Shown here: one piece after another, positions 1 through 64,000 of the stretch | Layout of the letters: every line of letters begins with the position of its first letter | Numbering within the stretch: position 1 is the first letter of the stretch | NCBI GenBank assembly: GCA_018240465.1 | Contig: JAFEFS010000059.1 | Span: forward strand, 1-64,000 | Direction: 5' to 3' | DNA from: Pseudomonadota bacterium | GTDB taxonomy: Bacteria > Pseudomonadota > Gammaproteobacteria > Xanthomonadales > Rhodanobacteraceae | DNA: 64,000 bases | Notes under the pieces: generated by a model | What the model was told of the DNA's origin: nothing | Database searches by the model: none | What the model saw: only the letters and a program-made list of their open reading frames with translations | Made by a program: the position numbers and the translations under genes

Positions 1-1
1 C

Positions 2-1696
2 CTCGCCCTCGACATCAACGCCTACAAGTTTTCACCGGATGGCAAGCAGGTGCTGTTGTCCATCGACATCTGGCCCGACTGCGGCAAGGAAAGTGATCCG
101 ATCGAGTGCACGAAGCAGCGCGCCGTCGACAGGGACAAGAGCAAGACCAGCGGGCGCATCTACGACAAGCTGTTCGTGCGCCACTGGGACACATGGGCCG
201 ACGGGCTGCGCTCGCAGCTTTTCGTGGCGACGGTCGATGCGAACGGGCAGATCGGCGCGCCGAAATTGCTGACGCGCGGCATCGACGGCGACATGCCTTC
301 GAAACCGTTCGGCGGCGACGACGAGTTCGCGTTTTCCGCCGACGGCAAGACCGTGTACTTCAGCGTGCGCATCGCCGGCAACAGCGAGCCGTGGTCGACC
401 AACTTCGACATCTACTCGGTACCGGCCGACGCCAGTGCCAAGCCGAAAAACCTGACTGCTGCGAATCCCGCCTGGGACACCGCGCCGGTACCGTCCGCCG
501 ACGGCAAGACGCTGTACTACCTGGCGATGAAGCGCGCCGGCTTCGAGGCGGATCGTTTCGGCGTGATGGCGATGGATCTGGCAAGCGGTGCGACGCGCGA
601 GATCGATCCGCAATGGGATCGTTCCGCAGGCGGACTCAAGCTCTCGGCCGATGGCAGGACGCTGTTCGTGACCGCGGACGACAACGGCGAGCATCCTCTG
701 TTCGGCATCGACATCGCAACCGGCAAGGCGACGAAGCTCGTGGGTGCGGGCGCGGTGCACGACTACAGCGTGCACGGCAACGACATCGTGTTCGCACGCA
801 CCACGTTGCAGACGCCGGCCGATTTGTTCCGCGTCGCCGCGAATGGCGGCAAGATTGCAGAGGTGACGAACCAGAACTCGGTCAAGATGGCCTTCGTCGA
901 GACCGGTGCCTACGAGCCGTTCACGTTCAAGGGTGCCAACGGCGACAGCGTGCAGGGCTGGGTGGTCAAGCCGGTCGGTTTCGACAAGGGCAGGAAATAT
1001 CCGGTCGCGTTCCTTATCCACGGCGGTCCGCAGAGCGCGTTCGGCAACGACTGGAGTTATCGCTGGAACCCGCAGACCTACGCGGGCCAGGGCTTCGCCG
1101 TGGTCATGGTCAACTTCCACGGCTCGACCGGCTACGGCCAGGCCTTCACCGATGCGATCTCGGGCGACTGGGGCGGCAAGCCGCTCGAGGACCTGCAGAA
1201 GGGTTGGGCGGCAGCACTGGAAAAGTATGCTTTTCTCGACGGCAACCGTGCCTGCGCGCTCGGCGCGTCGTACGGTGGCTACATGGTCTACTGGATCGCC
1301 GGCAGGTGGAACCAGCCGTGGAAGTGCCTGGTCGACCACGACGGCGTGTTCGACAACCGCATGATGGGCTACGCGACCGAGGAACTGTGGTTCTCCGAAT
1401 GGGAGAACAAGGGCACGCCGTGGGACAAACCCGAGAACTACGAGAAGTTCAATCCGGTCAACCATGTGAAGGATTGGCGCGTGCCGATGCTCGTGATCCA
1501 CAGCGAGAAGGATTTCCGCATTCCTGTGGAGCAAGGCCTGGCCGCGTTTACCGCGTTGCAGCGGCGCGGCATTCCCAGCGAACTGCTGAATTTTCCCGAC
1601 GAAAACCACTGGGTGTTGAAACCACAGAACAGCGTGCTCTGGCACGACACCGTGAATGCCTGGCTGAAACGCTGGACTACGGCGGCGGCGAAGTAG
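2..1696 (+). CDS. S9 family prolyl oligopeptidase-like peptidase (5' truncated)
   Basis: The reading frame is open from the first bases of the window, so the N-terminus lies outside. What remains is a beta-propeller region with repeated SADGKT-type blades, followed by an alpha/beta-hydrolase domain. The nucleophile is the Ser of GASYGGYM (codon 1268-1270), after an HGGP oxyanion motif (about 1020-1030). A C-terminal Asp (HSEKDFRIP) and His (DENHW) complete the triad. This arrangement is that of dipeptidyl aminopeptidase/acylaminoacyl-peptidases, which cleave short peptides. It ends in TAG with no gene immediately following, so it is probably unrelated to the formaldehyde genes downstream. Substrate specificity and any signal peptide cannot be judged from this fragment. 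Confidence 0.9.
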   Translation, partial: LALDINAYKFSPDGKQVLLSIDIWPDCGKESDPIECTKQRAVDRDKSKTSGRIYDKLFVRHWDTWADGLRSQLFVATVDANGQIGAPKLLTRGIDGDMPSKPFGGDDEFAFSADGKTVYFSVRIAGNSEPWSTNFDIYSVPADASAKPKNLTAANPAWDTAPVPSADGKTLYYLAMKRAGFEADRFGVMAMDLASGATREIDPQWDRSAGGLKLSADGRTLFVTADDNGEHPLFGIDIATGKATKLVGAGAVHDYSVHGNDIVFARTTLQTPADLFRVAANGGKIAEVTNQNSVKMAFVETGAYEPFTFKGANGDSVQGWVVKPVGFDKGRKYPVAFLIHGGPQSAFGNDWSYRWNPQTYAGQGFAVVMVNFHGSTGYGQAFTDAISGDWGGKPLEDLQKGWAAALEKYAFLDGNRACALGASYGGYMVYWIAGRWNQPWKCLVDHDGVFDNRMMGYATEELWFSEWENKGTPWDKPENYEKFNPVNHVKDWRVPMLVIHSEKDFRIPVEQGLAAFTALQRRGIPSELLNFPDENHWVLKPQNSVLWHDTVNAWLKRWTTAAAK

Positions 1697-1936
1697 ATCT
1701 TCCCGCATTGCTTGCGCAGATCGACGCGGAGTTTGTCGGGTCCGGTTTTTGTCGAGAGCGACGGTTGGACACCGCCGCCGCGGCACGATTGCTCCGCTTC
1801 CGGGACAGTTTGTGCGCAGCCACCCCTAGATTCAGCACACCCCTTCCCGAGCCGCAAACCCGCCCTAGAATCCTCGTCGACCCTCGAGGAACTCGTCGTG
1901 CCGCGGCTCGAAAGATTCCCAGGCAACACAAGGATC
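1697..1936 (+). promoter_or_regulatory. Leader region of the formaldehyde-detoxification genes
   Basis: This 240-nt stretch has no gene. It carries two similar hexamers resembling -10 boxes (TAGATT and TAGAAT, about 1828 and 1866), each preceded by CCC. No convincing -35 element was found. It probably contains the promoter for fghA-frmA-gfa, but the exact start is unresolved. Confidence 0.3.
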
Positions 1937-3995
<2,059 letters not shown>

Positions 3996-4118
3996 TTTTC
4001 GAAAGAAGCGCGGTCGTGGACGGCCGCATTTCTCAGCTTCGCGATCACGGATGAACGCAACAACAGTGTCTGGCGCCGTGGATCACGGCAAGCATTTCAA
4101 TAATCGGGAGGAACAGCC

Positions 4119-4694
4119 ATGGCAGTTGCAATTCATCCATCCGTAGACAAAGGCCTCAAGCCCGCCGCCGCGGGTTTCGCGGGCGGCACCCTGGTCTGCA
4201 AGTGCAGCAGCAATCCGGTCAAGGTGCAGGTCGATTCGCAGGTGCTGCACAACCATGCGTGCGGCTGCACCAAGTGCTGGAAGCCGGCCGGTGCGCTGTT
4301 CTCCGTCGTCGGCGTCGTGCCGAAGGACAAAGTGAAGGTGACCGAGAACGGCAACAAGCTCAAGATCGTCGACGACAAGGCGACGATCCAGCGCTACGCC
4401 TGCACCGGCTGCGGTGTGCACCTGTTCGGCCGCATTGAGAACAACAAGCACGCGTTCTACGGACTGGACTTCATCCACGCCGAACTGTCGCCGCAGTCAG
4501 GCTGGGCGCCGGCCGGTTTCGCCGCGTTCGTGTCATCAATCATCGAAGCCGGCGCCGACCCGAACGGTATGGGTGCGGTGCGCGCTCGGCTGAAGGAGAT
4601 TTTCGGCAACGACTACTACGACTGCCTCAACCCGCCGCTGATGGATGCTCTGGCGACACATGCGGCCAAACAGAGCGGCGTGCTCAAGGCCTGA
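4119..4694 (+). CDS. gfa: S-(hydroxymethyl)glutathione synthase
   Basis: The 191-aa protein is a member of the Gfa (glutathione-dependent formaldehyde-activating) family, which speeds the condensation of formaldehyde with glutathione. The zinc-binding cysteines are seen in [19 protein letters not shown] and CTGCGVHLF, and the family segment [10 protein letters not shown] is present. The start is supported by CGGGAGG 7 nt upstream of ATG 4119. It lies 123 nt after frmA and is followed at once by an intrinsic terminator, so it is the last gene of the fghA-frmA-gfa unit. The presence of Gfa suggests the cell meets real formaldehyde flux, in line with the quinoprotein dehydrogenase cluster downstream. 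Confidence 0.93.
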
Positions 4695-4715
4695 AACGTT
4701 TCACTGAATGAAAAG

Positions 4716-4742
4716 AGGTCGGCGCGACGTCGGCCTTTTTTC
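4716..4742 (+). terminator. Intrinsic terminator after gfa
   Basis: AGGTCGGCG pairs with CGTCGGCCT around loop CGA (with G-T pairs) and is followed by six T residues. It lies 21 nt past the gfa stop. Twenty bases of it recur exactly at 8111-8130. Confidence 0.85.
4721..4740 (+). repeat. 20-bp direct repeat, copy 1 (within the gfa terminator)
   Basis: The sequence ggcgcgacgtcggccttttt occurs here and again, without mismatch, at 8111-8130. The flanks of the two copies differ. The copies bracket the sigma-factor/SDR segment. Confidence 0.8.
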
Positions 4743-4975
4743 TGTCTGGGCGTTTGCGGTTCCCGCAAGCGTACCGTGTGTAGGGGGCATTCTTAGACCT
4801 GATTAGCGCTGAACCTCAGCGCGCAGTTGCAGGATTTACGACCGCGTAGGCCGAAGATCGCCGAGGTCTCTGCTAACCAGGAAAGTCTACTCTGACCCCG
4901 GGTTTGTACCCGGGTTCGACCCCGGTTTTCCGCTTTCGACCCCGGGTTTCCTATGCGTTTAGTGGCGGAGCAATA
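4743..4975. repeat. Gene-free stretch with three GACCCCGG(G)TTT repeats
   Basis: From about 4893 to 4951, GACCCCGGGTTTG, CGACCCCGGTTTT and CGACCCCGGGTTTCC occur as three imperfect copies. The first follows AGTCTACTCT. Such CTGACCCCGG motifs resemble short dispersed repeats I have seen around mobile genes in related genomes, but no transposase is nearby. The rest of the stretch shows nothing recognisable. It is the downstream end of the minus-strand sigma gene. Confidence 0.45.
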
Positions 4976-5893
4976 TTAGGCAGCCACCTGCAGTCGATCC
5001 AACACTACGATCTGCGCACCTTCCAGTACATACCGTGCGTAGCGGAAGTCGCGAATCGCGGAGACGTCACTGCCGTTCCACTCGATCACCACGAAATACA
5101 AAGGTGCACCGTCCGGCTCGTCGGGGTCGAACGCGAGCAGCGCAGGATTGCGATCCACGAGACCTAACCCCAGTTTCCATCCGCTCAAGCGGTTGTAGTT
5201 CTCGAAGTAGTTGGAAACCCGCACCTTGCCGTTCACCTGCATGCGGTTCACTAGGTTGAGTTTGACCTCTTCCGCCAGCATGTCTCGCACCGCATCGAAA
5301 TTCCGTGCATTGAAGTGGGAAGCGTAAGCGGTCAGCAGACGGCGTTCGTGTGCATTGAGCAGAGGTGCCGGCGCGTCGTCTGGCGTGCTGGCGAGTTCCT
5401 TCAGACGGGCACGACCACGCTGCAAAGCCGATTTGACCGCCGGCACCGTGCTGTCGGTGAAGTTCGAGACTTCGTCCAGAGAGTAGCCGAGCACGTCCTT
5501 GAAGATCACGGTGCTGCGCTGCAGTGGTGGCAGTAGCACAAAGAGCCTGAAGCCGACGAGTGCAGCGTCGAAAGTGTCAACGCGGGTGAAATGGTCGATG
5601 ATCATGTCCAGCTCCTCGTCCGCGTGGCGTTCGTCTTCGCGGGCGCGCCGCCGCACGAAGTCGATCGCGGTGTTGTGGATCACCCGAATCAGCCAGCGTT
5701 CGAGCACGGAGAAGTTGTCGATATCCGGCGGCGAGTCGAGTGCCTTCATCACCGCTTCCTGCACCACGTCGTCGCCGTCCACCGCGGAGCCGGTCATGCG
5801 CGCCGCGTAGCGGTGCAGGCGCGGCCGTATTTCGGCCAAGATGCGTTCGAGCAATAGCTGTCGCGCAGGGAGTGCAGCAGAAGCGTCCGTCAT
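4976..5893 (-). CDS. ECF sigma factor with C-terminal SnoaL-like domain (SigJ type)
   Basis: The 305-aa product has a sigma-70 region 2 at the N-terminus (about residues 20-90, with GDDVVQEAVMKAL and the ERWLIRVIHNTAID segment). Region 4 covers about 115-170 (LGYSLDEVSNFTDSTVPAVKSALQRGR helix-turn-helix). A C-terminal SnoaL/NTF2-like domain covers about 185-300 (LLTAYASHFNARNFDAVRDMLAE). This layout is that of SigJ-type ECF factors, in which the fused domain rather than a separate anti-sigma factor is thought to control activity. It is divergent from two SDR genes, which are its obvious candidate targets. It lies inside a segment framed by a 20-bp direct repeat. Confidence 0.88.
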   Translation of the reverse strand: MTDASAALPARQLLLERILAEIRPRLHRYAARMTGSAVDGDDVVQEAVMKALDSPPDIDNFSVLERWLIRVIHNTAIDFVRRRAREDERHADEELDMIIDHFTRVDTFDAALVGFRLFVLLPPLQRSTVIFKDVLGYSLDEVSNFTDSTVPAVKSALQRGRARLKELASTPDDAPAPLLNAHERRLLTAYASHFNARNFDAVRDMLAEEVKLNLVNRMQVNGKVRVSNYFENYNRLSGWKLGLGLVDRNPALLAFDPDEPDGAPLYFVVIEWNGSDVSAIRDFRYARYVLEGAQIVVLDRLQVAA

Positions 5894-6188
5894 GGCCCGG
5901 TCGGTCCTCGAAGTTTTGGTAGCGATGATCTAGAAAAGTGCCTGATTATGCGCCGGGAGGCATCGCCTTTTCGGCGACTCTCCCGCTCATCTTGAGAACG
6001 TTCCAGGGCGCGCAAAGGAATCGGTCCCGCAGCGAATCTCTGCCACGGCAGACCGGAGCCTCCTCCACATGCCATCCGGTCGGGCCGACCAATCCTCCAA
6101 GCACCGATTCTTTTTGCCCCGTCAGTTCGATTCCTGATGAGTGCCGCCGAATGCGCGGCGAAGAATCCCGCTCGAGAGAGGTAACGAC
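5894..6188. promoter_or_regulatory. Divergent promoter region between the SigJ-type sigma gene and the SDR genes
   Basis: This 295-nt region must carry start signals for both directions. GGTCGG-G-CCGACC at 6078-6090 is a perfect 6-bp inverted repeat about 100 nt before the first SDR start and is a possible operator. GAGAGAGGT at about 6174-6182 is a good ribosome-binding site that fixes ATG 6189. Confidence 0.4.
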
Positions 6189-6980
6189 ATGCTGCTCAAA
6201 CGTAAGAATGCGGTGATCTATGGCGCCGCCGGTGGCGTCGGTGCTGCGGTTGCGAAGGTCTTTGCCCGTGAGGGCGCCGGCGTTTTCCTGACCGGCCGCG
6301 ACATGGCCAGGGTGGAAACACTGGCGCAGGAAATCCGTGCCGATGGCGGGCAGGCCGAAGCCGCCATGGTGGATGCCCTGGACGAGACGGCGATCGACCG
6401 GCACCTCGACGCCGTTGCCGCCAAAGCCGGTGGCATCGACATCTCCTTCAATGCCGTTGGCATACCCAACACTACCTTGCAGGGCGTGCCTCTCACGGAC
6501 ATCACGGTCGAGCAGTTCACGCTGCCGATTGCCACTTACACGCGAACGAACTTCCTCACTGCGCGACTCGCGGCGCGCCGCATGGTGCAGAACAAGTCTG
6601 GCGTGATCCTCACCATCACGCCAATCGTGTCGCGCGCCAGCATTCCGCTGCTGGGAGGCTTTGCGCTCGCGATGGGTGCGATTGACGTACTCACCCGCAA
6701 CCTTTCCGCGGAACTTGCGTCGCACGGCATCCGAGTGGCCGGCTTGCGCCCGGACGGCATGCCGGATTCCGCGACCATCCGCGAGGTATTCGGCATTCAC
6801 GCCAAGGTCTACGGGATGAACTGGGAGCAGTTCCACGACTTCGTGGCCGACAAGAACCATCCCAAGCGCCTGCTGCACCTGCCGGAACTGGCCGAGGCGG
6901 CAGCCTTCCTTGCTTCGGATCGCGCGAGCGGCCTAACCGGCACCATGCTCAACCTGAGCCTGGGCATGCTCGACGATTGA
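6189..6980 (+). CDS. SDR-family protein lacking the usual YxxxK pair
   Basis: The 263-aa product begins with the NAD(P)-binding strand and glycine motif VIYGAAGGVGAAVA, so it is a Rossmann-fold short-chain dehydrogenase relative. An NAVG segment stands where NNAG is usual. At the site where active SDRs carry Tyr-x-x-x-Lys, this protein reads GGFALAMGAIDVLTR, with neither Tyr nor Lys. It may be non-catalytic or use another mechanism; I recall relatives with the same loss but cannot confirm this. The start is set by GAGAGAGGT 6 nt upstream. It precedes a second, intact SDR by 35 nt. Confidence 0.8.
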   Translation: MLLKRKNAVIYGAAGGVGAAVAKVFAREGAGVFLTGRDMARVETLAQEIRADGGQAEAAMVDALDETAIDRHLDAVAAKAGGIDISFNAVGIPNTTLQGVPLTDITVEQFTLPIATYTRTNFLTARLAARRMVQNKSGVILTITPIVSRASIPLLGGFALAMGAIDVLTRNLSAELASHGIRVAGLRPDGMPDSATIREVFGIHAKVYGMNWEQFHDFVADKNHPKRLLHLPELAEAAAFLASDRASGLTGTMLNLSLGMLDD

Positions 6981-7015
6981 TCCGTCCCCTCAACCCACCT
7001 ACCAGGCACTCCACC

Positions 7016-7738
7016 ATGAACATCAGCAAGAAGACCCTTCTCATCACTGGCGCCAACCGCGGCATCGGCCGTGCCCTCGTCGACGAAGCATTGCGGCGCG
7101 GTGCGGCGCGCGTCTACGCAGGAGTGCGCAACGATTTCCACCATGCCGATGCGCGCGTGACGCCGCTCAGGCTCGACGTGACCGACGCAGCTCAGGTCGC
7201 GCACGCGGTGTCCCGGGTGGGCCAGCTCGATGTGCTGGTCAACAACGCCGCGATCGCCCTGTTCGACGACCTAAGCGATCTCGACCAGATCCAGAAGCTG
7301 CTGGAAGTGAACGTTCTCGGCACGATGCGGGTAACCCAGGCATTCGTTCCTCTGCTAAAGCATTCGCGCGGCGCCATCGTCGCTAACCTGTCGCTGGCGG
7401 CCATTGCGCCGGTGCCGGCAACCCCGGGCTATTCCGCCTCCAAGGCAGCACTGGCCAACATGATCCAGTCGCTCCGCGCGTTGCTGGGGCGCGAAGGCGT
7501 GTCGGTGCATGCGGCGTACATCGGACCCACCGACACAGACATGAGCCGCGGCATCGAGGTGCAGAAGGCCGCCCCCGAAACGACTGCACAGGGCATCTAC
7601 GACGGTTTGGCGGAAGGCCAAGAAGACATTTTCCCCGATCCCATGTCGCGCACCGTGGCCGACGCCTGGCGCCAGAGCGTGGTGAAAATGCTCGAGAGTC
7701 AGTTCCGCGTTTACCTGCCTCCGGCAAAGGCAGGCTGA
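7016..7738 (+). CDS. SDR-family NAD(P)-dependent oxidoreductase
   Basis: The 240-aa product is a classical short-chain dehydrogenase. It has the glycine-rich TGANRGIG, the NNAA motif, a catalytic Ser in the NLSLAAIAP region and the full GYSASKAAL (Tyr-x-x-x-Lys). The substrate cannot be told from sequence. ATG 7016 (MNISKKTLL) was chosen over an upstream in-frame start because SDR homology begins there; the ribosome-binding site is weak. It lies 35 nt after the preceding SDR and is likely co-transcribed, perhaps under the SigJ-type sigma factor encoded divergently. Confidence 0.87.
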   Translation: MNISKKTLLITGANRGIGRALVDEALRRGAARVYAGVRNDFHHADARVTPLRLDVTDAAQVAHAVSRVGQLDVLVNNAAIALFDDLSDLDQIQKLLEVNVLGTMRVTQAFVPLLKHSRGAIVANLSLAAIAPVPATPGYSASKAALANMIQSLRALLGREGVSVHAAYIGPTDTDMSRGIEVQKAAPETTAQGIYDGLAEGQEDIFPDPMSRTVADAWRQSVVKMLESQFRVYLPPAKAG

Positions 7739-8152
7739 TTGCCCTGACGTCCGGCATGGCACTGAAACAGACGCGCGAGCCGCGGCTTTTTGCTCTGATA
7801 TACGCCTTCCTCTCCCCATGCCACGTCGCGCCCGCACAGTGCTGCCCGGAGCAATACTCTCCAAGCCTGAATCCGGTCAGATGAACGTAATAGTGAGTCG
7901 CCGTGACTCGGACCAGGGTGGAATCCGCCGCCGCGAAGCCACACGCGCAACTGGCCATGCAGGGCCAGAACCGCTATCGGCTTTCTCGCAGCGGGGACCG
8001 ACTCGTTCGCCGACTTGTGTTTGTCTTGCCTGCAACGCGCTGGGAGGAATTCAGTGCGACCACGCGCTGGCATCGCGGCGGCGGCAACGACGACGGCTTC
8101 GTATTCCGTTGGCGCGACGTCGGCCTTTTTCGCTGCGGAAGCGGGGCTTTGT
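7739..8152. other. 414-nt gap between convergent genes, with repeat copy 2
   Basis: No convincing gene is present; short open frames here show no domain or codon signature. The only notable element is the second copy of the 20-bp repeat (8111-8130). It can still form a shorter hairpin followed by five T residues on the + strand and might end transcription from the SDR genes. Confidence 0.5.
8111..8130 (+). repeat. 20-bp direct repeat, copy 2
   Basis: This is an exact copy of 4721-4740. Upstream bases differ, so the stem is weaker here (about 7 bp including G-T pairs). Confidence 0.8.
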
Positions 8153-10237
8153 TCAGTGCGAGAGCACGATGCCGTGCTTGTGCATCTTGCGATACAACGT
8201 ATTGCGGCTGATGTTGAGCGCCGCCGCCGTGCGGCTGACGTTCCAGCGCAGGCGCTCCAGTTCGCGCAGCAGGGCCGCGCGTTCGGCGTCGCGCAGCGCG
8301 CTCGACGGCAGGCCGGCCGGTCCTTGCGCTGTGCCGGACGCACCCGCACCGACGAAAGATGCCGGTGCGGGCGCGGCCTGGTAGTCGTTGTCGAGAATTT
8401 CCTGCGGCAGGTTCGATAGCCGGATCGTGTGGTTGCGGCACAGCACCGATGCGGTCCGCAGCACGTTGCGCAGCTGGCGCACGTTGCCGGGCCAGGGATA
8501 GTCGATCAGGCGCTTGAACGCGTCGCGCGCGATCTCGATGGTGGCGTCGGCGGCTTCTTCGCGCAGCAGTGCCTGGATCAGTTCGGCCTTGTCGCCGCGA
8601 TCGCGAAGCAGGGGCAGGCACAGCGTCATTCCGTTGAGACGGTAGTACAAGTCCTCGCGGAATTCGCCGCTCGCGACCATCGCGCGCAGATCGCGATGGC
8701 TTGCGGTGATCACGTGCAGGTCGACCGGGATCGCGGCCTCGCCGCCGAGCGGGGCCACCTCGCGTGCCTCGATGACGCGCAACAGGCGCGTCTGCAGCAG
8801 CATCGGCATGTCGCCGATTTCGTCGAGGAACAGCGTGCCTCCGCTGGATTGCTGGATCTTGCCGGCGCGTCCCTCTCTGGAAGTGTTCGCGAACTTGCCC
8901 TGGGCGTAGCCGAACAGCTCGCTCTCGATGAGGCTTTCCGGTATCGCAGCACAATTGACCGTGACGAACGGGCGATCGTGCCAATGGCTCTCGCGATGCA
9001 AGGTGCGTGCGAATGCCTCCTTGCCCGTGCCGGTTGCGCCCTGCAGCAGGATCGGTATTTGTTTGGCGAACAGTTGGTGGCCACAGGCGAGGGCCTTGTG
9101 GATTGCTTCGTCCGCGCCGACGTACTGATTTCCCGGTTCGAGGCGTGTATTCACCTGCGCCTGGGCCAGTATTCCTCCCTGCCCCGGGCCCGACGCGCCG
9201 ATGCGCAGCAGGCTGGCGTTCAAGGGCTGCGGGACAGGCGCGCGCACGATCGCGAAGAAGCGGCGGCCCAAGGCCACGTCGCGCACGGGCCAGATCGCAC
9301 CCGATTCGCTGTATGCGCGCTGCTCGAGTGTGGTGAAGTCGAACTGGAAGAATTCCGAGATCGACTTGCCGACCAGTTGCTTGCGGTTCGCGCAGCCGAG
9401 CTGGAGCAGCGCGGACTCGTTGACCGCCTGGACGTTGCCGCTGGCATCCACCGCCAGCAGCGCTTCGTGCAGCAGACCGACGAACTCCGGGCGGCTGTGG
9501 AAGCGCAGGATGTAGCCATGGCCGAACTCGCGCAGGAAATTCCAGCGCGAGATCAGGTTGGCCGACATGTTCACCAGGGCCATCGTATGGCGCTGGATCA
9601 GGCGGCTGTCATTCGAATTCACGGTGGAGGCATCGAGCACGGCCATCAATTCACCGTGCGGATCGAGGATGGGAGCGCCGGAGCACGACAGGCTCATGTT
9701 GTAGCCGCGAAAATGCTCCTCGCGGTGCACGGTCACCGCGCCGGCTTCCGCAACGCAGGTGCCGATGCCGTTCGTGCCTTCGTGGCGTTCGTCCCAGAGT
9801 GCGCCGAGCCACAGGCCGGCCTGACGGAATTCGCGTTGTAGGGTGGGATCGGTGATCGTGTTGAGCACGGTGCCCCGCGCGTCGGCGAGGATGACGGCAA
9901 AGCCCGAACCGGAGATCTGCTCGTAGAGGCTTTCCATTTCGGCACGCGCGACACGCAGCAATTCGCCCATGCGCTGCTGCAGTTCCTTCACCGACAGCGG
10001 ATCGAGTACGGCAACCTGGCGCGGCCCCTGCGGTTCGATGCCGTATTCCTTGATGCAGCGATACCACGAACGGGTGACGTGCGGCTCGATCCCGGCCGGT
10101 CTCAGGCCGCTTTGTACGGTGTTGATGATGCGCGAGGCGTGGCTGCTGGCGAGTACCGATAGTGTCACGCGACTGCCCTCGAGTGTCGTGGCGCCGGACA
10201 ATACGCCGCGTGTTGGCGGCGCATACCGCCGCTCCAT
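8153..10237 (-). CDS. AcoR-like Fis-family AAA+ transcriptional regulator with degenerate GAFTGA loop
   Basis: The 694-aa product has the AcoR layout: an N-terminal GAF-like sensor (about 70-230, with WDERHEGTNGIGTC), a PAS segment (about 265-310), an AAA+ domain (about 370-600) and a C-terminal Fis helix-turn-helix (WNVSRTAAALNISRNTLYRKM). Walker A is GATGTGKEA, Walker B is GGTLFLDEIGD, and the arginine-finger region is FREDLYYRLNG. Where sigma-54 activators carry GAFTGA, this protein reads GKFANT. GTG at about 10168, with GAGGG upstream, is an alternative start to ATG 10237, whose purine tract abuts the codon. It is the last gene of the minus-strand quinoprotein cluster, 113 nt after the cytochrome gene, and probably controls it. 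Confidence 0.88.
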   Translation of the reverse strand: MERRYAPPTRGVLSGATTLEGSRVTLSVLASSHASRIINTVQSGLRPAGIEPHVTRSWYRCIKEYGIEPQGPRQVAVLDPLSVKELQQRMGELLRVARAEMESLYEQISGSGFAVILADARGTVLNTITDPTLQREFRQAGLWLGALWDERHEGTNGIGTCVAEAGAVTVHREEHFRGYNMSLSCSGAPILDPHGELMAVLDASTVNSNDSRLIQRHTMALVNMSANLISRWNFLREFGHGYILRFHSRPEFVGLLHEALLAVDASGNVQAVNESALLQLGCANRKQLVGKSISEFFQFDFTTLEQRAYSESGAIWPVRDVALGRRFFAIVRAPVPQPLNASLLRIGASGPGQGGILAQAQVNTRLEPGNQYVGADEAIHKALACGHQLFAKQIPILLQGATGTGKEAFARTLHRESHWHDRPFVTVNCAAIPESLIESELFGYAQGKFANTSREGRAGKIQQSSGGTLFLDEIGDMPMLLQTRLLRVIEAREVAPLGGEAAIPVDLHVITASHRDLRAMVASGEFREDLYYRLNGMTLCLPLLRDRGDKAELIQALLREEAADATIEIARDAFKRLIDYPWPGNVRQLRNVLRTASVLCRNHTIRLSNLPQEILDNDYQAAPAPASFVGAGASGTAQGPAGLPSSALRDAERAALLRELERLRWNVSRTAAALNISRNTLYRKMHKHGIVLSH

Positions 10238-10350
10238 CCCCTTTTGCGCGAATCAGTATCGTTACCGCGTAGCTTAGCTTCGCCCGATCGCCAGACGCGG
10301 GCAAACTGCACCGCAGCAATTCGGCCCGGGTTGTACCGGAAACGGAACAC

Positions 10351-10887
10351 TCACTGCTGGTCGGGCGGGGTGCCGTATTTGTAGGCCGGGTCGGCGTTTG
10401 GCGAGTATTTGGAGCGAATGAAGGCAATGATTTTCCACAGATCATCGGCGTTCTTGATGATGCCGCCGAATGGAGGCATCGGGCCGACGACGTTTTCGCG
10501 GCCCTTGCGCATGTATCCGGCTTTCTGCAACTCGTCGCTGCCGAGCGTGACGAGACGATAGAGCGTGTCGTCGTCGCCGCCGTAGACCCAGACGTCGTTG
10601 ATCAACGGCGGGCACATGCCGCCGCCGCCGCCGCCACCGTGGCAACCGTTGCAGCCGTAGCTGAGAAAAACGTGTTCGCCTTCGGCAAGGACTTTCGCAT
10701 CGGTGTCCTTGTAGGGATTCTTCAGCTGACCCTTCGGTGTTTTCGCCACGAGATCGGTTGGCTTGATCGTGGTCAGATCGACTGCCTTCGGTGCATCGGC
10801 TGCGATGGCCGCCTCCAGAGTGCAGGCCGCGCCGGCGAGGGCCAGCGCACATGCCAAACCGCCAAGAATTTTTTTCAACACCACCAC
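10351..10887 (-). CDS. xoxG: XoxG/cytochrome cL-like c-type cytochrome
   Basis: The product of about 178 aa has an N-terminal signal peptide (ILGGLACALALAGAACTLEA) and one haem-attachment motif, CNGCH, followed by an unusual run of seven glycines. A Met in GPMPPFGG is a candidate axial ligand. Length, single haem and position beside a PQQ dehydrogenase fit the XoxG/MxaG cytochrome family, which accepts electrons from quinoprotein alcohol dehydrogenases in the periplasm. There is no ATG at the start. Three GTG codons and a TTG follow AGAGGAG, and GTG 10884 or 10881 has the best spacing. It lies 95 nt after the xoxJ-like gene. Confidence 0.85.
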   Translation of the reverse strand: MVVLKKILGGLACALALAGAACTLEAAIAADAPKAVDLTTIKPTDLVAKTPKGQLKNPYKDTDAKVLAEGEHVFLSYGCNGCHGGGGGGGMCPPLINDVWVYGGDDDTLYRLVTLGSDELQKAGYMRKGRENVVGPMPPFGGIIKNADDLWKIIAFIRSKYSPNADPAYKYGTPPDQQ

Positions 10888-10982
10888 AACTCCTCTGCTG
10901 GCTGAATCACGGGTTCTGCTTGTACCCCGACTGCGTCACGTCCCTGCGCCTTGCTTCGGAGCGAAGAAGGCACGGGTGGCTC

Positions 10983-12617
10983 CTAGGAGCCGGTGCGCTT
11001 TTCGTTGCCCTGCAGCAGTTTCAGCACGGCTGCGCTGTTGCTGGATTGGGCGATCTTGGTGGCCGTGCGGCCATCCTGGCTCGTCGCCGTCACGTCGGCG
11101 CCGGCGGCGAGCAGGCGCGCGGCAATCTTGGGCTGGTCCTTTGCCGCGGCGATCATCAGTGCGGTAACGCCGCCCGCATTCTTCGCGTTCACCCTGGCGC
11201 CGCGTTTGAGCAGTTGATCGATGATGCTGAGCGAGTCCGCGTTCGCCGCGAGCATCAACGGCGTGTAACCACCCGTACCCGCACCGAGGTTGACATCCGC
11301 GCCGGCTTCGATCAACGCGGCGGCGGCTCTGGCCTTGCCATTTTGCGCGGCGATTGCGAGCGGATTGGAACCCTCCTCGTCGGCGAGGTCGATTTTCGCG
11401 CCGTGCGTCGTCAGCAGGCGCACCTGATCGGGATCGTCGTTCCAGGCCGCGTACATCAGCGGCGTCCAGTGGCTGATATCGGCCTGGTTTGCGTCGGCCT
11501 TGTGTTCGAGCAGATAGGCCGCGATCTTGTCGAAGCCGAAGCGCGTCGCATTGGTCAGCGGGGTGTAGCCATCGTTGAAGCGCACGTTCGCGTTCGCGCC
11601 ATGATCCAGCACGTAGGCTACGCGCTCGGGATCGTTCGCGACGATGGCATTGCCGAGTTCTTCGTCGACGTCGGCACCTTGCTTGAGCGCTTCCTTGAGC
11701 GCCGCGAAGCGAGTCTCGTGTTCGGCTTTTTCCGCTTCGGCGTCGGCGAGTGTCGTTTGCGGCAGCGGCTTGTACTCCCCGTGCGAGGGCAGGTCGCCGT
11801 CGATCACGCAATCGGCGCAATGCACGAGCGGCACGCCGTAGTCGACCAGAATCTGCCTGATTTCGTTCTTGCGCGTGCGCATGGCGCGTTCGACCGCCGC
11901 CTTGATCTCGGGGCGGCCGCGCGCGGTGGCGAGCGTCATGCTGAATTCGAGCGGGACGGTATCGTCGATCGTGTTCATCGGCTGGATCACCAGCGGCGCC
12001 TTCTCGATCGTCTTGTAGTACCCGGCCATCGGGCCCCAGGCGGCGGCGATGTCGAGCTTGCCGTCGACGACCTGCTTGATCTGATAGGAAGGCTGGTTCT
12101 GTTTGACCAGATCGCCGTTGTGACTGATGTACTGCACCACCGTGTTCGCCATGATGCCGTGCTGCGAGAGCGCCTGACGCGCCGCGGACATCTGGAACAC
12201 ACCGATGCGAAGATTCTGCAGGCGCGGTTCGTTCAGCGACTGGAACTTGCCGTAGCCTTTGTCGCTGCGATAGGCGAGGACGAAGGTCGAGCGATACAGC
12301 GGCGCGGTGACGACGGCGCCGTCGGTGTCGGTGGCCATGTCCATCCACAAGTCGCAATTGCCGTCGGACAGCGTGGTGCGCATCAAGCCGCGCTCGATCG
12401 ACGGCCGCCAATAGTACGAAACACCGACGCCAAGTTCCTTGCCGAGTACTTGCGCAATCTTGTTCTGGAACCCTTCACCCTTCTGGTCGGACAACGGCAT
12501 GTTGCCGGGGTCGGCGCAGACGGTCAGCGATTTCAGGCTGTCATCGGCGGCGCACGCGTGACCGGCGAAGGCGCAGGCGCCGGCAAACACGAGGGCATGG
12601 CGAAGGGAAGGTTTCAT
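10983..12617 (-). CDS. xoxJ: XoxJ-like periplasmic binding protein fused to ankyrin repeats
   Basis: The 544-aa product starts with a signal peptide (cleaved near GHACA-ADD). It then has a substrate-binding-protein domain (about 30-275) of the quinoprotein-dehydrogenase-associated type, with VCADPGNMPLS and a DLWMDMATD segment. MoxJ/XoxJ proteins of this fold are needed for activity of the adjacent PQQ dehydrogenase and may help its maturation. From about residue 305 to the end are roughly seven ankyrin repeats (for example GYTPLTNATRFGFDKIAAYL and HWTPLMYAAWNDDPDQV). Plain XoxJ is about 280 aa, so the ankyrin half is an addition. It is placed between the dehydrogenase and the cytochrome, 117 nt after the former. 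Confidence 0.88.
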   Translation of the reverse strand: MKPSLRHALVFAGACAFAGHACAADDSLKSLTVCADPGNMPLSDQKGEGFQNKIAQVLGKELGVGVSYYWRPSIERGLMRTTLSDGNCDLWMDMATDTDGAVVTAPLYRSTFVLAYRSDKGYGKFQSLNEPRLQNLRIGVFQMSAARQALSQHGIMANTVVQYISHNGDLVKQNQPSYQIKQVVDGKLDIAAAWGPMAGYYKTIEKAPLVIQPMNTIDDTVPLEFSMTLATARGRPEIKAAVERAMRTRKNEIRQILVDYGVPLVHCADCVIDGDLPSHGEYKPLPQTTLADAEAEKAEHETRFAALKEALKQGADVDEELGNAIVANDPERVAYVLDHGANANVRFNDGYTPLTNATRFGFDKIAAYLLEHKADANQADISHWTPLMYAAWNDDPDQVRLLTTHGAKIDLADEEGSNPLAIAAQNGKARAAAALIEAGADVNLGAGTGGYTPLMLAANADSLSIIDQLLKRGARVNAKNAGGVTALMIAAAKDQPKIAARLLAAGADVTATSQDGRTATKIAQSSNSAAVLKLLQGNEKRTGS

Positions 12618-12734
12618 CGGTTCTGTTCCTGTTTCCTGTGGTGCCGTTCATTCATCGCAACCCATGGGCGAGCCCTTGTCGTGTGTCCGGTGCATTGCGC
12701 ACCGAACACGCGTTTTTTTCAGGACGTTGCGACC

Positions 12735-14627
12735 TCAGCTTCCGCCGAGACGGAACGTGTACAGCGTGCCGCCTTGCGGGATGTGGTTCAGTCCCGCCGC
12801 CTTGGTCATCGCCGTCGCGCCGATCGCACCGAACTTGTCGCTCAGGTCCAGGCCAGCGGTGACCGGCAGGCCGATCCAGCCGCCGATGCCAGACCACACC
12901 GACACATATTGCTTGCCCTTCACCGACCAGCTGATCGGGTTGCCGATGATGCCCGAGCCGAGCTTGCGCGACCAAAGGATCTTGCCGGTTCCGCGATCGA
13001 GGGCGCGGAAGTCACCGCCGAGGCTGCCGTAGAAGACCAGACCACCCGCCGTGGTCAGCGTGCCGCCCCAGTTCGGATACGGATCGGGCACTTCCCACTC
13101 GGTCTTGCCGGTGACGACGTTGAACTTCTTGATCTTGCCGGTCACGCCGGGTTTCTCGGGATACATGTACACGTTGGCGAACACGTACACCGTGCCTTGC
13201 TGCGTGTGCGAACGTTCCTGCGGGTTCAACTCCATGCACCAGTTGTTCGTCGGCACGTAGAACACGGCCGGATCGCTCGGATCGACCGACGCCGGCTGCT
13301 GGTCCTTGCCGCCCATCGCGGACGGGCAGACCTGCACGTTCTTCTGCGGTTCGAGCGGCGAATGTTCGGCCACCTTCACCGGGCGTCCGGTCTTCATGTC
13401 GACCTTCTCGGCCCAGTTCGCAGTGACATATTTGTGCGCGCGCAGCAGGGTGCCATCGGCGCGATCGAGCACGTAGGCGAAACCGTTGCGGTCGAACTCG
13501 ACCAAGGCTTTGTGCTTCTTGCCGTCGACGTCGAGGTTGTCGACGAGGATGACTTCGTTGATGCCGTCGTAGTCCCACTGGTCGAATGGTGTCTTCTGGT
13601 AGACCCATGCGACTTCACCGGTGTCCACGTTGCGCGCGAAGATCGACATCGACCACTTGTTGTCCCACGAACCGTCGTTGCAGGCCGCCTGGGTTTGCGG
13701 TTTCGCGCCGCAGCGGTACGAAGGGCTCCACAGGCCGGGGTTGCCGGTGCCGTAGTAGACCAGGTGCAGATCCGGATCGTAGGCGTACCAGCCCCACGCC
13801 GCACCGCCACCGCGCTGCCATTCGTCGCCCGGGTAGGTGTGGATGCCGAGATCCTTGCCGGCGGTACCGTATTGCGGGTTCTTCGCATTCGACTTCGCAG
13901 TCAGGCCCACATCCTTGTCGCTGCCGTTGCTGTAGAACTCCCATACCTTCTTGCCGTCGGCGAGGTTGTAGGCGGTGAAGCGGCCGCGCGCGGCGAATTC
14001 GTCGCCGCCGAAGCCGATCATGACCTTGTCGTTGGCGATGATCGGCGCAGGGGTGATCGTTTCGCCCTTGTCCGGATGCGCGTGCTTGACCACCCACGCC
14101 TCCTTGCCGGTCGCCGCATCGAGCGCGATCACGAAGCCGTCGAGGGTGCCGAACACGAGCTTGCCTTCGGCATAGGAGAGACCGCGGTTGACCGTGTCGC
14201 AGCAAGCGCGCGGCACGGCGGACTCGTCGCGTCCGGAGGTCTTGGTGTAGCTCCACACCTGCACCGGATGATCCGGGTCGGAGAGATCGAGCGCCTGGAT
14301 GATGTTCGGCCAGCCGCTTGAGAGGAACATCATCGGCTTGCCACCGACATCGCTGATCACCAGAGGCTGACCCTCGTGGCCGCGCAGCGTGCCGCTGGAT
14401 TGCGACCAGGCGTACTGCAGATCCTTGACGTTCGATGCGTTGATGTCCTTGAGCGCGCTGTAACGGTGCTGGTCGAGGTTGCCCGCCGGCGCGCCCCACT
14501 GGTTGGGGTCCTTGAAGCGGGCGAATTGTTCGGCATCGGAGCCCGCGCTCGCCGTACCGCTGAACGCGACCAGTACCGCGATTGCTGCCGTCATCTTGAG
14601 CTTTCGTTGCAACGTGGAATCTTTCAT
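12735..14627 (-). CDS. xoxF: PQQ-dependent methanol/alcohol dehydrogenase, XoxF-like, lanthanide type
   Basis: The 630-aa product has a signal peptide (cleaved near GTASA-GS) and the eight-bladed quinoprotein propeller of MxaF/XoxF enzymes. It contains the vicinal disulfide pair Cys142-Cys143 (ACCDTVNRG). Metal ligands line up as Glu210 (GDEFAARG), Asn296 (GTGNPG) and the catalytic Asp352. Asp354 occupies the position two residues on (QWDYDG), where calcium enzymes have Ala and lanthanide enzymes Asp. It should oxidise methanol or other primary alcohols in the periplasm and pass electrons to the cytochrome encoded downstream. GAGGA upstream fixes ATG 14627. Substrate preference within the XoxF/ExaF group is not decidable here. 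Confidence 0.92.
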   Translation of the reverse strand: MKDSTLQRKLKMTAAIAVLVAFSGTASAGSDAEQFARFKDPNQWGAPAGNLDQHRYSALKDINASNVKDLQYAWSQSSGTLRGHEGQPLVISDVGGKPMMFLSSGWPNIIQALDLSDPDHPVQVWSYTKTSGRDESAVPRACCDTVNRGLSYAEGKLVFGTLDGFVIALDAATGKEAWVVKHAHPDKGETITPAPIIANDKVMIGFGGDEFAARGRFTAYNLADGKKVWEFYSNGSDKDVGLTAKSNAKNPQYGTAGKDLGIHTYPGDEWQRGGGAAWGWYAYDPDLHLVYYGTGNPGLWSPSYRCGAKPQTQAACNDGSWDNKWSMSIFARNVDTGEVAWVYQKTPFDQWDYDGINEVILVDNLDVDGKKHKALVEFDRNGFAYVLDRADGTLLRAHKYVTANWAEKVDMKTGRPVKVAEHSPLEPQKNVQVCPSAMGGKDQQPASVDPSDPAVFYVPTNNWCMELNPQERSHTQQGTVYVFANVYMYPEKPGVTGKIKKFNVVTGKTEWEVPDPYPNWGGTLTTAGGLVFYGSLGGDFRALDRGTGKILWSRKLGSGIIGNPISWSVKGKQYVSVWSGIGGWIGLPVTAGLDLSDKFGAIGATAMTKAAGLNHIPQGGTLYTFRLGGS

Positions 14628-15099
14628 CGTGAACTTCCTCTTGGCAAAAAGTTACGTCAGATTTGTTGCCGACCTGCGCAGCCGCGGCACGCGCTACATC
14701 GAATGTCGCGAGCTGCTGGCGGCGACCTCCGTCTTCATCTGGATGAAACTCCCTCCTCGCGCTCGTTTTTCTCGAAATCGGTGCGGTCATGCGCCGTGCA
14801 TGCACGCGTTCGACCGCGTATGGGCACGTTAGCTAGAGGCGATGGCGGATGCATCCCGGTTGCGCGGAAGTCACGCGTGACCGGGATTCGACGGGCGAGG
14901 CGACAACCTGCGGCCTCGAAAAAAATACCGACGACTCAATCGGTTATGAGTGCGGGTCCGGCGCCGCGATGCTGCGTCGCGGTAGAAAGTGTGCCCTTGG
15001 CGTGACACCTTCGCGGTAGCGGAGTGCGCCACGAATGAAGCGCCTGCGCCGGTCTGCGCGCTCGCGGCGCAGGCGGTGCGCAACTTGCGCGATGCGCGA
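14628..15099 (-). promoter_or_regulatory. Intergenic region upstream of xoxF with a 10-bp palindrome
   Basis: This 472-nt gap probably holds the xoxF promoter. TCACGCGTGA at 14871-14880 is a perfect palindrome lying inside a wider CCCGGT/ACCGGG pair, a possible operator about 245 nt before the start codon. I looked for a sigma-54 -24/-12 element facing xoxF and did not find one. Near the beta-propeller gene end, GCCTGCGCC (15042-15050) and GGCGCAGGC (15066-15074) form a perfect stem without a T-tract. Confidence 0.4.
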
Positions 15100-16059
15100 T
15101 CAGGGAATCGTCACGCCCCAAGGCAACTCACCGACCGCAATTTCCCTGACCGGCTTGCGCGTCGCCGTATCGATCACGCTGACGCTGTTCGAGCGGCCAT
15201 TGGCGACATAGAGCTTCTTGCCGTCGCGCGTCAGCGCCATGTTCCACGGCCGCTTGCCGACCGGGATGTCCGCGACGACCTTGTTCGTCGCGATGTCGAT
15301 CACCGACACGCTGCCCGCGCCGCCGTTGGCGATGTAAACCGTCTTGCCGTCGGCGCTGGCGATCGCCCCGGCCGAGCGCAGCGCGGAGGCGATGGTGCGC
15401 ACGACGCTGCGCTTGTCGGCATCGACGACATCGACCGCATTTGCCGTTTCCGCTGCCACGTAGGCGGTGTGCGTGCCCGGAAGAAATGCGATGCCGCGCG
15501 GATGCCCGCTCGATTTGACCGTGCCGCGCGTGACCCCGGCTTTGAGGTCGACCACGTCGATGTCGTTGGAGTTTTCGTTGCTTGCGAGCAGCAGCGCGCC
15601 GTCGGGACTGAACACGCAATGCTCCGGATTCTTGCCGGCGAGTGCGATGTGTTTGGTTACCTTCAGCGTCTTGACGTCGACCAAGGCGACTGCGTTGTCG
15701 TCTTCAAGACAGGCCGCGAGCAGCTCGCCGTTGGCCGACAGGCCGAGCCCCTCGGGGCTGTCACCGACCGGAATCTGCGCCTTGAGCTTGTCCGTGGCGA
15801 CGTCGAGCGCATCGATCTTGCCGCCCTTCGCATCGACCACGAACAAGGTCTTGCCCGTGTGGTCGGCGACGATGCCACGCACGTTCTTGCCGAGCTTGCC
15901 TTCGCCGCTCAACGTGCGCACGACTTCATCCTTGGCCGTGTCGATCACCGACACCGTGCCGCTGGCCTGATTCGACACGTAGGCGAACGGCGCGGCGAAG
16001 GCGGGCACGCAAAACGCGATGGCAAGGGCGGCAGCAATTGCATGGCGGGAGAGGCGCAT
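15100..16059 (-). CDS. YVTN-type beta-propeller protein associated with PQQ-dependent oxidation
   Basis: The 319-aa product has a signal peptide (MRLSRHAIAAALAIAF, cleaved near AFA-AP). About seven YVTN/YncE blades follow, each near 42 aa with motifs such as VSVIDTA, VANGRSNSVSV and GHPRGIAF. Genes of this kind recur next to quinoprotein dehydrogenases and are described as PQQ-dependent catabolism-associated beta-propellers; a precise function is not known. ATG 16059 was chosen because the signal peptide starts there, although the frame is open far upstream. It is the first gene of the minus-strand quinoprotein cluster but is separated from xoxF by 472 nt, so it probably has its own transcript. 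Confidence 0.85.
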   Translation of the reverse strand: MRLSRHAIAAALAIAFCVPAFAAPFAYVSNQASGTVSVIDTAKDEVVRTLSGEGKLGKNVRGIVADHTGKTLFVVDAKGGKIDALDVATDKLKAQIPVGDSPEGLGLSANGELLAACLEDDNAVALVDVKTLKVTKHIALAGKNPEHCVFSPDGALLLASNENSNDIDVVDLKAGVTRGTVKSSGHPRGIAFLPGTHTAYVAAETANAVDVVDADKRSVVRTIASALRSAGAIASADGKTVYIANGGAGSVSVIDIATNKVVADIPVGKRPWNMALTRDGKKLYVANGRSNSVSVIDTATRKPVREIAVGELPWGVTIP

Positions 16060-16142
16060 TTCGAATTCCGGCGATGAGGGCGGGCCATGAACGTTATCCG
16101 GCGGCGCCGGTTCGCTCAAGTCCTGTCGAATTCGAACTTCCG

Positions 16143-16165
16143 CCGCCGGGAAAAAATCCCGGCGG
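16143..16165 (-). terminator. Stem-loop after mfd
   Basis: CCGCCGGGA and TCCCGGCGG form a perfect 9-bp stem with a short A-rich loop, 38 nt past the mfd stop. No T-run follows on the minus strand, so it is a likely but unproven terminator. Confidence 0.45.
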
Positions 16166-16202
16166 TTCGGGTCGGGTCCGGCGCAGGACGCGGCCGTCGG
16201 AT

Positions 16203-19200
16203 TCATGCATCGACCAGGCGGCCGCCGAGCGCGGTCAGCAGGCTTTGTGCTGCGCCGATGCGCTCGGCCGCGCCCGGCAGTTCCATGCGGATCTTGAACT
16301 TGTCCTGGCCATCGAGCGAATACACTTTCGGCTGGCCCTGGACCAGTTTGATGACGCGCATCGGGTCGATGTTCGGCTGCGGTTTGAACAGCACGCGGCC
16401 ACCGCGCTCGCCCAGTTCGAGCTTCTTGATGCCGATCGCCGTCGCCGCCAGTTTCAGCGCGGCGGCGACGAACAGATGCTTGACCGGATCGGGCAGCAGG
16501 CCGAAGCGGTCGATCATCTCGATTTGCAGCTCGCGCAGCGCCTGCGCGTCGCGTGCGCTGGCGATGCGCTTGTACAGGGTCAGGCGCGCGTGCACGTCGG
16601 CCAGGTAGTCGTCGGGAATCAGCGCGGGAATGTGCAGCTCGACTTCCGCATCGTGCTCGTTGACCAGGTCGAAATCCGGCACCTTGCCTGATTTGAGTGC
16701 GCGCACCGCGCGTTCGAGCAGTTCGGAATAGAGCGAGAAGCCGACCGCCTCGATCTGGCCCGACTGTTCCTCGCCGAGCAGTTCGCCGGCACCGCGGATT
16801 TCGAGATCGTGCGTGGCGAGGGTGAAGCCCGCGCCGAGTTCCTCGAGCGAGGCGATCGCTTCCAGGCGTTTTTCCGCATCGGCGGTGATGCTGCGCTTGT
16901 CCGGCACGATCAGGTAGGCGTAGGCGCGATGGTGCGAGCGGCCGACGCGGCCGCGCAGCTGGTGCAGCTGCGACAGGCCGAAGCGGTCGGCGCGATTGAT
17001 CAGGATCGTGTTCGCGCTCGGCACGTCGATGCCGGACTCGATGATCGTCGTGCACACCAGTACGTTGAAGCGCTGGCGGTAGAAGTCGAGCATGACCTGC
17101 TCGAGCTCGCGCTCGGGCATCTGGCCGTGGGCGACGCGCAGGCGCGCTTCGGGGATCAGTTCACCGAGTTCGCGCGCGGTCTTCGCTATCGTCTCGACTT
17201 CGTTGTGCAGGAAATATACCTGGCCGCCGCGCGCGAGTTCGCGCTGGAACGCCTCCTTGATCGTCGCCGTGTCCCACGGTGCGACGAAGGTCTTCACCGC
17301 GAGGCGGTGCGAGGGCGGCGTGGCGATGATCGACAGGTCGCGCAGGCCGCTCATCGACATGTTGAGCGTGCGCGGGATCGGCGTCGCGGTCAGCGTGAGC
17401 AGGTCGACCTCGGCACGCAGTTTCTTGAGCTGCTCTTTCTGGCGCACGCCGAAACGCTGTTCTTCGTCGACGATGACGAGGCCAAGGTCCTTGAACTTGA
17501 TGTCGGGCTGGAGCAGGCGGTGGGTGCCGATCATCACGTCGATCTGGCCGCTCTCGAGCCTCGCCAGGGCTTCGTTCACCTCGGCCTTCGACTTGAAGCG
17601 CGAGATCACCTCGACGCGCACCGGCCAGTCGGCGTAGCGGTCGCGGAAATTCTGATGGTGCTGCTGTGCGAGCAGCGTGGTCGGCGCGAGCAGCGCGACT
17701 TGCTTGCCCGCGGTCGCGGCGACGAATGCGGCGCGCAGCGCGACCTCGGTCTTGCCGAAGCCGACGTCGCCGCAGACGACGCGGTCCATCGACTTGCCCG
17801 AAGCGAGGTCGGCGATTACCGCCTCGATCGCGCGCAGCTGATCCGGCGTTTCCTCGAACGGGAACGAGGCGGCGAATTGCTCGTAGAGGTTGCGGTCGTA
17901 GGCGAATGCGGTGCCGCCGCGCGCTTCGCGCTGCGCGTACAGCGCGAGCAGCTCCGCGGCGACATCGCGCACCTTCTGCGCGGCCTTGCGTTTGGCCTTC
18001 TCCCAGGCCTCGCCGCCGAGCGCGTGCAGCGGCGCGAGCTCGGGCGCCGCGCCCGAATAGCGCGAAACCAGATGCAATTGAGCAACCGGCACGTAGAGCT
18101 TGTCGCCCTTCGCGTATTCGATGCTGAGGAACTCACCGCCGGCACCGCCGACGTCGAGCTTGAGCAAGCCCTGATAGCGGCCGACGCCGTGGTCGGCGTG
18201 CACGATCGGCGCACCGATCGTCAGTTCGGAAAGGTCGCGCAGGATCGCCTCGGGCTCGCGCGCCGCGTGCCTGCGCCGGCGCGTCGCGCGCGCGCGTTCG
18301 CCGTAGAGCTGGCGGTCGGTGAGCACGGTGAGCGCGGGCTCGGTCAGGGCGAAACCGTCGTCGAGCGCGGCGACGGTGATGGCGAAGCGCGGCAGCGCGT
18401 GTCCCTCTTCCTCACGCGACGGAGGAGACGGCTTCAATGCCGCGAACTCGTTCCAGGACGCGACGACCTTCGGCTGCAAATGCATCCCGATCAATTGTTC
18501 GACCAGCGCTTCGCGCCGGCCCGGCGAATCGGCGGCGATCAGCACGCGGCCCGGGTACGCGTCGAGGAAGCGCTTCAACTCCTGCGCCGGTTCCTCGCCG
18601 CGTTGGTTGAGCGGCACGTTCGGCGCAGGCTGGGTGCCGAGATCGACCGCGTGCGCGTTCGCTCCCTTGGCGACGATTTCCACGCGCAGGGTGCGGTTGA
18701 GGCGCTCGCGCAGATCCTGCGGCGGCAGGTAGAGCTCGGCGACCGGCAGGATCGGCCGCTCGAGGTCGTGCGCGCGGCTGTCGTAGCGCGTGAGCGCCTG
18801 GTGCCAGAACGTCTCGACAGCGTCGAGCGCCTGCTCGGCGAGCACGAACACGGCGTCCTCGCGCAGATAGTCGAACAACGTTTCGGTGCGTTCGAAGAAC
18901 AGCGGCAGGTAGTACTCGATGCCGGCCGGGGTCGTGCCTTCCTTGATGTCCTGGTAGATCGGGCAGCGGCGCGGGTCGATCGGGAAGCGTTCGCGCAGCG
19001 TGTTGCGGAACGCCTTCACCGATTCCTCGGTCAGCGGAAATTCGCGTGCCGGGAGAAGATTGATCTGGTCGACCTTGTGCGCCGAACGCTGCGTTTCCGG
19101 ATCGAAGGTGCGGATCGATTCGATCTCGCGGTCGAACAGCTCGATGCGGTAGGGTTCGTTCGTGCCCATCGGGAAAATGTCGAGCAGCGCGCCGCGCACG

Positions 19201-19700
19201 GCGAAGTCGCCGGGTTCCAGTACCTGCGGCACGTTGCGGTAGCCGGCTGCTTCGAGGCGGCGCTGTTCGGTGGCGAGGTCGAGCGGTTGTTTGAGTGCCA
19301 GCACCAGCGATGATCCGCCGATGAAGCTGCGCGGCGCGAGGCGCTGCATCAGCGTCGACATAGGCACGACGAGTACGCCGCGTTTCGTTGTCGGCAGGCG
19401 GTACAGTGCGGCGATGCGCTGCGAAACGATCTCCGGATGCGGCGCGAACAGGTCGTAGGGCAGCGTCTCCCAGTCGGGGAAATGCAATACCTCGATGCCG
19501 TTGCCGGCGAGCGCGCGCAGATCGGTTTCGAGCGTGTGCGCGGCGTGGGTGTCGCGCGTCACCGCGACGACGACGCCGGCATGTGCGCGCGCGGCCGCCG
19601 CGATCGCGAGGGCGAGCGCACTGCCGTGCGGCGCACTCCAGTAGCGGCGCTGCCTGGGGTCGTGCGGAAGCGGGGGCTGGAGCAGCAGGGAATCGGGCAT
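16203..19700 (-). CDS. mfd: Transcription-repair coupling factor Mfd
   Basis: The 1165-aa product matches Mfd length. It removes stalled RNA polymerase from DNA lesions and recruits UvrA. In order there are a UvrB-like N-terminal module, a CarD-type RNA-polymerase-interaction domain near 480-560 (IVHADHGVGRYQG), a RecG-like translocase and the C-terminal TRCF domain (ELHIPALIPDDYLADV). The translocase carries Walker A (CGDVGFGKTEVALRAAF), the DEEQRFG box and motif VI around QLRGRVGRS. ATG 19700 (MPDSLLLQPPLP) gives the normal N-terminus. It stands alone between the beta-propeller gene and a membrane sulfatase-fold gene. Confidence 0.96.
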   Translation of the reverse strand: MPDSLLLQPPLPHDPRQRRYWSAPHGSALALAIAAAARAHAGVVVAVTRDTHAAHTLETDLRALAGNGIEVLHFPDWETLPYDLFAPHPEIVSQRIAALYRLPTTKRGVLVVPMSTLMQRLAPRSFIGGSSLVLALKQPLDLATEQRRLEAAGYRNVPQVLEPGDFAVRGALLDIFPMGTNEPYRIELFDREIESIRTFDPETQRSAHKVDQINLLPAREFPLTEESVKAFRNTLRERFPIDPRRCPIYQDIKEGTTPAGIEYYLPLFFERTETLFDYLREDAVFVLAEQALDAVETFWHQALTRYDSRAHDLERPILPVAELYLPPQDLRERLNRTLRVEIVAKGANAHAVDLGTQPAPNVPLNQRGEEPAQELKRFLDAYPGRVLIAADSPGRREALVEQLIGMHLQPKVVASWNEFAALKPSPPSREEEGHALPRFAITVAALDDGFALTEPALTVLTDRQLYGERARATRRRRHAAREPEAILRDLSELTIGAPIVHADHGVGRYQGLLKLDVGGAGGEFLSIEYAKGDKLYVPVAQLHLVSRYSGAAPELAPLHALGGEAWEKAKRKAAQKVRDVAAELLALYAQREARGGTAFAYDRNLYEQFAASFPFEETPDQLRAIEAVIADLASGKSMDRVVCGDVGFGKTEVALRAAFVAATAGKQVALLAPTTLLAQQHHQNFRDRYADWPVRVEVISRFKSKAEVNEALARLESGQIDVMIGTHRLLQPDIKFKDLGLVIVDEEQRFGVRQKEQLKKLRAEVDLLTLTATPIPRTLNMSMSGLRDLSIIATPPSHRLAVKTFVAPWDTATIKEAFQRELARGGQVYFLHNEVETIAKTARELGELIPEARLRVAHGQMPERELEQVMLDFYRQRFNVLVCTTIIESGIDVPSANTILINRADRFGLSQLHQLRGRVGRSHHRAYAYLIVPDKRSITADAEKRLEAIASLEELGAGFTLATHDLEIRGAGELLGEEQSGQIEAVGFSLYSELLERAVRALKSGKVPDFDLVNEHDAEVELHIPALIPDDYLADVHARLTLYKRIASARDAQALRELQIEMIDRFGLLPDPVKHLFVAAALKLAATAIGIKKLELGERGGRVLFKPQPNIDPMRVIKLVQGQPKVYSLDGQDKFKIRMELPGAAERIGAAQSLLTALGGRLVDA

Positions 19701-19830
19701 TGCTTTCTTGGTGGATGCAGCTGCAGCGGCCTTCGTGTTCGCGCGGAACGCTCGAACGAACGCACCGCCGGCGCGGCCGTCACCTGCCGCGGAGCGCGGA
19801 TTGTAGCGCGTGTGCCCGGGGCCATGCCGC

Positions 19831-21564
19831 TCAGCGCGAGAGCGAATGCAGGTGCGCGAAGACGAAACTCAGGTACGAGTCGAGCAGGCCCTTGTCCGGG
19901 CAATCGAGGTAGCGGCCCTTGCAGCGTTCGCGCAGGGCCGCGTTCGCGGTGAAAAACGGCCCTTTGGGTATTTCCGCGGTATCGAGAATCAGCCCGGCGA
20001 GAAAGGCGAGGTCGAGCACGGGATAGCCGTGCTTCGGCGCGGCCGGATCGTTGCTGCGGATCATGTAGTAGGTCAGCATGCGCGGATCGCCGAGACCATT
20101 CACCGCGTCCGCGCCGCGCAATCTCGCGATGTAGCCGTCGAACGAGGGCTGGTGATCACCGAAGTGGGCGAGGATCGCCGGACGGCCACTGGCGAACAGC
20201 ATGGTTTGCAGGCGCGTCAGCGCTTCCAGCGAACCGGACAGGCGCGCAAGGTAGTTGCTCAGACACAGATTGAGTTTGTCGTCGAGCTGCGGAAACAGCG
20301 GATGGTCGTAGGGCTTGGGCAGTTTGGCGTAGGCGTCGCTGTGCGGGCCGTGCTGGCGCATGGTCAGCAGCATGAGAAACAGCGGCTGGTCGCTGGAGGC
20401 ACGCTCGCGCCGGTATATTTTTTCCAGTTCCTGCTCGATCGCGAGATCGGAGCTTTCCCAGCCCAGGTTGAATTCCGCGGCATCGTGGAACGCGTCGAAG
20501 CCGTAGAACTCGTAGGCGCGTTTCGCGTCGAGGAAGTTCGCGCCCATCGGGTAGACCGCGATGTTGCGGTAGCCGTGTTCCTTGAGCACGCGCGGCAGCG
20601 CATAGCGCAGGTGTGGCGCGAGGTTGAACGGCGCATACAGGCCGGCGCGGCCGAACAGCGTGCTCGGCATGCCGCTGAAGAAGGTGAATTCACTCGTCCA
20701 GGTGCCGCCGCCGATCGTGTGCACCTGCAGCGGGCCGTGGGCGAGCGTGTAGGCGTCGGCGTCGAACATCGCGGAGCGGCATTCGCGGATCGTGCAGTCG
20801 GCGAGGATGGCCGGATCGAACGTGCTTTCCTCGAGCACGACGACGATATCCGGCAATCTGCGTTCGGGCGGATTCGCCGGCGGCGATTCGGGCGTCGCCG
20901 GCTCGCCCCAGTCGTAGCGATCGGCGAGCTGCGGATCCGGCGCAGGTATGTCCACGTGCATGCGATACAGGGACAGCACGAATGAGGTCAGCGGACTTGT
21001 CGAGGTGATTTCCTCCCATTCGCCTCTGGCGTGAATGTGCCGGAACGGCCCGGTCGGCGCCGCCAGGGCCCACAACGCGATCAGGCAGGCGAAGCCTCCC
21101 GCCAACTGCAGCAGCAAACGCCACCGCGTTCGGATCCGCCGCCACAGCGGCCGCTCCCAGGCGATGCAGACAGCGAGCGCGCCGAGCGCCAACGCGCCAC
21201 GCAGCGCAAGCGGGTGCCAGATCTGCGGATAGTGGGCGATCACGTCCAGCGTGTTGCCGTTGCCGAAGTAGAGCAGGTCGGATGCGTACAGCAGGGTGCC
21301 GAGATAGCTCTGCTTGACCAGGCTGATCGTGCGCAGCGCGAGCACGAGCCCCGCGGCAAGCAGCAGGCCCAGGCCGATGCGGCGGGTAAAGAAGACCAGC
21401 GCGGTGGCGAGAGCCAGGGTCAGGCAGGCGCTGAACAGGACTTCGTCCGCCGTGCTTTCCCGGTTCGTGGCGCGAGCCAGCGCGAGGATGAAGGCGATCA
21501 CCGCCAGGATCACGACCAGCGCATGGCGCCGGCTTGCGTTGAAGCGATGGGGGCTCGGGTGCAT
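19831..21564 (-). CDS. Membrane sulfatase-fold (LTA synthase/phosphoglycerol transferase-like) protein, paralogue 1
   Basis: The 577-aa product has about five N-terminal membrane segments (residues 12-175) and then a periplasmic alkaline-phosphatase-superfamily domain. Family sites are visible: [14 protein letters not shown] (metal-ligand Glu), GGGTWTSEF (Thr nucleophile) and HFGDHQPSF (metal-binding Asp-His). Such enzymes move phospho-alcohol head groups onto glycans or lipids, or hydrolyse them. The exact substrate is unknown. ATG 21564 lies 4 nt after the rnhB stop, so the two are probably translated from one message. It is clearly paralogous to the gene at 22200-24011 on the other side of rnhB, sharing [19 protein letters not shown] and the GFDAF segment. 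Confidence 0.85.
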   Translation of the reverse strand: MHPSPHRFNASRRHALVVILAVIAFILALARATNRESTADEVLFSACLTLALATALVFFTRRIGLGLLLAAGLVLALRTISLVKQSYLGTLLYASDLLYFGNGNTLDVIAHYPQIWHPLALRGALALGALAVCIAWERPLWRRIRTRWRLLLQLAGGFACLIALWALAAPTGPFRHIHARGEWEEITSTSPLTSFVLSLYRMHVDIPAPDPQLADRYDWGEPATPESPPANPPERRLPDIVVVLEESTFDPAILADCTIRECRSAMFDADAYTLAHGPLQVHTIGGGTWTSEFTFFSGMPSTLFGRAGLYAPFNLAPHLRYALPRVLKEHGYRNIAVYPMGANFLDAKRAYEFYGFDAFHDAAEFNLGWESSDLAIEQELEKIYRRERASSDQPLFLMLLTMRQHGPHSDAYAKLPKPYDHPLFPQLDDKLNLCLSNYLARLSGSLEALTRLQTMLFASGRPAILAHFGDHQPSFDGYIARLRGADAVNGLGDPRMLTYYMIRSNDPAAPKHGYPVLDLAFLAGLILDTAEIPKGPFFTANAALRERCKGRYLDCPDKGLLDSYLSFVFAHLHSLSR

Positions 21565-21568
21565 GGAT

Positions 21569-22207
21569 TCAGGCCGCCGCGAACAGGAGCTGCTGCCGGA
21601 CCGGCGCGAAGCTGCGCCGGTGTTGCGCGCACGGCCCCAAGCGTTCGAGCGCAGCCCGGTGCGCGGCGGTCGGATAGCCCTTGTGCTGGGCGAAGCCATA
21701 GCCGGGGAACTGCCCATCGAGCTCGCGCATGCGCGCATCGCGCGCAACCTTGGCGAGAATCGAGGCTGCGCCGATCGCGGGTTCGAGCGCGTCGCCGTCG
21801 ACGATCGCGCGGCCCGCGCAGGGCAGGTCGCGCGGCAGCTTGTTGCCGTCGATCAGCGCGAACCGCGCCTGCGGTGTCAGCGCGCGCAGCGCCCGCGACA
21901 TGCCGGCCAGACTGGCGTGCAGGATGTTGAGCGAATCGATCTCCTCGACACCGACTTCAATGATGCTGAAGGCGAGTGCGCGTGCGCGGATTTCCACGGC
22001 GAGTTTCTCGCGGCGGGCAGGGCTGAGCACCTTCGAATCGGCGAGTCCCGCGATCGGTCGTGCGGGGTCGAGAATCACCGCGGCGACGACGACCGGCCCC
22101 GCGAGCGGGCCGCGGCCGGCCTCGTCGACGCCGGCGATGAGCGCGGACAAGCCTTCTTCCTGCGGCGATGAAGCCGCCAGGGGAGAGGGGCAGTCTTTGT
22201 CATTCAT
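21569..22207 (-). CDS. rnhB: Ribonuclease HII
   Basis: The 212-aa product is RNase HII, which nicks RNA-DNA hybrids and single ribonucleotides in DNA. The acidic active site is seen in [16 protein letters not shown] and IDGNKLP, with further motifs [17 protein letters not shown] and HKGYPTAAH. The N-terminus before [10 protein letters not shown] is about 22 aa. It contains [13 protein letters not shown], which is encoded by a dispersed CCCTCTCCC-type repeat. The start overlaps the end of the upstream sulfatase-fold gene by 8 nt. Synteny with lpxA-lpxB-rnhB in other gammaproteobacteria is kept, except for the inserted sulfatase-fold gene. Confidence 0.95.
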
Positions 22208-24011
22208 GCAGCGCCCCCAGCTGGTAGAAGACGTAGTTCTGGTAGGAATCCAGAACCTCGGTTTTCTTGCAGTTCAGGTAGAAGCCGTCGCAGCGCTCGC
22301 GCATCAGCGCGTTGGCCTGGAAGAATGCATCCTTCTTGACCCCGGCGATATCGAGGATCAGCGACGGCGCGAAGCTCAGATCCATTTCGCGCTCGGCGTA
22401 CTGATGCACGGGTTTGTAGTTGGTCTTGAGCATGTAGTAGGTGATGAAGTTCGGGTCACCGTCGGTCGCGGGCAGGTTCTTGTCCAGCGCGCGCATCGCG
22501 CCATCGAACGAGGGTTGATGGTCGCCGAAATGGAACAGCAGCAGCGGGCGGTCGGCGTCGAGCAGCTTTTTCTCGAGCGCGGCCATCGCGATATCCGAGC
22601 CTTCGAGACGTTGCAGGTAGTTGCCGAAGTTGAGATTCATCCACTCGTCCAGCGATTTCGGCGTGAACTTGCCGGGGAACAGCGGCCTGTCGTACGGCGC
22701 GGGCAGCTTCTTCAGCGGCGTCATGTGCGGGCCGTGCTGGCGCAGGGTCAGCATCATCACGAACAGCGGCTGCCTGGCGTTGGCCTGTTTCTCCTTGTCG
22801 TAGATCTGGTTGAACACCTGGAACAGGTCGTTGTCCGAGGACTCCCACGACAGGCCGTAGTCCTTGCCGTCGTAGAACGCATCGAAGCCGTAGTTCTTGT
22901 AGGCGTTGCGCGCGTTGATGAAATCACCGGACATCGGATAGATCGCGATCGCGCGATAGCCGGCCGCGTGCAACACGCGCGGCAAGGTGAAGTTGACGCG
23001 CGGCGCGAGATTGTACGGCGCGTAGAGGCCTGCATCACCGAAACTCAGGTGGTTGAGTCCGGTCATCAGCGCGAATTCGCTGGTCCAGGTGCCGCCGCCC
23101 CAGACGTGCACGGTCAGCGGGCCGTGTGCACGCGTACGCCCGTCGGAGACGAACATCTTGCGCCGGCACACGTCGGCGCGCGTGCAGACCTTGATCATGG
23201 CCGGGTCGAACGTGCTCTCTTCGAGTACGGCGACGATGTCTGGCAGCACGTTCCTTTCCGCCTGGCGCGGCGCGGGCGACCCGCAGGCGGAGGTGGTCTT
23301 CACGCACGATGGCGGGTTGTCGGCCGCGCCCTGCGTCCATGCAAGGCCGCTTTCTTCGTCCCTGGCGAACGCGGGAATCACGACCTGGGTCTGATAGAAC
23401 GACGTGACGAAGTCGGTGAGATAGCTTTTGTCGTTCATCGCTTGCCACATGCCCTTCTCGAACACGCCGGCGAACGGGCCGCGCGGCCACAGCACGAGCG
23501 CGAGCACGCCGAGCACCACGAACGTTCCGGCGATGCGCGCGTAGCGCCGACGCGGTTGCGTCAGGCCGGCGAGGAGGCATGGTCGGTCCCAGCGCCAGGC
23601 GAACACGAGCACGGCCGGGATCGCGATCGCGGCGGCGATCGACGCGCCGAGGATCGACGGATAGTGCAGGGCGACGTCGAGCAGGTCGCGATTGACGAAG
23701 TAGACCAGATCGGGCGCCATCAGCGGCGTCGTCAGGTAGTGGAACTTCATGATGCTTGCGATCAGCAGCCCGCCGAACACCAGCGTCGGCAGCGCGAGCG
23801 CGAAGATCCAGCGCCGCGTCGACAAGGCAAGCAAGGCGACGAACGCGAGAATCAACGTCGAGGAGAACGCGCGTTCGATCCAGGTCGCCTCGCGCAGCGG
23901 GCCGAATGCGATCAGTACGAGGAAGGCGGCGAGGACGAGGGAAAAAAGGATTCTGCTTCGGCGTGGAAGCGACGCGGGTCCAGGCATCGCGGAAAGAGTG
24001 GGTGTCGGCAC
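22200..24011 (-). CDS. Membrane sulfatase-fold (LTA synthase/phosphoglycerol transferase-like) protein, paralogue 2
   Basis: The 603-aa product has about five transmembrane helices in the first 185 residues and a periplasmic sulfatase-fold domain. Key sites are [29 protein letters not shown] and [12 protein letters not shown]. It shares order and motifs with the gene at 19831-21564 and is its paralogue. Cysteines in the linker and insert ([16 protein letters not shown]) may form periplasmic disulfides. A second ATG nine codons in (23987) is an alternative start. It sits 148 nt after lpxB and overlaps rnhB by 8 nt, so an lpx operon role in envelope lipid or glycan decoration is plausible. Confidence 0.85.
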
Positions 24012-24159
24012 GGCGCAACGTTACGGGCAGTGCGTGCGCAGGTCAACGGCGAACGGTGCTGCGGTGCAGGGCCGTTCACCTCGTTGCGTGCTTGAGAGGT
24101 CGGCGCGCGCAGCGCCATGCGAGTGCGGCAAAGGCGGCGACAACGACAGGGATTTCGAT

Positions 24160-25452
24160 TCACCCGCCGCCCAAGCCACCGCCCGTCGACGGCGGAGGGC
24201 CAGCGTCAAGCAGGTCGGCGATCGCCGCCGCGGCATCGTGCCAGGCATCGCCGCGCAACGACTCGTGGATGCGCAGGAATTCGTCCCGTGTTTCCACAGG
24301 CAAGGCACGCGCGCGCAACATCGGTGCGAGCGCGGCGGCGAGCGCGGGCGGCGTGCAATCGTCCTGCATGAGTTCGGGCACGAGGGTGTGACCGGCGAGA
24401 ATGTTCGGCAGCGAATACACCGAGGTTTTCAGCATGCCCAGCGCTTTCACGATGCGGTACGTCGTCGGTGCAATGCGATAGGCGACGACCATCGGCCGCT
24501 TGGCCAGCATCGCTTCGAGCGCCGCGGTGCCCGAGGCGAGCAGGACCGCATCGGCGGCGATCATGGCGAGCTGGGATTGGGAAAGTCGGGGCCCGGGGCT
24601 CGGGATTCGGGATTCGGGTGAGAGTATCCGGATGCTTTCGTCGGCTGCAGTGTGCTGCTCTTTCGAGTCCCGAACCAGCTCGCGAATCGCCTTCTCGCAC
24701 GCCGCATTCGCCGCGGGAATCACGACGCGCAAATGGGGAAATTCCTTGCGCAACTGCAGTACGGTGTCGAGAAAATCGCGACCGAGCCTCGCGATTTCGC
24801 CGAGACGACTGCCGGGCAGCATGGCAAGAACCCGTGCGTCGTCGGCGAGGCCAAGCGCACGCCGCGCGACCAGCTTGTCGGGATGCGCTGCGAATGCGTC
24901 CGCGAGCGGATGGCCGACGAAGTGCGCGTCGACGCCCTGGCGCGCGTAGATTGGCGGTTCCATCGGAAACAGGCAGAGCACGCGGTCGGCGCTGTTGCCG
25001 ATCTTGGCGGCGCGACTCTCGCGCCAGGCCCAGATCGACGGACTGACGTAGTGCACGCTGCGGATGCCGGCGCGCTTCAGTTTCTTCTCGACGCCGAGAT
25101 TGAAATCCGGCGCATCGATGCCGATGAAGACGTCGGGTCGTTCGCGCAGCGTGCGCTGCAGCAGATCGCGGCGCAGCGCCAGCAGCGCGGGCAGATGCTT
25201 GAGCACTTCGACGAGGCCCATGACCGACAGGCGCTCCATCGGTTGCCAGATGTCCATGCCGGCATCGCGCATGCGCTGGCCGCCGATGCCGGCGAAGCTG
25301 GCGTTCGGGAAGCGTGCCCTGAGGCCCGCGATCAGATCGGCACCGAGCAGGTCGCCCGAGGCTTCGCCGGCGACGAGGATGAAGCTTCGGGGTTCGGGAC
25401 CCGGAATTCGGGAGGCGGAGGCGTCCACGGTGGCGGCTTTTTTGCCCGTCAT
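24160..25452 (-). CDS. lpxB: Lipid-A-disaccharide synthase, with repeat-derived insertions
   Basis: The product of about 430 aa is LpxB, which joins UDP-2,3-diacylglucosamine to lipid X on the inner face of the cytoplasmic membrane. Family motifs are ILVAGEASGDLLGA, GIDAPDFNL, YVSPSIWAWR and FPMEPPIY. It is about 50 aa longer than E. coli LpxB. The excess lies at the N-terminus (SASRIPGPEPRSF, residues 12-24), inside the enzyme (LSPESRIPSPGPRL, residues 277-290) and at a Gly/Pro tail. The first two are encoded by the same GGGATTCGGG-type repeat. The start is uncertain: ATG 25452 lies in a palindromic repeat, GTG 25428 is possible, and neither has a good ribosome-binding site. Confidence 0.92.
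   Translation of the reverse strand: MTGKKAATVDASASRIPGPEPRSFILVAGEASGDLLGADLIAGLRARFPNASFAGIGGQRMRDAGMDIWQPMERLSVMGLVEVLKHLPALLALRRDLLQRTLRERPDVFIGIDAPDFNLGVEKKLKRAGIRSVHYVSPSIWAWRESRAAKIGNSADRVLCLFPMEPPIYARQGVDAHFVGHPLADAFAAHPDKLVARRALGLADDARVLAMLPGSRLGEIARLGRDFLDTVLQLRKEFPHLRVVIPAANAACEKAIRELVRDSKEQHTAADESIRILSPESRIPSPGPRLSQSQLAMIAADAVLLASGTAALEAMLAKRPMVVAYRIAPTTYRIVKALGMLKTSVYSLPNILAGHTLVPELMQDDCTPPALAAALAPMLRARALPVETRDEFLRIHESLRGDAWHDAAAAIADLLDAGPPPSTGGGLGGG
24587..24620 (-). repeat. GGGATTCGGG-type repeat inside lpxB
   Basis: On the + strand the segment reads as consecutive GGGGCCCGGGGCTC and GGGATTC units. It is in frame in lpxB and encodes SRIPSPGPR. A related copy lies at 25386-25414 and a CGAGCCCCGAGCCCC version at about 25490-25508. 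Confidence 0.7.
25386..25414 (-). repeat. GGGATTCGGG-type repeat at the lpxB N-terminus
   Basis: The + strand carries GGGGTTCGGGACCCGGAATTC, a variant of the repeat at 24587-24620. It encodes SRIPGPEPR at residues 14-22 of LpxB. Confidence 0.65.
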
Positions 25453-25473
25453 TCCAGCTTTCGCTGGAATGAC
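25448..25473. repeat. REP-like palindrome between lpxA and lpxB
   Basis: GTCATTCCAGC and GCTGGAATGAC pair perfectly around TTTC. Related GTCATTCCCGC palindromes occur at 35191-35213 and 35536-35562. The proposed lpxB ATG falls inside this element. Confidence 0.75.
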
Positions 25474-25510
25474 GGGAGTGCAGGCTTTCTCGAGCCCCGA
25501 GCCCCGAGCA

Positions 25511-26281
25511 TCAGCGCGCAAGCGGCCTCTGTCCGCGCTCGATGAAGTCGAGCATTGCGCGCACGTCGGGCTCGGACTCGGCGCTGGCGGCCAGCGCGAC
25601 GCGGGCTTCGTCGAGCGGCGATTTCGACACGTACAGCGTGCGGTAGGCGCGCTTGATCGCGGCGATGCGCTCGGCGGAGAAGCCACGACGCTTGAGTCCT
25701 TCCGCGTTGATGCCGCGCGGGCGGCCGTAGTCGGCGGCCATCATCACGAACGGCGGCACGTCGCCGTTGATCATGCAGTTCATGCCGACGAAGGCATGCG
25801 CGCCGATGCGGCAGAACTGATGCACGCCGGAAAAGCCCGAAAGGATCGCGAAGTCGCCGACTTCGACGTGACCGGCCAGCGTGGCGTTGTTGGAAAACAC
25901 CGTGTGGTTGCCGACGATGCAATCGTGCGCGATGTGCACGTAGGCCATGATCCAGTTGCCGTCGCCGATACGCGTGACTCCGCCGCCGTCGCCGGTGCCG
26001 CGGTTGATCGTGACGAATTCGCGGATCAGGTTGTCGTCGCCGATGACCAGCTCGCCGCGTTCGCCATGGTACTTCTTGTCCTGCGGATCGCCGCCGATCG
26101 CGGCGAACGAGGCGATGCGGTTGTTGCGGCCGATCCGCGTCGGGCCCTGGACGACGACGTGCGCGGCGAGCTGCGTGCCGGCACCGATCTCGACGTCCGC
26201 GCCGATCACGCTGTAGGCGCCGACATCGACGTCCGCGCCGAGTTTTGCACCCGGGCCGATCTGTGCCGTGGCGTGGATCAT
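25511..26281 (-). CDS. lpxA: UDP-N-acetylglucosamine acyltransferase LpxA
   Basis: The 256-aa product is LpxA, the first enzyme of lipid A synthesis. It transfers a 3-hydroxyacyl chain from ACP to UDP-GlcNAc. It has the hexapeptide left-handed helix repeats ([23 protein letters not shown]) and the HDCIVGN segment that contains the catalytic His. ATG 26281 ([11 protein letters not shown]) was chosen over an upstream in-frame start because it overlaps the fabZ stop by one base, a typical coupled junction, and matches the family N-terminus. Confidence 0.96.
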
Positions 26282-26748
26282 CAGTCGGTCTTCTCGGCGC
26301 ACATCATCTCGGCTTCGGCAACGGTTTTGCCGTCGACGCTGGCGCGGCCGTGGAAGATCGCCATGCTGCGGATGATGCGCTTCAGCTGGATGTCGAGCAC
26401 CAGTCGATCGCCCGGCTTGACGATCTGGCTGAACTTGGCCTTGTCGACCTTGACCAGAAAATAGAGCGGGTGCGCGCCGGGCGCGTAGGTCGAAGTCAGG
26501 TGCACGAGTACGCCGGACGCTTGCGCCAGCGCCTCGATGATGAGCACGCCGGGCATGACCGGATACCCGGGGAAATGGCCCTGGAAGAAGGGCTCGTTCA
26601 TGGTCACGTTCTTGATCGCGGTCAGCGTCTTGCCCACTTCGAACGCGAGCACGCGATCGATGAGCAGGAACGGATAGCGGTGCGGCAAGATCCTGGCGAT
26701 GTCGTGCGCTTCGATGGGTGCGGTGGGTGTGGTGGTCATGTTGTTCAT
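26281..26748 (-). CDS. fabZ: 3-hydroxyacyl-ACP dehydratase FabZ
   Basis: The 155-aa hot-dog-fold protein dehydrates 3-hydroxyacyl-ACP in fatty acid elongation, competing with LpxA and LpxD for the same acyl pool. The motif [13 protein letters not shown] and the catalytic His/Glu region ([20 protein letters not shown]) are intact. It overlaps lpxD by 4 nt (ATGA) upstream and lpxA by one base downstream, so the three genes are translated in sequence. Confidence 0.97.
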
Positions 26749-27776
26749 GGCTTTGCGTCCTTCTCCAGCGCCTGTACGCGCCGGTTCAACTCATCCAGAT
26801 GTTTGAAGCGCGCGGCATTGCGGCGCCAGCTGCGATTATCCTGGATCGGCGTACCCGAGGAATACTCCCCGGGCGCAAGGATCGAATGGGTGACGAGCGC
26901 CATCGAGGTGATCGTCACCTTGTCGGCGATTTCGAGATGACCGAGGATGCCGGCCCCGCCGCCGATCAGGCAGCAGCGGCCGATCCTCGCGCTGCCGGCA
27001 ACGGCCGAGCAGCCGGCCATCGCCGTGTGCGCGCCGATGCGTACGTTGTGGGCGATCTGGATCTGGTTGTCCAGGCGCACGTCCTCATCGAGTACGGTGT
27101 CCTCGAGCGCGCCGCGGTCGATCGTCGTGTTGGCGCCGATCTCGCAGTCGTCGCCGACGACGACGCCGCCGAGCTGCGGCACCTTGATCCAGTGGTCTGC
27201 ATCGAAGGCGAGGCCGAAACCGTCCGCGCCGAGCACGGCGCCAGGATGCACGAGCACGCGCTTGCCCAGGCGCACGCGCGCGACGAGGGTGACCCGCGCG
27301 ACCAGGCGCGATTGCGCGCCGACATGGCAGTCCGTGCCGACGTGGCAGTGTGGCCCGAGCACGGCGCCGTCGCCCACGCTGGCGCCGGATTCGACCACGC
27401 AGAACGGGCCGATGCTGGCGCTCGCAGCGACCTGCGCATCGGGCGCGACGACCGCGCTGGAATGGATGCCCGGCGCGCTTGCGGGCCGGCGCTCGTACAA
27501 CGCGGCGATCTTCGCATAGGCGATGTAGGGATCCCTTGCCACCAGCGCCGCGCCGGGGAAGTGCCCGGCATCGTCGGCACGCAGGATCACCGCCGCGGCG
27601 CGCGTCGTGGCCAGTTCGCCGCGATAGCGCGGATTGGCGAGGAAGCCGAGTTGCGAGGCGGTCGCCATCGCCAGCGTGGCCACACCGTCGATGCGCGTCG
27701 CGGCGTCGCCCCGCAGTTCCAGCGCAAAGCGTCCGGCGAGGTCGGCCAGGGTGTGCGTTGCCCGTGGCTCGTTCAC
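26745..27776 (-). CDS. lpxD: UDP-3-O-acylglucosamine N-acyltransferase LpxD
   Basis: The 343-aa product adds the second 3-hydroxyacyl chain in lipid A synthesis. It has an N-terminal uridine-binding domain (about 1-100, with [14 protein letters not shown]). Hexapeptide repeats follow ([20 protein letters not shown]) with the catalytic-His segment [13 protein letters not shown], and there is a short C-terminal helix. It overlaps skp by 4 nt at its start and fabZ by 4 nt at its end. Confidence 0.97.
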
Positions 27777-28360
27777 GGTTTCGCGCTGCCTGCGTTGAGT
27801 TCTTTCAGGCGCTGCAGCACGGCGTCGGTGATGTCCATGCGCGCACTCGCGTAAAGCACGGCCTGACTGCCGACGATCATGTCGTAACCCTGTGTGCGCG
27901 CGTACTCGATCGCGGTGTCGTTGATCAGACGCAGATTGCGGTTGACTTCTTCATTGCCGCGGTTGTTGTATTCCGCGCGCGCCTCGTCGCGGCGGCGTTT
28001 GTTGTCGCGTTCGGTCGCCTCGATCTCGCGCTTGAGCGCCTCGGCGCTGTCCTTCGTCATGATCGCGCTGTCGCGTTCGTAGCGCTGCTTGAGCGCGGCG
28101 AGTTTGGCGTCGTCGGCTTTGATCGCGGCGTCCTGTCTGGCGAATTCGCGGTCAAGCCGGGCGCGGGCATCGACAAACTGGGGAGCGCTGTCGATCAGGC
28201 GCTTGACGTCGATGTAGCCGATACGCGGTGTCGCGGCCGCAGCCGTCGCAGGGGGTTGTGCCCGTATGGGTGCGGACAGCACCAGCGCTGCGATCAACGC
28301 GCACCGGGCGTAACGTCTGCTCGAACCGCTGGAATGGATCACGCGTCGGGCTCTCCGCAA
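27773..28360 (-). CDS. skp: OmpH/Skp family periplasmic chaperone
   Basis: The 195-aa product has a signal peptide (ALIAALVLSAPIRA) and the OmpH/Skp fold. A strand (RIGYIDVKRLIDSAPQF) leads into a long charged coiled-coil (about 65-145) and a C-terminal YDMIVGSQAVLYAS strand. Skp holds unfolded outer-membrane proteins in the periplasm and hands them to BAM. GTG 28342 (VIHSSGSSRR) is an alternative to ATG 28360. Next to bamA and overlapping lpxD by 4 nt, it is in its usual place. Confidence 0.92.
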   Translation of the reverse strand: MRRARRVIHSSGSSRRYARCALIAALVLSAPIRAQPPATAAAATPRIGYIDVKRLIDSAPQFVDARARLDREFARQDAAIKADDAKLAALKQRYERDSAIMTKDSAEALKREIEATERDNKRRRDEARAEYNNRGNEEVNRNLRLINDTAIEYARTQGYDMIVGSQAVLYASARMDITDAVLQRLKELNAGSAKP

Positions 28361-28459
28361 ATGCTTCGGCGCGCCGCTCCTGACCTCGCGACGCCGCCGC
28401 CACGGCTGACGCCCAATCTTAACCCGAGAAGGTATTTCGCGTCGCCCCGCCGCCGGCGG

Positions 28460-30910
28460 TCAGAACGTGCCGCCGAAGTTGAACTGCAACGTCTCCGAGA
28501 TATCGCCGGGCTTCTTGACGATCGGGCGGCCGAGGTTGATCACGATCGGGCCGACCGGCGCCTGCCAGTGCAGCGACAGGCCGGTCGAGGCGCGCAGGCC
28601 GTCGTTGCCGGACCAGGAGAAGTCGCTGAAGTTCTTGTAGACGTTGCCGGCATCGACGTACCAGGAAAGGCGCGTGGAGGTCTCGTCCTTGATGAACGGC
28701 AGCGGGATGATCAGTTCGAGCGAGCCGGTCGTCTTGAACGCGCCGCCGAGCGGCTGCAGGCAGTAGTCGGCCTGGGTCAGCGAGGTGCAGCCCTGGTACA
28801 GGGTGCGGGTCGCGCTCGAGCCCAGTGTGTTGTCGCGGAAGTTGCGTACGTCGGAGACGCCACCGGCGTAGTAGTTGGCGAAGAACGGCAGGCCGAGCTT
28901 CGAGTACTTGCCGAACGCTTCGCCGTAACCGAGGTTGAGCGTGCCCTCGAGCACGAAGCCGTGCGTGATCGGGAAATACTGCTGATAGCGATAGTTGATG
29001 CGCCAGTATTCCGCGGTCGAGCCGGGCAGCGCGACCTCGATGCCGAGCGACTGCACCGAGCCGTGGGTCGGGTTGAAGTACTTGTTGCGGGTGTCGTGCG
29101 TCCAGCCGGCGGAGAAGCTCAGCTGGTGGAAGGTGTAGTGGCCGATCGCGTTGAGGTAGTCGATGATCTCGACCGGCGAGTAGTAGTTGCGGAAGATCGC
29201 GAAGTTGCCGTTGGCATCGGTCTGGTAGACCGGATTGCCGTTCGCGTCGTAGATCGGCGCGCCGTTCGCGTCCTTGGCGACGAGGTAACTGTCGTAGAAG
29301 GTGCGGATCTTGGTCTTGCTCGCGCCGAGCGAAAGGCTGACCGCATCGTTCTCGCCGATCGGTACTGCGCTGTTGGCCGAGAACGAGGCCGTGTCGTTGG
29401 TATAGTTGGCGATGTTGGCGTTGCCGTAGTCGCTCTTGGTGTAGCGTGCGCTGTAGCCCAGGCCGATGCCGCTGTCGGTGAGGTAGGGCTGGAAGTAGTT
29501 CACGCCGAACGACTGCTGGTAGTAGCTCTTCGACGCGCTGACGCCGGCCGAGTCGCCCGAACCGAGGAAGTTGTTTTCGGACACCGAGATCGACAGGATC
29601 AGCTTGTCCAGCTGTGAGTAGCCGACGCCGAAGGTGAAGCTGCCCGAGTTGGTCTCCTCGACCTTGACCTTTATGTCGATCTGGTCGTCGGTTCCCGGCA
29701 CGCGCGGTGTCGAGATGTCGACCTTCTTGAAGTAGCCCAGGCGCTGCAGGCGGATCTTCGAGCGGTCGATCGCGGCCTGCGAGTACCACGCACCTTCGAG
29801 CTGGCGCATCTCGCGGCGCATGACTTCGTCTTCGGTGCGGCCGTTGCCGGCGAACTCGATGCGGCGCACATACACGCGCTTGCCCGGGTTGATGAAGAAG
29901 TTGATGCCGACGGTGAGCTTGTCCTTGTCCGGGGTCGGGATCGGGGTGACCTGAGCGAAGGCGTAGCCGATGTTGGCGAGCACCGCGGTCATCTGCTCGG
30001 AGGCCTTCTGCACCTTCTGCCGCGAGAACACGTCACCCGGCTTGAAGTCGATGAACTTGCGCATCTCGTCTTCGCTGACGACGAGGGTGCCGGAGAGCTG
30101 CACGTCGGAGATCTTGTAGACCTGGCCCTCGGTCATCGACGCGGTCAGGTACATGTCGCGCTTGTCCGGGCTGATCGAGACCTCGGTCGAGTCGAGGCTG
30201 TAGTCGAGATAGCCACGGTCGAGGTAGAACGACTGCAGCTTCTCGAGGTCGCCGGTCAGTTTCTCGCGCGAGTACTGGTCGTCGCGCGAGTACCACGAGG
30301 TCCAGTTCGTCGTGTCGGACTCGAAATCGCCGCGGATATCGCCGCTCGGGAACGTCTTGTTGCCGACCAGGTCGATGCTCTTGATCTTGGCCACCTTGCC
30401 TTCGGCAATGTTGATCGACAGCTCGACGCGGTTGCGGTCGAGGTTGATCACCGTCGGCTTGATCGTGACGTTGTACTTGCCGCGGTTGTAGTACTGGCGG
30501 GTCAGTTCCTGGGTCACGCGGTCGAGCGAGAGGCGGTCGAACGGCTCGCCTTCGGAGAGGCCGATGTCCTTGAGGCCCTTGAGCAGATCTTCTTCCTTGA
30601 GGTCCTTGTTGCCCTTGAGCTGGATCTTCGAGATCGCCGGGCGCTCCTTGACCGAGATGACGAGGATGTTGCCCTGGCGGCCGAGCTGGACGTCGGTGAA
30701 GAAGCCGGTCTTGTACAGCGCGCGCACGGCCTGCTGGGCTCGTTCGGTGGTGACGGTATCGCCTTTTTCGACCGGCAGGTAAGTGAACACGGTGCCGGCG
30801 GAAATGCGTTGCAGTCCGTCAATGCGGATGTCGGAGGCGACGAAGGGATCGATGGCGTGAGCTTTGGCGGTGAGGCAGGCAAACAAAACTAGGGCGGCGA
30901 TACGCTTCAT
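28460..30910 (-). CDS. bamA: Outer membrane protein assembly factor BamA
   Basis: The 816-aa product has a signal peptide (ALVLFACLTAKAHA), five POTRA domains (about 22-420) and a C-terminal 16-strand barrel. The barrel ends in an aromatic residue (QFNFGGTF), and the family barrel segment VEVALPGSTAEYWR is present. BamA inserts beta-barrel proteins into the outer membrane. ATG 30910 (MKRIAALVL) was preferred over GTG 30916 because GGAAG lies 5 nt before it. It sits between rseP and skp, as in many gammaproteobacteria. Confidence 0.97.
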   Translation of the reverse strand: MKRIAALVLFACLTAKAHAIDPFVASDIRIDGLQRISAGTVFTYLPVEKGDTVTTERAQQAVRALYKTGFFTDVQLGRQGNILVISVKERPAISKIQLKGNKDLKEEDLLKGLKDIGLSEGEPFDRLSLDRVTQELTRQYYNRGKYNVTIKPTVINLDRNRVELSINIAEGKVAKIKSIDLVGNKTFPSGDIRGDFESDTTNWTSWYSRDDQYSREKLTGDLEKLQSFYLDRGYLDYSLDSTEVSISPDKRDMYLTASMTEGQVYKISDVQLSGTLVVSEDEMRKFIDFKPGDVFSRQKVQKASEQMTAVLANIGYAFAQVTPIPTPDKDKLTVGINFFINPGKRVYVRRIEFAGNGRTEDEVMRREMRQLEGAWYSQAAIDRSKIRLQRLGYFKKVDISTPRVPGTDDQIDIKVKVEETNSGSFTFGVGYSQLDKLILSISVSENNFLGSGDSAGVSASKSYYQQSFGVNYFQPYLTDSGIGLGYSARYTKSDYGNANIANYTNDTASFSANSAVPIGENDAVSLSLGASKTKIRTFYDSYLVAKDANGAPIYDANGNPVYQTDANGNFAIFRNYYSPVEIIDYLNAIGHYTFHQLSFSAGWTHDTRNKYFNPTHGSVQSLGIEVALPGSTAEYWRINYRYQQYFPITHGFVLEGTLNLGYGEAFGKYSKLGLPFFANYYAGGVSDVRNFRDNTLGSSATRTLYQGCTSLTQADYCLQPLGGAFKTTGSLELIIPLPFIKDETSTRLSWYVDAGNVYKNFSDFSWSGNDGLRASTGLSLHWQAPVGPIVINLGRPIVKKPGDISETLQFNFGGTF

Positions 30911-31022
30911 CGTCACTTCCAGACAAAAATGGACCGGCGAGCCGGGGTGAAAATCGGGAAAAACACGGGTTGTTCGTCCCCGGCGGGACTGGGGCGGGCA
31001 ATTATCCGCCCTCGCTGCGGTT

Positions 31023-32372
31023 TTATGAAGTCACCAGGCGCACGATGTCGTTGAAGAACGCCAGGCTCATCAAGGATACCAGCAGAGCCAGGCCGACATA
31101 TTGGCCGGCAATCAGTGTACGTTCGCTGACCGGACTGCCCTTGATCCACTCGGCCAGGTACATGACGATGTGGCCGCCGTCGAGGATCGGAATCGGCAGC
31201 AGGTTGAGGATGCCCAGACTCAGGCTGATCACGGCCAAAAAGGACAGGAACCAGGCCAGGCCCTCGTTTGCCGAGGCGTTTGCGACCTGGGCAATCGAGA
31301 TCACGCTGGACAGGTTCCTGGTCGAGGCTTCGCCGACGACCATGCTCTTGATCATGCCGAGCATCGAGGCGGTCTGCCTCCAGGTTTCGGCGAATGCCGC
31401 CGGCACGGCGGCCAGCGGGCCGAAATGTTCCACGGCATCGCGTGTGCGCTCTTGCCAGGCAACGCCGAGCATCCAACGCGTCTGGCCGTTGCGTGTGCGT
31501 TGCTCGGCGGTGGGGGTCAGTGCCACTTGCTTGCCTTCACGCTCGACGAGCAGCGAAATCCGCGGGTTTTTCGCCGCCTCCTCACTGAGCAGGCGCGAAA
31601 CCTGCGGGGCGTCGACGACGGTCTGCCCGTTGAGGCTGAGGATGCGGTCGCCGGACTCTAGTCCGCCACGCGCGGCCGGCGTGTCGGCCTCGACCTGACC
31701 GACCACGGGGGCCAGCGGCGCCCCGCTGATGCCGATTTTTTCGTATACGGCGGCGCTGTCCGGTGCGCCGGGCGGCAGTTTGCTCAAGGCCAACGTCACC
31801 GCGCGGGACTGACCCCGGGCGTCGGCAACCTCGATCGCGGTATCGCGGTGCAGCGCCGCGGCCTCGTAGATGGCCTGCATCGCGTTGCTCATCGAGTCGA
31901 CTTTCTCGCCGCCGACCGCGAGGAGGCGGTCGCCTGCGGCGAGACCCGCTTCGGCAGCCAGGCCCTTCGGCGGGCCGATCACCGGTTGGTAGTCGGGTCG
32001 ACCGATCACGAACATCGCCCAGAATGCGGCGATCGTGAACAAGATGTTGAATGCGGGGCCGGCTGCGGCGATCGCGATGCGCTGCCACGGCGGTTTCGAG
32101 TAGAACTCCCCTGGCTCGCGCGCCGCGGTGACGGGGTCGTCGGCCTCGCGCTGGTCGAGGAACTTGACGTAGCCGCCGAGCGGAATCGCACCGATCGCCC
32201 ACTCCGTGCCGTCGCGCCGGAACGAGGCGATCGGCTGGCCGAAGCCGATCGAGAAGCGCAGCACGCGCACGCCGCAGCGTCGCGCGACCCAGTAGTGGCC
32301 GAATTCGTGGAAGGTCACGAGCACACCGAGGGTGACGGCGAGCCAGAAGATGGAACCGAAAAATTCGCTCAT
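31023..32372 (-). CDS. rseP: RIP metalloprotease RseP
   Basis: The 449-aa inner-membrane zinc protease carries HEFGH at the N-terminus (TFHEFGHYWVARR). Two PDZ domains (about 120-310) follow, and a C-terminal LDGGH supplies the third zinc ligand. Site-2 proteolysis of anti-sigma factors such as RseA activates the envelope stress response. ATG 32372 (MSEFFGSIFW) was chosen; a TTG 24 nt upstream is the only earlier option. There is no clear ribosome-binding site. It lies 66 nt after dxr and 112 nt before bamA. Confidence 0.96.
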   Translation of the reverse strand: MSEFFGSIFWLAVTLGVLVTFHEFGHYWVARRCGVRVLRFSIGFGQPIASFRRDGTEWAIGAIPLGGYVKFLDQREADDPVTAAREPGEFYSKPPWQRIAIAAAGPAFNILFTIAAFWAMFVIGRPDYQPVIGPPKGLAAEAGLAAGDRLLAVGGEKVDSMSNAMQAIYEAAALHRDTAIEVADARGQSRAVTLALSKLPPGAPDSAAVYEKIGISGAPLAPVVGQVEADTPAARGGLESGDRILSLNGQTVVDAPQVSRLLSEEAAKNPRISLLVEREGKQVALTPTAEQRTRNGQTRWMLGVAWQERTRDAVEHFGPLAAVPAAFAETWRQTASMLGMIKSMVVGEASTRNLSSVISIAQVANASANEGLAWFLSFLAVISLSLGILNLLPIPILDGGHIVMYLAEWIKGSPVSERTLIAGQYVGLALLVSLMSLAFFNDIVRLVTS

Positions 32373-32438
32373 GAGGACATCAAACCGAAGGAACAACGTC
32401 GCTCCCCGTCTGTCGGGGGAGGCGGAACGGAAGGAAAA

Positions 32439-33617
32439 TCAGCAAAAACCGTGGCGCATCTTAATTTGTGCGGTTCTGCGGGCCGTTAAATCCACGTAAA
32501 GCAGGTGTTCGAGACCCGCCACCGGTTCAGCAGAGATTGCGGCGAGGGTGGCTTCGATCAACTCCGCGATCGCGAGAAATGGCAGGCTGCCTTCGAGGAA
32601 CGCGGCGACCGCGACCTCGTTCGCCGCATTGAGCACGGTCGGCGCCGTGCCGCCGACTTCGAGCGCGCGGTAGGCGAGGTCCAGGCAGCGGAACGTGTCG
32701 CGCGCGGGCGCTTCGAACCGCAGCGCGCCGGCGGCGACAAGATCGAGCGGGGCGACGCCGGCCTCGATGCGCTCGGGCCAGGCCAGTGCGTGCGCGAGCG
32801 CGGTGCGCATGTCCGGATTGCCGAGCTGGGCGAGTACCGAGCCGTCCGCGAATTCGACCAGCGAATGCACGAGGCTCTGCGGGTGCACGACGACCTCGAT
32901 TTGCGCCGGCGTCGCACCGAACAGCCAGTGCGCCTCGATCACCTCGAGACCCTTGTTCATCAGCGTCGCCGAATCGACCGAGATTTTGCGGCCCATGCTC
33001 CATTTCGGGTGCGCGCAGGCCTGGTCGGGCGTGATCGCGGCGAGTTCCGCGCGATTCTTGCCGCGGAACGGGCCGCCGGACGCGGTCAGCAGGATGCGAC
33101 GGGCCCCGGCTTGCGCAAGATCGAGCCCGCGGCCCGGCAGGCACTGGAAGATCGCATTGTGCTCGGAATCGATCGGAATCAGCTCGCCACCGCCGTCACG
33201 AATCGCATCGAGCAGAAGCGGGCCGGCCATCACGACCGACTCCTTGTTTGCGAGCAGCAGGCGTTTGCCCGCGCGCGCGGCGGCCAGTGTGGATTCCAGG
33301 CCCGCAGCGCCGACGATCGCGGCAACGACGCTGTCGCACGACTCGCTCGCGGCCGCTTCGCTCAGCGCCGCGGTGCCGGCGGCGGCGCGCGTGGACAGGC
33401 CGGCCGCGGCCAGCTTGTCGCGCAGCGAAGTTTCCAGCGCCGCGTCGGCGATCACCGCGAGATCGGGCCGGAAGCGCACGCACAAGGCGACGAGTTCGTC
33501 GACCTTGCGGTGCGCGGCGAGCACGCTTGCGCGAAACCGTTCGGGATGGCGCGCGATCACATCGAGCGCGCTCGCGCCGATCGAGCCGGTCGCGCCGAGT
33601 ACCGCGACCCTCCTCAT
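32439..33617 (-). CDS. dxr: 1-deoxy-D-xylulose 5-phosphate reductoisomerase
   Basis: The 392-aa product makes 2-C-methyl-D-erythritol 4-phosphate with NADPH in the non-mevalonate isoprenoid pathway. It has the NADPH motif [25 protein letters not shown], the metal site region [14 protein letters not shown], and SGGPF and [25 protein letters not shown]-type signatures in order. It overlaps cdsA by 4 nt. Isoprenoid product then feeds uppS, two genes upstream. Confidence 0.97.
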
Positions 33618-34429
33618 AGTCCCAGCAGGGCCTTGCCCAGCGCGAAGAACGGCAGCGCGGCAAACACGCCGTCGAGGCGGTCGCAGACGCCGCCATGGCC
33701 GGGAAAAAGATTGCCCGAGTCCTTCACTCCCGCGTGCCGCTTGATCAGGCTTTCGAACAGGTCACCGACGACCGAAAACGCGACGCTTATAAGGGCGACG
33801 AGGACGAGCAGCACGAGTGTCACGCCGCGTACGTCGAGCAGCCAGCCACCGATCGCGGCGAACACGGCCGAGCCGATCAGCGCGCCGTACAGCCCTTCGC
33901 GGGTTTTGCCCGGACTGATGTTCGGCGCGAGTTTGGTTCTGCCCCAGCGGCTGCCGGCGAAGTAGGCGATCGAATCGGCGGACCAGACCATGAACATCGC
34001 ATACAGCGCCCAGGTGTGCGGGATGGCTTGCGTCTGGTGGATGCGCATCAAGCCTGCGAACGCCGGCAGGATCGCGAGCATGCCGGCGGCGAGTTTGAGT
34101 GCGGTGTGCTCGCGTGTCGGCGATGCGGCAAACGAAAAGTTCTTGAGCCAGAAAATCATCGCGATCCAGGCGATGCAACCCAGGATGATGAAGGCCCACC
34201 ACAACGTGATGCTCGAGGTGAAATACAGCGCGAGCATTGCGCCGACTCCGATCGCGACCGCGACCGCGCGCCACGGGCGCGAGCGCATGCCCGACATCCG
34301 CGTCCATTCCCACATGCCGATGCCGCAAATCAGGCCGATGCTGCCGACAAAGGCCGGCGTCGGCACGAACAGCATCAGGGCAATTCCCAGCGGGGCGAGC
34401 AGCAGCGCCGTTATGATCCTTTGCTTCAA
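33614..34429 (-). CDS. cdsA: Phosphatidate cytidylyltransferase
   Basis: The 271-aa membrane protein has about eight hydrophobic helices and the CDP-diglyceride synthetase signature near the C-terminus ([20 protein letters not shown]). The sequence after FPGHGG reads VCDRLDG instead of the more common ILDRID. It makes CDP-diacylglycerol, the precursor of all phospholipids here. It overlaps uppS (ATGA) and dxr by 4 nt each, so translation is coupled along the run. Confidence 0.96.
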
Positions 34430-35172
34430 TGTGCCCCCGAATATGCGCTTGAAACCTGGGCACTCGTTTTACCATATCGCCGTTCGCGCGCGGCAAAATC
34501 GGCGATCGCCGCGTCGAGGTGGTCGGCATCGAAGTCCGGCCAGAGCGCGTCGGAGAAGACCAGTTCGGCATAGGCAAGCTGCCAGAGCAGGAAATTGCTC
34601 ACGCGCTTCTCGCCGCCGGTACGGATGAACAGGTCGAGCGGTGGCAGGTCGGCGAGGGCGAAGTGGCTGCCAAGCTGCGCCTCGTCGATCCGTGTCGCGT
34701 CGATTTCCCCGCGCACGGCGGCCTGGGCGACCTGCCGCGCCGCCTGCGCGATGTCCCAGCGGCCGCCGTAGTTGACCGCGATGTTGAGCGCGAGCTTGGT
34801 GTTGCCCGTGGTCTTGTCCATCGCCGCGAGCATGCGCTCGCGCAGCGCCGGCGCGAACGCGGCCAGCTCGCCGATGAAGCGGATGCGCACGCCATGGCCA
34901 TGCAATTCGCCGACTTCGCGATCCAGCGCCTTGAGGAACAGCTCCATCAGCGCGCCGACCTCGTCCTTCGGTCGCTGCCAGTTTTCCGAGGAGAACGCGA
35001 ACAGGGTCAGCGCTTCGATGCCGCGACGCAGGCAGGCCTCGATGATCGCGCGCACGGCCTTCTGTCCGGCACGATGGCCGAATGTGCGCGGGCGGTGGCG
35101 CTGCTTGGCCCAGCGGCCGTTGCCGTCCATGACGATGGCCACATGACGTGGGACTTTGGTTGGATTTTCCAC
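34426..35172 (-). CDS. uppS: Di-trans,poly-cis-undecaprenyl diphosphate synthase
   Basis: The 248-aa product makes undecaprenyl diphosphate, the lipid carrier of peptidoglycan and other glycans, from FPP and IPP. It has the signature HVAIVMDGNGRWAKQR with the catalytic Asp, FAFSSENWQRP, NIAVNYGGRWDI and DLFIRTGGEKRVSNFLLWQ. The start is a clean ATG (MENPTKVPRH). It overlaps cdsA by 4 nt. Between it and frr lies a 404-nt repeat-filled gap. Confidence 0.97.
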   Translation of the reverse strand: MENPTKVPRHVAIVMDGNGRWAKQRHRPRTFGHRAGQKAVRAIIEACLRRGIEALTLFAFSSENWQRPKDEVGALMELFLKALDREVGELHGHGVRIRFIGELAAFAPALRERMLAAMDKTTGNTKLALNIAVNYGGRWDIAQAARQVAQAAVRGEIDATRIDEAQLGSHFALADLPPLDLFIRTGGEKRVSNFLLWQLAYAELVFSDALWPDFDADHLDAAIADFAARERRYGKTSAQVSSAYSGAH

Positions 35173-35576
35173 TCGCGCTGTTCTTCGCTCGTCATTCCCG
35201 CACAGGCGGGAATCCAGTTCTTTTTTTCGCTCATCGTTCCGGCGAAAGCCGGAACCCAGTGTTTTTGCTTTTGATCTTGGGTTTGCGAAGAGCCAGAGCT
35301 TCCACTTGCCTTCCAGGCGAGCGGGTTACTTTCTTTGCTCGTGCAAAGAAAGGTAACCAAGGAAACACGCCACGGATGCCGCGCCCTCCGCGCTGCGGGT
35401 ACGCCTGGGTTCGCTCGACGTACATTCCTGTACGTTGGCGAACTCGCACGCATCCTGCGCGCGATCCTTGCGGACGATTCCGTCATGCCGTGGCCGCGGC
35501 AAACGGGGCCCGAAGATCAAAAAATGCCTGCACCGCGTCATTCCCGCTTTCACGGGAAAGACGATCAATTTGGCTC
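35173..35576. repeat. Repeat-rich gap between frr and uppS
   Basis: Three REP-like palindromes are present: ATTCCCGC/GCGGGAAT (35194-35213), GTTCCGGC/GCCGGAAC (35236-35255) and TTCCCG/CGGGAA (35541-35558). Between them a segment of about 200 nt contains CTTTCTTTG/CAAAGAAAG (about 35331-35350) and ACGTAC/GTACGT. It looks like a longer dispersed element of the type common in Xanthomonadales intergenic regions. No gene is supported. Confidence 0.65.
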
Positions 35577-36134
35577 TTACATCGCCATCAATTCGTCTTC
35601 CTTGGCCTTGACCACGCCGTCGACGTCCTTGACGAACTTGTCGGTGAGCTTTTGCATGTCGTCTTCGGCGCGGCGTTCCTCGTCTTCGGTGATCTTCTTG
35701 TCCTTGAGCAGTTCCTTGACCTGATGCAGCGCGTCGCGGCGCACGTTGCGGATCGCGATCTTCGCGTTCTCGCCTTCGTGGGAGACGTGCTTGGACAGTT
35801 CCTTGCGCCGCTCCTGGGTGAGCGCCGGGATGTTGATGCGGATCACCGTGCCGGCCGTGGTCGGGGTGAAGCCCAGGTTCGCTGCGATGATGGCCTTCTC
35901 GACCGCGGGCACCATCGGTTTTTCCCATGGCGTGATCGTCAGTGAACGCGCGTCGGCGACGGCGATGTTGGCGACCTGGCTGATCGGCACGTCGGAGCCG
36001 TAGTAGTTGACCTTGAGGTGATCGACCAGGGCGGTGCTGGCGCGGCCGGTGCGCAGGCGCGTGAGTTCATGCTTGAGCGCGTCGACGCTCTTGGTCATGC
36101 GCGTTTGCGCGTCCGATTTGATGTTGTTGAGCAT
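35577..36134 (-). CDS. frr: Ribosome recycling factor
   Basis: The 185-aa product equals E. coli RRF in length. It splits post-termination ribosomes together with EF-G. Family segments HELTRLRTGRAS, ITPWEKPMV, NLGFTP and the charged C-terminal helix are present. ATG 36134 (MLNNIKSD) has GGAGGT 4 nt upstream; the frame is open further up but without homology. In most gammaproteobacteria pyrH precedes frr directly. Here a 12.6-kb island separates them. Confidence 0.97.
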   Translation of the reverse strand: MLNNIKSDAQTRMTKSVDALKHELTRLRTGRASTALVDHLKVNYYGSDVPISQVANIAVADARSLTITPWEKPMVPAVEKAIIAANLGFTPTTAGTVIRINIPALTQERRKELSKHVSHEGENAKIAIRNVRRDALHQVKELLKDKKITEDEERRAEDDMQKLTDKFVKDVDGVVKAKEDELMAM

Positions 36135-36166
36135 GACGACCTCCGCGTCTCTGGTGAAGATTGCGG

Positions 36167-36172
36167 AGTATA
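36167..36172 (-). promoter_or_regulatory. Candidate -10 box for frr
   Basis: TATACT on the minus strand lies 33 nt before the frr ATG, at the edge of the kinase remnant. No good -35 was found. Since pyrH ends in its own terminator, frr and the downstream operon need a promoter near here. Confidence 0.35.
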
Positions 36173-36184
36173 GCAGCGGTGTCG

Positions 36185-36687
36185 CAGCCGACGCGGGCGG
36201 CCGAGGCCGTCGGCAAGTGCGCGGGCGCCGGGGTAGCGGCGCGGCGGATCGCGATGCAGGCATTCCAGCGCGATCGCCTCGAGGTCGTGCGGGTGGCGGA
36301 CGCAAGCGCCCACAGCGGTGCGGGAACGGTCCCGCGCACGAGTTGCAGGTTTGCCTGTGACATATCGGCGAGACGCGGCGGACGACTGGCAAGGGGAGCG
36401 TAGAGGATCGTGCCCGGCCAGCCCCAAGACGTCCGCTGCGGGTACGAGGTTTAACGGGTCCACCGGGACCTGCGCTGATGCCGTGCAGCTGGGGATGCAG
36501 GAGATCTCCCCGGCGTTTTCGTCGGCGCCGATCGCGTCGCCGGGGTCGAGCTTTGGGGGCGGCCGAAGGCGGTCGCGTGGTCAACACCATTCTCGCCGAT
36601 CGACACGTTGCCGGGCTTGAGTCCCGGATACAGCACGTCGAACCGGCGCACGCGCTCGATCGCCTCGGCGACGGTTCGCGTGTTCAC
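36185..36687 (-). pseudogene. Remnant of a Ser/Thr protein kinase (left module copy)
   Basis: Kinase pieces remain in order but in different frames. ATG 36687 opens VAEAIERVRRFDVLYPGLKPGN, matching VAEAVDYAHRLGVLHLDLKPAN of the intact kinase at 41973-46346 but with the catalytic Asp replaced by Gly. After a frameshift come PAADVLGLA (subdomain IX) and LEAIALECLHRDPPRRYPGA (subdomain XI). The ATP-binding lobe, activation loop, membrane segment and propeller are missing. The start overlaps the preceding sigma stop by 4 nt, echoing the intact module. It is a decayed duplicate with no likely product. Confidence 0.8.
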
Positions 36688-37412
36688 GGCGGCTGGCTCT
36701 TTCGCGTCAGGACCGTGTGCAAGATTGCCTGTTCCGCCCGCAGTTGCTCGTGCGATGTGACCGTGTCGACGAGTTCCTCGCCCGCAAGCTCGCGCAAGCG
36801 CTTGAGCGCGACGAGCAACGCAAGCGGGCGCGAGGACAGCGCCTGCGCCGCGGCGTCGAGTTCGCCGGGTGCCGGTTCGCAGGCGAGGAACGGCTCGAGC
36901 GCATCGTACATGGCGAGATGCCCGCCGCGCTGTACTTCCGCGCGCAACCCGCGCAACGCCCGGGCGACGACTTCCAGGGCGAAACCGCGTTCGTAAGCCT
37001 GCGCGGGTGTCGTCGTTTCGCTATCGGCGAAGTCGCGCAGATAGCGGGCTTCCAGCTCTGCCGGGACGGCGGCGTCGTCGTTGTGGGCGTCGATGGGTTC
37101 GCGCCAGTCGCGACCGAGAAAGGCCTCCAGGCGTTCGAGCAGATAGAGACGGAACTGGCCACGTTCGAGGGCCGCGCGATGGTCGCGGAAATCACGCGTC
37201 AGGCTGCCGATGAAGCTGTGCGCGATGTCTTCCGCGATCGCCGGGGCATGGCCGCTGCGGCGGGTATAGGCGTAGACCGGATACCAGTAGCGTTGCACGA
37301 GCTCGGCCAGCGCGACCCGCGCCTCACCCGGCGCGGTCGCGGCGGTCCGTGTGAAGACCGACCAGCGTGTGGTCGCGAAACGATCGATGCGATGGCTGGG
37401 CGAAGACATCAT
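36684..37412 (-). CDS. ECF-like sigma factor, type 2, left copy
   Basis: The 242-aa protein begins RFATTRWSVFTR, the TTRWSVV-type N-terminus of a group of ECF-like sigma factors often found with Ser/Thr kinases. The region-2 stretch (YWYPVYAYTRRSGHAPAIAEDIAHSF) keeps the acidic AED motif. In the C-terminal helix-turn-helix (LDAAAQALSSRPLALLVALKRLREL), AQALSSRPLALLVAL stands where sigma 1 has an NVRRNTLAVAVHRLR helix, so promoter recognition may be altered. The closest relative in the window is the gene at 46346-47080. It lies 91 nt after the type-1 sigma and overlaps the kinase remnant. ATG 37409 is an alternative start. Confidence 0.8.
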   Translation of the reverse strand: MMSSPSHRIDRFATTRWSVFTRTAATAPGEARVALAELVQRYWYPVYAYTRRSGHAPAIAEDIAHSFIGSLTRDFRDHRAALERGQFRLYLLERLEAFLGRDWREPIDAHNDDAAVPAELEARYLRDFADSETTTPAQAYERGFALEVVARALRGLRAEVQRGGHLAMYDALEPFLACEPAPGELDAAAQALSSRPLALLVALKRLRELAGEELVDTVTSHEQLRAEQAILHTVLTRKSQPP

Positions 37413-37503
37413 GGCCGCTCGATTCGACAGGGCTCAACGCATCTTCACGATTCAGCGTCGTCGATTACATCGCGGCCACCGGCGACGGTTCACGGGCAGT
37501 TTT

Positions 37504-38211
37504 TCATTGCATCGCCACACCGAGGGCTTTGCGCAACTCGAGCATTTCCGATTCGAGATCCTCGCCTCCGTTCGTCGTCTGCATGAGCTCCTCACGCACG
37601 AGTTCGCGCAATCGATGGCGCAGCCGGTGTACCGCCACGGCCAGGGTGTTGCGCCGCACGTTGAGGGTGGCGGCGGCGCGCGCGTAGTCGTCTTCGTCCG
37701 GACGCTCGATGAGGAATTCCTGCAGTCGATCGAACCACTCGAGCCTGCCTCCCTGTTCCGCTTCGTTGCGCAGCCTGGCGAGGGCGGCGTCGAGCACGGC
37801 AACTGCCCAACTGCGTTCGAATGCCGCTTCCGGCGTCGCTTCGGAAGACGCGGCCCGGATATTGTCCCCGCTCTCGGTCAGCAACGGCTCGAAATGAACG
37901 CCGCCGCCGCGCTTGAGCGTCTGATCTCCGACGTCGGCATTGATCAGGAAACGTTTCAGCGCGGTGAGCAGGAACGCGCGGAAACGCCCGCGGGCCGGGT
38001 CCGCGTGGACGTGCCAGGCCAGTTCGAGAAAGCGCGTGAAGAAAGCCTGCGCGAGATCCTCGGCCGTATCGGGTGCATAACCGCGGCTGCGGATGTAGGC
38101 GAGCACCGGCGGGCGATAGGTGCGGCACAAGGATTCCAGGGCCGCGCGCTGCTCAGTGCCGCTGCGGGCACGCAGCACCACGCTCCAGCGAGTCGTGTCG
38201 AATTGGGCCAT
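37504..38211 (-). CDS. ECF-like sigma factor, type 1, left copy
   Basis: The 235-aa protein opens AQFDTTRWSVVLRAR. It has a complete region 2 (YRPPVLAYIRSRGYAPDTAEDLAQAFF) and a region 4 helix-turn-helix with NVRRNTLAVAVHRLRHRLREL (about 178-200). ATG 38211 was chosen because the alignment with the paralogue at 47234-47953 starts there; 16 upstream codons show no similarity. A 13-nt motif shared with that paralogue lies 37 nt upstream. No anti-sigma gene is nearby. Control through a linked Ser/Thr kinase, as reported for ECF43-type factors, is plausible but here the linked kinase is broken. Confidence 0.85.
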   Translation of the reverse strand: MAQFDTTRWSVVLRARSGTEQRAALESLCRTYRPPVLAYIRSRGYAPDTAEDLAQAFFTRFLELAWHVHADPARGRFRAFLLTALKRFLINADVGDQTLKRGGGVHFEPLLTESGDNIRAASSEATPEAAFERSWAVAVLDAALARLRNEAEQGGRLEWFDRLQEFLIERPDEDDYARAAATLNVRRNTLAVAVHRLRHRLRELVREELMQTTNGGEDLESEMLELRKALGVAMQ

Positions 38212-38247
38212 CCGCCGATTTCCGGTACAAATCCCAGTGCATACGCG

Positions 38248-38260
38248 AGTCTGCCACAAA
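38248..38260 (-). promoter_or_regulatory. 13-nt motif shared by both type-1 sigma genes (left copy)
   Basis: TTTGTGGCAGACT on the minus strand lies 37 nt before the start codon. The identical motif is at 47984-47996, 31 nt before the paralogous start, while surrounding sequence differs. It could be part of an autoregulated ECF promoter or an operator. Confidence 0.5.
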
Positions 38261-38413
38261 TTCCCGGGATCTGTCGGCGGCTTTCGTCAGAGAAGGCCGC
38301 ACCGGCGCAGCGGTATGCCGCTCGCGGACGCGTGAGATGTGTCGGGCACGGGCTGCTTGGTCCGCGCGTCGGCCGCCGTGTCGCCGCGCGGCGGACCGAC
38401 GCCGCGCCCTGCG

Positions 38414-38767
38414 TCAATGTCCGGCAAACGCGGTCAGGTTGCGCGTATCGTACTCGCGGGTGAAATTGTCGTAGCGCGATCTCACGAACGTATAGGATGT
38501 CCGATATTCCGGATACGCGGTCGCCGCGCCGAACAGCATGCCGATCTCGCGGCTGCTGAAGTTGCGGCGGATCTCGGCATGAAATGCGGCGCATTGCTGC
38601 ATGGAGTTCGGCGGCGTGCAATCGGTAGTGAGCTTCGATGGTGCGGCCGCGGCGCGGGCGGGCGCGGAACTCACGGTAACCGGTTTCAGCGGCGCCTGAG
38701 GCTCGGCCGCATTCGCGGCAATGGCGAACAGCAAACTGGCGATGACGATGTGCTGGTTGGGTTTCAC
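38414..38767 (-). CDS. Small secreted protein with CTPPNSM motif, left copy
   Basis: The 117-aa product starts at GTG 38767, with GGAG 7 nt upstream. It has a signal peptide (MKPNQHIVIASLLFAIAANA-AEP). The mature part contains an Ala/Pro-rich linker and then a conserved domain: DCTPPNSMQQCAAFH with two cysteines six residues apart, EIRRNF, and REIGMLFGAATAYPEYR. I do not recognise the family. The paralogue at 48120-48476 has the same layout and is also first in a sigma-sigma-kinase run. A periplasmic sensor or ligand for the module is possible, but no function is shown by the sequence. Confidence 0.8.
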   Translation of the reverse strand: MKPNQHIVIASLLFAIAANAAEPQAPLKPVTVSSAPARAAAAPSKLTTDCTPPNSMQQCAAFHAEIRRNFSSREIGMLFGAATAYPEYRTSYTFVRSRYDNFTREYDTRNLTAFAGH

Positions 38768-39099
38768 GACAATCTCCGTATGCGGGGGTGGCGGGAAAGC
38801 GGATGCGATCTGTCAGATGCACCCACGCCCCGAAAGCTGGCGGCCGACTCGGGAATTGCGCGACGGCCGCCGTCACCGATCTACTACGGCAAGGCGTGCC
38901 AGACATTACACGCCCGCGCACGCGAATCGCGCATGCATGCGCGCGATGTCACGGGTTGGTTGCGGCAAAGTATATAAATTCAAATTGTGTCAGGCGGCCA
39001 TTTCCGGGCGCGCCGGTCGGTCGCCGCGCACGCCGGGCGTGAGATCGCCGCCGCGGCCCTTGTCGCCGACGTGCGGCAACGCCCGGTGGCCGCGCGTGT
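38768..39099. promoter_or_regulatory. Junction between the receptor gene and the left module
   Basis: This 332-nt gap holds the putative promoter of the left module. It has an AT-rich patch (about 38970-38990, TATATAAATTCAAATTG on the + strand) that contains TATACT on the minus strand, about 200 nt before the small-protein start. A GCGCGCATGCATGCGCG-like palindromic run lies just beside it. No gene is visible. Confidence 0.4.
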
Positions 39100-41972
39100 T
39101 CAGAACCTTTGCTGGTAGCTGGCGTAGAAAAACCGGCCAGGTGCGTCGTAGTCGGGAAAGAACGAGTTGAACAGAGCCGAACGCGCAACCGGCGGCGAGC
39201 GGCCGAACGCGTTGCGCGCGCCGAGCGTGAAACGTCCATGCCACGGCGCTTCCCAACTGCCTTCCAGGTCCGTGAAGGTCACGCTCGGCACGTGGTTTTG
39301 CGGCGCGGCGGCACCGCCGATCACGTGATCGGGAGCGGTGCACAACATGCGCAGCGATGGGTCGTGGAGCCGGGCGGCGAGATCGGTGACGCCACTGCAG
39401 TCCTCGTCGATATCCGAGAAATAGCGCGTGGTGATCGACGCGCCGAAAGCGCCGTTTTCCCAGACCAGCTGCAGTTGCGAACGTACACGCCAGATCACGC
39501 CGAACAGACCGCCGCTGTCGGCACTCGGGGCGTGCGTTCCGGCGATGTTGCCGGTTGCGATCGAGCCGTCGGCCAGCAACGTACCCGGGCCGGGTTTGCC
39601 GATCTCGCCGAAGTAGTCGACGTAGTTCAGGGTCCAGTACACGCCGATGCGGCCGACCGGCATGGCGCGCCGATAGCGGAGCGCAAAGTCGTAGCCTTCG
39701 GTCTCGATGCCGCCGGCGAGATTCTGCGGCAGGTCGATCACCTGCGCGAGCGTGCCGTCGGCGGCGCGCGTGATCTGCGCGCACGCGACGTCGCGGTTGC
39801 GCCGATAGCAGTCGTCGACAACCGCCTGCAAGCCGGTGTCGCCGATCGCGTTGTACAGACGAAGGTCGTACCAGTCCAGGTTCGCGTCGAGCCCTTCGAT
39901 CCAGCCCGGAGTGAACACGAGGCCGACGCCGCGCGAGCGCGAGGTCTCCGGCTGCAACCGCGGGTTTCCACGCGAGATCGGGCGCGTGAGTTCCTGCGTG
40001 GAGTCGACGTTCGCCGGCACACCGAGTGCGGCACAGCGCGCCGACACCGCCGGCGTCGGCGGCGGCTCGTTGCGCGGGTCACAGGGATCATCGGGTCCGG
40101 CGTTGCCGATGCCGGTTGCCGCGCCCTGGAACAACTCGAAGATCGCCGGTGCGCGGAAGCCCTGCGCGTAGTTGGCGCGCACGAGCACATCGTCGACGAT
40201 TTCCCAGCGCAGGCCGAACTGCGAATTCGTCGTGCCGCCGAAATTGGAGTAGCGGGAATGGCGCGTGCCGACGGTCAGGTCGAGTTTGCGTGCGAACGGC
40301 TTGTCGGCAAGCAGGCCCGCATCGAGTTCCAGGTAGGCTTCGGTGATCGAATAGGCGCCGCTGGTTGAATCGGCGGTGCCGCCGTTGCCATTTTCATTGC
40401 CGCTCGCGCGCAGCGGGTCCTCGATGGCCGCGCCGCTTTCGCGGCGATGATCGACGCCGGCGGCGAAGGCGAGCGCACCGCCGGGCAGCACCAGCAGTCC
40501 GGGCGAGCTCACGTGCGCGTCGAGCACGTGCGAGCCATCGCGTTGGCGGTTGGTCTCTGGCGCATCGACGTAGGCGAGCATCGCCGGCGTGATCGAGCCG
40601 GGTGGGCCGAACAAGTCCAGCGACACGCAGCCGTCGATCGGAGCGTCGGGTGCGCCGCAGCGTGGCAGGCCGCCGGCATCGCGAAACGACGGCCCGAGGG
40701 CCAGCGCAAGCTTGCGGTTGTCTGCATATGGGCCGGTGTGTTCGCGCTCGGCCACGCGCGTGACGGTCGCGTCGACGGCCCAGGAGAAGTTGCGATGGAA
40801 CAGGTCGAAAGCGCCGTCGAGCCCGGCGTGCAAGCGGCGTGTGTCTGCCGTTTGCTCGAAGATGCGTGGACCGCCTTCGACGAGGCGCCGGTTCGCGGCG
40901 ATGATCGGTTCGCCGAACGGGTTGTATGCGTTGCCCGCCGCGATCGGGATTGCTGCCGGGTCGCTCGGAAAGCGCGCGTCGAGGCGGATCAACGGCGGCG
41001 CCATCTGCTGCGTCGACCCGCGCCGGGTGAACAGTGCGTCGGCGGCGAAAGCGAGCCGGGGCGAGAATTCGTACCGCGCATGGGCGAACACGGCGCGACG
41101 CGTTTGCGGCGTTTGCAGATAGTTCAGCGGGGCGTAGTTGTACGTGTCGGCGAGCGGGTTGAAGTTGCGGAAATCCGCAGGCGAGGTGCCGCCGCGACCG
41201 TCGATCAACCGCAGATATGGCGGCCGCGGATGCGAGGCGAGCAGAAACCGCGTGAACGGTGTGGTGGGCGAGCCGGTCGCGTCGAGCGGCAGGCCGAAGT
41301 TGGGTACTGCGGAGATCACACGATTGCCGGCAAAAATCGCATCGTCGCGGCTCCACTCCGCGCCGCCCGATGCGCTCCAGTGTTCTCCCTTGCGGCCAAA
41401 GCCCAGATCGACTTTGCGGCGCCTGCCGTCATCGTAGTCGGTCTGCGCATGGTAGAGGTCGAGTTGGCCGCCGGAATGGTTCTGCCGCGTGACGATGTTG
41501 ATCACGCCGGCAATGGCATCGGAGCCGTAGATCGCGGATGCGGAATCGAGCAGTACTTCGACGCGCTCGACCACTCCGACCGGGATTGCGCTCAGATCCA
41601 CCGCGCCACCGATGTCGGAGACGAAGCGGTTGCCGTCGAGCAGCACCAGGGTACGATTGAAGCCGAGGCTGCGCAGGTTGACGAGCTGCTCGCCGCTGCC
41701 GCCATTGTTGATGTTCCGATTCAGCGTCGAACCGTTGGCGGAGAGGCCTTGCACGACGTCGGAGATGCTGGTCAGGCCGCTGCGCTCGATCTGCGCGCGA
41801 TCAAGGATCAGCATCGGATGCTGGGTCTGCAGATCGATGGCGCGGATGTGCGAGCCGACGACTTCGATCGTGCCCAGTACTTGCGCATCCGGCGTTTCCT
41901 GCGCCCGTGCGCAAGTGAACGCCAGCGCCAGGCAAAGCGCGCACGACCGGCGGCAGCGGACCGAGGTGTGCT

Positions 41973-41976
<4 letters not shown>
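39100..41976 (-). CDS. TonB-dependent outer membrane receptor
   Basis: The 958-aa product has a signal peptide (ALCLALAFTCARA-QE) and a plug domain with RSLGFNRTLVLLDGNRFVSD and ERVEVLLDSASAIYGSDAIAGVINIVT. A large barrel ends in a terminal Phe (FYASYQQRF). It resembles receptors taking up larger organic substrates rather than a siderophore receptor of a recognised class; the ligand is unknown. The start overlaps the end of the kinase gene by 4 nt (ATGA), so the two are translationally coupled. There is no N-terminal signalling extension of the FecA type. The extra cysteines (DDPCDPRNE, SARCAALG, VDDCYRRN) probably form loop disulfides. Confidence 0.9.
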
Positions 41977-46345
<4,369 letters not shown>

Positions 46346-46346
<1 letters not shown>

Positions 46347-47080
46347 CAGCCTTGCGCTCCGCCGAGTTCGATGAGCAGGACGTCCTGCTCGGAGGCGAGA
46401 TCGGCCTCCGATGCGACCGTATCGGCGAGTTCGTCGGCGACGAGTTCGCGGAAACGCTGACGCAGGCGCTTTAGCGCCAGCGTCAGCACCAGCGGCCGGC
46501 TGCCGAGTTTCGCGGCGATGGCCTCGTATTCGCCACTGACCGGCTCGCGCGCGAGCAGGGGCTCGAGCCGTTCGTACATGTCGAGGTGGCCGGTCTGTCG
46601 CGCCTCGCTGCGCAGCCGCCGCAGGGTGCGGTCGAGAATCTGCAAGGCAAACGCACGCTGGAAACTCTGCTCGGGCGAAGGCGCGTCGACCGGCTCACGC
46701 CGATAACGGTCCTCCAGTCCGTCCGGCGTTTCGCGATCGTTGGCCGGCGACATCGCTGCGGGGCGATCCTTGGCGGCGAGGAAGCTGCGCAGCCGGGCGA
46801 GCAAGTAGACTCGATACGGACCCTGCGCCGTCGACCCGCCATCCGGCACGGGCGCAGTTTCGCCGGTGAGCTGACTCAGAAATCCTTGGGTCAGCGCGGC
46901 GGCGGCGGCGGACGTGTGTCCGCAGCGGCGCAGATAGACGTACACCGGATAGCGGAAGCGATTCGACAATTCACCCAGCGCATTGCGTGCCCCGTCCGCC
47001 TCCGCTGTGCCGACGTGCGTCGCGATCGACCAGCGTGTCGCCGCGAATCGCTCCTGCGTATCGATGGAAATGGAGGTCAT
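46346..47080 (-). CDS. ECF-like sigma factor, type 2, right copy (degenerate region 2)
   Basis: The 244-aa product opens ERFAATRWSIATHVG. Where type-1 sigmas and the left type-2 copy have an APDxAEDLAQxFF-like region 2, this one reads CGHTSAAAAALTQGF and has lost the acidic pair expected to contact core polymerase. The C-terminal helix-turn-helix region (YEAIAAKLGSRPLVLTLALKRLRQ) is like the left copy. ATG 47080 was chosen for GGGGAG upstream and for equal length with the paralogue; an ATG 36 nt earlier is possible. Its stop shares a base with the kinase start. It may act as a partner or antagonist of the type-1 sigma rather than a conventional sigma factor. Confidence 0.78.
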
Positions 47081-47108
47081 TTCGCTCCCCGGAATGGTTT
47101 TCGCGACA

Positions 47109-47186
47109 TTTTGCATACGGCGATTGCAGGCGGCGATTGCAGGCGGTGATTGCAGGCGGTGATTGCAACCGGCGATTGCATCCGGA
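47109..47186. repeat. Five tandem copies of a 13-bp unit
   Basis: GATTGCAGGCGGY repeats begin at 47122, 47135, 47148, 47161 and 47174, with a degenerate unit at 47109. They fill the gap between the two sigma genes of the right module. The left module has no such array. Confidence 0.85.
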
Positions 47187-47233
47187 ACGCGTTCGACCGC
47201 TCGCGCCGCGCTTGCGCGATCACGGCGGCGGCG

Positions 47234-47953
47234 CTATCCGGGCGCGAGCAGGTGCGGCAAGGTTTTGTGCATGTGGTCGATTTCTTGGTCGAATGAGGCG
47301 GCGTCCGCGGCGGTCTCCGCCAATTCTTCGCGCACGCACGCCTGCAAACGTGCACGCAGGCGGTGCACCGCGACCGCGAGCGTGCCGCGCTTCATCTGTA
47401 GAGTTTCGGCCAGGCGCGCATAGTCGTCTTCGCTGGGACGTTCGATCAGGAATTCGCTGAGCGCGTCGAACAGGTCTGTTTTTCCGGCCTTGGCGATCTC
47501 GGCCTGCAGACGATGCAGCGCGGCGCGCAGAACGGTTTCAGCCCAGCTGCGCTCGAAAACCTGTTCCGGCGTGGTCGGCTGCCGGGCGTCGTCGAGCTGG
47601 TCGTGCGTGTCGATCGCATCGAGCGGCGCATGCTGGACGGCACCGCCACGCTTGAGCGCACGTTCGCGATCGACCTCGTCACCGAGAAAATGCTTGAGCG
47701 CGGTCAGCAGGAGGGAGCGGAAGCGGCCGCGCGCCGGATCGGCTTGCGCATGAACGGCGCGTTCGATGAAGCTGACGAAGAAGCCTTGGGCGAGATCCTC
47801 GGCGACATCAGGTGCGTGACCGCGCGCGCGGATGTAGGCGAGCACGGGAGGGCGATAGGTGCGGCAAAGCGATTCCAGGGCTGCGCGCGCGTCGGCCTGT
47901 TCACCGCGGCTGCGCAGCACCACGCTCCAATGCGTCGTTTCGAACCGGCTCAT
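47234..47953 (-). CDS. ECF-like sigma factor, type 1, right copy
   Basis: The 239-aa product starts SRFETTHWSVVLRSRG. It has region 2 YRPPVLAYIRARGHAPDVAEDLAQGFF and a region 4 helix with KRGTLAVAVHRLRARLQ. It is the paralogue of 37504-38211: sequence runs such as ALESLCRTYRPPVLAYIR and ADPARGRFR are identical. ATG 47953 was chosen by that alignment. The 13-nt TTTGTGGCAGACT motif lies 31 nt upstream. It is the probable working sigma factor of the intact module, encoded between the small secreted protein and the type-2 sigma. No anti-sigma gene is seen. Confidence 0.86.
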   Translation of the reverse strand: MSRFETTHWSVVLRSRGEQADARAALESLCRTYRPPVLAYIRARGHAPDVAEDLAQGFFVSFIERAVHAQADPARGRFRSLLLTALKHFLGDEVDRERALKRGGAVQHAPLDAIDTHDQLDDARQPTTPEQVFERSWAETVLRAALHRLQAEIAKAGKTDLFDALSEFLIERPSEDDYARLAETLQMKRGTLAVAVHRLRARLQACVREELAETAADAASFDQEIDHMHKTLPHLLAPG

Positions 47954-47983
47954 CGGCACGTCCCCGGATTTGACGCCGGTCAC

Positions 47984-47996
47984 AGTCTGCCACAAA
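47984..47996 (-). promoter_or_regulatory. 13-nt motif shared by both type-1 sigma genes (right copy)
   Basis: TTTGTGGCAGACT on the minus strand, 31 nt before the start codon, is identical to 38248-38260. Flanks on both sides are diverged, which suggests selection on the motif. Confidence 0.5.
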
Positions 47997-48119
47997 CGCA
48001 TGCCGACGCGGCAAGCCGCGCGCGCGCGGTGTGCATGCATCCTGGCCCAGCGATCGGAACAAAGCCGGCCCCGCTCCAGGCGGGGCCGATTCCAGGCAGG
48101 CGGAATACTGGCTGCAGGA

Positions 48120-48476
48120 TCACTTGGTCGATGCGAATGCGGTCAGATGCTGCTCGTCGTAGGCGCGTGCGAAAGCATCGTAGCGGCGGACGACGTTGTC
48201 GTACGACGAACGGTACTCGGGGTATGCGGTCGCGGCGCCAAACAACATGCCGATTTCGCGGCCGTTGAAGTTGCGGCGGATTTCGTTGTGAAAGGCGGCG
48301 CACTCGGCCATGCTGTTGGGCGGCGTGCAGTCGAGCGTGTGGCCGCTGCGCGGGGCCTTTGCGGACGAGCGTTCCGAATGCACGACGACCGACGAGAGGG
48401 ACGATTGCGGGTCCGCCTGGGCGACGCTGGCTGCGGCGACAAGGGCGATTGCGATGCTGAGTAGACGGGTTTTCAC
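48120..48476 (-). CDS. Small secreted protein with CTPPNSM motif, right copy
   Basis: The 118-aa product starts at GTG 48476, with GAGGAG 6 nt upstream. A signal peptide (KTRLLSIAIALVAAASVAQA-DP) is followed by a variable linker and the conserved domain: DCTPPNSMAECAAFHNEIRR, REIGMLFGAATAYPEYR, and YDAFARAYD. Homology to 38414-38767 is strong in this domain and weak in the linker. The two cysteines could form a disulfide after export. It is the first gene after the pyrH terminator and heads the intact sigma-kinase-receptor run. I do not recognise the family. Confidence 0.82.
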   Translation of the reverse strand: MKTRLLSIAIALVAAASVAQADPQSSLSSVVVHSERSSAKAPRSGHTLDCTPPNSMAECAAFHNEIRRNFNGREIGMLFGAATAYPEYRSSYDNVVRRYDAFARAYDEQHLTAFASTK

Positions 48477-48657
48477 GGCATGCTCCTCGAAATGATGGAT
48501 GGGCGGAATTTTCCTGAATCGAGGATGCGGCCCGTCCGTTTGACCGCACCCTCTCCCTGACACACGGCCTTTGCATCGTGCAGTGGCTGAAGTTTTTGCC
48601 TTCGACCTAGAGTGCGGAAACCGGTGCGGACGATTACAGCGCCGGGCGGCTGGCGGG
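48477..48657 (-). promoter_or_regulatory. Upstream region of the right module
   Basis: About 180 nt lie between the pyrH terminator and the small secreted protein gene. TGTGTCAG (minus strand, about 48557-48564) resembles the TGTGGCAG core of the sigma-gene motif with one change. No standard -35/-10 pair was found. Confidence 0.3.
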
Positions 48658-48697
48658 AAAAACACGCGCGCAGGCAGACGCGCACGCGTTGCGCGCG
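48658..48697 (-). terminator. Intrinsic terminator after pyrH
   Basis: On the minus strand CGCGCGCA (48697-48690) pairs with TGCGCGCG (48672-48665) and is followed by TGTTTTT. It lies about 28 nt past the pyrH stop and separates pyrH from the island. Confidence 0.65.
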
Positions 48698-48724
48698 CGC
48701 GGGGGAAACATCGGTGATCGGGAG

Positions 48725-49453
48725 CTAGGGCTTGCCGGTGTCGACCAGTGTGCCGACCGCTTCGCCGCGCACGATGCGCATCAGATCACCTTCGCGGCTC
48801 ATGTCGTAGATGCGCAGTGGCAGCTTGTTGTCGCGGCAAAGCGCGATCGCGGCGGTGTCCATCACCGCGAGCTTGCGTTCGATCACCTGGTCGTAGCTCA
48901 GGCGCTCGTAGCGTGTCGCGCTCGCGTCCTTCTTCGGATCGGCCGTGTACACGCCGTCGACCTTGGTCGCCTTGAGCACGAGGTCGGCACCGATCTCGAT
49001 CGCGCGCAGCGCGGCGGCCGAGTCGGTGGTGAAGAACGGATTGCCGGTGCCGGCGGCGAAGATCGCGATGCGGCCTTTTTCGAGATGGCGGATCGCGCGG
49101 CGACGGATGAAATCCTCGCAGACTTCGTTGATCTTGATCGCGCTCATCACGCGCGCTTCGCCGCCGGATTTCTCGACCGCATCCTGCATCGCGAGCGCGT
49201 TGATGACGGTGGCGAGCATGCCCATGTGGTCGCCAGTGACGCGATCCATGCCGGCCGCGGCGAGGCCTTCACCGCGGAAGATGTTGCCGCCGCCGATCAC
49301 CATGCCGACCTGCACGCCGGCGCGCTCCACTTCGATCGTTTCGCGCGCGAGGCGGTAGATCACCTTCGGGTCGATGCCGTAGTCGGCCTCGCCCATCAAC
49401 GCTTCGCCGGAGAGTTTGAGGAGGATGCGTTTGTACTTCATCTCGGCGGGCAT
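48725..49453 (-). CDS. pyrH: UMP kinase
   Basis: The 242-aa product phosphorylates UMP to UDP in pyrimidine nucleotide synthesis. It is the bacterial hexameric type with [33 protein letters not shown] and [12 protein letters not shown]. Starts at 49453 (MPAEMKYKR) and 49441 (MKYKR) are both possible. It lies downstream of tsf but past a strong terminator, so it needs its own promoter. It has lost its usual neighbour frr to the island. Confidence 0.97.
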
Positions 49454-49478
49454 GGCAGGTCTCGTCTCGGGTTGCGAA

Positions 49479-49484
49479 ATTATA
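49479..49484 (-). promoter_or_regulatory. Candidate -10 box for pyrH
   Basis: TATAAT on the minus strand lies 25 nt before ATG 49453, after the tsf terminator. The -35 region is weak. Confidence 0.45.
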
Positions 49485-49570
49485 TCGTGGCCAAAGAGAA
49501 ATCGCCGGAAGCGAGTTTTGACATCGTGCCGGCAATGACCCGCAAGGTGACCACCACGAAAGGTGGCTGA

Positions 49571-49598
49571 AAAAAACCCGCAGTTGCCTGCGGGTTTT
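49571..49598 (-). terminator. Intrinsic terminator after tsf
   Basis: AAAACCCGCAG and CTGCGGGTTTT form a perfect 11-bp stem with a 4-nt loop, and the minus strand continues with further T residues. It lies 23 nt after the tsf stop. Confidence 0.93.
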
Positions 49599-49621
49599 GC
49601 GCTTTCCTCAAAGCGGGTCGT

Positions 49622-50497
<876 letters not shown>

Positions 50498-50720
50498 GGG
50501 GACCTCTCGTTTCGGAAGTTGAGCGCGATTCTGGAGATCGCGCGTTGCACTCAGTTGAATTTTTCCCCTCTGCCGGCGGGAAAACGCAGCCCGTCCGGGC
50601 AGATGAGAGAGACGCCTCGCACGGATGGGAAAGCACTGCCGATCCACAGCGCACTTTCCTCATCCGGTGCTTTGCTGACGCGGCTTCTCCCGGAGGGGGA
50701 AGGGAAGCAGAAGCAGAAGC
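50498..50720 (-). repeat. rpsB-tsf spacer with repeat-like inverted arms
   Basis: CCCCTCTGCCGG (about 50566-50577) and CCGGAGGGGGAA (about 50691-50702) are imperfect inverted arms about 110 nt apart. They resemble the CCCTCTCCC/GGGAGAGGG elements at 59957-60110. No gene is seen. The element lies inside a transcript that should carry both rpsB and tsf. Confidence 0.45.
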
Positions 50721-51653
50721 TTAGGCCGCTGCGTCCTTGTCGGCCGCTTCATTCTCGGCCACTTCGGCTTCGGCACGGGTATCACCGCTGACCTTTTTCG
50801 CCGCCGGCGCGGGGCCGCGGCGCTGACCGGCAGGGGCCTTCTTCGGCGCCGGCTTGCCGCGCGGCGGTTTGCGACGGTCGTCGCGGTCGTCGGCACGCTT
50901 CTTCGTCACCGGGTTGCCGTCGGCATCGAGTTCGACGAACTCGTCCTTGGCCGCGGCGACGTAGGCCGGGGCGGCGGCCTTGCCTTCGAGTACCGAGTCG
51001 GCGGCGGCGCGCGCGTAGAGTTGCACGGCGCGGATCGCATCGTCGTTGCCGGGGATGGCGTAGTCGACCAGCGACGGGTCGTAGTTGGTGTCGACCACGG
51101 CGACGACCGGAATGCCGAGCTTTTTCGCTTCCTTGATCGCGATGTCTTCGTGGCCGATGTCGATCACGAACAGCGCGTCGGGCAGGGCGTTCATGTTCTT
51201 GATGCCGCCGAGCGACTTCTCGAGTTTTTCCTTCTCGCGCACGAGGCCGAGAACTTCATGCTTGACCAGCTTTTCGAAGCGGCCGTCGGTGGCCATCGCC
51301 TCGATTTCCTTCAGGCGCGCGACCGACTGCTTGACCGTGCGGAAGTTGGTCAGCATGCCGCCGAGCCAGCGCTGGCTGATGTAGGGCATGCCGCAGCGCG
51401 CGGCTTCTTCCTTGATCGTGTCGCGTGCCGAGCGCTTGGTGCCGACGAACAGCACGGTGCCGCGCTTCTGCGCGATCGCCGAGAGGAAATTCATCGCGTC
51501 GGTGAACAGCGGCAGGGTTTTTTCGAGGTTGACGATGTGGATCTTGCCGCGCGCGCCGAAGATGTACGGCGCCATGCGGGGATTCCAGTAACGGGTCTGA
51601 TGACCGAAATGCACGCCGGCTTCGAGCATCTGGCGCATGGTGACTTGAGGCAT
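50721..51653 (-). CDS. rpsB: 30S ribosomal protein S2 with long basic C-terminal extension
   Basis: The 310-aa product is S2, with [46 protein letters not shown] and [10 protein letters not shown] in order. E. coli S2 is 241 aa. Here about 65 extra residues at the C-terminus are rich in Lys, Arg, Pro and Ala ([35 protein letters not shown]) and end in an acidic tail. ATG 51653 was chosen by homology. A long untranslated leader precedes it. Confidence 0.97.
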
Positions 51654-51924
51654 TGTATACTCTCGCTGCAATGGACATCCTCGCGCATTGAAGGTTGGCG
51701 CGATGAGTCCGGGGTTTAACCTCCACGTGTCCAGCGTTGGCGACCTCGAATCCCGAAGGGACCGAAGCACCCCGACAACGGTATCGACACGTGTGCGGAT
51801 TTGGGCACTGCGCCCGGCGGACTTGGGAATTCGCTCCCTCGACCGCATTTCGAAAGCCGACTACCGTGGTTGCAGCGGCCCGCGAAACTTTGAAATTATA
51901 GCCTGCATGGGCGCCCGGCGACAA
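51654..51924 (-). promoter_or_regulatory. rpsB promoter and long 5' leader
   Basis: On the minus strand TTGTCG (51924-51919), an 18-nt spacer and a consensus TATAAT (51900-51895) form a good sigma-70 promoter. Transcription would start near 51888, giving a leader of about 235 nt before the ATG. In gammaproteobacteria S2 represses rpsB-tsf through its mRNA leader, so this leader is a likely autoregulatory element. I have not verified its fold. Confidence 0.65.
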
Positions 51925-51998
51925 GCGCCGAGGTTTTTGCCCGTCATGGCGGCGGTGTAAGCTGTTCCCGATTCCTGATTACCCATTGCCTATTGCCC

Positions 51999-52766
51999 AT
52001 GCCTGTCACCATCAAAACCCCCGAGCAGATCGAAAAAATGCGCGTCGCCGGCAAGCTCGCCGCGGAAGTGCTGGAAATGATCGTGCCGCACGTCAAACCC
52101 GGTGCGACGACCGAAGATCTCGACAGGCTCTGCCACGACTACATCGTCGATGTGCAGAAGGCGGTTCCGGCCAACGTCGGCTACAAGGGGTTTCCGAAGA
52201 CGATCTGCGCCTCGGTCAATCACGTTATCTGCCATGGCATCCCGAGTCCGGGCAAAGTGTTGAAAGATGGCGACATCGTCAATATCGACGTCACCGTGAT
52301 CAAGGACGGCTGGCACGGCGACACCAGCCGCATGTACTACGTCGGCAAGCCGGACGTGCGTGCGCAACGCCTGTGCACCGTCACCTACGAGGCGATGATG
52401 CTCGGCATCGGCCAGGTCAAACCCGGCGCCACGCTCGGCGACATCGGCAATGCTATCCAGAAGCACGTCGAGGCGGCCGGCTTCTCGGTCGTGCGCGAAT
52501 ACTGCGGCCACGGCATCGGCCAGATCTACCACGAGGACCCGCAGGTGCTGCACTACGGCCACCGCGGCCAGGGCCTGCGCCTGGAGAAGGGCATGACCTT
52601 CACGGTCGAGCCGATGGTCAATGCGGGCAAGCCGCAGACGCGTCTGCTGCCCGACGGCTGGACCGTGGTCACGCGCGACCATTCGCTGTCCGCGCAATGG
52701 GAGCACACCATCACTGTCACCGACGACGGCTACGAGATCCTGACGCCCTGGCCGCAGGCGGCGTAG
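51999..52766 (+). CDS. map: Type I methionine aminopeptidase
   Basis: The 255-aa product removes N-terminal Met from nascent proteins. Metal ligands are found in IVNIDVTVIKDGWHGDTSRMYYVG (two Asp), GHGIGQIYHE (His), TVEPMV (Glu) and QWEHTITVT (Glu). ATG 51999 (MPVTIKTPEQ) was chosen over TTG 51993. It is divergent from rpsB, as in many gammaproteobacteria, and is followed by glnD. Confidence 0.97.
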   Translation: MPVTIKTPEQIEKMRVAGKLAAEVLEMIVPHVKPGATTEDLDRLCHDYIVDVQKAVPANVGYKGFPKTICASVNHVICHGIPSPGKVLKDGDIVNIDVTVIKDGWHGDTSRMYYVGKPDVRAQRLCTVTYEAMMLGIGQVKPGATLGDIGNAIQKHVEAAGFSVVREYCGHGIGQIYHEDPQVLHYGHRGQGLRLEKGMTFTVEPMVNAGKPQTRLLPDGWTVVTRDHSLSAQWEHTITVTDDGYEILTPWPQAA

Positions 52767-52785
52767 CGTCGAAGAAGCAAAGCTC

Positions 52786-52879
52786 CACCACGAAAACACG
52801 AGGGACGCGGAGAACGGCAAAGCACATATCTCGAGTCGGCTGTTTTTCCTTTCTCCGGGCCCTTCGTGTCTTCATGGTG
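52786..52879. repeat. Long imperfect inverted repeat between map and glnD
   Basis: Two arms of 29 nt (52786-52814 and 52851-52879), starting CACCACGAAAACACGA and ending TCGTGTCTTCATGGTG, pair with about seven mismatches around a 36-nt loop. This CACCACGAAGACACGA-type palindrome is a dispersed element I recall from many bacteria. It may also end map transcription. Confidence 0.7.
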
Positions 52880-52902
52880 AATCTGTTGATCTGTTGACGT
52901 CG

Positions 52903-55632
52903 ATGTCCAATACCGTCCCCCATTCCCTCGTCCCGTCAATATCGCTGCCGCGTTTGCCGAAAAGCGTGCCGCGTTCAGGCGTGTCGGAGCCGGCGCGGCT
53001 CGCGCTGCGCCAATTGCTAGGCGACACCGGTCGCCGCCTCGCCGAGGCCTTCGCCGCGATCGACCGCGACCGCTACGACGCGGCCACGGCCGAACTGATC
53101 CGTGCCCGCTCGCGTGCGGTCGAACGTATCGTCAGCCATGTCTGGGTTGCCTGCGTCGGCGAGAGCGACGCGCTCGCGTTGTTCGCCGCGGGCGGATTCG
53201 GGCGCGAGGAGATGTTCCCGTATTCCGATGTCGACCTGCTCGTGTTGACCGTGCCTGCGCCTGCGCCCGCCGCGCTGCGCGCGGTCGAGTCGTTCTTCAC
53301 CTGCCTGTGGGACATCGGCTTGAAGCCCGGCCACGCGGTGCGCACGCCGGCCGAATGCCGCGAACTGGCCGGTGCGGACGCGGTGATCTACACCAGTCTG
53401 CTGGATGCGCGCCTGCTGCTCGGCGCGGCCGCGCTTGCCGACGAATTCGCGCAGCTGATGCGCGACGAAACGCTGTGGCCGCCGGCGCAGTATTTTGCCG
53501 CCAAGCGCAGCGAGGAGGAGCAGCGCCGGGCCAAATTCAACGACACCGCCTACAATCTCGAACCGAATCTCAAGGATGGCCCCGGCGGTCTGCGCGCGCT
53601 GCAGCTGATCCTGTGGCTCGGCAAGCGCCTGTTCGATGCGCCGACGCTGCAGGCTCTGGTCGCGCGCGGCATGCTGTCCGCGGACGAAGCCGTTGCGGTC
53701 GAGGCCGCGCGCGCGCGGCTGCAGCACATCCGCTACGCCCTGCATCTCGCCGCCGGACGCCCCGAGGAGCGCCTGCTGTTCGACTATCAGCGCCTGTTGG
53801 CCGAGCGTCTGGGCTACACCGACGAGCATGCGCGCAATCTCGGCGTTGAACAGTTCATGCAGAGTTTCTTCCGTGCGGCGATCGTGGTCGCGCGGCTTAA
53901 CGAACAGTTCGTGCAGCGTTGCGAGGAAGTGCTCGATGCGGACACCGCTTCCGCGATTCCGCAACGCCTGAGCATCGACTTCGTCAGTCTCGGCGGCCGC
54001 CTCGACTGCGATCCGCCCGATCTGTTCCTGCGCCGCCCCGCCGCGCTGATCGACCTGTTCCGTGTCTGGATCGAGCACCCCGAGATCAAGGGTCTGCGCG
54101 CCGACCTGGTCAGCCGCATCAACGAGGCGCTGACCAGGATCGGCCGGGATCTCGCCTTCGACGACGAGGTCAACACCGCGTTCGCGCGCCTGTTGCGCAA
54201 GGGCGCGCCCGCGGTCGACGCGCTGATCCGCATGAACCGCCATGGCGTACTCGCGCACTACCTGCCCGCGTTCGGCCGCGTCGTCGGGCGCATGCAGTAC
54301 GACCTGTTCCACGTCTACACGGTCGACGAGCACACGATGCGCGTGTTGCGCAACGTCGCGCGCTTCGCCGATGCGGACAGGAGCCGCGAATTCGCGCTCG
54401 CGCACGAATTGTTCGGACGGCTGGCGAAGCCGGAGCTGCTGATCCTCGCCGCGCTGTTCCACGACATCGCCAAGGGCCGCGGCGGCGATCATTCCGAGCT
54501 CGGCGAGAAGGACGCGCGAGAATTCGGCGCCGCGCTCGGGCTGTCCGCGGCCGATATCGATCTCGTCGCCTGGCTGGTGCGCTGGCATCTGCACATGAGC
54601 GTCACCGCGCAGCGCCAGGACATCAACGATCCCGACGTCGTGCATCGCTTCGCCACCACGGTCGGCGATTCCGAGCGGCTCGACTACCTCTATCTGCTTA
54701 CCTGCGCCGACATCGCCGGCACGAGCTCGAAATTGTGGAACTCGTGGAAGGACAAGCTGCTCGCCGATCTCTACACCAGCGCACGCTACGTGCTGCGCGG
54801 TGGCCTCGAGCGGCCGCCGCACATGCCCGAGCGCGTGCGCGAGGCGCAGGCGCAGGCGTACGATACGCTGGCCGAGCTGGGCTTGTCGGCGCAGTCGATC
54901 GGGCGCATCTGGTCGGATTTCCCCGAGGAAACCTTCCTGCGCTTCAAGCCGGGCCTGATCGCCTGGCAGACGGCGGGCATCGCCAACGCGCGCGACGCGA
55001 AAGCCCCGCTCGTGCTCGTCGACCCGCAGGGGCCGCGCGGCGGCAGCGAAGTGTTCGTCTACGCGCCGGACCGCGACGGCCTGTTCGCTGCGGTGACCGC
55101 CGTTTTCGAGCGCATGCGCCTGTCGGTGCTCGACGCGCGCGTGGTCACCTCCAAAAGCGGCATGGGCATGGACAACTTCCTCGTCCTCGACGCGAATTCG
55201 CGCACGCTCGATGCGGGCACGGTCGAGCGCCTGCGCGCCGCACTCGAGCAGACGCTGCGGCAGAATCCGTATCCGGTCGCGGTCGGCACGCTGCGGCCGG
55301 TGAGCCGGCTCAAGCATTTCCACACGCCTCTGCGCATCGAATTCCGCGAGGACGCGCAGAGCGCGCGCACCCAGCTCGCGCTGGTCTGCTCGGACCGGCC
55401 CGGCCTGCTCGCCGCGGTCGCGCAGGTGCTGCGCGATGGCAGGATGCGCGTGCACGACGCGCGCATCGCCACGTTCGGCGAGCGCGTCGAGGATTTCTTT
55501 CAGCTCACCGATGAATACAATCGCATGCTCGACGCAGATGCCTGTGCGAGCTTGCGCGACGCGCTCGCCGAGCGCCTGGCGGCACCCGCCGTCACGAACA
55601 CCAACAGCGTGGAAACCTATGTCATCTCTTGA
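52903..55632 (+). CDS. glnD: Bifunctional uridylyltransferase/uridylyl-removing enzyme GlnD
   Basis: The 909-aa product senses glutamine and adds or removes UMP on PII proteins. Domains in order are a nucleotidyltransferase ([19 protein letters not shown], about 95-115), a GlnD-type helical linker, an HD phosphohydrolase ([18 protein letters not shown], about 520) and two C-terminal ACT domains (from about 700, [16 protein letters not shown] and [17 protein letters not shown]). ATG 52903 (MSNTVPHSL) was preferred over TTG 52894. Its end overlaps dapD by 14 nt. Confidence 0.96.
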
Positions 55633-56461
55633 TCCGTCCACGATTGAGTCTGTGATTGATTCGGCCTGGGGACGCCGCTCCGATCTGCCATCCGGCGAAG
55701 TCGAATCCGTGCTGCGTCCGGCGATCAAACGTGCGCTCGACCTGCTCGAAAGCGGCGAGCTGCGCGTGGCCGAATCCGACGGGCACGGCGGCTGGAAAGT
55801 GAACCAGTGGTTGAAGAAGGCCGTACTGCTGTCTTTCCGCATCCATGGCAACAAGGTGATGGACGCCGCGCCGGCGCCGTACTACGACAAGGTGCCGCTG
55901 CGCTTCGAGGGCTATGATGAGGAAAAATTCCGTGCCCTCGGTGCACGTGCCGTACCCGGCAGTGTCGTGCGCCGCGGCGCGCACATCGCGCGCGACGTCG
56001 TGCTGATGCCGAGCTTCGTCAACATCGGGGCCTACGTCGGCGCTGGCACGATGGTCGACACCTGGGCCACGGTCGGCTCGTGTGCGCAGATCGGCAAGAA
56101 CGTGCACCTGTCCGGCGGCGTAGGCATCGGCGGCGTGCTCGAACCGCTGCAGGCCGGGCCGACGATCATCGAGGACGATTGCTTCATCGGCGCGCGCTCC
56201 GAGGTTGTCGAGGGCTGCATCGTCGAGCGCGGCAGCGTGATCGGCATGGGCGTGTTCATCGGCCAGTCCACGCGCATCTACAACCGCGCCACGGGCGAGG
56301 TCAGCTACGGCCGCGTGCCCGCGGGCAGTGTCGTTGTCGCCGGCTCGCTGCCGGCCAAGGACGGCAGCCACAGCCTCTACGCCGCGGTGATCGTCAAGCA
56401 GGTGGACGAGAAGACGCGCAGCAAGACGTCGATCAACGATCTGTTGCGCAGCGGTGAATGA
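55619..56461 (+). CDS. dapD: 2,3,4,5-tetrahydropyridine-2,6-dicarboxylate N-succinyltransferase
   Basis: The 280-aa product carries out the succinylation step of the lysine/diaminopimelate pathway. It has the N-terminal helical part ([20 protein letters not shown]) and hexapeptide repeats with [25 protein letters not shown] and [16 protein letters not shown]. The start overlaps the end of glnD by 14 nt. A dapE follows after one small gene, so two steps of the same pathway are linked. Confidence 0.97.
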
Positions 56462-56462
56462 C

Positions 56463-56816
56463 ATGGCCGCAAAAGTATACGGATTGGAAAAATGCAGCAC
56501 CTGTCAGAAGACGCGCAAGTGGCTGGACAAGCACAAGGTCGAATACCAGTTCATCGACTACCGTGAGCACCGCGTCGACGCGGCGACGCTGAAGGATTGG
56601 GCGCAGCAGGCCGGCGGCTGGGACAAGCTCGTCAACCGCACCGGCATGACCTGGCGCAACCTGCCGCCGAACCGCAAGTCGCCCGAGTCCGATCCGGAGT
56701 GGCTGCTGCTGATCAGGGAATATCCCGCGCTCGTGCGCCGTCCCGTCGTCGTGCGCGACGGTGCGGTGAGCCTCGGTTTCTCCGACACGCTGTTCCAGCA
56801 GATCTTCGGCGCATGA
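56463..56816 (+). CDS. ArsC/Spx-family (YffB-like) thioredoxin-fold protein
   Basis: The 117-aa product has the ArsC-related thioredoxin fold with [14 protein letters not shown] at the N-terminus and RRPVVVRDG near the end. It is of the YffB type that is often encoded next to dapE. Two cysteines (CxxC) are present rather than a complete arsenate reductase site, so true arsenate reduction is unlikely. Function is unproven. ATG 56463 begins one base after the dapD stop and its stop overlaps dapE (ATGA). Confidence 0.85.
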
Positions 56817-57943
56817 GCGACGTTCTCGACCTCACGATCGACCTGATCCGCCGCCCCTCGGTCACGCCGGACGACCACGGCTGCCAACAGTTGCTTGCCG
56901 AACGCCTCGCGCGCGCGGGCTTCGCGACCGAACATCTGCGCTACGGCGAGGTCGACAATCTCTGGGCGAGGCACGGAACCGATGGGCCCGTGCTCGTGTT
57001 CCTCGGCCACACCGACGTCGTGCCGCCAGGGCCGCTCGACAAGTGGACCAGTCCGCCGTTCGAGCCGACGATCCGCGGCGGCAAGCTGTACGGCCGCGGC
57101 GCGGCCGACATGAAGAGCGGCGTTGCGGCGATGACGCTCGCACTCGAAGCATTCGTCGCCGCGCATCCGCAACACCGCGGCACGATCGCGCTGCTGGTCA
57201 CCAGTGACGAGGAGGGGCCGACCAATGTCGACGGCGTGCGTCGCGTGGTCGAGGAATTTCGCCGCCGCGGCCAGCGCATCGACTGGTGCGTAGTCGGCGA
57301 GCCGTCGTCGGCGCAGAAATTCGGCGATGTCATGCGTGTCGGCCGGCGCGGTTCGCTGTCCGCGCATCTGACGGTGCGGGGCGTGCAGGGCCACGTCGCC
57401 TATCCGGACAAGGTGAAGAATCCGATCCATCTCGCCGCGCCGGCGCTGGCCGAACTGGCGGCGACGAAGTGGGACGAGGGCAACGCGGAATTCCCGCCGA
57501 CATCGATGCAGATTTCGAACGTCCACGCCGGTACCGGCGCGCTCAATGTCGTGCCGGGCACGCTCGACGTCGATTTCAATTTCCGCTATTGCACCGAAAG
57601 CACGGCCGAATCGCTACGCGAACGTGTGGATGCGATCCTGCGCCGGCACGGACTCGATTTCGACGTCGCCTGGGACCTGTCGGGCGCGCCGTTCCTCACC
57701 CGCGAAGGCGCGCTGCGCGTGGCGGCGAGCGCGGCGATCCGCGAACTCTGCGGCATCGCACCCGAGGCGAACACGGGCGGCGGTACCTCGGACGGGCGCT
57801 TCATCGCGCCGCTCGGCGCCGAAGTGGTCGAGCTCGGGCCGATCAATGCCTCGATCCACAAGATCGACGAGCACGTTTCGATCGCCGAACTGGAAAAGTT
57901 GCCTGCGTTGTTTCTGCGCATCGCTGAAAAACTGTTCGCCTGA
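56813..57943 (+). CDS. dapE: Succinyl-diaminopimelate desuccinylase
   Basis: The 376-aa M20-family zinc hydrolase removes succinate from N-succinyl-LL-diaminopimelate. Metal and catalytic sites are [11 protein letters not shown] (His, Asp), [11 protein letters not shown] (Asp), VTSDEEGP (Glu-Glu) and the C-terminal [14 protein letters not shown] (His). The dimerisation domain sits between about 175 and 290. It overlaps the ArsC-like gene by 4 nt and ends the + strand run glnD-dapD-dapE. Confidence 0.97.
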
Positions 57944-58000
57944 ATCGCGCAGGAAACGCCGCACAACCGCAGCGAGCGCAGCAGGTGGCGCCGCGTTTTC

Positions 58001-58318
58001 TCAACCGAAATGGCAGATGTAGTGATAGCCCTCGGCCGTGCGGATCTCGAACGCCGAGTTCGCCGGCACGCTGAACTTCTCGCCCGCGCCGGACTTGATC
58101 CACGCCTCGCTGCCGTTCAAGCGATACTCGCAGGAGCCGGCCACGCCTTCCATGATTTCGGGCGCGCCGGTGTTGAAGGTCAACGTCGACGGCAGGATCA
58201 CGCCGACCGTCTTGCGGCTGCCGTCGGCGAAATGCAGCGTGTGCGATACGCACTTGCCATCGCCGAACAGGTTGGCCTTCGTGCTGACGCTGGCGGGGCT
58301 CAGGGTTTCGGTCGTCAT
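58001..58318 (-). CDS. ppnP: Pyrimidine/purine nucleoside phosphorylase PpnP
   Basis: The 105-aa cupin-like protein matches the YaiE/DUF1255 family, which splits nucleosides with phosphate. Conserved segments GKCVSHTLHFADGSRKTVGVI, GAPEIMEGVAGSCEYRL and the C-terminal FEIRTAEGYHYICHFG are present. It lies 7 nt after the penicillin acylase gene and is the last gene of the aroK-aroB run. Confidence 0.92.
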   Translation of the reverse strand: MTTETLSPASVSTKANLFGDGKCVSHTLHFADGSRKTVGVILPSTLTFNTGAPEIMEGVAGSCEYRLNGSEAWIKSGAGEKFSVPANSAFEIRTAEGYHYICHFG

Positions 58319-58325
58319 CGGTTGC

Positions 58326-60854
58326 TCATCCTTTCGGTGAAAGTATCAATTTGTACTTTGTCGCGCCGGGCAGAAACGGTGTCGGCTTGCCCTGCGCCCA
58401 ATCCTCGTGGCCCGCGCCGTAGAACGGCGACAGCGGGTTGCCGCTCTGTCCGCCGGGCATGTGGAAATAGCCGCTTTCCTCGTGCCCCGGCTGCACGCCG
58501 AAGCGTTCGCTCGCGCCGAACGTCGCACCCTGCACGCGCGGCATGTTGGCATCGCCCGGCAATTCTTCCGAAGGCATGTCGATCAGCCTGCCGAGCAGCG
58601 GCAGCGCCGCACTCAAGGGATGGTCGATATGCGTTTTCGTCACCTCGCCCCAGCGGCGCGCGGCAAGCCCGCCCGGCTGCGCGCCGAGCTTCGTGGCGAC
58701 CCGCTGCGCGCACTGGCGCAAAAGGTCGTCCCAGTCGGCGTAGCCTGGCGGCAGCAGGTACGGCGGTTTCTGCGCGAGGATCGCGTCGACCTGGTGTTCG
58801 CCCTGGAAATGCGCGGGAAACTGGAAGTCGGGGTATTTCGCGCGCACCACGGCCGCGAAGCCGCCCAGCACGGTGTCGATCACCTCCAGGCGGAACGCGC
58901 GCGCGAGGCGGTAGCCGACGGAATTCGGATCCGCGCGGCCGTTCCAATCGTCGGCAAGCTTGTTCATGTCGGCGAGATCGGGCGAGCCGGCCCTCGCCAG
59001 CACGTCGCGCAGGCGCTGGTGCCATGGTTGCAGGAACACGGCGCGGTCGTCGAGCTGGATGGCGAGGAAATCGGCCGGCGCGAATTGCTGCTTTGCCTGC
59101 AGGTCGTCGCGGATCTGGCGCTGGCGCGCGCCGAGATCGAAGCCGCCGTCGCCGACCCGGGCATAGTCGGGTGAATCGAAATCGAGCGTGCGCGAATTCG
59201 CCGTCCAGACGCGCGCCGCGGGCGGATTGGTCACCCGCGGATAGTCGGCCGGATCGAGCCAGCCGTCCCAGCCGCTGCCGGGCTGGCTCCAATCGCAGGG
59301 CAGTTGCGGATCGCAGGTGCCGGTGCGATGCGGAATGCGTCCGGCGATCGTCCAGCCGACGTTGCCGGCAGCGTCGCCGACGGTGAAGTTCTGCGCCGGC
59401 ATGCCGGCGCGATTGGCGACGGCCATGGCCTCGTCCACCGACGCTGCGCAATCCAGATTGAGCAGCTCCATGTTGATGCCGCCGGGTTGCAGCGCAGTCC
59501 AGGCAAGTGCGAGCGGCGTGCCGTCGGCGTCGTCGGCGAGGATCGGGCCCCACTGCGTGTCGCGCACTTCGAGTTTCTCGTCGGGTGCGTTGTGTACTTT
59601 GATTATTTCTATACTTTTGGTGATCGGCTGAGAGCCGTCTGCGGTGCGGTAGCGATCCTTGTCGGCCGGATCGAGGTTGACGCGCACCCAGTCGAGCCAG
59701 TCGCCGTAGCTGTTGGTGAAGCCCCAGGCGATGTGGCGGTTGCTGCCGGCGACGAGCGCGGGCAGGCCGGGCAGGGTGACGCCGGTCAGATCGATGTCTG
59801 CGCCCGCGCGGTGCGGGTCGGGATATTGCAGGCGCGCGCGGAACCAGATGTTCGGCACGCGCAGGTTGAGATGCATGTCGTTGGCGACCATCGCCGCGCC
59901 GTTCCGGGTCAGCGTTCCGCCGACCGCGAAGTTGTTGCTGCCGAGCACCTGCCATTCCCCCTCTCCCTCAAGCGAAGCTTCGGGGAGAGGGTAGGGAGGG
60001 CGGGGCTTTTCCCTTTTCTCTCGCGATGAGGCCAAGATCAAAAGCGCCTCCTCACTCTGTACCCTCTCTCCCGACGATGGAGCCGTCGCGGGAGAGGGGA
60101 TGTGGTCGGCGAGCTTGAGCCGCTTCGCATCGGCCTTGCGCAGGTCGATGTCGCCTTCCGGCGGCAGCGCCGGCAGTGGCATCTGCGCGCCGGCCAGCGG
60201 CGCGTCCCACGGGCCGCTGGCCGTACGCAGGAACGTGAACACGCTCTGCGGCAGCGCGGCCCGCATCTTCGCGTATGCCAATTCGCGCGCGTTGGTCGAG
60301 TCGTTCAGGTCGAAGAACATCGCGTCGAGCACGAGGATGGAGTCGGCTTCGTTCCACGGCCGCGGCGTTGCGCCGAGCAGCCAGTATTCCCACGGCCGTG
60401 ATGCAAGCGCGGCGAGGCCGTCGTTGACGCCGTCGCGGTAGGCGGCGATATCGGCATGCTGCTCGGGCGGCAACGATGCGAGCAGGGCCTCGGCGCGTGC
60501 GCGCATGCGGAACGCACGCCGCTGCCGGTCGAGCTTCAGCGTGGCCGTGCCGACAAGTTCGGACAGCTCGCCCGCGGCCGCGCGGCGCATCAGGTCCATC
60601 GCGAAGAATCGCTCCTGTGCGTGCACATAGCCTAGCGCCCGGGACACGTCGGTGCGGCTTTGGCCGTGAATTGTTGCCGTGCCCTGCGCATCGCGCTCGA
60701 TCGATACGGGTTGTTTCAACCCTTGTGTCTGCGCCGTTCCGTCCAGCGGAGGCAGGCTGGCGCGAACAAGCAGGAAGGCCGCCACCGCGGCAGCGACGAG
60801 GAGGACGACGAGAGCCGCAGAAACTCGCGCGATGACGCGCAGGATGCGATGCAT
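58326..60854 (-). CDS. Penicillin acylase family Ntn-hydrolase with repeat-encoded linker
   Basis: The 842-aa product has an N-terminal membrane anchor or uncleaved signal (ILRVIARVSAALVVLLVAAAV) and the penicillin amidase fold. The alpha-chain part holds GYVHAQERFFAMDLMRR. Ser306 in LGSNNFAVGG is the expected self-cleavage nucleophile opening the beta chain, and further sites read HIAWGFTNSYGDW and NLDCAASVDEAMAVA. Family members hydrolyse amides such as acyl-homoserine lactones or beta-lactams; the substrate here is unknown. Residues about 252-300, just before Ser306, are encoded by dispersed repeats. It lies 7 nt after aroB and 7 nt before ppnP. Confidence 0.9.
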   Translation of the reverse strand: MHRILRVIARVSAALVVLLVAAAVAAFLLVRASLPPLDGTAQTQGLKQPVSIERDAQGTATIHGQSRTDVSRALGYVHAQERFFAMDLMRRAAAGELSELVGTATLKLDRQRRAFRMRARAEALLASLPPEQHADIAAYRDGVNDGLAALASRPWEYWLLGATPRPWNEADSILVLDAMFFDLNDSTNARELAYAKMRAALPQSVFTFLRTASGPWDAPLAGAQMPLPALPPEGDIDLRKADAKRLKLADHIPSPATAPSSGERVQSEEALLILASSREKREKPRPPYPLPEASLEGEGEWQVLGSNNFAVGGTLTRNGAAMVANDMHLNLRVPNIWFRARLQYPDPHRAGADIDLTGVTLPGLPALVAGSNRHIAWGFTNSYGDWLDWVRVNLDPADKDRYRTADGSQPITKSIEIIKVHNAPDEKLEVRDTQWGPILADDADGTPLALAWTALQPGGINMELLNLDCAASVDEAMAVANRAGMPAQNFTVGDAAGNVGWTIAGRIPHRTGTCDPQLPCDWSQPGSGWDGWLDPADYPRVTNPPAARVWTANSRTLDFDSPDYARVGDGGFDLGARQRQIRDDLQAKQQFAPADFLAIQLDDRAVFLQPWHQRLRDVLARAGSPDLADMNKLADDWNGRADPNSVGYRLARAFRLEVIDTVLGGFAAVVRAKYPDFQFPAHFQGEHQVDAILAQKPPYLLPPGYADWDDLLRQCAQRVATKLGAQPGGLAARRWGEVTKTHIDHPLSAALPLLGRLIDMPSEELPGDANMPRVQGATFGASERFGVQPGHEESGYFHMPGGQSGNPLSPFYGAGHEDWAQGKPTPFLPGATKYKLILSPKG
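59957..60110 (-). repeat. Pair of CCCTCTCCC/GGGAGAGGG palindromic repeats inside the acylase gene
   Basis: CCCTCTCCC (59959-59967) with GGGAGAGGG (59983-59991), and CTCTCCCGACG (about 60066) with CGTCGCGGGAGAG (about 60084-60096), form two hairpin elements about 100 nt apart. They are read in frame by the acylase gene. Confidence 0.75.
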
Positions 60855-60861
60855 GGTGTTC

Positions 60862-62007
60862 CTAGGTTGCCTGGGCGAGCACGGCGCGAACGGCCGCGAG
60901 ATCCACGTCCGGCACGACGTCCGCCTTGCCGACGCCGCGCCAGAGGATCAAGCGCAGGCTGCCGGAAAGATTCTTCTTGTCGAGTTGCATCAGGCCGATG
61001 AGCCGGTCCGGGTCGAGGCCCGCGGGAACCGTCGTCGGCAATCCGAAACGCTCGAGCAGTGCGACGAGACGGTGCGTGTCCGCAGCCGCCGCGCGGCCGA
61101 GATTCGCCGACAGCCGCGCGGCGAGCACCATGCCGACCGCGACGGCTTCGCCGTGCAGCAGGCCGCCGTAGCCCATCGCCGTTTCGATCGCGTGGCCGAA
61201 GGTGTGGCCCAGGTTGAGCAAGGCGCGCTCGCCCTGCTCGGTCTCGTCGCGGGCGACGATGCCGGCCTTCTGCCGACAGCAGTGTGCGATCGTCGCGGTC
61301 AGCGCCTCGCCTTCGCGCGCGAGCAGCGCGTCGGCGTTGCGTTCGAGCCCGGCGAAGAACTCCGCGTCGCCGAGCGCGCCGTACTTGATCACCTCGGCGA
61401 AACCGGCGCGCAATTCGCGCGCAGGCAGGGTCGCGAGGGTGTCGGTATCGGCGATCACCGCGCGTGGCTGGTGGAATGCGCCGACCAGGTTCTTGCCCTG
61501 CGCCAGGTCGACCGCGGTCTTGCCGCCGACCGAGGAGTCGACCATCGCCAGCAAGGTCGTCGGAACCTGGACGAAGGCGATGCCGCGCATCCAGCACGCC
61601 GCGGCGAAGCCAGCCAGATCGCCGATGACGCCGCCGCCGAGGGCGATGATGGTCGCATCGCGATTGGCTTTCATCGCGGCCAGCGCGTCGAATACCTGCG
61701 CCGCGCTGGCGAGCGTCTTGAATGCCTCGCCGTCCGGAAGCAGCAGCCGGGTGACAGTCATCCCCGGGAGCGAAGCGCGGTGTTCTCCCTGCAGGACGTC
61801 ATCGCCGCGGTGGAGCAGCGCATTTTCCAGACGTTCGAGATAGAGCGGAGCGACGACGTCGTTGCTGACGATCAGCGCATGGCGGCCGCAGATCGCGGCG
61901 GCGATCCGCGGTGCATCGCCGAGCAGGCCGGCGCCGATCGCGATCGGGTAGCTGCGCGCGCCGAGTTCGACGCCAAGCTCGATGGGCGCAACCGGCGCAG
62001 CGGTCAT
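60862..62007 (-). CDS. aroB: 3-dehydroquinate synthase
   Basis: The 381-aa product makes 3-dehydroquinate, the second shikimate-pathway step. Signatures are [49 protein letters not shown] and the zinc-binding [11 protein letters not shown] with [12 protein letters not shown] stretch of about ten residues ([13 protein letters not shown], near residue 65-78) has no counterpart in E. coli AroB as I recall it. ATG 62007 overlaps aroK by 4 nt. The frame is open far upstream, but only this start gives AroB. Confidence 0.96.
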
Positions 62008-62567
62008 GCCGCCTGCTCCGGCGCGGCCTGCGCGGAGCCGCGTCGCCACTGCGCGTTCAGTTCCTCGACGAGGCGCCGCGCCGTGGCGCCACTGCTGCCG
62101 TTGAAGCCGGTCGGCATGACGAGGTCGGCGGTTTCGCGGTACAGCGGCTCGCGTTCGGCGGCGAGTCGGGCCAGGCGCTCGCGCCGGTCGGGCCCGGCGA
62201 GCAGCGGGCGTTTGCGGTCGTGGGCGAGACGTTTCAATTGCTGTTCGATCGTGGTTTCGAGGTAGACGACGTAGCCGCGCTCGCGCAGATGCCGACGGTT
62301 GTCCGCGGCAAGGACCGCGCCGCCACCGGTCGACAGCACGATGCCCGGCCGTGCACTGAATTCGGCCAGCAGTTCGGTCTCGCGCTTGCGGAAACCGGCT
62401 TCGCCCTCGAGTTCGAAGATCAGTGGGATCGTCGCGCCGCTGTGCTCTTCGATCTCGTGGTCGAGGTCGTGGAAGTCGAGACCGAGCTGCGCGGCCACGC
62501 GCCGTCCGACCGTGGTCTTGCCGGCGCCCATCGGGCCGATCAGGAAGAGGCTGGGGGCGGGGTTCAT
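62004..62567 (-). CDS. aroK: Shikimate kinase
   Basis: The 187-aa P-loop kinase phosphorylates shikimate. Walker A is [14 protein letters not shown], the shikimate site includes [10 protein letters not shown] and FRKRE, and the GGGAV motif ([10 protein letters not shown]) and lid arginine (KRPLL) are present. ATG 62567 ([11 protein letters not shown]) was chosen over an upstream in-frame start. It is coupled to aroB by a 4-nt overlap. Confidence 0.96.
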
Positions 62568-62703
62568 GGGCTGGGAGTCGTGGGCGGGAAAAAGGAAACG
62601 GGGAGCGGCCAATCGCGGGTTTCCGCTGGCCGGGCCCAATTCTACAAAGACCCGGCGTTTTTCGGGATAATATCTCCGCTCGTCGTTTATCGCTCACCGC
62701 CCC
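62568..62703. promoter_or_regulatory. Divergent region between aroK and the exosortase gene
   Basis: The AT-rich GGATAATATC at about 62667-62675 reads as a -10-like element in both directions (GATAAT on +, ATTATC on -). No clear -35 accompanies it. The 136-nt gap must hold both promoters. Confidence 0.3.
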
Positions 62704-63213
62704 ATGTTCCGTTTCATCGCCATCTTTCTCGGCATGCTCGTCGCGCTGTTCGCGATCGAGTTGCTGCAGCCGGTGCAGCGGCACGTCATCGTCCCGTTCA
62801 CGGGTGCCCTCGCGCACGTGGCGGTGTGGATCATGCAATTGTTCGACGGCAACGTCGTCGCCCAGCTCAACAGCATCCGCCGCGGCATCGATGGCCCGGG
62901 CATCGAGATCGTCGCCGGCTGCAACGGCGTCGAGGCGGTGCTGATCCTGGTCTCGGCCGTGCTCGCGTTTCCGGCACCGTGGAAGCACAAGCTCGCCGGC
63001 ATCGGCATCGGCTTCGTCGCGATCCAGGCGCTCAACCTCGTGCGCATCATCAGCCTGTATTACCTGCTGCTGTGGAACCGGGTCTGGTTCGACTGGTTCC
63101 ATCTCTATCTGTGGCAGGCGCTGATCATCCTCGATGCGCTCGTGTTCTGGCTGGTCTGGCTGCGCTGGCTGCCTCGCGCAAATCAGGCGCCGCCGCTTGC
63201 TGCGACCGCATAA
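62704..63213 (+). CDS. xrtH: Minimal exosortase, XrtH type
   Basis: The 169-aa membrane protein has about five helices and the exosortase/archaeosortase catalytic pattern: Cys in [12 protein letters not shown], Arg in [12 protein letters not shown] and His in [10 protein letters not shown]. Small exosortases of this form (XrtH) process proteins with a C-terminal IPTLxxWG sorting signal, cleaving and anchoring or releasing them at the inner membrane. No protein with such a tail is encoded in this window, so its targets lie elsewhere. The start at ATG 62704 follows from the hydrophobic N-terminus. It stands alone between aroK and dodecin. Confidence 0.85.
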
Positions 63214-63291
63214 GCCTTTCCTCGCCGCCGGCACTAGACTGGCCCGACGCACGGCGCGTTGCCGCGCGCATCGTTGATGGAGGCTGGTCTC

Positions 63292-63495
63292 ATGACGGTA
63301 GCGAAGGTGATCGAAATTTCATCGTCCTCGTCCAAGGGCATCGAGGATGCGGTGAAGGACGGCTTGAAGCGCGCGGCGAAGACGATCAACAACATCAAGG
63401 GCGCCTGGGTCAACGACATCAAGGTGATGACCGACGATGCCGGCAAGGTGACCGAATGGCGCGTCAACATGCGCGTCAACTTCGTGCTCGACTAG
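63292..63495 (+). CDS. Dodecin
   Basis: The 67-aa product matches dodecin, a dodecameric flavin-binding protein that stores or buffers FMN and riboflavin. It has [19 protein letters not shown] and the flavin-stacking Trp in [16 protein letters not shown] lies 8 nt before ATG 63292. Its neighbour pdxH encodes an FMN-dependent oxidase, which may be more than coincidence. Confidence 0.93.
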
Positions 63496-63563
63496 AAGTT
63501 GCGGATCGCGGCAGCCCGTCGCACCCGCGGCGGGCCGGATGCGCGGCGTGCTAGCATTTCACG

Positions 63564-64000
63564 ATGGGCACGACGCACAATCATTCCGATCCGATCCGGC
63601 TCGAGGCGATCGCGCAGTTTCGCGATTTGCTCGCCGAAGCCGGCGCCGCCGGCGAACCCGAACCGACCGCGATGACCCTGGCCACGGCCGACGCTGCGGG
63701 CCGCGTCAGCGCGCGCATCGTCCTGCTCAAGGCGGTCGACGAACGCGGCTTCGTGTTCTACACCAACTACGAGAGCGCCAAGGCGGGCGAACTCGCCGCG
63801 CATCCACAAACCGCGTTGTGCTTCCTGTGGAAGACGCTGCGCCATGTCGTCCAGGTGCGCGTCGAGGGCGAGGTCGAGAAGGCCGGAGCCGGGGAAGCCG
63901 ATGCCTATTTCGCCTCGCGCCCGCGCGAGAGCCGCATCGGCGCGTGGGCGTCGAAGCAATCGCAGACGCTGCCCGATCGTGCCGAACTGGATGCACGCAT
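63564..64000 (+). CDS. pdxH: Pyridoxamine 5'-phosphate oxidase (3' truncated)
   Basis: About 145 residues are present before the window ends. The FMN-dependent enzyme oxidises pyridoxamine/pyridoxine 5'-phosphate to pyridoxal phosphate. Family motifs [54 protein letters not shown] and [11 protein letters not shown] are visible. ATG 63564 ([10 protein letters not shown]) is the first start in the frame. The C-terminal part lies beyond the window. Confidence 0.95.

Follow-up and report, generated by a model that had tools for sequence, protein, structure and literature searches.

A XoxJ-like protein fused to ankyrin repeats is tied to XoxF1-type methanol dehydrogenase and may act as its dedicated loading factor

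The gene at positions 10983..12617 (- strand) of the window, which is the whole 64,000-nucleotide stretch of DNA that was analysed, encodes a 544-aa protein in which a MoxJ/XoxJ-type periplasmic binding-protein domain is joined to about seven ankyrin repeats. This fusion protein, designated J-Ank, was strictly tied to a XoxF1-type methanol dehydrogenase in the genomes scanned. On sequence grounds, the chance that J-Ank is a XoxF1-specific loading factor, to which the ankyrin arm adds a docking grip, appears to be about even. The gene is a single open frame with an ATG start, 544 codons and no internal stop in the list of open reading frames. An 1176-aa frame at 10791-14321 (+ strand), antisense to the XoxF and J-Ank genes, looks like a high-GC shadow frame and not a gene.

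Read by eye, the N-terminus of J-Ank (MKPSLRHALVFAGACAFAGHACA followed by ADD) resembles a Sec signal peptide, with residues 1-23 (12549..12617, - strand) probably being removed at ACA/A. This was the single signal peptide apparent, as had been predicted from the window, and J-Ank is probably exported by it. Residues 31-265 (11823..12527, - strand) matched positions 2-232 of the 232-position model TIGR03871 (ABC_peri_MoxJ_2) with 237.9 bits against a cut-off of 212.15, and residues 14-266 aligned with the solved XoxJ 6onp (phmmer, E = 1.3e-33). The J identity originally proposed is therefore borne out by the TIGR03871 score and the 6onp match, and the neighbouring genes for a PQQ alcohol dehydrogenase and a c-type cytochrome agree with membership in TIGR03871. 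J proteins usually consist of a single domain near 280-300 aa, a trait outside the curated TIGR03871 definition, and J-Ank, at 544 aa with its ankyrin tail, departs from this size. The J domain is followed by the motif C-x-x-C-x3-G-x-L-P-x-H-G-x-Y (residues 267-282; 11772..11819, - strand), which emerged from the alignment of 20 fused proteins, and by a variable linker (residues 283-305; 11703..11771, - strand). Linker and motif region together are acidic (residues 266-305; mean identity, 0.22; pI, 4.58), and the predicted model has a helix at residues 290-312.

The ankyrin domain occupies residues 306-536 (11010..11702, - strand). Pfam Ank_2 matched J-Ank in four stretches (E = 1.2e-45), and Ank, Ank_4 and Ank_5 concurred. 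By eye, five full repeats and degenerate N- and C-terminal capping repeats were counted over approximately 230 residues, in line with the earlier estimate of about seven. J-Ank is accordingly classed as an ankyrin-repeat protein by its tandem repeats above the Pfam cut-offs and by the helix-turn-helix ladder that the predicted model contains at residues 317-543 (pLDDT mostly 80-96). The J half of the model was of low confidence, probably owing to an alignment of only nine sequences, and the arrangement of the domains and any surface match are unreadable from this model.

Full-length homologues with the same architecture were found in the isolate Rudaea cellulosilytica DSM 22992 (83% identity), a Rhodanobacter MAG (72%), other gammaproteobacterial MAGs (approximately 60%) and a Nevskia MAG (52%). 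Since these homologues come from other species, J-Ank is no sequencing join. With these first relatives and more from whole-genome searches, 20 fusions were aligned, and the identical full-length frame in all 20 of them, one being from an isolate, rules out a frameshift, a read-through or an assembly error joining two genes. Such an error was one of the outcomes against which the original prediction had been set; the other was a fusion that is common and already described. The fusion proved to be common within XoxF1 clusters, but no published description was found. A 1162-aa ankyrin frame elsewhere in the genome (contig C87; L105 3089-6577) was considered as J-Ank-like and rejected, the J domain being absent; the 10 kb read around this gene held no XoxF or J homologue. 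Among the matches listed from plasmid records, only the J half was covered, and no record covered 80% of the query. J-Ank was not detected on viral contigs.

The dN/dS values of the ankyrin part against the two nearest relatives were 0.175 and 0.173, and those of the J part against the same relatives were 0.093 and 0.152. The ankyrin part is thus under purifying selection (dN/dS about 0.17). Replacement sites evolve faster in the ankyrin part than in the J part of the nearest pair (dN, 0.124 versus 0.043), as would be expected if the fusion were a historical event and its ankyrin part served stability or solubility with no specific ligand. However, the ankyrin part is kept at similar length in every sampled member of the fused clade across classes (Gammaproteobacteria and one genome of another class, G842), and this retention, together with the low dN/dS, makes a passive element quite unlikely.

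A tree of 96 J domains (20 fused and 76 unfused rows; columns kept if filled in at least 60% of the rows) placed the 20 fused domains in one clade (SH-aLRT 98) with one change of state. The fusion arose once. The same 76 unfused rows rule out that every XoxJ carries the fusion, and the domain combination is as unusual as had been supposed, with no fusion among the 78 other J rows examined. The unfused relatives stop 0-40 residues, mostly a few, past the matched J segment, some of those with no fetched locus being classed by frame length only. C267, C270 and G274 were invariant in all 20 fused proteins (alignment and per-column table), and none of the 78 unfused J rows contained CxxC in the last 45 residues. 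C267 and C270 may form a disulfide staple. Few non-consensus ankyrin positions were invariant across the 20 fused proteins, so that no single surface for a ligand stands out as conserved at long range, which counts against the docking role. A subgroup with N-terminally extended J-Ank proteins also has a cluster gene of approximately 400 aa (L098 5655-6845, L103 10404-11609 and L102 8764-10005).

The gene at 12735..14627 (- strand), which adjoins J-Ank, encodes a 630-aa lanthanide-type methanol dehydrogenase of the XoxF1 clade, as judged from its 7o6z match, WDYD motif and position in the tree. Its product scored 848.7 bits with 7o6z, which we take to be the entry of the XoxF1-type enzyme of Methylacidimicrobium thermophilum AP8, versus 562.6 bits with the XoxF2 entry 4mae, 487-508 bits with the other solved XoxF proteins and about 430-474 bits with MxaF-type chains. 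A XoxF1 structure has been reported (PMC8546591). The WDYDG sequence of the product aligned with 7o6z and 4mae and has the extra Asp of the lanthanide type two residues past the catalytic Asp. In the tree, in which 7o6z itself was not included, this enzyme stands apart from the other XoxF/MxaF-like rows. The XoxF that the original prediction had assigned to the cluster can therefore be specified as XoxF1.

The linkage between J-Ank and XoxF1 was followed across genomes. Wherever the stretch around a fused locus extended to the adjoining gene, that gene encoded a XoxF 60-96% identical to that of the window. The family scans found XoxF with an identity of about 60% or higher in 10 genomes, the same 10 of 10 that had the fusion; the eleventh family match (G138) had a XoxF of 48% identity and a plain J. 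In the class scans, which covered 340 genomes for XoxF and 369 for J, all four XoxF1 genomes were the fused-J genomes (4/4), the family and class scans each being a sample of part of the group. Among 195 genomes of the order of G842, XoxF1 was found only in G842, which has the fusion. Two genomes (G004 and G099) contained both the XoxF1/J-Ank pair and a separate pair of an MxaF-like enzyme (39% identity) and a plain J. Furthermore, the XoxF partners of fused and unfused J proteins separated in the tree with a support of 100, and the XoxF and J trees branched in much the same order, a comparison that carries a long-branch warning. Across this sample, which does not extend to the XoxF1 loci of Verrucomicrobia and NC10, J-Ank and XoxF1 go strictly together, and a role with XoxF1 is therefore likely. 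The linkage fits other roles in the same pathway equally well.

On the other side of J-Ank, the gene at 10351..10887 (- strand) encodes a c-type cytochrome (Pfam Cytochrome_CBB3, 1.3e-8), which is probably the electron acceptor, given its XoxG-like position. Its MoxG (TIGR03872) score was 35.8 bits against a cut-off of 147.8, and it was called a c-type cytochrome only; of the XoxG envisaged originally, the adjoining c-type cytochrome stood and the XoxG-type assignment did not. The order XoxF1, J-Ank, cytochrome was kept in most of the loci examined. With the cytochrome gene following J-Ank directly in most fused loci, the ankyrin arm might serve electron transfer instead of loading, holding the c-type cytochrome against XoxF1 and thereby speeding methanol oxidation. 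The original prediction offered such a scaffold alongside help with PQQ or metal loading. We know of no requirement for a scaffold in electron transfer from XoxF to XoxG, which counts against such an arm, and we regard it as rather unlikely. The physical fusion of XoxG and XoxJ in Methylacidiphilum (PMC8498564) nevertheless provides a precedent for proximity of a J protein and a cytochrome.

Further genes of the cluster are a PQQ-associated beta-propeller protein gene (15100..16077, - strand; TIGR03866, 203 bits, under the cut-off of 287), which is a neighbour in several loci, and a sigma-54-dependent regulator gene (8153..10237, - strand; Pfam Sigma54_activat, 4e-59). Loci L024-L030 and L099 likewise have a sigma-54-dependent activator next to the XoxF1 cluster, and many loci have this regulator or the beta-propeller gene near the fusion. 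A scan for sigma-54 promoters gave no excess over chance. In L093 and L103, a sensor kinase/response-regulator-like gene pair was located near the cluster in place of the sigma-54 activator. On the same contig as J-Ank there are three genes of the glutathione-dependent formaldehyde pathway, encoding the esterase (2033-2788), a zinc dehydrogenase (2880-3995) and GFA (4119-4694). Such genes also adjoin the XoxF1 cluster in several relatives, and together with this cluster they would fit the conversion of methanol to formaldehyde and then to formate.

XoxF1 and further homologues of PQQ-type dehydrogenases (C44 and C88) are encoded in G000, the genome of the window. A search of it for pqqC gave no match, and one for pqqE gave none above the cut-off. 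Because the pqqC control search likewise matched nowhere, the absence of pqqC is unproven, and dependence of G000 on external PQQ is possible. PQQ may thus have to be imported, and the ankyrin arm could anchor the helper to another envelope partner, such as a protein for the uptake of PQQ or lanthanide, the membrane or the cell wall, and concentrate cofactor delivery at one site without touching XoxF1; ankyrin repeats are generic protein-binding modules and would suit this purpose. No uptake gene, however, consistently adjoined the fusion in the loci read, where many neighbours are without annotation, and in view of this and of the uninformative pqqC control such an anchor seems unlikely.

We favour a XoxF1-specific loading factor on the basis of the fusion's single origin and linkage to XoxF1, of what has been suggested for J proteins and of the ankyrin proteins that help catalases. 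XoxF-dependent growth of Methylorubrum requires XoxJ (PMC7391723), which has also been suggested to activate XoxF (PMC7391723, PMC12997753); a 2026 review relays the suggestion that J proteins bind the partly folded apo-enzyme and admit PQQ and the metal (PMC12997753). In other bacteria, ankyrin proteins promote catalase activity or heme loading, and one of them, AnkB, is periplasmic (PMC10294975, PMC9426514). J-Ank would accordingly represent a XoxJ subfamily that resides in the periplasm and serves XoxF1 alone. The J half would act as a chaperone, most likely binding the immature apo-dehydrogenase and letting PQQ and Ln3+ in, as is thought for XoxJ/MxaJ. The ankyrin half, carried on the linker headed by CxxC, would have XoxF1 as its ligand and most likely form a second docking surface that grips the enzyme, and this docking would most likely be the source of the helper's specificity for the XoxF1 clade. 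A more elaborate arrangement is highly doubtful: the J cleft, the ankyrin groove and the invariant CxxC would jointly clamp the apo-form of XoxF1 open and supply it with scavenged PQQ and lanthanide, in bacteria unable to make PQQ.

The mode of action of J proteins on methanol dehydrogenases is under debate, the proposals being regulation, maturation and contact between enzyme and cytochrome. J-Ank offers a tractable handle on this question through its fixed partner, separable arm, added binding module and conserved CxxC, and the genomes with fused and plain J proteins beside different enzymes add to this tractability. It may also help to explain how methanol is oxidised with rare earths in those Xanthomonadales-type bacteria that are not known as methylotrophs. 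In the literature searched, which excluded most subscription journals, there was no description of a XoxJ-ankyrin protein, nor of an ankyrin protein with a PQQ-dependent quinoprotein. Two papers that combine ankyrin, lanthanide and methanol dehydrogenase concern community metagenomes to judge by their titles, which do not point to such a fusion.

J-Ank resembles the known XoxJ, MxaJ and PedG proteins (TIGR03871; 6onp) in its J domain, in its probable signal peptide and in having genes for a c-type cytochrome and a PQQ dehydrogenase on either side. In contrast to these proteins, which end soon past 'YGVPLL', it continues with the CxxC motif, the linker and the ankyrin repeats. Fusions of J proteins as such are already known, since XoxGJ of Methylacidiphilum (PMC8498564) is likewise a J protein joined to another domain in a XoxF system; the partner domain there is the cytochrome XoxG, whereas that of J-Ank is the ankyrin repeats, a variant that is apparently undescribed. 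By analogy only, J-Ank is also comparable to the AnkB/KatB and Cj1386/KatA pairs, in which an ankyrin helper promotes a partner enzyme (PMC10294975, PMC9426514). AnkB and Cj1386 are stand-alone proteins for heme catalases, whereas J-Ank lies beside XoxF1, outside the stand-alone ankyrin and catalase group, and has its ankyrin repeats fused to a binding protein for a PQQ- and lanthanide-dependent enzyme.
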